Shown piece after piece: positions 1 through 33,269 of a stretch of 33,269 nucleotides of DNA. This DNA is from Marinifilum caeruleilacunae. Its GTDB lineage: Bacteria; Bacteroidota; Bacteroidia; Bacteroidales; Marinifilaceae. A program made the position numbers and the translations under genes. The stretch spans positions 1 through 33,269 of the forward strand of contig NZ_RZNH01000050.1 of NCBI RefSeq assembly GCF_013141825.1, in the 5' to 3' direction. A model generated the notes under the pieces. That model had not been told where the DNA came from. It did not search any database and was given only the letters and a program-made list of their open reading frames with translations. Numbering within the stretch: the first letter of the stretch is position 1; every line of letters begins with the position of its first letter.

Positions 1-101
1 TCTCGTGCAACAGATAGGCAAGATCTTCCTTCGTTCTGTATTTTTAGAACTGCTTGTTCTCTATCCTCAATACTAAATTTGTTTCTCTTTTTTTTAGTCA
101 T
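1..101 (-). CDS. IS3-family transposase OrfA, N-terminal fragment (cut by window edge)
   Basis: Starting at the ATG at 101-99 on the minus strand, 33 codons can be read before the window ends. They begin MTKKKRNKFSIEDREQAVLK and continue into a segment ending in CLSVAR, with no stop. A basic start followed by a helix that opens a helix-turn-helix is typical of the small DNA-binding OrfA of IS3-family elements, which is normally about 90-110 residues and is joined to OrfB by programmed frameshifting. The assignment rests mainly on its place just inside an IS3-type terminal repeat. The gene runs off the left edge, so whether the transposase is intact is unknown. Confidence 0.72.
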   Translation of the reverse strand, partial: MTKKKRNKFSIEDREQAVLKIQNEGRSCLSVAR

Positions 102-106
102 AAAAA

Positions 107-138
107 CACCCCAAATGTTGTGTCCAACTTTTGGGGTG
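107..138. repeat. Inverted repeat between IS tip and orfA start
   Basis: CACCCCAAA (107-115) and TTTGGGGTG (130-138) are perfect 9-bp complements separated by 14 bases. The right arm is part of the IS terminal repeat and the left arm lies just before the orfA start codon. A hairpin here in RNA entering from outside could limit impinging transcription or translation of orfA. That role is inferred; the repeat itself is seen directly. Confidence 0.6.
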
Positions 139-165
139 CAGTTCATTTTCAAATCGGGCTTTTTT

Positions 166-1752
166 TTATTGATAGGAATAAATTTCGAAAGTAACACGTC
201 GGTTGTTGGCTCGGCTCTGGTTGTCTTTATTTTCTACAATAGGTTTGCTTTCACCATGCGGAATAATAAGGATACGGTTATCGGGGACACCATTTAATAT
301 CAGGTAATTTTTTACCGTTGTCAGACGTTTGTAAGCCAGCTCGATGTTTGAACTATCGGAGCCAATATCGTCGGTATGACCGTGCATTTTAAGAATGTAC
401 GACTCATTTTCAACCATCATTCGAATTACGGTTTGTAACTTGCGACGCGAGTATTCTGTCAGTTCAAACTTGCCAAAAGCAAAATAGATATTCTCCAATC
501 GCTCTTCCATTTCAATTCTCTCTTCCTTCTGTTCAGGGCAACCATTATTGGCTGCAATTCCAGGCACTTCAGGGCAATAATCTTCACTGTCAACCACTCC
601 ATCCATATCCGAATCAACAGGGCAACCTTTGGCGTCTACAATGTAAAATGGCGGCGTTTTCGGACATTCATCCATCTCATCAGGCACACCATCGCGATCG
701 GAATCGGCCATCTTGTCTTCTTTTTCCATTTGCTCCAGTTCATGGCGCAAGCGGTCAATTTTCTTGTATTTTTCTGCCAATAAAGTTTTTAAGGTACTGA
801 TATCATTATCCAGTATTCTTTCCGGTTCTCTTTTTCTCTTGCCTTTAAGGCGATATCCAATCAGGAATTCGTGGTTGTTCGAAGCATACCTTCCGGTTTT
901 TTGAATGCCTATATCATAGGCATAACCAATCACAAAGTTCTTCAATACGTTTACACCAACATTCAGACCTACCGAAAAATCATCGCGATAATTTACCGCA
1001 AACCATCCCTTTTCTTCAAGCTTCGCAATTACATTCACATCGAACTGAACCGGTGAGCTTTTTGCATAGCGCATCATTACATATGGTGTAATGCTAAGAT
1101 CTCTGATTCGTGGAATATCAAATTCATATCCACCACTCAGCATGGCATGTCGAACCAGTTTGTATGAGGTTTCGGCACCATCGTTATTTTCGCTTACCGA
1201 GTTGTTTAGAAGCTGTGGGATGGTAAGTCCAACAATGATATTCTTGTGCGTATAATACAGGCCCAAATTGGCCATAAATTCGGTATTCTTATAATCGGTA
1301 TTCAGAAGATAAGGATCGCTCGGATTTGCCCTTAAATCGTTCATGTTTACCCTAAAATCGGATATTCCTGCCGCTAAACCCAATCGCAGGAAATGATCGT
1401 CGGCAATTTGTAATCTGTACGAATAGCTAAGTAAAGCCTGGGTATTGTCAAAAATCCCCACATTGTCGTTTATCAGGTTAAAACCTATACCATATTTTGC
1501 TTCGTTTAAGGCTGCATCGGCAGTAAAGGCATGAGTCACCTGTCCGCCATCGAAATCGGCAAACTTCTGATTCCTCATCAGGTATGCATTAAACAATCGG
1601 TTGGCTCCGGCAGCAGCAGGATTGTACACCGTTGGGTTAATGTAATACTGATCGAGCAGTGGAACCTGCTGGGCATTCACTTCCTTTCCAAACAGGCAGG
1701 AAAGTAGTAGCAGGCAAAACGGAATATATTTCGAGAAGTAGATTTGTTTCAT
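166..1752 (-). CDS. PorP/SprF family outer-membrane protein fused to TSP3 repeats and an OmpA domain
   Basis: This 528-residue protein has a signal peptide (about 1-27, ending VNAQ). A PorP/SprF-type beta-barrel follows (about 30-305), with the family's opening pattern QYYINPTVYNPAAAG. Next is a short charged coiled coil (about 315-347). Two calcium-binding thrombospondin type 3-like segments (about 348-405, DSDRDGVPDEMDECP and a second copy) lead to an OmpA-like peptidoglycan-binding domain (about 420-525, with HGHTDDIGS and a final RANNRRV). PorP/SprF proteins work with the T9SS; in Flavobacterium, SprF is needed for export of the type B cargo SprB. The gene starts 11 bp after the repeat-protein gene, so the two are probably co-transcribed, with this protein serving as dedicated partner and anchor. 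The family is clear; the exact partnership is inferred. Confidence 0.9.
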   Translation of the reverse strand: MKQIYFSKYIPFCLLLLSCLFGKEVNAQQVPLLDQYYINPTVYNPAAAGANRLFNAYLMRNQKFADFDGGQVTHAFTADAALNEAKYGIGFNLINDNVGIFDNTQALLSYSYRLQIADDHFLRLGLAAGISDFRVNMNDLRANPSDPYLLNTDYKNTEFMANLGLYYTHKNIIVGLTIPQLLNNSVSENNDGAETSYKLVRHAMLSGGYEFDIPRIRDLSITPYVMMRYAKSSPVQFDVNVIAKLEEKGWFAVNYRDDFSVGLNVGVNVLKNFVIGYAYDIGIQKTGRYASNNHEFLIGYRLKGKRKREPERILDNDISTLKTLLAEKYKKIDRLRHELEQMEKEDKMADSDRDGVPDEMDECPKTPPFYIVDAKGCPVDSDMDGVVDSEDYCPEVPGIAANNGCPEQKEERIEMEERLENIYFAFGKFELTEYSRRKLQTVIRMMVENESYILKMHGHTDDIGSDSSNIELAYKRLTTVKNYLILNGVPDNRILIIPHGESKPIVENKDNQSRANNRRVTFEIYSYQ

Positions 1753-1763
1753 TGTAAGTGGTT

Positions 1764-4700
1764 TTAATTTCCCAGAATCGATAAGCTTCCTTTGATTGGT
1801 TTTACATCCTCCGAATCGAATTCAATCAGGTAGTAATAGGCACCATTTGGAAGAGTGGAACCATTGTAACTTCCTGTCCAATCGTTTTGGTAGGTTTTAG
1901 AATGATAAACTTCCTGTCCGTAAATGTTGAAAACATATACTTCAGGCATTCCTAATTCCGATTGATAATGAATAATCCACTTGTCGTTGATTCCATCGCC
2001 ATTTGGGGTTAAAGCGTTATTCACGATTACCTGTGTTTCTTCATCAAGTTCGATATCAACCAATTGACCGGCCTCAGCAGAACGACATGCATTGCCATCA
2101 ACCACCAAAACCTGGTATGTTCCGGTTTTTAGTCCCGAAAGTTCCAATACCGGACTGTCCATGGTAACTGTCTCTCCCGGATTGATAATGTAAGTGTAAG
2201 GAGCAACACCTTCCGAAACAGAAATCACCAAATTGCCATCATAACCCGATTGCACATCGGTAGTAAGAATTTGCAGTTTAGGATTCGATTGCAGGGTATA
2301 GGCAGGCGTAGCAGCCACTAATTTATCATTACAATTGCCAATACTTACGTAGATATTGGAGTTGATTCCTGGAACTACATCTTCAAAAACAAGCGGACCG
2401 CCTGTTCCTGTTAATTCTGATAAAATATCGTCGCCATCCTGAAGCACGTAACTGATGCCACTTATCGAACTGGTAAGCTCAATGTCAATGGATTCCCCTT
2501 CGCAAAACTCATCGGGAGTCGCAAAATTTTCCAAAGAATTGCTACTGATATCCGGAACCATAATTTGTTTGGTATGATCCATAAGTAATTGATCGGTACA
2601 AACCGTTTCGTGTGCATAAACAGTATAAGTGCTGCTTGCAGTGGGGTATTGCTCAGGAAATTGTATGGTAGAGCCGTTCCCAACTACATTTGGCTCGATA
2701 AAATTACTTCCATCATGCAACTGGTATAAAATATCAGCTTGACTGTTTTCTATAGAGATCACAAGCTCATCTCCGGCACAAAGGGTATCTTTATTGCTTA
2801 CTATCAAACGGTCGGTTTCAGGTGAATGATGAACATCAACATCAACCGTGTACCTGATATCTACCGGAGCCAGGCATCGTTCGCCCATGGCTTCAATTCT
2901 GTAGGTAGTAGAATTGGCCGGTGTAGTTGGTTCAAAACTGATTTCCTCATTGTTTCCGGTCAATGGCGTGCCAATGGCTGTATCACCATTCCAAAGCTGG
3001 TATTGAACCCTGGTATCGGTCGGTGTTAGCGATACAACCACCTGTTCTCCTTCGCAAATCGTATGCTTATCGATGGTTGGATGCAAGTGGATTTCGGGCT
3101 GTAAACCTACGTCAACGCGAATTGTCTGATCAAGGTTTTGTTGCGTTCCACATGCTTCGTTGCTTGCAACCACACGGTAGTTGACCGAACGGAAAGGTGA
3201 AAACTCGGGGAAGGACAGGGCAGAGCCTGTACCCGCAATCGGATCTCCTTCAAAGTAAGTTCCATCGAAAAGTTGATAGTTTACCCCAATTTCACTAGAA
3301 TCAATTGAGATGATCGTATTTTCGCCTACACAAATTTCCGGCTCCGAAATGCTAACACCAATTGTACTTATAGGCAAGTTTACCACATTGAGTTCAAATG
3401 TGTTTTGCAGGTCTAATCTCGAATTACATCCTGCCATGGTAGTTTCTACAATGTAGGTAGTAGTTGTATCGGGCGAAACAGATGAAAAATCGAGTGTACC
3501 ACCATTGCCTGTCGCGGTGCCAAGAGTCGTTCCCGTATGATCTTTCAACCAATAAGACAAGCCGGTTTCGGAATTCTCTATCGAAATCACCACCGGGGTA
3601 TTTAAACTTTCGCAAATTTGAGTCGCGTTGGCAGTTACATTTAAATCGAGTTTTGGACCGGCGTTTACAGTAATATTGCTGGTGTTTGGATAGCTAACAG
3701 GCGATGCGCACAGCAAACTCTGCGCCTGTATGCTTAAGCTTTGCGATTGACTTGGTTTGATAAATACACTAATGTCAATACCATTTCCTTCTATACCACC
3801 CAAATTGCCATCGATACTGCCAATAACATCGTACCTGATTCCATTCTCGCTGCCATTAATGGTAACAGCAATAATTTCGCCCTCGCATATGGTCGATGGA
3901 TTTACATTGTATGATATGCTTGCTGCAGGTTGAGGATTTACCGTAACGATTGCCTGGTTGCTCACTTCATAAACCGAAGCACAAGTGGTTTTGATTGCAT
4001 CAACCAGGTAATTTGTTGTACTGGTTGGATTCAGCGCCGGAAAACTGATTTGTCCACCATTTCCATTGATTGGCGAACCAATGTTTCCAGAGGCATCTTT
4101 CAATTGGTACTGTACATTATTCTCCGAATTATCGATGCTAATAATTGTGCTTTCTCCTTCGCAAATTTCGCCGGGAGTTGCTGACAATACAAGATCCAAA
4201 TCGGGCAAACCATTCACACTTATCGTGGATTTTTGATCTAAGGTATTAAGGCTACTGCAATTGTTTTTTACAGCCTGTATTTCATATACCGTATTGCTTG
4301 TAGGAGAAACAATAAATTCGATGCTGCCTCCAGTGCCTGTAATGGCCGACCCAATTGTTGAAGTGCCATCAAACAATTGATAGTTCACATCGCTTTCTGT
4401 TGCATCCACAAAAATCGAGATGCTTTCTCCATCGCAAATATCTGCGCTGGAAGGTGTAACAGCCAGTGTCAAATTGGGTTGATCTTTTACATTGATCGTA
4501 ATCGTGTTGTCAAGATTTTTGCTTTCAGAACAAGCTGTTGAATTGACCTGAACATGGTAGGTCGTATTTGTAGTAGGATTTATGCCAGCAAATGAAACCT
4601 TATTTCCATCACCTGTTATTGCAGGTCCTATCTGATTTGTTCCATCAGTAAGCTGGTATTCAACTCCATTTTCCGATTCTTCCAGGCTAATAATTACGCT

Positions 4701-5669
4701 TTCACCACTGCAAATTTCGCTATGATCTGCTGTCAAATTCAAATCTGTTCTTGGCGTTGCACCTACGGTAACCAGTATTTTCTGATCGAGATTAAAATAG
4801 TTCAAACAACTCGGACCAAAAGCTCTAATGGTGTACAGTTCGGAGCTGCTTGGGCTGAGTGTGAAATTCATATTGCCACCAGTACCGGTCAATGGACCTG
4901 CCACATAAGAACTGCCATCAAAAATCTGGTAATCAATTCCGGTTTCTGCATTTTCAACAGTAATGGTAATCGATTCTCCCGGACAAATTTGGTTGTTATC
5001 GGCATAAACCGTTAAATCGGTTTTTGGCGATGGCGCAACATTAATGGTTGCCGTATTGTTTAGCATGATTTGGTCGTGACATGCACCACCACTCACAAAA
5101 ATCTGATAGGTTGTATTGGTTTGGGGAAATACCTGTGGAAACTGAACGGTCCCACCATTTCCTGCCAAAGCCGGAGGGAAATCGTCCGGACCATTATTCA
5201 ACAAGTAGTTGTAGCCGTTTTCTGTGTTATCCACTGATATCAGAACACCTTCGTCTTTACAAATCTGGCTTTCCGAAGCGTGTACTGTCAAACTTAAATC
5301 CGGACCAGGATTTACGCTCACCGATAGGGTTTCGGTCAAATCTGAAGTCTCGCTTGTTGTGGTGTTGGTAGCCGTAACACTGTAGGTAGCTGTTGCCGTT
5401 GGTGCAAGTGTGAAAGAAATTTGCGAACCTGTACCGGCTATAGGGCTTCCAGTATTAATTCCATCAGCTTTAAGCTGATATTCTACTCCTGCTTCACTGC
5501 TTGCCAGGAAAATGCTTATGCTCTCGCCCACGCAAATCGACGATTTATCTACACTCAAATCAATCGAAGTGTCGGGAGGAGCCTGTGCGGCATTTGCCGT
5601 AAAATGATTAGTAAAAAATAAACAAAAAAGTAGTAGAGTGGTATGGAGTTTGGGGTAAAAATGCTTCAT
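1764..5669 (-). CDS. Large secreted repeat protein with T9SS type B (gliding-motility-type) C-terminal domain
   Basis: This 1301-residue protein has an N-terminal signal peptide (about 1-28). Twelve tandem Ig/PKD-like modules of about 90 residues follow (about 36-1127). Each carries a variant of ICxGExxxISxxxSExGVxYQL, a central glycine-rich GTGGxxxF stretch and a later cysteine that could pair with the first. A SprB-like segment (about 1128-1215, VAPYTYIINPGE and LKTGTYQVLVVDGNAC) precedes a type B sorting domain (about 1216-1301). That domain has the hallmarks LTPNGDGINDKW, VYVFNIYGQEVY and NGAYYYLIEF. Such proteins are exported across the outer membrane by T9SS and kept at or released from the surface. 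An adhesin is the likely role. No catalytic domain is visible, and the PorP/SprF gene lies just downstream. Confidence 0.9.
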   Translation of the reverse strand: MKHFYPKLHTTLLLFCLFFTNHFTANAAQAPPDTSIDLSVDKSSICVGESISIFLASSEAGVEYQLKADGINTGSPIAGTGSQISFTLAPTATATYSVTATNTTTSETSDLTETLSVSVNPGPDLSLTVHASESQICKDEGVLISVDNTENGYNYLLNNGPDDFPPALAGNGGTVQFPQVFPQTNTTYQIFVSGGACHDQIMLNNTATINVAPSPKTDLTVYADNNQICPGESITITVENAETGIDYQIFDGSSYVAGPLTGTGGNMNFTLSPSSSELYTIRAFGPSCLNYFNLDQKILVTVGATPRTDLNLTADHSEICSGESVIISLEESENGVEYQLTDGTNQIGPAITGDGNKVSFAGINPTTNTTYHVQVNSTACSESKNLDNTITINVKDQPNLTLAVTPSSADICDGESISIFVDATESDVNYQLFDGTSTIGSAITGTGGSIEFIVSPTSNTVYEIQAVKNNCSSLNTLDQKSTISVNGLPDLDLVLSATPGEICEGESTIISIDNSENNVQYQLKDASGNIGSPINGNGGQISFPALNPTSTTNYLVDAIKTTCASVYEVSNQAIVTVNPQPAASISYNVNPSTICEGEIIAVTINGSENGIRYDVIGSIDGNLGGIEGNGIDISVFIKPSQSQSLSIQAQSLLCASPVSYPNTSNITVNAGPKLDLNVTANATQICESLNTPVVISIENSETGLSYWLKDHTGTTLGTATGNGGTLDFSSVSPDTTTTYIVETTMAGCNSRLDLQNTFELNVVNLPISTIGVSISEPEICVGENTIISIDSSEIGVNYQLFDGTYFEGDPIAGTGSALSFPEFSPFRSVNYRVVASNEACGTQQNLDQTIRVDVGLQPEIHLHPTIDKHTICEGEQVVVSLTPTDTRVQYQLWNGDTAIGTPLTGNNEEISFEPTTPANSTTYRIEAMGERCLAPVDIRYTVDVDVHHSPETDRLIVSNKDTLCAGDELVISIENSQADILYQLHDGSNFIEPNVVGNGSTIQFPEQYPTASSTYTVYAHETVCTDQLLMDHTKQIMVPDISSNSLENFATPDEFCEGESIDIELTSSISGISYVLQDGDDILSELTGTGGPLVFEDVVPGINSNIYVSIGNCNDKLVAATPAYTLQSNPKLQILTTDVQSGYDGNLVISVSEGVAPYTYIINPGETVTMDSPVLELSGLKTGTYQVLVVDGNACRSAEAGQLVDIELDEETQVIVNNALTPNGDGINDKWIIHYQSELGMPEVYVFNIYGQEVYHSKTYQNDWTGSYNGSTLPNGAYYYLIEFDSEDVKPIKGSLSILGN
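2289..5564 (-). repeat. Twelve tandem ~90-residue protein repeats within the T9SS cargo gene
   Basis: The encoded modules start with a beta-strand and a cysteine motif (ICxGES or a variant), then YQLxDG, then GTGGxxSF, a TTTY strand and a second cysteine. The repeats have diverged at DNA level, so recent unit gain is not obvious. Module 1 has no second cysteine. Module 7 lacks the YQL motif, reading RYDVIG instead, and module 8 has a two-residue shift in the cysteine motif (CESLNTP). Confidence 0.82.
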
Positions 5670-6063
5670 TCAATAGATTTAGATTAGAGTGGTTTTATAT
5701 GGTGTTAACAAATTGGTTTTGCAAAAAATACTTGAATGAAAAGGGAATCCAATGAGTTAGAGCTGTTTTTTTGATTTTTTAAGATTTTAAACAAATTTTT
5801 CAAACAAATATTGGATTACTTTGTTCAATCAAACAACTGTGATTCATAGCAAATTAGGGAGTAATGAGTTTGCTTTTGGTAAAAGGCCTGAAAAAAATCA
5901 ATATTCGCTATTCTACTACATCAACAGGATAGGACTAAAAATAGACAAAAAATTGACAAATCGACAAAAATTGTCGATAAATGTATTTTATTTTGGTGTC
6001 AATCAATTATGGTAAATTGCAATGATTCCTAAAATATCGGGATGAACTACCAATATATTTTTA
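5670..6063. other. Gene-free AT-rich region between divergent genes
   Basis: This holds the divergent control regions of the T9SS repeat-protein gene (minus) and the dCMP deaminase gene (plus). A perfect inverted repeat TCGACAA-AAA-TTGTCGA lies at 5961-5977 and could be an operator or small hairpin. The short frame over 5821-6015 has no family features and an unremarkable composition, so I do not call it a gene. I found no convincing promoter for the minus-strand gene. Confidence 0.5.
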
Positions 6064-6071
6064 TACATTTG
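6064..6071 (+). promoter_or_regulatory. Predicted -7 box (TACATTTG) for the dCMP deaminase operon
   Basis: TACATTTG matches the Bacteroidota -7 consensus TAnnTTTG and lies 28 bp before the start codon, which would give a leader of about 20 nt. There is no clear TTG -33 box at the expected spacing, so the call is tentative. Confidence 0.4.
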
Positions 6072-6099
6072 TTAGAATTACATAATATGAGTTGAAAAC

Positions 6100-6555
6100 A
6101 TGATGGATAAAGAATCAGTGAGTGTACTAAGCAAACAGGATAAGTTGGACAGGAGATATTTGAGAATGGCCTTGGTGTGGGCTGAAAATTCATATTGTAA
6201 AAGAAGACAGGTGGGTGCTTTGATCGTAAAAGACAAAATGATCATCTCCGATGGCTACAATGGAACCCCTTCGGGCTTCGAAAATGTGTGCGAAGATGAC
6301 AACTTTAAGACCAAACCTTACGTACTACATGCAGAAGCCAATGCTATTACCAAAGTTGCCAAGTCGGGTAACAGTAGCGAAAATGCTACTTTATATGTTA
6401 CCGCTTCCCCATGTATTGAGTGTGCGAAATTAATTATTCAAGCTGGAATTGTTAGAGTGGTTTATTCGGAAGAATATCATAGTTCCGATGGAATCGATTT
6501 ATTAGCAAGAGCCGGCATTGATTTGAAATATATCAATGTTAACGAAGAGATTTAA
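6100..6555 (+). CDS. dCMP deaminase (zinc-dependent cytidine/deoxycytidylate deaminase family)
   Basis: This 151-residue protein belongs to the deoxycytidylate deaminase family, which converts dCMP to dUMP for thymidylate synthesis in the cytosol. The zinc-binding and catalytic signature is complete: HAEANA (His77, Glu79) and PCIEC (Cys105, Cys108). The family's substrate-loop pattern SDGYNGTPSGFENVCE is also present (about 50-65). Length is normal. Two ATGs in a row allow a start at 6100 or 6103. It is followed after 10 bp by the S41 protease gene, so the two are probably co-transcribed. The order may simply be a conserved pairing rather than a shared pathway. A ComEB-type label is sometimes given to such proteins, but dCMP deaminase is the better functional name. 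Confidence 0.92.
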   Translation: MMDKESVSVLSKQDKLDRRYLRMALVWAENSYCKRRQVGALIVKDKMIISDGYNGTPSGFENVCEDDNFKTKPYVLHAEANAITKVAKSGNSSENATLYVTASPCIECAKLIIQAGIVRVVYSEEYHSSDGIDLLARAGIDLKYINVNEEI

Positions 6556-6565
6556 ATAAGGATAC

Positions 6566-8167
6566 ATGAGTTATAACAATAAGAGAAGTGCGATATTTCT
6601 GCCAGTTTTACTGGCATTAGCCATATTGCTTGGCATGTTTATTAATTCCATGTTTCAAGACAATGGAAAAGGCGATTCAACAATTTTTCAACTGCCAAAA
6701 GCTGGTAGTAAATTGGATGTTGTGTTGGATATGGTCGAATCGGATTATGTAGATACGGTGAGTTCTGCCCATTTGGTGGAGCAAGCTATTCCTGCAATTT
6801 TAAAAGACCTTGATCCGCATACTGTCTATATTCCTGCCAAAGATCTTCAAAGGGTAAACGAAGACCTGAAAGGAAACTTTGGTGGAATTGGGGTTCAGTT
6901 TATCAGGTACCAGGATACCGTGGCCATTGTTAGGGTAATTCCTGGTGGTCCGTCGGAATTGGCCGGTATTAAGGCTGGCGACCGATTGGTTACTGTAAAT
7001 GATACTTCCATTGTGGGTAAGGAGTTAAAAGACAATGATATTATTGGTCGATTGAAAGGACCAAAAGGAACACCTGTAACAGTAGGAGTGTACAGAAGAA
7101 GTACCAATGAAAACCTGGAGATGGAACTCCTAAGAGGATCGATTCCTGTGCCTAGTGTTGATGTGGCCTATATGATTAACGACTCGGTTGGTTATATTAA
7201 AGTGAGCCGATTTGCAGCAACTACCTACTTCGAATTCTCTGAAGGATTGGAAAAGCTGGAGTCGCAAGGAGTGAAAAACCTAATTGTTGACCTTCGTGGA
7301 AATACAGGTGGTTACCTGTCTGAGGCAACCAACATGATAAATGAATTCCTTGCCAAGGATAAAATGATGGTTTACACCGAAGGGAAAGCACAGCCAAGAA
7401 CCGATTATAAATCAAACGGAAGCGGTAGGTTCCAGGATTTGCCTGTGATTGTATTGATTGATGAGGTATCGGCTTCGGCAAGTGAGATTTTTGCAGGTGC
7501 AATTCAGGATAACGACCGAGGTAAAATTGTAGGTCGTCGTTCCTTTGGTAAAGGTTTGGTTCAGGAACAGAGACGATTGCCTGATGGTTCGGCTCTACGC
7601 TTAACCGTGGCGCGTTACTATACGCCAACCGGAAGATGTATCCAAAAGCCATATACCAATGGAAAAGAGGAGTATTACAACGATTTGAACATGAGATACA
7701 TTCATGGAGAGTTCCAAAAGAAAGACTCCATTCATTTTAATGATTCGTTAAAATTTACCACTCCGGGAGGAAATACCGTTTATGGTGGTGGTGGAATTAT
7801 GCCGGATGTATTTATTCCTGTTGACACTTCGGGCTATTCGAACTATTTTAGAGAGTTGGCCAGAAAAGGAATCATCTATCAATATGCATTTGCCTTTGTC
7901 GATAAACATCGTGAACAAATGAATGATTTGAAAACCCACAAAGACGTTTTAAACTTTGTGAAGAAAAAGTCAATCATCAATAATCTGGTGGCTTACGCCG
8001 ATAAGAAAGGTGTAAAACCAGACTCTAAAGGACTGAAGCAATCGCGTAAAATCATCGAAACACAACTAAAGGCATACATTGCCCGTGATGTGATTGATGA
8101 CATCGGTTATTATCCAATTATCAGAGACTTGGATAAAACTTTAACGGAGGCCGAAACACATTTTTAA
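6566..8167 (+). CDS. S41 family C-terminal processing peptidase (Prc/CtpA type)
   Basis: This 533-residue periplasmic or membrane-anchored serine protease has an N-terminal membrane segment (about 8-28, FLPVLLALAILLGMFI). A PDZ domain follows (about 85-175, GGIGVQF and GIKAGDRLVTVND). The S41 catalytic domain (about 190-370) carries LRGNTGGYLSEA and SASASEIFAGAIQD. By alignment to the family, the Ser/Lys dyad is Ser304 and Lys329 (in SFGKGLVQ), 25 residues apart as in E. coli Prc and Bacillus CtpB. Such enzymes trim or degrade envelope proteins from their C-termini. The C-terminal tail (about 400-533) is helical and charged. A strong terminator follows directly, closing the operon. Confidence 0.94.
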   Translation: MSYNNKRSAIFLPVLLALAILLGMFINSMFQDNGKGDSTIFQLPKAGSKLDVVLDMVESDYVDTVSSAHLVEQAIPAILKDLDPHTVYIPAKDLQRVNEDLKGNFGGIGVQFIRYQDTVAIVRVIPGGPSELAGIKAGDRLVTVNDTSIVGKELKDNDIIGRLKGPKGTPVTVGVYRRSTNENLEMELLRGSIPVPSVDVAYMINDSVGYIKVSRFAATTYFEFSEGLEKLESQGVKNLIVDLRGNTGGYLSEATNMINEFLAKDKMMVYTEGKAQPRTDYKSNGSGRFQDLPVIVLIDEVSASASEIFAGAIQDNDRGKIVGRRSFGKGLVQEQRRLPDGSALRLTVARYYTPTGRCIQKPYTNGKEEYYNDLNMRYIHGEFQKKDSIHFNDSLKFTTPGGNTVYGGGGIMPDVFIPVDTSGYSNYFRELARKGIIYQYAFAFVDKHREQMNDLKTHKDVLNFVKKKSIINNLVAYADKKGVKPDSKGLKQSRKIIETQLKAYIARDVIDDIGYYPIIRDLDKTLTEAETHF

Positions 8168-8190
8168 AAATTAATTTATCAAGATAAAGG

Positions 8191-8223
8191 AAAGAGACTT
8201 GCTGCAAAGTAAGTCTCTTTTTT
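8191..8223 (+). terminator. Rho-independent terminator after the S41 protease gene
   Basis: AAAGAGACTT (8191-8200) and AAGTCTCTTT (8211-8220) form a perfect 10-bp stem with a 10-base loop, running into a T tract to 8223. Confidence 0.88.
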
Positions 8224-8382
8224 ATGCCTAATTTGCTGTGCTTGCGTAGTTTTTTAACTCAAACTCCAATAAAAAAATCCAAGACAATTAAACCTTCCAA
8301 CTTTCCAAAAGTCAAAGCACTGAATTCGATTTTAAAAAAGCGCTGGAATAATCAAATTAGAAACGTTAAAATTTTAGATAGA

Positions 8383-9225
8383 ATGAAAAAGTCAGTATTA
8401 GTTGGAATGATTTGCATGTTTGTAGTGGCTGGAATGTCGAACCTATATGCACAACAGAACAGAGGTGAACGCGGACAAAGAGGTGAGCGTTTGAACCTAA
8501 CAGAAGAGCAAAAAGAGCAAATGAAAGAATTGCGTACCAAGTATGCAAAACAAAGTTTAGATATCAAAAATGAACTGAACGAACTACGCGCAAAGCAGAA
8601 AACTTTGGTTTCGGCCGAGAAACCTAATCAATCTCAGGTTTATGCCAATATCGATAAAATGACTGCTTTAAAGAAAGAGCTTAGTCTGCAGAAAATTGAC
8701 ATGAGATTGGAAAGCCGTTCGTTTTTAACTGATGAGCAGTTGATGCGTGCCGATATGATGCAAAAACATCGTAAAGGGATGAAACAAGGCCGTGGTGCTA
8801 AAAAGGGCATGGCGCAAGGAAGAATGCATGGCAAGCGAGGACACGGACAAATGCAAGGTCGAAAAGCCATGGGAGAACAAAAAGGTATGCAAGCTGGGAA
8901 AGGCAAGCGAAACATGCTTGATTTGAGTGAAGAGCAGCAAGAAAAAATGAAAGAATTGCGTTTGGCTCACATGAAAGAGACCAAATCATTACGCAACGAG
9001 GCGGAAGAATTGAGATTGAAGCAGAAAAACTTAATGACGGATGAAAATCCTGATAAATCGGTATTGGTAGCCAATGCAAATCGTCTTTCGGATATTCAGA
9101 ACAGTCTGGCAAAAATGAAATTCGATCACCAAATGGAGGTGCGTGAGATTTTAGATGAGGATCAGTTAGTGCTTTTCCTTAGCCGCGGTGGCAAGGGTAA
9201 AGGTTTTCAAAGAGGCCACAGATAG
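8383..9225 (+). CDS. Periplasmic Spy/CpxP-like (LTxxQ) protein with an internal duplication
   Basis: I place the start at the ATG at 8383, because it gives a signal peptide (about 1-24, MKKSVLVGMICMFVVAG, cleavage near LYAQQ). The frame remains open back to 8224, but that extension has no recognisable features. The 280-residue protein has two related helical units: about 37-125, beginning LNLTEEQKEQMKELR, and about 178-265, beginning LDLSEEQQEKMKELR. Each resembles the Spy/CpxP LTxxQ domain, which binds unfolded periplasmic proteins or metal in enterobacteria. They are joined by a basic Gly/Met/Lys/His-rich linker (about 126-177). Chaperone or stress-sensor function is inferred from the motif. 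The gene stands alone between two terminators. Confidence 0.75.
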   Translation: MKKSVLVGMICMFVVAGMSNLYAQQNRGERGQRGERLNLTEEQKEQMKELRTKYAKQSLDIKNELNELRAKQKTLVSAEKPNQSQVYANIDKMTALKKELSLQKIDMRLESRSFLTDEQLMRADMMQKHRKGMKQGRGAKKGMAQGRMHGKRGHGQMQGRKAMGEQKGMQAGKGKRNMLDLSEEQQEKMKELRLAHMKETKSLRNEAEELRLKQKNLMTDENPDKSVLVANANRLSDIQNSLAKMKFDHQMEVREILDEDQLVLFLSRGGKGKGFQRGHR

Positions 9226-9259
9226 TGGTAATACAATTTACAGTTTATAAGCAGGTTTT

Positions 9260-9288
9260 AGAGGTTCCGGTTTCGGAACCTCTTTTTT
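9260..9288 (+). terminator. Rho-independent terminator after the Spy-like gene
   Basis: GAGGTTCCG (9261-9269) pairs with CGGAACCTC (9274-9282) around the loop GTTT, followed by TTTTTT. In the other direction the tail is AAAACC-like, so it acts mainly on the plus strand. Confidence 0.88.
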
Positions 9289-9308
9289 ATAACGTGTAAA
9301 CTCAATCT

Positions 9309-10673
9309 TTATATCGCTTTCGAGAACATTTTATCGCCACCTTTTTGGGAGTAACGCAGCTTGTTGTCGAATGGTTTGGCAATGTTTCTAAGGAAGATCA
9401 TACCCAAATCGGTTACAATTAGTTTATCCTTACTCAGTTCAATAATGCCTTCCTTCTTCATGATTTCCAACTCGTCAAGTATTCCAACAGGAAGGTAGGT
9501 TTTTAGTTCTTCGGTAAAGAACAACTCACGACGACAGGTAATGTCTAAAATCGCTTTTTTAACCGTTAAATCTTCATGATTTAGAAAATAACCTTTTACC
9601 AAATCGAGTTCTCCTTTTTCGCAAGCAGCCTGGTACAAACCAATTTCTTTTGGATTTTGTGCATAAGCATATTTTGCATCCGAGATTGATGAGGCTCCCA
9701 AACCAATTAACAATTCGGTGTGTGAAGTGTTATAGCCCATGAAATTACGGTGCAGGCGTTTCTCTTCACGAGCTGTAAATAACTCGTCGTGAGGCAATGA
9801 GAAATGATCCATTCCAATATCGCTGTAATTCAGCTCAGCAAGTTTCTCTTTTCCCAAATCGTACAAAGCACGTTTTCCTGCACTATCAGGAATATCGGCA
9901 TCGGTAAACATGCGCTGACCTTTGGTTTTCCATGGCACATGAGCATAGGAGTAATAGGCAATTCGATCGGGTTTTAGTTCCGAAACCTTCTCAAAAGTAT
10001 CGCGAACCGATGAAATTTTCTGCTTTGGCAATCCGTAAATCAGATCGAAATTCACCGATTGATAACCAATTTCCCTGGCTGCTTCGGTTACTTCTTTTAC
10101 AATTTCGAAACTTTGCTTTCGATTGATTACGCGCTGAACTTCAGGATCGAAATCCTGCACACCATAGCTTACTCTTCTAAAGCCAACATCGTACAGAGCC
10201 TGTAAATGCGCCCTGGTTGTATTGTTCGGATGACCTTCGAAGCTGAACTCATATTTGTCGTGCAAAATGGCATTTTCCTTAATGCCATTAATTAATTTTT
10301 TCAGATTTTCGGGACTGAAGAAAGTTGGTGTACCACCACCCAAATGCAATTCCCGTAGAATCGGTTTTTCGCCAAAAGTATTCAAATAGATTTTCCATTC
10401 CTGTAACAAGGCATCGATGTATTGATCTTCCACCCCATGATCGCGTGTAATCACTTTTGTGCAGGCACAATAAGTACACAAACGCTCACAATAAGGCAAA
10501 TGCACATAAATGCTAATTCCTTTTGTCGAATTCGATTCATCGAAAGTGCGTTTTACCACTTTCAACCATTCATTTTCATCGGGCTTGTCATCTCCCCAAA
10601 AAGGGACGGTAGGATAACTGGTATATCGAGGTACAGGAACATTGTACTTTTCGATTAAGAGCTCTTTGTCCAT
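9309..10673 (-). CDS. hemN: Oxygen-independent coproporphyrinogen III dehydrogenase
   Basis: This 454-residue radical SAM enzyme oxidatively decarboxylates coproporphyrinogen III to protoporphyrinogen IX during heme synthesis, without oxygen. The start at 10673 gives the usual family opening MDKELLIEKYNVPVPRYTSY. It also lies downstream of a TAnnTTTG box at 10701-10708, whereas the in-frame ATG at 10703 would fall inside that box. The radical SAM cluster motif is CERLCTYCAC (Cys62, Cys66, Cys69), with Cys71 also present as in true HemN. Further family marks are LGGGTPTFF and RVSYGVQDFDPEVQRVINR. Length is close to that of E. coli HemN. Heme made here could feed the di-heme SdhC encoded further along. 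Confidence 0.94.
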   Translation of the reverse strand: MDKELLIEKYNVPVPRYTSYPTVPFWGDDKPDENEWLKVVKRTFDESNSTKGISIYVHLPYCERLCTYCACTKVITRDHGVEDQYIDALLQEWKIYLNTFGEKPILRELHLGGGTPTFFSPENLKKLINGIKENAILHDKYEFSFEGHPNNTTRAHLQALYDVGFRRVSYGVQDFDPEVQRVINRKQSFEIVKEVTEAAREIGYQSVNFDLIYGLPKQKISSVRDTFEKVSELKPDRIAYYSYAHVPWKTKGQRMFTDADIPDSAGKRALYDLGKEKLAELNYSDIGMDHFSLPHDELFTAREEKRLHRNFMGYNTSHTELLIGLGASSISDAKYAYAQNPKEIGLYQAACEKGELDLVKGYFLNHEDLTVKKAILDITCRRELFFTEELKTYLPVGILDELEIMKKEGIIELSKDKLIVTDLGMIFLRNIAKPFDNKLRYSQKGGDKMFSKAI

Positions 10674-10700
10674 AAGAAATACTTTAGATCTAATTTCATA

Positions 10701-10708
10701 CAAAGATA
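10701..10708 (-). promoter_or_regulatory. Predicted -7 box (TATCTTTG) for hemN
   Basis: Read on the minus strand this is TATCTTTG, matching TAnnTTTG. It predicts transcription beginning near 10694 and a leader of about 20 nt before the ATG at 10673. Confidence 0.5.
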
Positions 10709-10808
10709 TCTTTTTTTAGCATATTTTGATGTGAGTATTCCAGTATAGAGCGAAGCTAAATTGATGAAGATTTTGTATTTTCATATCACGCAATGTAAAT
10801 ACAGAATT

Positions 10809-11885
10809 ATGATGAACCCAAATGAAGTAGTAGTAGTGATCAATCCCGGATCAACATCCACCAAAATTGCCCTGTACAACAGGGAAGGTCTGGTAAAAGA
10901 TATGGTAAGCCGACATTTGCAAAAAGAGCTTGACCGCTTTAACAAGGTTACAGACCAGTTCGAATACAGGTTAGAGATGGTTAAAAGTGCTCTTGATGAG
11001 ATGCTGCAAGAGGATGATTTAAAAGTGGTTGGTATTGTTGGGAGAGGTGGAATCGTGAAACCATTGGAAGGAGGAACCTATCGAATCAGCAGTGATTTTC
11101 TGGAAGATGCCAGGACTGGTAAATATGGCGATCATGCCTCGAACTTGGGAAGCATGCTGGCCAATAAATTATCTGAGTACTTTGATTTGGAATCCAGCTA
11201 TACGGTCGATCCTGTTTCAGCAGGAAATATAGTCGAAAAAGCACAGATTTCGGGAGTTCCGGGAATTGAAAGAAATCGTCGGGGACATCCTTTAAACATG
11301 AAAATGACTGCTCGAAAGATTGCTGCTCAGCAAGGAATTGCATACGAGGAAGCCAGCTATGTAATTGCACATTTGGGAGGTGGGATTTCCATCGCCTCGG
11401 TTGAAGGAGGTAAAATTACCGATGTGAATGATGCCTTGATGGGAATGGGACCTTTTTCGCCCAACAGGGCAGGTGCGATTCCTACACGGGGAATCATGGA
11501 TTTGTGCTACTCGAAACCAAGAAAAGAGGTAGAGGCACTTTTGAGTAAAAACAGTGGTTTAAAAGCCTACCTGGGTGTCGACGATCTGCGCGATGTATTC
11601 AAGCTAATTGATGATGGAAATGAAAAAGCACAGCTGGTTTACGATGCTTTTGTTTACCAGATTGCCAAAGAAATTGGAGCCTACCATACCGCAATGAAAT
11701 GCAAGGCCGATGGCATTATTATTACCGGTGGAATTGCATATTCCGATCGGTTTATTGCCGATTTAAAAGAGTATGTAAATGATCTTACCGCTTTTTTTGT
11801 TTACCCGGGTGAGAATGAAATGGAGGCATTGGCAGAAGGAGCTTTTAGGGTAATTGATGGCAAGGAGCTAGCCTTGGAGTATTAG
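10809..11885 (+). CDS. buk: Butyrate kinase
   Basis: This 358-residue enzyme of the acetate/sugar kinase superfamily converts butyryl-phosphate and ADP to butyrate and ATP, or acts on related branched acyl phosphates. The start at 10809 (or the adjacent ATG at 10812) places the phosphate-binding strand VVVINPGSTSTKIA at the normal N-terminal spot. The longer frame back to 10761 adds an unlikely leader. Other signatures are HLGGGISIAS, DALMGMGPFSPNRAGAIPTR and the adenosine-site IIITGGIAYS. Length is typical. The usual partner, phosphate butyryltransferase (ptb), is not adjacent, since hemN lies on the other side, so it must be elsewhere or another acyltransferase supplies the substrate. The hydrolase gene 55 bp downstream may be co-transcribed. 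Confidence 0.95.
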   Translation: MMNPNEVVVVINPGSTSTKIALYNREGLVKDMVSRHLQKELDRFNKVTDQFEYRLEMVKSALDEMLQEDDLKVVGIVGRGGIVKPLEGGTYRISSDFLEDARTGKYGDHASNLGSMLANKLSEYFDLESSYTVDPVSAGNIVEKAQISGVPGIERNRRGHPLNMKMTARKIAAQQGIAYEEASYVIAHLGGGISIASVEGGKITDVNDALMGMGPFSPNRAGAIPTRGIMDLCYSKPRKEVEALLSKNSGLKAYLGVDDLRDVFKLIDDGNEKAQLVYDAFVYQIAKEIGAYHTAMKCKADGIIITGGIAYSDRFIADLKEYVNDLTAFFVYPGENEMEALAEGAFRVIDGKELALEY

Positions 11886-11940
11886 TGAAGTCTAATCTGT
11901 AGAATACCAATAGAATACGAGAACGAAAAAAACAGATCAT

Positions 11941-12453
11941 ATGAAAGTTATTTTTTCACACGGCAAAGAGAGTGGTCCCTGGGGAACAAAAATAAAGCAC
12001 TTGGCCGAAATCGCTAAAAATTACGATTGCCAGGTAGACAGTTTGGATTATCGGGCCTATTCCAATCCAGACGATAGGGTGTATCAACTTCAGAACTATT
12101 TAAAGAGTGAAGAAGAAGATTTTATCCTGGTAGGATCAAGTATGGGAGGATATGTTTCGCTTGTTGCCTCGCAACAGGTTGAGCCGAAAGCCATTTTTTT
12201 AATGGCACCCGCGCTATATCTTGAGGGTTATAGCATACAAGAGTATGCCACTTCCTGCGAAAATATAGAAATTGTTCATGGAAAATCGGATGAGGTGATT
12301 CCCTATGAGCATTCGCTAAGATATGCCAAACAAGCGAAATGCAACTTGCATTTAATAGAAGGCGATCACCGTCTGACTTCTTCCATAGAGCAAGTTGAAG
12401 CAATTTTTGAGAAATTTTTACTTAAGGTTCTGGAACTTAAATCGGTGGACTAG
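11941..12453 (+). CDS. Small alpha/beta hydrolase (YqiA/RBBP9-like)
   Basis: At 170 residues this is a compact alpha/beta-hydrolase fold. The nucleophile elbow is GSSMGG with Ser67. The acid is probably Asp117 in HGKSDEVIP and the base His143 in GDHRL, all in the right order and spacing. An N-terminal strand ending in SHGKESGPWG forms the oxyanion region. There is no signal peptide, so it is cytosolic. The substrate cannot be told from sequence; small single-domain esterases and thioesterases of this kind are common. The fold assignment is firm, the function open. Confidence 0.8.
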   Translation: MKVIFSHGKESGPWGTKIKHLAEIAKNYDCQVDSLDYRAYSNPDDRVYQLQNYLKSEEEDFILVGSSMGGYVSLVASQQVEPKAIFLMAPALYLEGYSIQEYATSCENIEIVHGKSDEVIPYEHSLRYAKQAKCNLHLIEGDHRLTSSIEQVEAIFEKFLLKVLELKSVD

Positions 12454-12458
12454 GATTG

Positions 12459-12480
12459 AATTGTAACAAAATTGTAACAA
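12459..12480. promoter_or_regulatory. Tandem 11-bp repeat of a palindrome (TTGTAACAA) upstream of the hybrid kinase
   Basis: AATTGTAACAA occurs twice head to tail (12459-12469 and 12470-12480). Each copy contains the palindrome TTGT-A-ACAA. Centres 11 bp apart put both on the same helix face, as expected for a paired operator. It ends 37 bp before the kinase start codon. Binding by a regulator is inferred. Confidence 0.4.
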
Positions 12481-12517
12481 AAAATTTAGTAAATTTAATA
12501 GACCAGAACGCAATTGC

Positions 12518-15298
12518 ATGAAATTCATCCAAAATTCATTCTATAAAGAGCTACTTCACAATTCGGGAGCGGCAATGTTTTTGTTCGACGTCGATGGGAA
12601 AATTATCGACGCAAACAAAGCAGCTTGCGATGGATTGGGATATAGCAGGGAAGAATTGCTGGAAAAAAGTGTTCCTGATATCGATGTGAACTTCAGCAGG
12701 AAGGAATTGGTTTTGAAGATTTACGATAAATTAAGCAAAAACAAGAGTGAAACCATTTATTCTGAACACCTTCGAAAAGATGGAACAAGCCTTAAGGTGG
12801 AAGTTCAACTTTCTTTAATTGAATGGGAAAAGGAGGAGATCGTATTTGGAATTGTTAGGGACTTAAGTGAATTGGAAAAAACCAAAGAACAGCTCTCCAT
12901 TCATGTTACTACGCTGGAAAAACTCAACGAAATTATTCGGTCGAAAGATGAATTGACGCTTCGAATGAGAAATGTACTTCAATTAATTCTTGGTGTTTTC
13001 AAATTAGACCGATGTTACCTGATTCCTTCTTCAAAAATTGAGAAACAGCTGCTTTCTTTACCCATTGAATGTTCCTCGTGCAGGTGCAAATCTATTTTTA
13101 CTGCAGGTAATTTTGAGCAAATCAGAAAAGAAATTGAATCGAATTATAAAGGAGAATACAGGAATGGTTCAGTCGATTTTAATTTTGAGTTGCTTCAATC
13201 GACAGGTGAATATTGCAATGAAGAATCGCAAATAGAAGAATTTGTAGTTGAGTTGGAAGAGGAGGGAGTTTATACCTACTTACTGGGCATACAGAGGTGT
13301 TCTTCTATGGAGGATTGGTCGTATTTCGACAAAAGACTCTTTACCGATATTCTTGCCAGGTTAAAAGATGCATTGCGAATTTACACCTACAATGTTCATC
13401 TAGAAGATCGGGAAACCAAGTACCGCTTGCTTTACGATAATGCTCCATTATCCTACCAATCCTTGAATATTGATGGCAACTTTATCGATGTAAATGAAAC
13501 CTGGCTAAATGTTTTGGGTTACGAAAGAGAAGAAATTATTGGAAGCTCATATGCCGACCTTTTGCATGAAGACTGGAAAGCACATTTTGAGAAAAATTTC
13601 CCGCTTTTTAAGGCAAGAGGCTACGTGCATGATGTTCAGTTTAAAATCAGGCATAAAAAAGGACATTATTTGGATATTTCTTTCGAAGGGTGCGTGGGTT
13701 ATCATCCCGATGGTAGTTTTAGGCAAACCTACTGTGTTTTCCAGGATATCACACTTAAAAAGAAAGCAGAAGAGGAGATCGAAAAATTCAATCAAAGATT
13801 CAGAACATTTGTTGAACGAGTGCCAATTCCTTTGTGCCATGTAAATTTTGCAACAGGTGAGCTTCTGTATATGAATCAGAAATTTAAAGATCTTTTTGGC
13901 TACTCTCTTGAAGATATTCCGAATATCGAAGACTGGTGGCCAAAGGCTTATCCCGATAAGGAATACAGAGCCTGGGTAATGGACAATTGGGCAAAGGCTG
14001 TTGAATATGGAAAAGAGAACAATACCGATATTACCCCAGACATGTATAATGTAACATGCAAAGATGGAAATGAGAAACAGGTGATTATTTCCGGGGTGGT
14101 TTTGGGTGAAGATTTCCTGGCTTCCTTTGTAGATTTAACAGCCCAGAAAGTGGCTGAAAAAGAGTTGCTAACGGCTAAGGAAAGAGCCGAGGAAAGTGAG
14201 AAGTTAAAAACTGCCTTTCTGGCCAATATGAGCCACGAAATTCGTACTCCAATGAATGGGATACTGGGCTTTGCCGACCTTTTAAAATCGCCAAAGTTAA
14301 GTGGTGAAAAGCAGCAAAAATACATCGATATTATCCACGAAAGTGGAGAAAGAATGCTGAGTACCATTAATGATATTATTGAGATTTCGAAGATTGAAAC
14401 CAACCAGATAGAGCCAATTTTTTCGGAAGTGAATGTGAATGAAAGCCTGGAACATTACTATCACTTTTTTAAGCCAGAGGCAAAGTCGAAACAATTGTCA
14501 TTTACATATGCCGGAATGGAAAGGCATAAGGATATGTTAATTTTGGCCGACCAGGCCATGTTGGATTCTATTGTAACAAACTTGCTGAAAAATGCGATAA
14601 AATATACCCATAAGGGAGAAATTGAATTTGGCTGTGAGGAGCTGGAAGGATTTTTAAAATTTTATGTGAGAGATACAGGAATTGGCATTCCTAAGGAGAT
14701 GCACAAGTATGTGTTCGACAGGTTTCGCCAGGTAAAAGTAGAGAACGAGAAAGCCATTGAAGGTTCAGGTTTGGGATTATCAATAGTAAAAGCATATGTA
14801 GAAATGCTGGGCGGAAGTATTTGCCTGGATTCCTCTGAAGGTGAAGGCTCTGAGTTCATATTCACTTTGCCATTGCGAAAAATTCCTGTTATCGATAAAA
14901 AAGGAAGTAAAATGCTTGGAACAAATTCCGAAATCAACAAAAAATTGAAAATTCTTCTTGCCGAAGATGATGAAAGTACCCGAATGTACATGTCGATTAT
15001 TCTGGAAGACATTACCCATGAATTGCTACTGGCCAAAAATGGGGAAATTGCCGTAGAAATGTTCAAACAGAACTCCGATATCGACCTGGTTCTGATGGAC
15101 ATGAAAATGCCAATTATGGATGGCTATAAGGCTACTGAAATGATTCGGGAAATGAACAAGGATGTTCCGATTATTGCACAAACGGCATTTGCCTTAATTG
15201 GCGACAGGGACAAAACCTTAAATGCCGGTTGTACCGAGTTTATTACAAAACCGGTAAAGGCCGAAGAACTGAAAGAGTTGATTGGTAAGGTGGTATAA
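12518..15298 (+). CDS. PAS/GAF hybrid sensor histidine kinase with receiver domain
   Basis: This 926-residue cytosolic signalling protein has no membrane segment. Domains in order are PAS (about 8-125, with FDVDGKIIDANKAACDGLGY); a degenerate GAF-like region (about 145-290, containing the cysteine cluster CSSCRC); a second PAS (about 300-425); and a third PAS (about 430-550). Then come a HisKA phosphoacceptor (MSHEIRTPMNG, His573), an HATPase domain (N box NLLKNAIKYT, G boxes DTGIGIP and GSGLGLSI) and a C-terminal receiver (about 808-925, phosphoacceptor Asp861 in LVLMDMKMPIMDG, conserved lysine in ITKPV). All catalytic residues look intact. The signal is unknown; no response regulator is adjacent, so output probably passes through an HPt protein or a regulator encoded elsewhere. 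Confidence 0.93.
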   Translation: MKFIQNSFYKELLHNSGAAMFLFDVDGKIIDANKAACDGLGYSREELLEKSVPDIDVNFSRKELVLKIYDKLSKNKSETIYSEHLRKDGTSLKVEVQLSLIEWEKEEIVFGIVRDLSELEKTKEQLSIHVTTLEKLNEIIRSKDELTLRMRNVLQLILGVFKLDRCYLIPSSKIEKQLLSLPIECSSCRCKSIFTAGNFEQIRKEIESNYKGEYRNGSVDFNFELLQSTGEYCNEESQIEEFVVELEEEGVYTYLLGIQRCSSMEDWSYFDKRLFTDILARLKDALRIYTYNVHLEDRETKYRLLYDNAPLSYQSLNIDGNFIDVNETWLNVLGYEREEIIGSSYADLLHEDWKAHFEKNFPLFKARGYVHDVQFKIRHKKGHYLDISFEGCVGYHPDGSFRQTYCVFQDITLKKKAEEEIEKFNQRFRTFVERVPIPLCHVNFATGELLYMNQKFKDLFGYSLEDIPNIEDWWPKAYPDKEYRAWVMDNWAKAVEYGKENNTDITPDMYNVTCKDGNEKQVIISGVVLGEDFLASFVDLTAQKVAEKELLTAKERAEESEKLKTAFLANMSHEIRTPMNGILGFADLLKSPKLSGEKQQKYIDIIHESGERMLSTINDIIEISKIETNQIEPIFSEVNVNESLEHYYHFFKPEAKSKQLSFTYAGMERHKDMLILADQAMLDSIVTNLLKNAIKYTHKGEIEFGCEELEGFLKFYVRDTGIGIPKEMHKYVFDRFRQVKVENEKAIEGSGLGLSIVKAYVEMLGGSICLDSSEGEGSEFIFTLPLRKIPVIDKKGSKMLGTNSEINKKLKILLAEDDESTRMYMSIILEDITHELLLAKNGEIAVEMFKQNSDIDLVLMDMKMPIMDGYKATEMIREMNKDVPIIAQTAFALIGDRDKTLNAGCTEFITKPVKAEELKELIGKVV

Positions 15299-15324
15299 GG
15301 GGAGCTATTCTGTGTTGATTCTAC

Positions 15325-15353
15325 AAAAAATGCCACCTCGAATCGAGATGGCA
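15325..15353 (-). terminator. Terminator after trpS, possibly also serving the hybrid kinase
   Basis: On the minus strand TGCCATCTCG pairs with CGAGGTGGCA (one T-G wobble) around the loop ATT-like bases, followed by TTTTTT. On the plus strand the wobble becomes a C-A mismatch and the downstream T tract is weak. It therefore fits trpS better, although it lies between two convergent genes. Confidence 0.8.
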
Positions 15354-15376
15354 TATTGCTTTGTTATATACAGTTT

Positions 15377-16369
15377 TTAGAACTTTCTAAAACCAATTAA
15401 CCTGCGAACTTCTTCAAGAGTTTTGGCAGCACTTTCGCGAGCTTTTTCAGCACCTAATTTGGTTACTTTGCGTAAGTATTCTTCATCTTGCGAAATGTCT
15501 AAAATGCGCTCACGAATTGGCGAAGTAAAGTTAATGATATCTTCAGCCAATTGCTTTTTCATGTCGCCGTAACGAATTTCGCAATTGTTGTATTTGTCGT
15601 TAAAGAAATCGTAAGTATCCTTAGTTGAAACAATATCCATTAAAGAGAACAGGTTCTGAATTGCTTCAGGTTTTTCCTGGTTCATTTCAGTCGGACCACT
15701 ATCCGAAACAGCTTTCATCACCTTTTTACGAATATCTTTCGGATCATCAACCAAACAAATGGCATTACCTTCCGATTTTCCCATTTTACCAGATCCATCC
15801 AAACCAGGAACCTTAATAAATTCTCCTGTATACGAATAAGGCTGAGGAATCGGGAAAGTTTCTTCGCCGTAAATGTTATTGAATCGGCGTGCAAACTTAC
15901 GAGCCATCTCCAGGTTTTGCTCCTGATCTTTTCCTACAGGAACCTGTTGTGCCTTGTGAATTAGGATATCTGCCGCCATCAAAACCGGGTAAGTTAACAA
16001 ACCGGCATTTACATTCTCAGGTTGCTTACGTGCTTTGTCTTTAAATGAAGTTGTTCTTTCCAACTCGCCCAAATAAGCATTCATGTTCATCAACAAATAC
16101 AATTCAGGAATTTCAGGTACATCACTTTGAACGTAAACTGTTGCTTTTTCAGGATCAATCCCACAAGCCAAATACTCAGCCAAAACACGCTTTACGTTAA
16201 TGTGAAGATCTTCAGGAGTTGGATGTGTAGTCAGGGAATGCCAATCAGCAATAAAGAAAAAGCAATTGTTATCGTTTTGCATTTGCACAAAGTTCTTCAC
16301 CGCTCCGAAGTAATTTCCCAGGTGTAAGTTACCTGTCGATCGAATTCCACTTACTACTGTCTTCATCAT
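15377..16369 (-). CDS. trpS: Tryptophanyl-tRNA synthetase
   Basis: This 330-residue class I aminoacyl-tRNA synthetase charges tRNA-Trp with tryptophan in the cytosol. The HIGH-equivalent is TGNLHLGNY (about 12-20) and the KMSKS-equivalent is KMGKS (195-199). Other family marks are MAADILIHKAQQVPVGKDQEQ-type residues around 131-151 and the tryptophan-pocket region near DWHSL. Two ATGs in a row make the start 16369 or 16366. Length is normal. A TAnnTTTG box upstream at 16424-16431 overlaps a perfect inverted repeat, hinting at regulation. Confidence 0.97.
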   Translation of the reverse strand: MMKTVVSGIRSTGNLHLGNYFGAVKNFVQMQNDNNCFFFIADWHSLTTHPTPEDLHINVKRVLAEYLACGIDPEKATVYVQSDVPEIPELYLLMNMNAYLGELERTTSFKDKARKQPENVNAGLLTYPVLMAADILIHKAQQVPVGKDQEQNLEMARKFARRFNNIYGEETFPIPQPYSYTGEFIKVPGLDGSGKMGKSEGNAICLVDDPKDIRKKVMKAVSDSGPTEMNQEKPEAIQNLFSLMDIVSTKDTYDFFNDKYNNCEIRYGDMKKQLAEDIINFTSPIRERILDISQDEEYLRKVTKLGAEKARESAAKTLEEVRRLIGFRKF

Positions 16370-16411
16370 TTAATTCATTAATAGCTCAGATATGAGCCGT
16401 TTATACTTAAA

Positions 16412-16430
16412 AATTTTGTCCGACAAAATT
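16412..16430. promoter_or_regulatory. Perfect 9-bp inverted repeat over the trpS promoter
   Basis: AATTTTGTC-C-GACAAAATT has 9-bp arms and a single central base. It overlaps the predicted trpS -7 box and transcription start, a position where a bound protein would block initiation. No regulator can be named. Confidence 0.45.
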
Positions 16431-16431
16431 A
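16424..16431 (-). promoter_or_regulatory. Predicted -7 box (TAATTTTG) for trpS
   Basis: TAATTTTG on the minus strand matches TAnnTTTG and would give a leader of about 47 nt. No -33 box is evident at the usual distance. Confidence 0.4.
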
Positions 16432-16499
16432 TGAAACCTATCCGATAAATAAAATAGCAAGACAAATTTCTCTTGTTAGCAAAATCTTAATTCAGGCTT

Positions 16500-16943
16500 T
16501 TAAGCCATAGCATGCAGTGTTAACCAAGCCCAAACTATGTATCTGCAAGCCTTTCCGGCGGCCATAAATAAAGCCATCCAATACGGATTTGTTCTGAGCA
16601 AACCCAAACCGATCGGAATTAAATCGCCAATAAAAGGCAGAAAGGCAAAAAAGGCAAACGCATTTCCCCGCTTGCGCAGATATTCCCTGGCCCGAATCGC
16701 CTTTTCAGGTTTTATTCTTAACCATTTTTCGATTTTTTCCAGTTTGCCCAAATAGCCAAGGCAGTAACCCGTTAAACCGCCCAGCCAGTTTCCAAGGCTT
16801 GCAATGGCTACAGTCAAGCTGATATCGTAACCAGAATACACGCAAAGGCTCAGAATTGCCTCAGAACTAAAAGGCAAAATGGTAGCAGCAAGAAAACTTG
16901 ACAGGAACAATCCCCAATATCCGTACTCAATAAATTCGGCCAT
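16500..16943 (-). CDS. YqaA family (DedA/SNARE-associated) membrane protein
   Basis: This 147-residue integral membrane protein has about four hydrophobic segments (about 9-33, 40-62, 95-115 and 122-143). It resembles the YqaA branch of the DedA/VTT superfamily, with the early acidic-proline region ILPFSSEAIL, GNWLGGLTGYCLGYLG, and FFAFLPFIGDLIPIGLGLLR near the re-entrant loop. DedA-type proteins are linked to membrane lipid transport and envelope homeostasis; the specific role of YqaA members is not established. It is about 130 bp upstream of trpS and may be transcribed separately. A promoter-like box sits only 5 bp before its ATG. Confidence 0.85.
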   Translation of the reverse strand: MAEFIEYGYWGLFLSSFLAATILPFSSEAILSLCVYSGYDISLTVAIASLGNWLGGLTGYCLGYLGKLEKIEKWLRIKPEKAIRAREYLRKRGNAFAFFAFLPFIGDLIPIGLGLLRTNPYWMALFMAAGKACRYIVWAWLTLHAMA

Positions 16944-16947
16944 GCTG

Positions 16948-16955
16948 CAAATGTA
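16948..16955 (-). promoter_or_regulatory. Promoter-like -7 box (TACATTTG) just upstream of the yqaA-like gene
   Basis: TACATTTG on the minus strand ends 5 bp before the ATG at 16943. If used, transcription would begin at or next to the start codon and the message would be leaderless. It may be chance; no -33 box is clear. Confidence 0.3.
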
Positions 16956-16994
16956 TAAAAAGCAAATGCTTTCTTTTCGAACTCCGCTTTAAAC

Positions 16995-17066
16995 TTTTCG
17001 ACCCTTCGACCCTTCGACCTTTCGACCTTTCGACTTTTTGACCTTTCGACTTTATGACTTTTCGAC
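16995..17066 (+). repeat. Nine tandem 8-bp repeats (consensus YTTTCGAC) upstream of rbfA
   Basis: The GAC trinucleotide recurs at 17000, 17008, 17016, 17024, 17032, 17040, 17048, 17056 and 17064, exactly every 8 bp. Units are TTTTCGAC, CCTTCGAC, CTTTCGAC and variants, with two degenerate copies (TTTTTGAC, TTTATGAC). The last unit runs into the promoter block shared with dusB. Confidence 0.92.
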
Positions 17067-17094
17067 TCTTTTCAAGACTTTATTATATCTTTGT
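17059..17094 (+). promoter_or_regulatory. Shared 36-nt promoter block, copy A, with -7 box TATCTTTG (17086-17093)
   Basis: This block contains TATCTTTG, a match to TAnnTTTG, 22 bp before the rbfA ATG at 17116. The whole 36 nt occurs again at 21228-21263 in the opposite orientation before dusB, with a single mismatch. Two copies in the same position relative to two different genes support its being a real promoter. Confidence 0.72.
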
Positions 17095-17115
17095 AAAAAA
17101 ATTAGAATCATATAT

Positions 17116-17451
17116 ATGGAAACCACAAGACAAAGCAAAGTTTCAAGATTATTACAGAAAGATTTGGGTTTAATTTTTCAGCAGGAAGGACGAAATCTGT
17201 TTGGAGGCAAAATGATATCGGTTACCACTGTGAGAATTAGTCCTGATTTGGGGCTTGCAAAAGTGTATTTGAGCATTTTTCCTTCCGAGAAATCGGAAGA
17301 AACACTCGAAGTGGTTAGAATGAATACAAAAAACATTCGCAGAATACTGGGAACCAAAGTAGGAAAACAACTGCGAGTTGTTCCTGAATTGGCTTTCTAT
17401 ATCGACGATTCATTAGATTATATTGAGAATATCGACAACCTATTGTCTTAA
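17116..17451 (+). CDS. rbfA: Ribosome-binding factor A
   Basis: This 111-residue protein has the RbfA KH-type fold and helps mature the 30S subunit and the 5' end of 16S rRNA. The start at 17116 gives METTRQSKVSRLLQKDLGLI, the normal family opening. The frame continues upstream to 17038, but that would translate the 8-bp repeat array and the promoter. Family marks are ISVTTVRISPDLGLAKVYLS in the centre and LRVVPELAFYIDDSLDY near the end. It is 14 bp before the permease gene and transcribed with it. Confidence 0.93.
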   Translation: METTRQSKVSRLLQKDLGLIFQQEGRNLFGGKMISVTTVRISPDLGLAKVYLSIFPSEKSEETLEVVRMNTKNIRRILGTKVGKQLRVVPELAFYIDDSLDYIENIDNLLS

Positions 17452-17465
17452 ATTCTTCTGCACAT

Positions 17466-18680
17466 TTGAATCTCCCTTTTCACATAGCCAGGCGATACCT
17501 GTTTTCGAAAAAGAAACAGAACGTTATCAACATTATCTCACTAATTTCGGTAGTTGGAGTTACGGTTGGTACCATGGCACTGGTAATTGTTTTATCGGCC
17601 TTTAATGGTTTAAATCAATTTATCGATCAGCAATACAGCAGTTTCGATCCCGATTTAAAAATACTTCCTGCAAAAGGAAAAACATTTGTGCCCGATTCTG
17701 TTTTCGATTCCATTAAAAAGATGGAAGAGGTGGCATTTTATGCCGAAGTACTGGAGGAGAATGCACTTTTGAAATACGGGAATCGTCAGCGACCAGCCAT
17801 TGTAAAAGGTGTAGACGAAAACTTTACCCTCATGACCGGTATCGATACCCTAATGGTTGATGGGAATTTTGTACTGGATGCAGAAAAATTTCAGTTTGCA
17901 GTATTGGGTTATGGTGTTGCATTGGATTTGGGTGTTGGATTAACCTTTGTTGACCAGATTAAATTCTACGTCCCAAAGCGAAACGCCAAACTTGGCATTA
18001 ATCCAATGAATGCCTTTAATACCGCTACTTTATACCCTTCTGGATTTTTCCAGGTTCAAATCGATTTCGATACCCAGTACACATTGGTACCTATCGAATT
18101 TGCCCGTAATCTATTCAGTTACAAAAACGATGTGAGTGCCATCGAATTGGGCATTAACGATACAGCCGATATCGAAGATGTAAAAGCTGATATCAAGAAA
18201 ATTTTGGGAGAAGATTACCATGTGAAAAACCGATTCGAACTTCACGATGTGGTATACAAAATGATGAAAACCGAAAAAGCTGCAGTGTTCTTCATCCTGG
18301 CTTTTATATTGGTGATTGCATCATTCAATATTATTGGTTCCTTAACCATGCTCATATTAGATAAAAAAGAAGATGTAAATACCTTACGAAGTTTGGGAGC
18401 CAACCAACAAACCATAAAGCAACTGTTCCTTATCGAAGGTTGCATGATTTCAATTTCGGGAGCAATTCTAGGTGTTGTTTTGGGCATTACCATATGCTTT
18501 CTGCAAATTAAATTTGGATTGGTAAAACTGGCCGCTGGTAGTTTCCTGGCAGATGCTTATCCGGTTAGTGTACATTTTTCTGATATTTTTATCATCTTTA
18601 TAACTGTTGTATTGATTGGATTTTTTGCATCAAGATTTCCGGTACAATACATCACCAAACGTTACTTACAGTTTAACTGA
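17466..18680 (+). CDS. FtsX/LolC-LolE-like ABC transporter permease (TTG start)
   Basis: This 404-residue inner-membrane protein has the MacB/LolC-E topology. One N-terminal helix (about 21-45) leads to a large periplasmic domain (about 46-260). Three more helices (about 263-290, 318-350 and 367-393) form the FtsX domain. The start must be TTG at 17466, since it yields the usual opening MNLPFHIARRYLFSKKKQN and no ATG or GTG lies nearby in frame. Lol-type permeases extract lipoproteins from the inner membrane using an ATPase; no ATPase gene is adjacent. It follows rbfA by 14 bp in an operon. Lipoprotein release is the likely job, inferred from family and the many lipoproteins here. Confidence 0.87.
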   Translation: MNLPFHIARRYLFSKKKQNVINIISLISVVGVTVGTMALVIVLSAFNGLNQFIDQQYSSFDPDLKILPAKGKTFVPDSVFDSIKKMEEVAFYAEVLEENALLKYGNRQRPAIVKGVDENFTLMTGIDTLMVDGNFVLDAEKFQFAVLGYGVALDLGVGLTFVDQIKFYVPKRNAKLGINPMNAFNTATLYPSGFFQVQIDFDTQYTLVPIEFARNLFSYKNDVSAIELGINDTADIEDVKADIKKILGEDYHVKNRFELHDVVYKMMKTEKAAVFFILAFILVIASFNIIGSLTMLILDKKEDVNTLRSLGANQQTIKQLFLIEGCMISISGAILGVVLGITICFLQIKFGLVKLAAGSFLADAYPVSVHFSDIFIIFITVVLIGFFASRFPVQYITKRYLQFN

Positions 18681-18758
18681 TAAGAACCACCCACTATCGA
18701 CAAATGAATGGGAGTTGCAAAATTCCTGGTTAAATAACTTATTTAAACAATTACAGAA

Positions 18759-19442
18759 ATGAAGAAGTTTTTAGTATTCTGCATGCTGGCATTTGGTATT
18801 TCAATGTTTGTAAATGCGCAACAAACTGCATTAACCGCCGATGGCAAGGTTGTAATCCTTTACGATAATGGAACCTGGACTTATGCCGATGTAAAGGCTC
18901 CAAAAAAAGAGGCTCAGGAAGTTCAAAAACAAGGAGGAGAAGTGCTTGAACAAGCCGCTGTTGTGCCAGTTGTTGATGATAGTCCAATTGATTTAAAGGA
19001 TGCCACTGTCGAAAAAATGGCTTTTATTGAAGGGCCAAGTAAAAAATTATCGAAGTATTTTAAGCAGAAGAACATTGTTCGTTGCGATTTGACCCTTACG
19101 GCTAAAGATGGAAAAGCATACCTGCAAACCGAATGGAAAATTATGAATGGCGAAGCTTATTCTTATTTCGGGTTTATAAAGGAAGGGAATAAACTTACAT
19201 TGGAATTAATTGGAGGTAAGATGGTTGATTTGGTGTATACCAAGGAATTCGAACCCAAAGAATACCAAAAGTACGGATTTTCAACTTATTCGGCAGAGGT
19301 GGAATTAAATGAAGAACAGATTCGCTTATTGAAAAACGCTATTGTGTATAAAGCTCACATGAACTGGTCAAGAAGAACAGAAGAGTATAAGGTTGTAGCT
19401 CCTTCTTACTTTATCAAATCATTGCCTCAAATTATTGAATAA
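18759..19442 (+). CDS. Secreted protein of unknown function, first of a tandem paralogous pair
   Basis: This 227-residue protein has a signal peptide (about 1-20, ending VNAQQ). A short N-terminal module with the pattern DGKVVILYDNGTWTYADV (about 27-45) resembles the DGxxVxLxxNGTWxY motif of DUF3157-type proteins. A variable acidic/glutamine-rich linker and a C-terminal domain (about 85-227) follow, ending in WSRRTEEY and SYFIKSLPQIIE. The next gene encodes a paralogue with the same plan, and the stop and start overlap (TAATG). It begins 78 bp after the permease gene, so it may belong to that transcript. No enzymatic motif is visible. Confidence 0.75.
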   Translation: MKKFLVFCMLAFGISMFVNAQQTALTADGKVVILYDNGTWTYADVKAPKKEAQEVQKQGGEVLEQAAVVPVVDDSPIDLKDATVEKMAFIEGPSKKLSKYFKQKNIVRCDLTLTAKDGKAYLQTEWKIMNGEAYSYFGFIKEGNKLTLELIGGKMVDLVYTKEFEPKEYQKYGFSTYSAEVELNEEQIRLLKNAIVYKAHMNWSRRTEEYKVVAPSYFIKSLPQIIE

Positions 19443-20089
19443 TGAAACACATCTTGCTTGTTGCCATATTGCTTTTTTGCAGCCTTTACCAGGCTGATGC
19501 ACAAATGAGATTGAAAGCGCCCGATGGACGAATTGTTTTGCTTTTCGACAATGGAACCTGGAAATATGAAGAGGTAAAAAAGGCTGAAATTCCAAAAGCA
19601 GAAATTAAAGCTGATGCGGAAATTGCAAAGCCGATTTTATTAAAAAGTGCAGAGCTCGAATCGCAAACCGTAATCAAAGGGGTAAGCGAGAAACTGAGTA
19701 AATTCTCTGATACCAAGAATGTGGTGAAATGTGATTTTCAGTTGCTTTCCGATGGAGAGAAAGTACTTCTGAAAACCAACTGGAAAATTATGGATGAGGA
19801 AGGTTTTCGCTTTTTTGGCTTCATCACGAAAAAATCAAAAATCGATTTTGAACTGTCCAATGGTGAAAGCATTAGCCTGCAATATGCAGCAGATTTCGAA
19901 CCTAAGGAATATCCAAATTATGGATTTACCATTTTTAAGTCAGAACTGGTTTTAAACCAGGATCAAATTAGGGCACTGCAAAAAGCATATATCACCAAAA
20001 GTACGATGCAGTGGAGCAGAAGGACAGAGGAATATGCAATTTATAATCCAGATTATTTTATCAGGGAATTGCCTAAAATCCTGGAGTAA
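19442..20089 (+). CDS. Secreted protein of unknown function, second of a tandem paralogous pair
   Basis: This 215-residue paralogue of the preceding protein has a signal peptide (about 1-20, ending ADAQ). It keeps the motif DGRIVLLFDNGTWKYEEV, a Lys/Glu/Ala-rich linker, and the C-terminal landmarks WKIMDEEGFRFFGFI, DFEPKEYPNYGF, WSRRTEEY and YFIRELPKILE. The upstream copy has WKIMNGEAYSYFGFI and EFEPKEYQKYGF at the matching places. The ATG overlaps the preceding TAA by one base, implying coupled translation. Both copies are complete. Subunits of one assembly or a duplication with divergence are both possible; the function is not known to me. Confidence 0.75.
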   Translation: MKHILLVAILLFCSLYQADAQMRLKAPDGRIVLLFDNGTWKYEEVKKAEIPKAEIKADAEIAKPILLKSAELESQTVIKGVSEKLSKFSDTKNVVKCDFQLLSDGEKVLLKTNWKIMDEEGFRFFGFITKKSKIDFELSNGESISLQYAADFEPKEYPNYGFTIFKSELVLNQDQIRALQKAYITKSTMQWSRRTEEYAIYNPDYFIRELPKILE

Positions 20090-20136
20090 GATTTCACAAA
20101 AACGATACTTGTTATCACAATATAATCATGAAAAAG

Positions 20137-20169
20137 AAAACGCAAAAGCTACTGGCCTTTGCGTTTTTT
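20137..20169. terminator. Bidirectional terminator between the paralogue pair and dusB
   Basis: AACGCAAA (20139-20146) pairs with TTTGCGTT (20158-20165), followed by TTTTTT on the plus strand. In the other direction the stem is followed by TTTTCTTTTT. It can end both the plus-strand operon and dusB. Confidence 0.8.
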
Positions 20170-20198
20170 ATATTTCTCAACTTTTGAATAGAAGTCAA

Positions 20199-21194
20199 TT
20201 ATTCATCTTCAATCTGCAATTCTCCCCATTCACTGGCAATATTATTCAGAATCACCATTAAATCGTCGTAATGATCGGCTCTAAGCATATCAATTCGGGT
20301 TTGCTTAAAATTGTACAAACCTTTAAACATTCCTGCCATATGGCGGCGCATGTGCAGTATTCCGCGTCTTTCGTCAATCCAATCAATGGCCGCATCAATT
20401 TGTTCTTTCAGCATATCTACCTGCTGGGCTACGGTGGCCGGTGGAAGTAGTTCTCCGGTTTTTAAATAATGCTTTACATCTCTAAAAATCCAAGGTTTTC
20501 CAACAGCAGCACGGCCAATCATTATCGCATCAACTCCAAACTTATCGAATGCCTCTTTGGCTTTTACCGGATTGGTAATGTCTCCATTACCAATAATTGG
20601 AATGTGCATTCGTGGATTGTTTTTCACTTCACCAATTAAGGTCCAGTCTGCCTCACCTTTGTACATTTGGCAGCGTGTTCTGCCATGAATGGTTAGTCCG
20701 GCAATACCTACATCCTGAAGCTGTTCAGCCAGTTCTACAATGATTTTCGAGTCTGCATCCCAACCCAATCTGGTTTTTACCGTTACCGGGATATTTACTG
20801 CCTTAACAACTTCTTCGGTAATTTTTAAAAGCTGTGGCACGTTTCTCAGCATGCCTGATCCGGCACCTTTCCCGGCAACCTTTCTCACCGGGCAGCCAAA
20901 GTTTAAATCAAGAAAATCAGGATTGGCTTCTTCTACAATTTTGGCAGCTTCTACCATTGGATCAACCTCTTTCCCATAAATTTGAATGGCAACTGGGCGT
21001 TCCTCTTCCAAAATGGTAAGTTTTTTCATGGTTCTGTTCACCGATCGAATCAATGCATCGGCAGAGATAAACTCTGTGTACATTAAATCGGCACCATAGC
21101 GCTTACACAACACTCTAAAAGGCGGGTTTGTTACATCTTCCATCGGAGCCAACAAAACTGGCTGCTTTCCTAAGTCCAAATTTCCTATCTTCAC
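20199..21194 (-). CDS. dusB: tRNA-dihydrouridine synthase (DusB type)
   Basis: This 331-residue FMN-dependent enzyme reduces uridine to dihydrouridine in tRNA using NAD(P)H. The TIM-barrel part shows LLAPMEDVTNPPFR, AIQIYGKE and LDLNFGCPVRKVAGKGAGS with the catalytic Cys101. It continues with VKTRLGWD, TIHGRTRCQMYKG, IIGNGDI and MIGRAAVGKPWIF (FMN phosphate site). The C-terminal helical tRNA-binding domain is present (about 245-331). Length is normal. It is transcribed alone from a promoter module that is nearly identical to that of rbfA and is preceded by the same kind of 8-bp repeat array. Confidence 0.93.
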   Translation of the reverse strand: MKIGNLDLGKQPVLLAPMEDVTNPPFRVLCKRYGADLMYTEFISADALIRSVNRTMKKLTILEEERPVAIQIYGKEVDPMVEAAKIVEEANPDFLDLNFGCPVRKVAGKGAGSGMLRNVPQLLKITEEVVKAVNIPVTVKTRLGWDADSKIIVELAEQLQDVGIAGLTIHGRTRCQMYKGEADWTLIGEVKNNPRMHIPIIGNGDITNPVKAKEAFDKFGVDAIMIGRAAVGKPWIFRDVKHYLKTGELLPPATVAQQVDMLKEQIDAAIDWIDERRGILHMRRHMAGMFKGLYNFKQTRIDMLRADHYDDLMVILNNIASEWGELQIEDE

Positions 21195-21227
21195 TTTCGC
21201 TTCTTTTTATTCGGTATGAATCAGGGC

Positions 21228-21263
21228 ACAAAGATATAATAAAGTCTTGAAAAGAGTTGAAAA
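21228..21263 (-). promoter_or_regulatory. Shared 36-nt promoter block, copy B, with -7 box TATCTTTG (21229-21236)
   Basis: This is the reverse-strand copy of the block at 17059-17094, differing at one of 36 positions (TTTTCAAC in place of TTTTCGAC). It places TATCTTTG 34 bp before the dusB ATG. After the -7 box and one further T, the two copies no longer resemble each other. Confidence 0.72.
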
Positions 21264-21295
21264 GTCGAAAGGTCGAAAAGTCGAAAAGTCGAAAA
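21256..21295 (-). repeat. Five tandem 8-bp repeats (consensus YTTTCGAC) upstream of dusB
   Basis: On the minus strand the units are three TTTTCGAC, one CTTTCGAC and one TTTTCAAC, exactly 8 bp apart, preceded by a partial unit. As at rbfA, the last unit is followed by a 12-bp step to the next GAC and then the -7 box. The two arrays share register but differ in copy number. Confidence 0.9.
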
Positions 21296-21322
21296 GTAAC
21301 ATAGAACAGATTAGACTTAGAA

Positions 21323-21352
21323 TTTGATAATTGTGTTTTGTTGTTATTTTTG
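21323..21352 (+). promoter_or_regulatory. Predicted promoter for the CPBP protease gene (TTTG, 18 bp, TATTTTTG)
   Basis: TTTG at 21323-21326 and TATTTTTG at 21345-21352 match the Bacteroidota -33 and -7 boxes at near-standard spacing. The predicted leader is about 17 nt. Confidence 0.5.
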
Positions 21353-21375
21353 TGTTTCAATTAAATCAATAAGCC

Positions 21376-22296
21376 ATGTTAAGAGGTTCTTTCAGTCATT
21401 ATTCTTCATTTTCTCAGTTGCTACTGAGCTTATTACTTGTGTTAGGATCTTTCATGCTGACGATGTTTGCAGGTACTTTGCTGGCTTTGATCATTTTCGA
21501 TATCAATATCTTTACCGATACCCAAAGCCTGGATATTCATAGCGACGCGCTTAATATCTCAGTAATGAAATTTTATCAATCGGTATACTCGATTGGAATG
21601 TTTATTATTCCTCCATTTATTTTTGCATTCCTCGTAAACAAGGACATTTTAAAATCTTTGTTTTTAGATAAAGCAGCGAAACTGCCCACTGCGCTTCTGG
21701 CTACCTTCATTATCATTGTATCCTTGCCCATGATTAATATGCTGGCGCAGATTAATTCTTACTTGAGTTTGCCAGAATTTATGTCTGGTATCGAAACCTG
21801 GATGAAAAATAGCGAAGAGCAAGCAAAGGTGGTTACCGAAAAATTCCTGGTCATGAATTCTGTTTCAGATTTGTTGGTTAACCTTGTTGTGATTGCTTTG
21901 ATTCCGGCAATTGGCGAAGAACTACTTTTTAGAGGTGTTTTGCAAGGTATTTTTGGAAAGCTAACCAAGAACATTCACTGGGGAATTATTATCACAGCTT
22001 TCTTATTTGCAGCCTTGCATATGCAATTTTATGGATTACTTCCGCGAATGGCAATGGGTATTCTTTTCGGATATTTATTGATTTGGTCGAGAAGTTTGTG
22101 GGTGCCAATTATCGCCCATCTGGCAAACAACGGGATGGCTGTTATTACCAAATACTATATCGATAAGGGAGAGATTTCAAAAGAGATGGAAACCATAGGA
22201 GCCAATGAAAATTATTGGTTCGTAGGCATCCTTTCAACGGTATTTGTTCTGCTCCTGTTAAGCTTCTTCCGACTGATCTGCAAAAGGCAGGCTTAA
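21376..22296 (+). CDS. CPBP family intramembrane glutamic endopeptidase
   Basis: This 306-residue polytopic membrane protein has about seven or eight hydrophobic segments. The CPBP (Rce1/Abi) catalytic motifs are present: EELLFRG with Glu181-Glu182, then ALHMQFYGLLPRMAMGILFGYLL with a conserved His and downstream Phe/Arg-type residues, and IIAHLANNGMAV with the last motif's His and Asn. Such proteins cleave within the membrane or act in protein sorting; some bacterial members confer bacteriocin immunity. Nothing here shows the substrate. The last 39 bp overlap the end of the convergent gene on the other strand. Confidence 0.9.
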   Translation: MLRGSFSHYSSFSQLLLSLLLVLGSFMLTMFAGTLLALIIFDINIFTDTQSLDIHSDALNISVMKFYQSVYSIGMFIIPPFIFAFLVNKDILKSLFLDKAAKLPTALLATFIIIVSLPMINMLAQINSYLSLPEFMSGIETWMKNSEEQAKVVTEKFLVMNSVSDLLVNLVVIALIPAIGEELLFRGVLQGIFGKLTKNIHWGIIITAFLFAALHMQFYGLLPRMAMGILFGYLLIWSRSLWVPIIAHLANNGMAVITKYYIDKGEISKEMETIGANENYWFVGILSTVFVLLLLSFFRLICKRQA

Positions 22297-23022
22297 TGAA
22301 GCTTTTTCTGCTTTTTTAAGCTGTTCCAGTTTTTCTCGTTCACCTTTTCGCCAGATGTAAACAATTCCATAGCCTGAACATTTTTCACGCTTTTCTTCAT
22401 CGCCAAGCGATTCAAACTTCTTCTCAACCTCGTTCCAAAGTTCCAGAATAAGCTTGTCGGCATCTTCTCTGAACTCGGCAACTTTTTCGGAGAAACGCTG
22501 TGTATTGTTTTGCAAGGTTTTCTGGTAATTAAAAGCTTGTTTAAAGTTTTCACAATTTACTCGAACCAATGCAATGGAGGGACTATAAATCGGATTGCCA
22601 CCCATCCTGGTTCTTTCCTGTTCGCCTTTTACCAGTTTCTCGCCCCATTCAATAACTTTCGAATCTTTCAACAAAGAAGGTGTGGCTTTTGAGCTTTTTT
22701 TAATGCCATAAAATTCACGAACATCTTCCTTCATTTCTCCGCGGATGATGCAAAAATTCAGAACCTGTATAAAATGAGAGACATACAAACGGGCTTTTCT
22801 CAGTTTCTCGTTGTATTCCTTACTTCTGCTCGATTGCTGACTTAGTGCCTGTCGATGATTTCGAATGGCCAATTCATAATGTGGCAGGAATGTTTCTATT
22901 CTTTGGTACAATGAGTAGGAGTAAGCCAAATCGAAACGATTCACTCTCATACTGATACTAAGAGCGGCTTTTAGAGCACGTACACGTGCCGAGTCGGTAT
23001 TCGGAAGTCTACGGTAAGGCAT
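22258..23022 (-). CDS. Conserved-looking cytosolic protein of unknown function
   Basis: This 254-residue protein has no signal peptide or membrane segment. It begins MPYRRLPNTDSARVRALKAA and is predicted to be mainly helical and charged. A proline/glycine-containing stretch RMGGNPIYSPSIALVRVNCEN lies near the middle, and a small GYGIVYIWRKGERE segment near 215-230 could be a beta hairpin. I do not recognise a characterised family. The even codon use and long clean frame support a real gene. Its 3' end overlaps the CPBP protease gene tail to tail by 39 bp, so the C-terminal dozen residues of each are encoded on both strands. Confidence 0.7.
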   Translation of the reverse strand: MPYRRLPNTDSARVRALKAALSISMRVNRFDLAYSYSLYQRIETFLPHYELAIRNHRQALSQQSSRSKEYNEKLRKARLYVSHFIQVLNFCIIRGEMKEDVREFYGIKKSSKATPSLLKDSKVIEWGEKLVKGEQERTRMGGNPIYSPSIALVRVNCENFKQAFNYQKTLQNNTQRFSEKVAEFREDADKLILELWNEVEKKFESLGDEEKREKCSGYGIVYIWRKGEREKLEQLKKAEKASLSLPFADQSEEA

Positions 23023-23410
23023 TAATTAATCTGGTTTTAGCAATAATGGTATAGTGATATGCGAATATAATAAAATTATAGCTTTCTATTTTACCATTCG
23101 CATGTTGATTCTGAGGAAATTTGTGTAAGTCTGTAGAACAATTCTACACTTTTTGTCCAAAAAGTTCCACAATTGGTATTTTTTTTCATTCAAATAATAA
23201 AATGGTTCGTTTGTAACATTTTTCATAACCTTTACGTTTACAGGGTGTTAATAAATATTTGAAATTGGGTAGGGTAAACGCATTCGATTTCGGTATTTAA
23301 ATTGTAATAGTTACAAAGTGAAATTTTAAACAGAATTTTTAATCAAACGTGGATGTAAAAATTAATCGAAAATTTACATTGTTTACGATTATCAACTAAA
23401 ATTTAAGAAT
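23023..23410. promoter_or_regulatory. Gene-free divergent control region with three palindromes
   Basis: Between the minus-strand unknown gene and the plus-strand lipoprotein gene lie TGTAGAA-CAA-TTCTACA (23132-23148), ACTTTTT-GTCC-AAAAAGT (23148-23165) and TTGTAA-TAG-TTACAA (23302-23316). The last ends 95 bp before the lipoprotein start. They look like regulator sites or small hairpins. No TAnnTTTG box in the right place was found for either gene, and no small coding frame is convincing. Confidence 0.45.
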
Positions 23411-24568
23411 ATGAAAAGAAACATTGTTGCCGTAGGAATGTTGTTGGCTTTTTCAGCTGCACTTTGGAGTTGTTCAAGTTCTGATGACAAAACTCCAGAA
23501 CAGGATCAAACATTGGAGCAAAATCTGACTACCGAAACACAATCATTAGCAGCTGCTGTTGATGAAATTACATCTTCTGAGGGTTATGGACTAATCACTA
23601 TGAGTGAGTCTACCAAAGAAGGAGATGGAGAAGAAACAGATGAAAGATTTTCGTATGATCACAGCATTACTCTTGAAGACATTAAGGGTGTGTACGATTA
23701 TATCCTTCCCGTAACAGAGGAAGCAACCGAAACCAAAGGTTGGTATTGGAATAGTGCTTTCGAAAGAGTGGACGATAGCGACTTTTTTGAGATTAACCTT
23801 CCACAGGAAAAAGCGACACGACCTTGGAAATTGTATGTTGAAGAAGATGGAGACGAAGAATTGGATAACGATTTTAATGTAACTGCTTCTCAATACAACA
23901 TGTCAACAGTGATGAGTAATGAAGGTTATGAATTCGATTACTTGCTGGATGCTGATATCACCATTGAAGAAGTAGAAGCTGGTGAAATCTTTGTTGATTG
24001 GAACATGAGTATGTCTACTGAAATGAGCTTTGAATATGTTTCTGAGTTTGGTTTCGCAAATGGTTACTCTGTAGGTCACGAATACATGTTTGGAGAATCT
24101 TTTGACTTCGCGTACAACCTGAAGAAAGATGATGAAGTTCTATTCATGGAGGAAGTTGAATACACTCCTGGAAATGAAGAAACAGATGCCGAATATGAGT
24201 ATGCTCTTACAATTGGTAACATTAAAATTGTAAAGAATTCTTCAAGCGATGAGTACATGGTTTATCGCGATGACATTTTGGAAGAAGGTGCCATTATTAC
24301 ACTTATTGAAGATGATACCAAGGAAGGTGACGACGAAGGCAACGAAGATGAATCAGACAACGCATTCTGTCGTGGCGGTTTCGATATCAAAATTACCTTT
24401 ACTGATGGTACTGAGGTAATCCTTTCTGAATTAATCGGAGAAGAAACTTTAGAGCAACTTGACGAAATCTTTAGCTCGATGCACGATATGTACTTTGTAA
24501 ATAAATTGGTTGACAAGGTAGCAAGAGAAGCCTATCAGATGAATATGCAGCAAGATGCTGGGGAATAA
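23411..24568 (+). CDS. Acidic lipoprotein of unknown function
   Basis: This 385-residue protein has a signal peptide II (MKRNIVAVGMLLAFSAALWSC), with the lipidated cysteine at 21 followed by SSSDDK. Acidic residues after the cysteine are often linked in Bacteroidetes to surface export of lipoproteins. The mature protein is strongly acidic, with Asp/Glu clusters at about 55-65, 140-155 and 300-320. Predicted alternating beta strands (EYEYALTIGNIKIVKNSS, GGFDIKITFTDGTEVILSEL) suggest a beta-rich domain. There is no catalytic motif and I recognise no family. It is monocistronic, between a palindrome-rich control region and a strong terminator. Confidence 0.75.
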   Translation: MKRNIVAVGMLLAFSAALWSCSSSDDKTPEQDQTLEQNLTTETQSLAAAVDEITSSEGYGLITMSESTKEGDGEETDERFSYDHSITLEDIKGVYDYILPVTEEATETKGWYWNSAFERVDDSDFFEINLPQEKATRPWKLYVEEDGDEELDNDFNVTASQYNMSTVMSNEGYEFDYLLDADITIEEVEAGEIFVDWNMSMSTEMSFEYVSEFGFANGYSVGHEYMFGESFDFAYNLKKDDEVLFMEEVEYTPGNEETDAEYEYALTIGNIKIVKNSSSDEYMVYRDDILEEGAIITLIEDDTKEGDDEGNEDESDNAFCRGGFDIKITFTDGTEVILSELIGEETLEQLDEIFSSMHDMYFVNKLVDKVAREAYQMNMQQDAGE

Positions 24569-24593
24569 TTTCAGCTGAAAAAAATACAGATTT

Positions 24594-24622
24594 AAAATCC
24601 GGCCATTAGGTCGGATTTTTTT
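24594..24622 (+). terminator. Rho-independent terminator after the acidic lipoprotein gene
   Basis: AAAATCCGGCC (24594-24604) pairs with GGTCGGATTTT (24609-24619), with one G-T pair and the loop ATTA, running into a T tract to 24622. Confidence 0.9.
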
Positions 24623-24640
24623 ATGCATCTTTATTTCATC

Positions 24641-25084
24641 ATGGAAGAAAAAAATTGGAATAAGAACATTGAATTTCTTTTTATTTGCCTGTTATTCTCA
24701 TTTACTGCCCATTCGCAGAGTAAGGCGAATTGCATTGAAGAAGGTATCGCAAGTTACTACTCCAACTATTTTGAAGGTCGAAAAACAGCATCGGGTGAAA
24801 TTTTTCGGCAAAATCAATTCACAGCTGCCCACCAAAGCCTTCCTTTTGGAACCTGGATAAAAGTAATCAATCTGCAAAACAAACGCTCTGTAATCGTCTG
24901 TATTAACGATAGAGGACCATTTGTTCGCGGTAGAATTACCGATTTGTCCAAATCGGCCGCTAAAGAACTAGGCGAGCTTAGTAATGGATTATTTAAGGTT
25001 TGCATACAAAAATACGAAAAGACCAAGCCACTTGTTTTACCTCCTAAAATTGAAAAAGAGGAACTATTATGGATTCGTCGCTAA
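24641..25084 (+). CDS. RlpA-like double-psi beta-barrel protein
   Basis: This 147-residue exported protein has a signal peptide (about 8-26, FLFICLLFSFTAHSQ). A double-psi beta-barrel of the RlpA family follows: GIASYYSNYFEGRKTASGE, LPFGTWIKVINLQNKRSV, and NDRGPFVRGRITDLSKSAAKELG with the conserved Asp90. RlpA proteins bind or cleave denuded glycan strands of peptidoglycan. The SPOR domain of longer RlpA proteins is absent, which is common in Bacteroidetes. The start is placed at 24641; the ATG at 24623 lies right against the preceding terminator. No promoter fits in the 18-bp gap, so expression probably depends on readthrough or a promoter inside the lipoprotein gene. The stop overlaps the convergent gene's stop. 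Confidence 0.87.
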   Translation: MEEKNWNKNIEFLFICLLFSFTAHSQSKANCIEEGIASYYSNYFEGRKTASGEIFRQNQFTAAHQSLPFGTWIKVINLQNKRSVIVCINDRGPFVRGRITDLSKSAAKELGELSNGLFKVCIQKYEKTKPLVLPPKIEKEELLWIRR

Positions 25085-25947
25085 AAGAAAAGATGAACAC
25101 CACCACCTATTGTTTGAACTTCCAAATCGTAAAATTGGCCATTGGGCGAGTTTCCCTTAAAGGATTCAAAAAGCAGAAGTAGTTTTCGGTTGGCAAACTT
25201 GTTGCTTTTTATCTGGAAACCGGCTCGAATTGAATAATTGTTATTCCAATCTGTTTCTTCAAATTGCTGGAAATCGAATGCAATTAATGGATACACTTTT
25301 CCAAAAATTGCCCCTGGGCTAATTAATTCTGCACCAGCTTGCCAACTCTTTTCCTTTAGGTCGGGTTTACTTTTGATAATTCTGCCTCCACCACCATAAA
25401 CCCTAAGTGCTTTACCAACATCCAATGAGAGTAACACATCAATACCTTCATAGGACAGATCGACTCTCTCAGGTCGATTTCGCAGTAGAAATTCATCGCC
25501 CAAATGAGAACTTTGGTGATATATTTTGGCTCGCATGGAAAATGCCCCATAACGCAAACTAATGGGAATTCCTACAATAAAATCGGAGTTAATTAAATCG
25601 TCGGAAGGTGCATCGAGATCAAAAATTGAAAAAACACCAGCTTCGAGTCCCAATTGCCAGGTACCACCTAAAGCATTCCAGCCCCAAATTGCAAAACTGC
25701 TGCCCAGGTTTACTGCTGCAATACTTCTATCTTTTCCGTTTTCCTTAAATGTTTGAATCGAGGCAGAGAAATGTGGCGATCTTGGATCTGCCAATAGTGG
25801 TTCGAAGATTTCTTCGCCTGGAAGAAAGCCAACTAATTTATGCTCGATACTGTATTGAGCTTTAAGAGTAGGTAAATTGCCGAAAAATATCCCTGTAAAA
25901 ATAAGAATGATTAAGCTCCCCTGAATTTTGTGTAATGTTCCCCTCAT
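25081..25947 (-). CDS. DUF1207-like outer-membrane-associated protein
   Basis: This 288-residue protein has a signal peptide (about 1-30, ending LKAQ). A beta-rich body follows, with alternating strands and a C-terminal GGGVHLFF ending in an aromatic residue, as expected of a small outer-membrane barrel. The segment LPGEEIFEPLLADPRSPHFS near the N-terminus is the pattern I associate with DUF1207 proteins, whose role is unknown. A strong Shine-Dalgarno sequence precedes the start. The last four bases overlap the RlpA-like gene tail to tail. Confidence 0.75.
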   Translation of the reverse strand: MRGTLHKIQGSLIILIFTGIFFGNLPTLKAQYSIEHKLVGFLPGEEIFEPLLADPRSPHFSASIQTFKENGKDRSIAAVNLGSSFAIWGWNALGGTWQLGLEAGVFSIFDLDAPSDDLINSDFIVGIPISLRYGAFSMRAKIYHQSSHLGDEFLLRNRPERVDLSYEGIDVLLSLDVGKALRVYGGGGRIIKSKPDLKEKSWQAGAELISPGAIFGKVYPLIAFDFQQFEETDWNNNYSIRAGFQIKSNKFANRKLLLLFESFKGNSPNGQFYDLEVQTIGGGVHLFF

Positions 25948-25949
25948 AT

Positions 25950-25960
25950 CCTTCTCCTTT
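25950..25960 (-). promoter_or_regulatory. Unusually strong Shine-Dalgarno site
   Basis: AAAGGAGAAGG on the minus strand, with AAGGAG 6 nt before the ATG at 25947. Most other starts in this window have little or no such sequence, so it confirms this start. Confidence 0.6.
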
Positions 25961-26226
25961 AACTGTTATTACTGTAATTCTGGTAGTTAATAAAATAAAG
26001 GATATCCTTGCGATAGTCAATATGCTAAGGACTAATGCCTGTTAATTGTAACTGTGGAGGAAAAATTAAAAATAATGGATTTGATTATTTTGAGTAATGA
26101 AGTGCTCTTTTTCTTCCGTGAGTATTCAATTATTATTGATTTGTATATCAGGAGTCAATTTGATAAGAATGACCGACTCTATCATTCTGGAATTGTGAAG
26201 GTTAACCATTATTAAACAGAATTGCA
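25961..26226. other. Gene-free AT-rich region
   Basis: This lies between the DUF1207-like gene, whose upstream region it is, and the sdhB terminator. I see no coding frame, no TAnnTTTG box well placed for the gene, and no strong repeat. Confidence 0.4.
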
Positions 26227-26259
26227 CAAAAAAAGAGCGTTGCCCTTAGGCAACGCTCT
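26227..26259 (-). terminator. Strong terminator of the sdhCAB operon
   Basis: On the minus strand AGAGCGTTGCC pairs perfectly with GGCAACGCTCT (11 bp, 4-base loop) and runs into a run of T's. It ends 22 bp after the sdhB stop. Confidence 0.93.
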
Positions 26260-26281
26260 GGATATTTGGATTTCAGTCTAA

Positions 26282-27043
26282 TTAATCCTTGATTTTTGCT
26301 GCTAAGAACTCACGGTTCAAACGAGCGATGTTTGCAATCGAAATTCCTTTAGGACATTCCACCTCACAAGCACCAGTATTGGTACAGTTACCAAAACCTA
26401 GCTCATCCATTTTCGCTACCATGTTTTTCGCACGACGAGAAGCTTCAACACGACCTTGTGGCAATTTAGCCAGGTGAGAAACTTTTGCTGAAACGAACAA
26501 CATTGCTGAAGAGTTCTTACAAGTTGCAACACAAGCTCCACAACCGATACAAGCAGCAGCATCCATTGCTTCTTCTGCATCATCCTGTGAAATTGGAATT
26601 GCATTACCATCAGGTACACCACCAGTGTTTACAGAAATGTAACCACCTGCTTGCAATACTTTTTCAAAAGCAGTACGGTCAACAATCAAGTCTTTGATTA
26701 CTGGGAAAGCACCTGCTCTCCAAGGTTCAATTGTGATTGTTTCGCCTTCTTTGAACTTACGCATGTGCAACTGACATGTAGTAATATCATCATCTGGTCC
26801 ATGAGCACGTCCGTTGATAAACAAGCTACACATACCGCAAATACCTTCACGACAGTCGTGATCGAATGCGATTGGCTCTTGTCCATCGTTAATCAATTGC
26901 TCATTCAAAATGTCCAACATTTCAAGGAAAGATGTTCCTCCCGAAATGTCATTGATTTTGTAAGTTTCAAACTTACCTGCAGTTTTAGCGTTTTTCTGAC
27001 GCCAAACTTTTATTGTTAAATTTTTAATTATCTTATCTGCCAT
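26282..27043 (-). CDS. sdhB: Succinate dehydrogenase/fumarate reductase iron-sulfur subunit
   Basis: This 253-residue subunit passes electrons between the flavoprotein and the heme-containing membrane subunit. The [2Fe-2S] ligands are Cys64, Cys69, Cys72 (CREGICGMC) and Cys90. The ferredoxin-type motif [11 protein letters not shown] gives Cys165, 168, 171 and 175. The last group [15 protein letters not shown] gives Cys220, 226 and 230. Together they account for the [2Fe-2S], [4Fe-4S] and [3Fe-4S] clusters. It is the last gene of the operon, 3 bp after sdhA. In anaerobic Bacteroidota the complex works as fumarate reductase; direction of catalysis cannot be told from sequence. Confidence 0.95.
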
Positions 27044-27046
27044 GGC

Positions 27047-28987
27047 TTACTTGTATGAACGTTGTGTCAATTTTACTTCTTCGAAAACTAACTCTTCCTT
27101 GTGCAATACAGGCTCTTGATTCTCACCTTTGTATTCCCAAGCTGAAACGTAAGTAAAGTTTTCATCATCACGTTTTGCTTCGCCTTCTTCCGTTACTGAT
27201 TCTTCACGATAGTGACCACCACAAGATTCGTTACGATTCAAAGCATCACGAGCCATCAAATCACCTAATTCAAGGAAATCAGCAACACGACCAGCTTTTT
27301 CAAGTTCGATATTCATTGCATCGAAATCACCAGGGATACGAACATCATTGTAGAAGTCTTCCTTGATTTTAGCAATCTCAGCAATTGCAAATTTCAAACC
27401 TTCTTCGTTACGAGCCATACCTACGTAGTCCCACATGATATTACCTAAACGCTTGTGGAATGAATCAACAGATTTGTTACCCTTCACGTTGAATAGCTTC
27501 TGTAGACGCTCGTTAACAGCTTTCTCTTTCTTATCAAATTCAGGGTGATTTACATCGATACGTGGAGTCTGAATTTCGTCAGCTAGGTAATCACCAATTG
27601 TATATGGCAATACGAAGTAACCATCAGCCAAACCTTGCATCAAAGCAGAAGCACCAAGACGGTTACCACCATGATCAGAGAAGTTAGCTTCACCAATTGC
27701 ATACAAACCAGGAACGGTTGTCATCAAGTTGTAATCAACCCAAGTTCCACCCATTGAATAGTGAATTGCAGGATAGATCTGCATTGGCTCATTGTAAGGA
27801 TCTACATCAGTAATCTTTTCGTACATCTGGAATAAGTTTCCATAACGAGCTTCGATTACATCCTGTCCTAATCTTTCGATTGAGTATTTAAAGTCAAGGT
27901 AAACTGCCTTACCTTCAGCGTTTACACCGAAGCCTGCATCACAACGCTCTTTGGCAGCACGAGATGCTACATCACGAGGTACCAAGTTACCATATGATGG
28001 GTATCTTCTTTCCAAATAGAAATCACGATCTTCATCAGCGATATCATTTGGTCCCATTTTACCTTCTTGCAATTTAATTGCATCTTCCTTCTTTTTTGGA
28101 ACCCATACACGTCCGTCGTTACGTAACGACTCAGACATCAAAGTCAACTTAGACTGCTGCTCACCGTGAACAGGAATACAAGTTGGGTGAATTTGAACGA
28201 AACAAGGGTTTCCAAAGAATGCACCGTTTTTGTATGCTTGCCATGCAGCACCACCGTTACATCCCATAGCATTAGTTGAAAGGAAGAATACGTTACCGTA
28301 ACCACCAGAAGCAATTACAACAGCGTGAGCTCCATGACGCTCTACTTCACCTGTAACAAGGTTACGAGTGATGATACCACGAGCTTTTCCATCAACTGTT
28401 ACAATATCAAGCATTTCGTTACGCTCATGCATTTCGATCTTACCTTGTCCGATCATGCGGTTCATAGAAGCGTAACAACCTAATAATAGCTGCTGTCCGG
28501 TTTGACCACGAGCGTAGAATGTACGGCTTACCAATACACCACCGAATGAACGGTTAGATAAAGTTCCACCATACTCACGTGCAAATGGTACACCTTGAGC
28601 AACACATTGGTCGATGATGTCACCACTTACCTCAGCCAAACGGTATACGTTTGCCTCACGAGCACGGTAGTCACCACCTTTAATTGTATCATAGAACAAA
28701 CGATAAATAGAGTCATTATCGTTCTGATAGTTCTTCGCAGCGTTAATACCACCCTGAGCAGCAATAGAGTGAGCTCTACGGCCTGAATCCTGGTAGCAAA
28801 ATGCCTTTACGTTGTATCCCATTTCTGCCAAAGAAGCGGCAGCAGATCCACCAGCCAAGCCGGTTCCTACAACGATAATATCTAATTTTCTCTTATTCGC
28901 AGGACTAACTACTTTAATAGCAGCTTTGTGTTTTGACCACTTTTCTGCTAATGGTCCGGCTGGAATTTTTGAATTTAATACTGTCAT
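27047..28987 (-). CDS. sdhA: Succinate dehydrogenase/fumarate reductase flavoprotein subunit
   Basis: This 646-residue catalytic subunit interconverts succinate and fumarate. The N-terminal FAD-binding Rossmann motif is [19 protein letters not shown] (about 40-58). His73 in [11 protein letters not shown] is the residue expected to carry covalent [23 protein letters not shown] and the later [20 protein letters not shown] complete the FAD and active-site region. [11 protein letters not shown] and [14 protein letters not shown] belong to the dicarboxylate site. Length and the extended N-terminus match the B-type SdhA/FrdA of Bacteroidetes and epsilonproteobacteria. It lies between sdhC (20 bp) and sdhB (3 bp). 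Confidence 0.96.
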
Positions 28988-29007
28988 AACCGTTTAAAAA
29001 TTAACAA

Positions 29008-29694
29008 TTAAGCAAAAAAGTGTAAGTACAAAGGAATAATGGTAAATCCACCAGCAATAAAAATTGCGTAGATGTAACCAGCTCTTTCCAGGCGAGCTCT
29101 CCAAATATTATTACTCATTCCGATAGATTGGAATGATGACCAGAATCCATGCGCCAGGTGTAATCCCAATAAGATTGCACCAACTACATAAATACAAGTG
29201 TAAACAATTCCAAATGTACCAGTTGTGAAAAGTGCTTTAACTAAAGCTGCTCCATCATGGATTTCAACACCATCAACCATTTTCATAGGTACCTCTCCTG
29301 TAATCTGCATAGGAACAAAGAAATGCATCAAGTGCATTACAATGAAAACCAATACCAAACCACCTAAAACGAACATGTTTCTTGAAGACCATGTACTGCT
29401 GTTACCCAAGTTCTGCGAAGCATACTTTTGAGGACGAGCTTTCTGGTTTTGCAATGTCAAAATGATTGCATAGATGATGTGCACGATAAAACCACCAAAT
29501 AAAACTGGCTGTAAACCAAAGCGGATTACCGGCATTGCCATAAAGTGTGCTCCTGCATTAAATAACTCTCCTGTGCTATCAAACATCAAGAAGGAGTTCA
29601 AGATCAAGTGCACCAATAAAAATAGTACAAGGAAAAGGCCTGACAAACTCATTATCAACTTTTTCCCAATAGATGAACTTAAAAAACTGCTCAT
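29008..29694 (-). CDS. sdhC: Succinate dehydrogenase/fumarate reductase cytochrome b subunit
   Basis: This 228-residue membrane subunit has five hydrophobic helices (about 12-38, 58-80, 108-128, 160-182 and 205-225). Histidines suited to bind two hemes sit in the helices: His29, His72, His121/124 and His179/182. A single large di-heme subunit without SdhD is the B-type arrangement of Bacillus and Wolinella enzymes. It links quinol/quinone chemistry to the SdhAB head. It is the first gene of the operon and has a well-matched Bacteroidota promoter upstream. Confidence 0.93.
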   Translation of the reverse strand: MSSFLSSSIGKKLIMSLSGLFLVLFLLVHLILNSFLMFDSTGELFNAGAHFMAMPVIRFGLQPVLFGGFIVHIIYAIILTLQNQKARPQKYASQNLGNSSTWSSRNMFVLGGLVLVFIVMHLMHFFVPMQITGEVPMKMVDGVEIHDGAALVKALFTTGTFGIVYTCIYVVGAILLGLHLAHGFWSSFQSIGMSNNIWRARLERAGYIYAIFIAGGFTIIPLYLHFFA

Positions 29695-29748
29695 AAGTTT
29701 AAAGATTTAATTAGACTGTTTATTATAAGCTTTTACTATAATTCCTTG

Positions 29749-29779
29749 CAAATGTAGACGCTCCCCTTGGCCGAAACAA
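29749..29779 (-). promoter_or_regulatory. Predicted promoter of sdhCAB (TTG, 20 bp, TACATTTG)
   Basis: On the minus strand TTG (29779-29777) and TACATTTG (29756-29749) match the Bacteroidota -33/-7 boxes at normal spacing. They predict a leader of about 48 nt before the sdhC ATG. Confidence 0.58.
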
Positions 29780-30082
29780 TATTTAGGAACATATACAATT
29801 TATTTAGATTGATTCTAGAACAATCCTATGGTTCAGATTTTTAGAAAATTAGAAGTATAAAACTAGTTATAATTCTAGCTATAAACCAATTAAGGAATAA
29901 TTTCTGTAATGTATTTTTTTAAAACGATGCAATTTATTAAATATTTGTATGTTATAGAACAAGCTTTTTTGATATTCTGGTAATTTAGAATTTCATAAAA
30001 ACCTGAAAGGAATTGTTTTATCGGATAAGAGTGCAATAGGCTCTTAGGCTGTGTGTTAATGTTTATAAAATTAAAATTGGAT
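29780..30082. other. Gene-free AT-rich region between sdhC and an alpha/beta hydrolase gene
   Basis: This holds the divergent control regions. A partial palindrome GATTG-A-TTCTAGAA-CAATC lies at 29807-29825, about 28 bp beyond the sdh -33 box, and could be an operator. No coding frame or promoter for the hydrolase stands out. Confidence 0.4.
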
Positions 30083-30874
30083 ATGGATCAGTATTTAGAA
30101 CTGGAAAATTATCGTTTACGATACAGAGATCTTGGTAAGGGAAATACGGTTGTACTTCTTCATGGTTATCTTGAATCAATTGAAACTTTTGAAACTTTTG
30201 CCAATGATCTTTCTCGCCTGGCCAGGGTAATTACAGTCGATTTGCCTGGACATGGAGATTCCGAACTCAAATGTGATTCATGCAGTATTGATCAAATGGC
30301 AGAGGCCGTGAACCATCTGGCCGAACATTTAAAGCTAAAGAAAATTAATATAATTGGTCATTCTATGGGCGGATATGTTGCATTAGCTTTCGCTGATTTG
30401 TTTGGAGAGAAACTGGAAAGTTTTTGCCTTTTTCATTCTACTCCTAATCCGGATACCGATGAGAAGAGAAACAACCGCAAGAAAGAAATTGAATTGGTAA
30501 AAAGTGGCAAGAAAGAACTGATTTGTAAAACAAGCATTCCCAATACCTTTTCCAATAACAACCTAAAAAAGTATGCACACGAAATAGAGAGAATTACAAA
30601 AATTGCGTGTAATACTCCCGATAAAGGAATTATCGCAGCCTTAGAAGCCATGATGAATCGTCCAGATAGAAATCATGTTGTAAAAGCCTTGGATATGCCT
30701 AAGGTGAGTATTATGGGAAAGATGGATAATTTTATTCCTTTACAGGTGGCCGGACAAATTGCCAAAGAAAACAACCTAACGCCTTTTGTTTTACAAACAT
30801 CAGGTCATATGGGATTTATAGAGCAAAGACAGGAATGTTTGCGTGAGGTCTTCCGAATTATTTACGAGTGTTAG
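30083..30874 (+). CDS. Alpha/beta-fold hydrolase
   Basis: This 263-residue cytosolic hydrolase starts at 30083 (MDQYLELENYRLRYRDLGKG); an in-frame GTG at 30053 would add ten residues without family support. The oxyanion motif is LLHGYLES, the nucleophile elbow is IGHSMGGYVA with Ser94, the acid is Asp215 in MGKMDNFIP and the base is His242 in TSGHMGF. The cap region between strands 6 and 7 is helical and lysine-rich. The fold resembles esterase/MenH/BioH-like proteins. The substrate is unknown, and no neighbour points to a pathway. Confidence 0.85.
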   Translation: MDQYLELENYRLRYRDLGKGNTVVLLHGYLESIETFETFANDLSRLARVITVDLPGHGDSELKCDSCSIDQMAEAVNHLAEHLKLKKINIIGHSMGGYVALAFADLFGEKLESFCLFHSTPNPDTDEKRNNRKKEIELVKSGKKELICKTSIPNTFSNNNLKKYAHEIERITKIACNTPDKGIIAALEAMMNRPDRNHVVKALDMPKVSIMGKMDNFIPLQVAGQIAKENNLTPFVLQTSGHMGFIEQRQECLREVFRIIYEC

Positions 30875-30904
30875 GATCAAATATGATCTAATATCATATA
30901 AAAT

Positions 30905-30935
30905 AAATCCCACAATGTGAATCATTGTGGGATTT
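30905..30935. terminator. Bidirectional terminator between convergent genes
   Basis: AAATCCCACAATG (30905-30917) pairs perfectly with CATTGTGGGATTT (30923-30935) around the loop TGAAT. The minus-strand exit reads TTTATTTTAT, the plus-strand exit GTTCT, so it works best for the nucleotidase gene. Confidence 0.82.
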
Positions 30936-30957
30936 GTTCTATGTGCGGTCTGCCTAA

Positions 30958-32691
30958 CTAGTTTGCACCATAAAGCAGTTCATATTCTTTTTTACTGGCA
31001 GTAGCGTGCCATTTTGCGGGAACAACTTTCCAGTTGTTATCACATTCAATATCCACGTTTCCCTTTTCCTCAATCCATTTCATTAGGTAATAACGAAGAT
31101 CTTTGGTTGTTGAATTAACCAATCGGGAGCTTAACTCCTCTTTTGTTAAACCTGCACCTTCGGTAAGGTGGTTTCCACCTCCATTACCGCGATAAGAATT
31201 TAAGGCAACTCTGTAGGTTTTATTTTCGTCGAATTTTTCGCCCGAACTCATTCCCGAAATCGTGATTCGTTCACCATATGGTTTCGAAATGTCAACCGTA
31301 TAATCAATTCCTTCTGCCGAATCGTAATTGAAAAACATGGTGGTTAGTCTACTGCCATGATCTGTAGTGGAAATGTACAACATCGGATCATTTGCCGAAT
31401 TCATTTGCTGGAACCAATCCCTGTAGCTGAATTCAAGAAAATCTTTAATTTCTTTACCTGTTAGATTCATGGTGTACAGCAAGTTTTCGAATCGATACAA
31501 CTTGAATAAATCTCTTACTTGTAATTCGCCCGAATCGATGCTTGCATTAAAGGATAGGGGAGCAGCAAATGAAATTTCTGCATCTGCTAAATCCATTTGA
31601 ATGTTCTGTATTAAATCGATAAAAGGAGAATCGCCAAACATGGCATCTTTGGTTGAAATGCTCTTTTTAAAGCTGCCCACTTCTCTGGAAACATAGGCTT
31701 CTACCTCTTTAAACTTAGGTGTAAAATGATCAACATATTCTTTCGATTTTTCGATATTGGCAATCTTCACCAATTTTGGTTTTAGTTTTTTATCGTAGGT
31801 ATTTTTCTCGCTGTTCCAGCTTAATTCTACAGCCACTTCTGCAAGATATTTAGCCCTGCTTTTTGGGTTGATCACCAATACTTTTTCCTTTTCTGTATTT
31901 TCGAACCAGGAAATTTGCTCATGATGGTCATGACCACAAATTACCATATCGAAACCAGGAACCTGTTTTGCCACCAGAATTGAGCCATTTTCATGACTGA
32001 ATTCATACTCATCTTCGCGGCCAGCACCTGAATGAAACAAACCAATTACAAAATCGGGCTGCTCTTTTTCCTGAATGATTTCCATCCATTTTTTGGCTGA
32101 TTTTACCATTGGTTCAAAGTGCATTCCCGACCATATTTTTTCAGGCAGCCACTTTGGAATGGCAGGAGTTATTAAACCCATTACGGCGATTTTAACACCC
32201 TGTTTTTCGATGATGGTATAAGGCTGGAAATAAGGGTTCCCATCGGAGTTTCGAACCGCATTGGCAGCCAACCAGGGAAAGGCAAACTCCTTTACCAGTT
32301 TATCGTACACCTCATGACCAGGTTCAATATCGTGGTTTCCAACAGTACCGGCATCGTACTGCATAAAATTCATCACATCAGCACAGATGTGTTTGGTCTC
32401 GGTTTTCTCGAAGTTAGAATAGTATACCAAAGGATCTCCCTGAAGAATATCACCATTATCCAAAAGGATAACTTCGGCATCTTTTTTCTCCCTTTGTTTG
32501 GAAACATACTGGTGAACCTGCGCAAGAGAAGTTTCGGTTTCTCTGTCATTCACCAGGTCGTATGGAAACAATGCACCATGCACATCGCTGGTACCATATA
32601 TTTTTAACTGTAATTGTTCTGCTTTTTTTGGTGCACATGCCGATACAATCAGCATGATGATCATTGCATAAAATATTGATTTTGACTTCAT
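30958..32691 (-). CDS. 5'-nucleotidase/UshA-type metallophosphoesterase lipoprotein
   Basis: This 577-residue protein starts at 32691, giving the lipoprotein signal MKSKSIFYAMIIMLIVSACA with Cys19 lipidated. The frame continues upstream to 32817 but overlaps the preceding gene without features. The N-terminal two-metal phosphoesterase domain shows GTSDVHGALFP (Asp36, His38), DNGDILQGDP, VGNHDIEPG, LFHSGAG and ICGHDHHEQ. The C-terminal 5'-nucleotidase domain has NASIDSGELQVRDLFKLYRFENLLYTMNLTGKEI and VALNSYRGNGGG. Such enzymes hydrolyse nucleotides, cyclic nucleotides or UDP-sugars outside the cytoplasm. The DUF1289 gene lies 88 bp upstream on the same strand. Confidence 0.93.
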   Translation of the reverse strand: MKSKSIFYAMIIMLIVSACAPKKAEQLQLKIYGTSDVHGALFPYDLVNDRETETSLAQVHQYVSKQREKKDAEVILLDNGDILQGDPLVYYSNFEKTETKHICADVMNFMQYDAGTVGNHDIEPGHEVYDKLVKEFAFPWLAANAVRNSDGNPYFQPYTIIEKQGVKIAVMGLITPAIPKWLPEKIWSGMHFEPMVKSAKKWMEIIQEKEQPDFVIGLFHSGAGREDEYEFSHENGSILVAKQVPGFDMVICGHDHHEQISWFENTEKEKVLVINPKSRAKYLAEVAVELSWNSEKNTYDKKLKPKLVKIANIEKSKEYVDHFTPKFKEVEAYVSREVGSFKKSISTKDAMFGDSPFIDLIQNIQMDLADAEISFAAPLSFNASIDSGELQVRDLFKLYRFENLLYTMNLTGKEIKDFLEFSYRDWFQQMNSANDPMLYISTTDHGSRLTTMFFNYDSAEGIDYTVDISKPYGERITISGMSSGEKFDENKTYRVALNSYRGNGGGNHLTEGAGLTKEELSSRLVNSTTKDLRYYLMKWIEEKGNVDIECDNNWKVVPAKWHATASKKEYELLYGAN

Positions 32692-32779
32692 TTCTTTTGG
32701 CTTATTTTCTGATGTGTGATTTGAAAAAAGGACCATAAAGTTATAAAAAAGAACAATATCCTTATGCCAGGCATACTTT

Positions 32780-32974
32780 TTATCGAAAGAACACGCCCGA
32801 AGAGGTGTCTGGAGCATTGCTTCTGTTGCGTGCTTTCTTCAGTACTTCTTTTTTCTCATCGTCGTTGTAAAGCGACCAGTTACCGATTTCTTCAGTGGTT
32901 CTTTGGCATCCAAAGCATACGCCGTTACTGTCCTGGCGACAGATTTTAATACAAGGTGATTTGATTTGACTCAT
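32780..32974 (-). CDS. DUF1289 family small cysteine-rich protein
   Basis: This 64-residue protein has SPCIKICRQDSNGVCFGCQRT followed by EEIGNWSLYNDDEKKEVL. The four cysteines (8, 12, 20, 23) in the pattern CxxxC...CxxC suggest metal or iron-sulfur binding, and are the mark of DUF1289 proteins, whose function is unknown. Length is normal. It may be co-transcribed with the downstream nucleotidase gene, although 88 bp separate them. Confidence 0.87.
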   Translation of the reverse strand: MSQIKSPCIKICRQDSNGVCFGCQRTTEEIGNWSLYNDDEKKEVLKKARNRSNAPDTSSGVFFR

Positions 32975-33052
32975 GATAGTGTTATTTAAAATGAATACAA
33001 ATAAAAATGAAAAAGTCTTTTTTTCAAAATTATTAAAGGAGTTTATAAAAAG

Positions 33053-33086
33053 AAAAGCCCCGAATCTTTACCAGACCGGGACTTTT
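33053..33086 (-). terminator. Terminator-like hairpin upstream of the DUF1289 gene
   Basis: On the minus strand AAAAG-T-CCCG pairs with CGGG-G-CTTTT (the central T-G is a wobble), followed by CTTTTT. On the plus strand the wobble becomes a C-A mismatch. It therefore appears to end a minus-strand transcript arriving from the right, although no gene is visible there. Confidence 0.6.
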
Positions 33087-33141
33087 TCTAAATACTATTT
33101 TCTAAGCTAAATTTAATTTGAAAAAACTTTTTCTGTTTTGT
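33053..33141 (-). ncRNA. Candidate small RNA of about 90 nt
   Basis: A TACATTTG box (33148-33155, minus strand) and the terminator-like hairpin at 33053-33086 bracket about 90 nt with no coding frame. The 5' part could form a GAAAAA/TTTTTC hairpin. No known RNA family is recognised. It could equally be chance spacing of a promoter-like box and a terminator of a gene beyond the window. Confidence 0.25.
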
Positions 33142-33147
33142 TCATAA

Positions 33148-33155
33148 CAAATGTA
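33148..33155 (-). promoter_or_regulatory. Promoter-like -7 box (TACATTTG) of the candidate small RNA
   Basis: TACATTTG on the minus strand matches TAnnTTTG exactly and equals the box of sdhC. A -33 box at standard spacing is not evident. Confidence 0.35.
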
Positions 33156-33250
33156 GTTTAGGATTATGCAAAATGCTTTGAACAAAAGTTAATGAAGCTT
33201 AAAAGTTGGAGTTTTGGTACTATTTTATATCACTCCTTCGCCTGTATGCA

Positions 33251-33269
33251 CTTCCCCTAAAAGGGGAAG
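33251..33269. repeat. Perfect inverted repeat at the window edge
   Basis: CTTCCCCT-AAA-AGGGGAAG has 8-bp arms and a 3-base loop. It is cut by or ends at the window edge, so it could be a terminator, an intergenic repeat unit or the tip of a mobile element. Confidence 0.6.

Follow-up and report, generated by a model that had tools for sequence, protein, structure and literature searches.

MetJ operators consist of tandem 8-bp units at promoters, to which ribbon-helix-helix dimers bind cooperatively; the met box, AGACGTCT, is palindromic and is present in few copies. Another ribbon-helix-helix protein, Omega, binds the parS arrays of plasmid pSM19035 with one dimer per repeat and with high affinity for neighbouring repeats; in the account drawn on here, the parS unit is the 7-bp WATCACW, found 7-10 times per site, in both orientations, at partition and copy-control genes (PMC9499535). 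Promoters of the Bacteroidota primary sigma factor are summarized, in the sources we used, as carrying a -7 element TAnnTTTG and a -33 element TTTG (PMC9723704, PMC7366714).

The locus described here lies in a 33,269-nt stretch of Marinifilum caeruleilacunae DNA (assembly GCF_013141825.1, genome G000 below; contig NZ_RZNH01000050.1), which we call the window. A preliminary description had reported in-register arrays of 8-bp units before two facing genes, with nine units at rbfA and five at dusB, and its coordinates are confirmed (Table 1). The unit that it gave, YTTTCGAC, holds exactly for five of the nine units at rbfA and four of the five at dusB; YHTTNGAC describes the units better. At both genes alike the array runs through TCTTTTCAAGAC into TTTATTA-TATCTTTG, and, as described earlier, this 12-bp step is identical, the 36-nt blocks agree at 35 of 36 positions and the likeness stops one base past TATCTTTG. 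The leaders are indeed unrelated, those of rbfA and dusB in G000 agreeing at 4 of the first 10 bases past the box, and the spacing from box to start codon is 22 nt for rbfA and 34 nt for dusB. A longer mechanical open reading frame from 17038 was rejected as the rbfA start, as it begins inside the array. An RNA gene was rejected too, the window having no Rfam match at gathering score; 80 nt at the rbfA array fold at -7.8 and -8.7 kcal/mol on the two strands, values taken without a shuffled control.

Table 1. Features of the two facing promoters in the window.
Feature	Position	Strand	Support
rbfA, ribosome-binding factor A	17116..17451	+	PF02033, E 5e-26; orthologues; ATG start conserved
dusB-like tRNA dihydrouridine synthase gene, GTG start	20199..21194	-	PF01207, E 6e-87; orthologues
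Array of nine 8-bp YHTTNGAC units (one is TTTATGAC) upstream of rbfA	16995..17066	+	Shuffle test
Decayed tenth unit CTTTAAAC of the rbfA array, if counted	16987..16994	+	
12-bp step TCTTTTCAAGAC, rbfA side; resembles a longer unit of the array kind	17067..17078	+	Identical at dusB
Common 36-nt block, rbfA copy	17059..17094	+	
-7 box TATCTTTG, rbfA promoter	17086..17093	+	
Array of five 8-bp units upstream of dusB, the last being TTTTCAAC	21256..21295	-	Shuffle test
12-bp step TCTTTTCAAGAC, dusB side	21244..21255	-	
Common 36-nt block, dusB copy, one mismatch	21228..21263	-	
-7 box TATCTTTG, dusB promoter	21229..21236	-	

With MetJ operators the window shares tandem 8-bp units at promoters, although a -7 box lies within 30 nt of just 4 of the 27 catalogued G000 arrays; moreover YHTTNGAC has a direction and leaves position 5 free, whereas AGACGTCT is palindromic. 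The likeness to parS, as far as the cited account goes, lies in contiguous, non-palindromic, short direct repeats that overlap promoters, and both arrays contain at least four gapless repeats (nine and five); the difference is between a 7-bp WATCACW unit on a plasmid and a chromosomal 8-bp YHTTNGAC that is mostly found off promoters. REP/BIME-type palindromes (PMC3733652) are similarly dispersed, intergenic and often behind gene ends, but our arrays are direct repeats without a palindrome, even though palindromes adjoin several of them by eye. In the open-licence literature searched, to which this statement is confined, we found no description of a YHTTNGAC-type repeat.

The promoters themselves resemble the Bacteroidota primary sigma type, as outlined in the sources cited, in TATCTTTG and the conserved short leader at both genes. 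In all 12 genomes listed, TATCTTTG stands 21-22 nt upstream of the rbfA start codon; at dusB, 11 of the 12 have it at a distance of 23-35 nt, the exception (G010) having TATATTTG, which also fits TAnnTTTG. If the box occupies -12 to -5, as in F. psychrophilum (PMC9723704), transcription would be predicted to begin near 17098 (+) and 21224 (-). The promoters seem to differ from that type in having no clear -33 TTTG, the place being taken by array units or the 12-bp step; by eye, TTCG or TTTTC is found near it. Tract and step together end 7 nt before the -7 box at both genes, which therefore places the last units in the -33 region.

In five of the six genus members (G000-G004) the core is present at both promoters. 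Within the 5.27 Mb of G000, a 26-nt core (up to three mismatches) and a 19-mer (up to two mismatches) are found only at rbfA and dusB, and in the window the 26-mer has two places (up to three mismatches) against none in 100 shuffles. Each of G000-G004 has two exact copies of the 19-mer; G012 and G013 have a single one, at dusB. We compared the rbfA and dusB cores of 11 genomes, G000-G004 and six others: in G000-G004 the two agree at 17-19 of the 19 bases preceding the box, and in the six others, whose two promoters show no relation to each other, at 5-7; of the 28 bases before the box 27 agree in G000, 21, 21, 18 and 18 in G001-G004 and 7-14 in the six others. Only the dusB comparison shows a strong excess of likeness, because the G000 rbfA promoter already agrees with its orthologues in G001-G004 at 24-25 of 28 bases; G000 dusB agrees with ten dusB orthologues at no more than 19 of 28. 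The leaders are orthologous, with 8-10 of 10 bases kept at rbfA and 5-10 of 10 at dusB. In two other genera, dusB of G012 and of G013/G024 has TTTTCGACTCTTAAGACTTTATTATATCTTTG, which is missing from rbfA of those genomes. Since rbfA of G016 and G026 has a related core, AGACTTTTATT, and the comparison does not settle the branching order of G000, G005 and G001-G004, the number and direction of exchanges given below are drawn from parsimony.

From these comparisons, a dusB-type core was probably copied to rbfA within the genus, and we consider it likely that the two promoters exchanged sequence locally, up to the -7 box. They face each other at a distance of about 4.1 kb, and ectopic gene conversion or template switching would have transferred the upstream promoter half, through the -7 box. 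A first event would have carried the dusB-type core to rbfA within the genus, and a second one probably made about 28 bases alike in M. caeruleilacunae. TATCTTTG would then be the joint between the copied piece and the old leader. It had been proposed earlier that promoter and repeats were copied as a unit: the copying of the core between promoters is supported, but the arrays are not a fixed part of it, their number and units being variable. An inversion between the facing copies was also considered and set aside; no flip was noticed, because the outer neighbour sequence preceding rbfA looks the same by eye in G001-G005, G012, G013, G024, G016 and G026. That sequence was not seen by eye in 260 nt of G010, G021 and G031.

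Judged by their letters, the arrays are a family of intergenic (YHTTNGAC)n tracts in one group of Marinifilaceae. In a survey of 58 genomes ordered by closeness of RbfA, arrays are present in 13 of the 14 closest and in none of the 44 others. Three consecutive strict units (YTTTCGAC) occur at 7 overlapping places in the window versus none in 100 dinucleotide shuffles, and a search for GAC only, at 8-bp steps, returned 89 overlapping places, nearly all YHTTNGAC, versus none in the reversed control. Among the 96 middle units of G000, positions 3, 4, 6, 7 and 8 are T, T, G, A and C in 96, 94, 92, 95 and 96 cases, while position 5 is C in 34, A in 32, G in 16 and T in 14; the numbers of polymorphic arrays at positions 1-8 are 16, 12, 1, 4, 16, 4, 0 and 0 of 21. 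Position 5 is equal in neighbouring units in 42 of 96 cases (39.8 in shuffled order, sd 3.5), with no excess likeness. In this the arrays are unlike a simple slippage microsatellite, neighbours being no more alike than shuffled, with TT and GAC nearly invariant and position 5 free. One feature of slippage is present, namely that unit number differs between relatives at rlmD, dusB and rbfA; this agrees with the earlier suggestion of a length-variable tract, here compared between species with one genome for each. At rbfA and dusB both number and units differ among G000, the pair G001/G002 and the pair G003/G004.

The preliminary description had held that arrays found equally often away from gene starts would speak against a promoter module, and this is what we found: the nearest open reading frame on the 3' side of the 27 G000 arrays presents a gene end in 17 cases, a gene start in 9, and could not be assigned in 1. 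A terminator-like T-run lies within 8 nt of the array start in 9 of the 27. Of 53 arrays, 9 are followed by a -7 box no more than 30 nt past their 3' end, and none has one on the other side. For 13 of 20 tested G000 arrays, none of the relatives found carries an array at the orthologous place, so array position is not conserved, unlike that of a fixed regulon. A regulon of single-unit promoters was likewise rejected, as one unit near a -7 box is found at 19 places in G000 versus 68 in the reversed control and is below control in G001-G004 as well. A search of 32 genomes for promoters with two units gave 6 places, those of rlmD in G001-G004 and of a YibE/F gene in G001 and G002; rbfA and dusB are missed by this pattern because of the 12-bp step. 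Terminators at L034:7238, L037, L038 and L040 keep their hairpin without the array in relatives, palindromic dispersed repeats cluster with several arrays by eye, and unit preferences differ by species. A search for a plasmid source gave no match, though with the low-complexity filter on.

The two near-identical copies in one window had also raised the idea of a mobile promoter cassette, with array and promoter jumping together. With just two core copies in the genome, at rbfA and dusB in each of five species, and with orthologous sites that differ in array length and units, we find this barely credible, and the confinement of the core, which had been named as part of what would count against a module, argues against such a cassette. 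By eye, nothing obvious in the way of cassette ends, inverted repeats or target duplication is seen at either promoter. Alternatively, a common regulator of RNA-related genes might have led selection to shape the rbfA, dusB and rlmD promoters independently, without copying. The rlmD promoter, GAC-TTTTTA-TATCTTTGTGCCC, with arrays in G001-G004, and the presence of TATCTTTGTGCCC at dusB of G000 and G013 would fit such a history; however, the 27/28 identity in G000 takes in unit sequence that differs in genus orthologues, the remaining array promoters are those of dapD and the YibE/F gene, which are not RNA genes, and no wider set of two-unit promoters (32 genomes) or single-unit promoters (five genus genomes) was found. 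We regard this history as improbable.

The role of the arrays is a separate matter, and regulator binding is the most likely one. Each unit may be a binding site in which TT and GAC are read and position 5 is unread, with a putative protein that would cover contiguous 8-bp sites cooperatively, in ribbon-helix-helix style. The tracts themselves grow, shrink, and come and go between species. A tract bound at the -33 region would repress or tune the rbfA or dusB promoter. By analogy with omega/parS and MetJ operators, we give such a cooperatively bound tract not quite an even chance. It is possible, if doubtful, that the arrays are instead self-propagating or neutral tracts, spread and reshuffled by array recombination or a TTNGAC-acting enzyme without benefit to the host. 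Promoters would tolerate these because whole-unit changes upstream leave the promoter intact, and the gain and loss of arrays at orthologous places, the hairpins kept without arrays, the clustering with palindromic repeats and the species-specific unit preferences all point that way. Yet TT and GAC are constrained while position 5 is free at 27 loci of G000, relatives showing the same pattern, and this needs a sequence-specific factor anyway. In 12 viral contigs, looked at as a possible source, arrays matching a four-unit pattern are mostly uniform: 8 contigs have identical units, 2 have a single unit that differs and 2 are mixed. Promoter exchange together with protein-bound (YHTTNGAC)n tracts is our best explanation of the whole, offered tentatively and at somewhat under even probability. 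A bolder version, which we think rather unlikely, is a putative chromosomal array code of one Marinifilaceae group with its own filament-forming protein, in which fast-turnover tuning or boundary tracts would have their 3' end at the edge of a transcription unit (-7 box or terminator) and facing promoters would swap them by gene conversion.

Independently of any binding, rbfA and dusB suggest that neighbouring promoters can trade their upstream halves, joined at the -7 box, which would be a simple route to a promoter swap without moving genes. If the arrays do bind protein, they would be a functional chromosomal counterpart of plasmid centromere arrays, placed at dozens of sites, and their turnover between sister species would provide a natural series relating unit number to promoter tuning. 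The rlmD promoter arrays have 7, 4, 10 and 6 units in G001-G004.

Upstream of the facing genes rbfA and dusB, identified by their Pfam matches (RBFA and Dus), the arrangement put forward in the preliminary description was confirmed in the sequence: the units of both arrays are in register, a shared 12-bp step joins array to promoter core, both arrays continue as TCTTTTCAAGAC and then TTTATTATATCTTTG, and the 36-nt blocks differ at a single position. The last GAC, which lies in the step, is 7 nt upstream of the -7 box (TAnnTTTG type) at both genes. Neither a run of three strict units (full matches to YHTTNGAC) nor the 26-mer core occurred in 100 shuffles of the window. Two adjacent ORFs (18759-19442 and 19442-20089), flanked by an FtsX-like gene and dusB, resemble paralogous secreted proteins; both contain, by eye, an LxDNGTWxY stretch, and neither has a Pfam match.

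Unit arrays upstream of rbfA and dusB in the window
Feature	Position	Strand	Basis
8-bp unit array, nine units, upstream of rbfA	16995-17066	+	sequence
8-bp unit array, five units, upstream of dusB	21256-21295	- (opposite to rbfA)	sequence

The suggestion that a promoter with its upstream repeats had been copied as a unit survived in part. A mobile cassette is rejected, as the 26-mer core CTTTTCAAGACTTTATTATATCTTTG occurs at only two sites, those at rbfA and dusB, in the 5.27-Mb genome containing the window (G000) with up to three mismatches allowed; copying between the two promoters is supported by the likeness of their cores in G000 and its congeners G001-G004. In these five genomes rbfA and dusB share 19, 18, 18, 17 and 17, respectively, of the 19 bases leading up to the -7 box, but 5-7 of them in G005, also of the genus, and in the outside relatives G010, G012, G013, G016 and G026. 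When 33 genomes were searched for the 19-mer AGACTTTATTATATCTTTG at up to two mismatches, with sites assigned by comparing coordinates with the orthologue matches, exact copies numbered two per genome in G000-G004, upstream of rbfA and dusB, and one each in G012 and G013, upstream of dusB. Seven more sites with two mismatches (one per genome in seven genomes) are at chance level, since the reversed control gave 10. An array-like core is already present at dusB in G012, G013 and G024, while TTCACTATAATTCTAC, which precedes the rbfA -7 box in G005 and G010 and resembles the sequence found there in G013 and G024, may be read as the older rbfA promoter. The simplest history, probable but short of full certainty, is a copy from dusB to rbfA inside the genus. 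Against it, dusB of G005 lacks the core, and at rbfA of G016 and G026 there is a related core lengthened by a single T.

The G000 promoters point to a second exchange. Their 28 bases before the -7 box agree at 27 positions, whereas G000 rbfA matches its orthologues in G001-G004 at 24-25 positions and G000 dusB matches its own at only 16-19. Past the box, the leaders track gene identity: that of G000 rbfA agrees with ten rbfA orthologues at 8-10 of 10 bases and with that of G000 dusB at 4 of 10. Since the likeness between paralogous sites exceeds that between orthologues and is limited at the common -7 box, we infer local gene conversion or template switching.

The arrays themselves are far more widespread. 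Three strict units matched at 89 overlapping sites in G000 and at none in the reversed control; a search for GAC alone at 8-bp steps likewise gave 89 sites and no control matches, the open positions being nearly all YHTTN. Our catalogue of 27 G000 arrays comprises 26 found by rule in selected stretches, all of them outside ORFs of at least 80 codons, and the rlmD array, which was entered manually. A special association with gene starts was not borne out, as the nearest ORF 3' of the array (on the Y-rich strand) presents its end in 17 of the 27 cases and its start in nine, with one not classed. Four arrays (rbfA, dusB, dapD and rlmD) have a -7 box at most 30 nt from their 3' end, and a fifth, L034:4366 (stretch and position), has TAGGTTTG about 48 nt further on, by eye. 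By a rule devised after the sequences had been inspected, a hairpin with a T-run faces the array within 75 nt of its 3' end in 12 of 27, as against three on the 5' side, where the nearest is 13 nt or more away. In nine of the 12 (L033:11906, L034:7238, L037, L038, L040, L041, L042, L044 and L046) the hairpin is strong, terminator-like and within 8 nt, the sequence from T-run to array reading, along the gene, TTTTTAAA|GTCNAAAA; at L034:7238, L037, L038 and L040 the hairpin is kept in relatives without the array. Given these boxes and hairpins, about half of the arrays abut the border of a transcription unit with their 3' end. Among 53 distinct arrays from six same-genus genomes, a non-random sample drawn from pattern matches and orthologues of G000 loci, nine, representing five genes (rbfA, dusB, dapD, rlmD and a YibE/F gene), have TAnnTTTG no more than 30 nt from their 3' end, and none has it that close to the other end. 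With many arrays away from promoters, tuning of rbfA and dusB is not their general purpose.

At their 5' edges, eight of 26 G000 arrays are preceded by CAAGAC or CCAGAC, with which a 10-bp unit form (CTTCMAGAC) ends, and several others begin in register behind a GTCGAAGCTCGAC-like palindrome end (such edges were seen in L033, L034, L037, L045 and L046). Composite repeats with palindromes (by eye, CGTCGCA...TGCGACG or GGCGCA...TGCGCC, and CCCAGGG...CCCTGGG) contain arrays at L050:9146-10943, L052:8466-10534, L033:6500-12400 and L049:6700-8700; in G010 and G016 their spacing is about 180-310 bp, with one gap of 580. These composites look like REP-type dispersed repeats.

The arrays form a family confined to one group and constrained in motif. 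Of 58 genomes, 13 carry one or more runs of three strict units, and all 13 are among the 14 with an RbfA identity to the window protein of 74% or more (the next genome is at 63%); the fourteenth, G005, which is 80% complete, lacks such a run, as do the other 44. Composition was counted over units flanked by two perfect neighbours, the unit itself being unconditioned. Across 96 such G000 units, positions 3 and 4 are T in 96 and 94, and positions 6-8 are G, A and C in 92, 95 and 96; the counts are T67/C28/G1 at position 1, T63/A18/C15 at position 2 and C34/A32/G16/T14 at position 5. Composition is alike, with slightly more exceptions, in 59 units of the genus and 47 of G010 and G016. For positions 1-8 in turn, the number of variable arrays among the 21 with at least four units is 16, 12, 1, 4, 16, 4, 0 and 0, a count that tolerates one mismatch per unit, so that the 96-unit count is the fairer. 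Plain slippage would lead to similar neighbouring units and variation even over positions; here, neighbours have the same position-5 base in 42 of 96 cases against 39.8 (sd 3.5) when shuffled, with no excess. By contrast, the 12 viral contigs matching a four-unit pattern, several with common flanks and hence not independent, have identical units in eight, one differing unit in two and mixed units in two.

An invariant TT and GAC around a free base, at an 8-bp period, give the picture of a putative protein reading contiguous short sites, perhaps as ribbon-helix-helix dimers do. MetJ binds 8-bp boxes, matching the unit length here. Omega of pSM19035 occupies promoter-overlapping tracts of 7-10 contiguous 7-bp repeats, which are not palindromic (PMC9499535), as against contiguous 8-bp units here. 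With the last GAC 7 nt before the -7 box at rbfA and dusB, 6 nt at rlmD and 7 nt at the YibE/F gene, and the dapD array touching the box, the units occupy the place that a -33 element would have. Gain or loss of whole units upstream would preserve phase to the promoter, so that a protein-bound tract would press on it.

The main rival is that the arrays spread themselves, via a TTNGAC-specific enzyme or recombination, which accounts better for their turnover but less well for their placement at -7 boxes. For 20 G000 arrays, orthologous sites were inspected in up to five same-genus genomes, to 700 nt past the gene end or 450 nt before the start, by a rule that missed two of G000's own arrays, the one at L043 for its distance from the gene and the one at L048 because it has decayed too far. 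For seven arrays, one or more relatives have two or more consecutive units; for 13 no relative does, among them L044, without an orthologue, and L045, with one. Unit number and kind at dusB and rbfA differ among G000, G001/G002 and G003/G004. At the L036 site, G000 and G001 carry YHTTNGAC arrays, and the orthologous stretches of G002 and G003 (L312 and L313) are long runs of TATTCTAC, a sister unit, which looks like a swap of one unit type for the other. Before rlmD, 7, 4, 10 and 6 units precede an identical TATCTTTG in G001-G004, and a single intact unit is left in G005. The rlmD promoter (L216, L217, L223, L348 and L048:2100-2200) has the tract-to-box layout of rbfA and dusB, making three RNA-related genes with it, and TGTGCCC runs from the box end onward both there and at G000 dusB.
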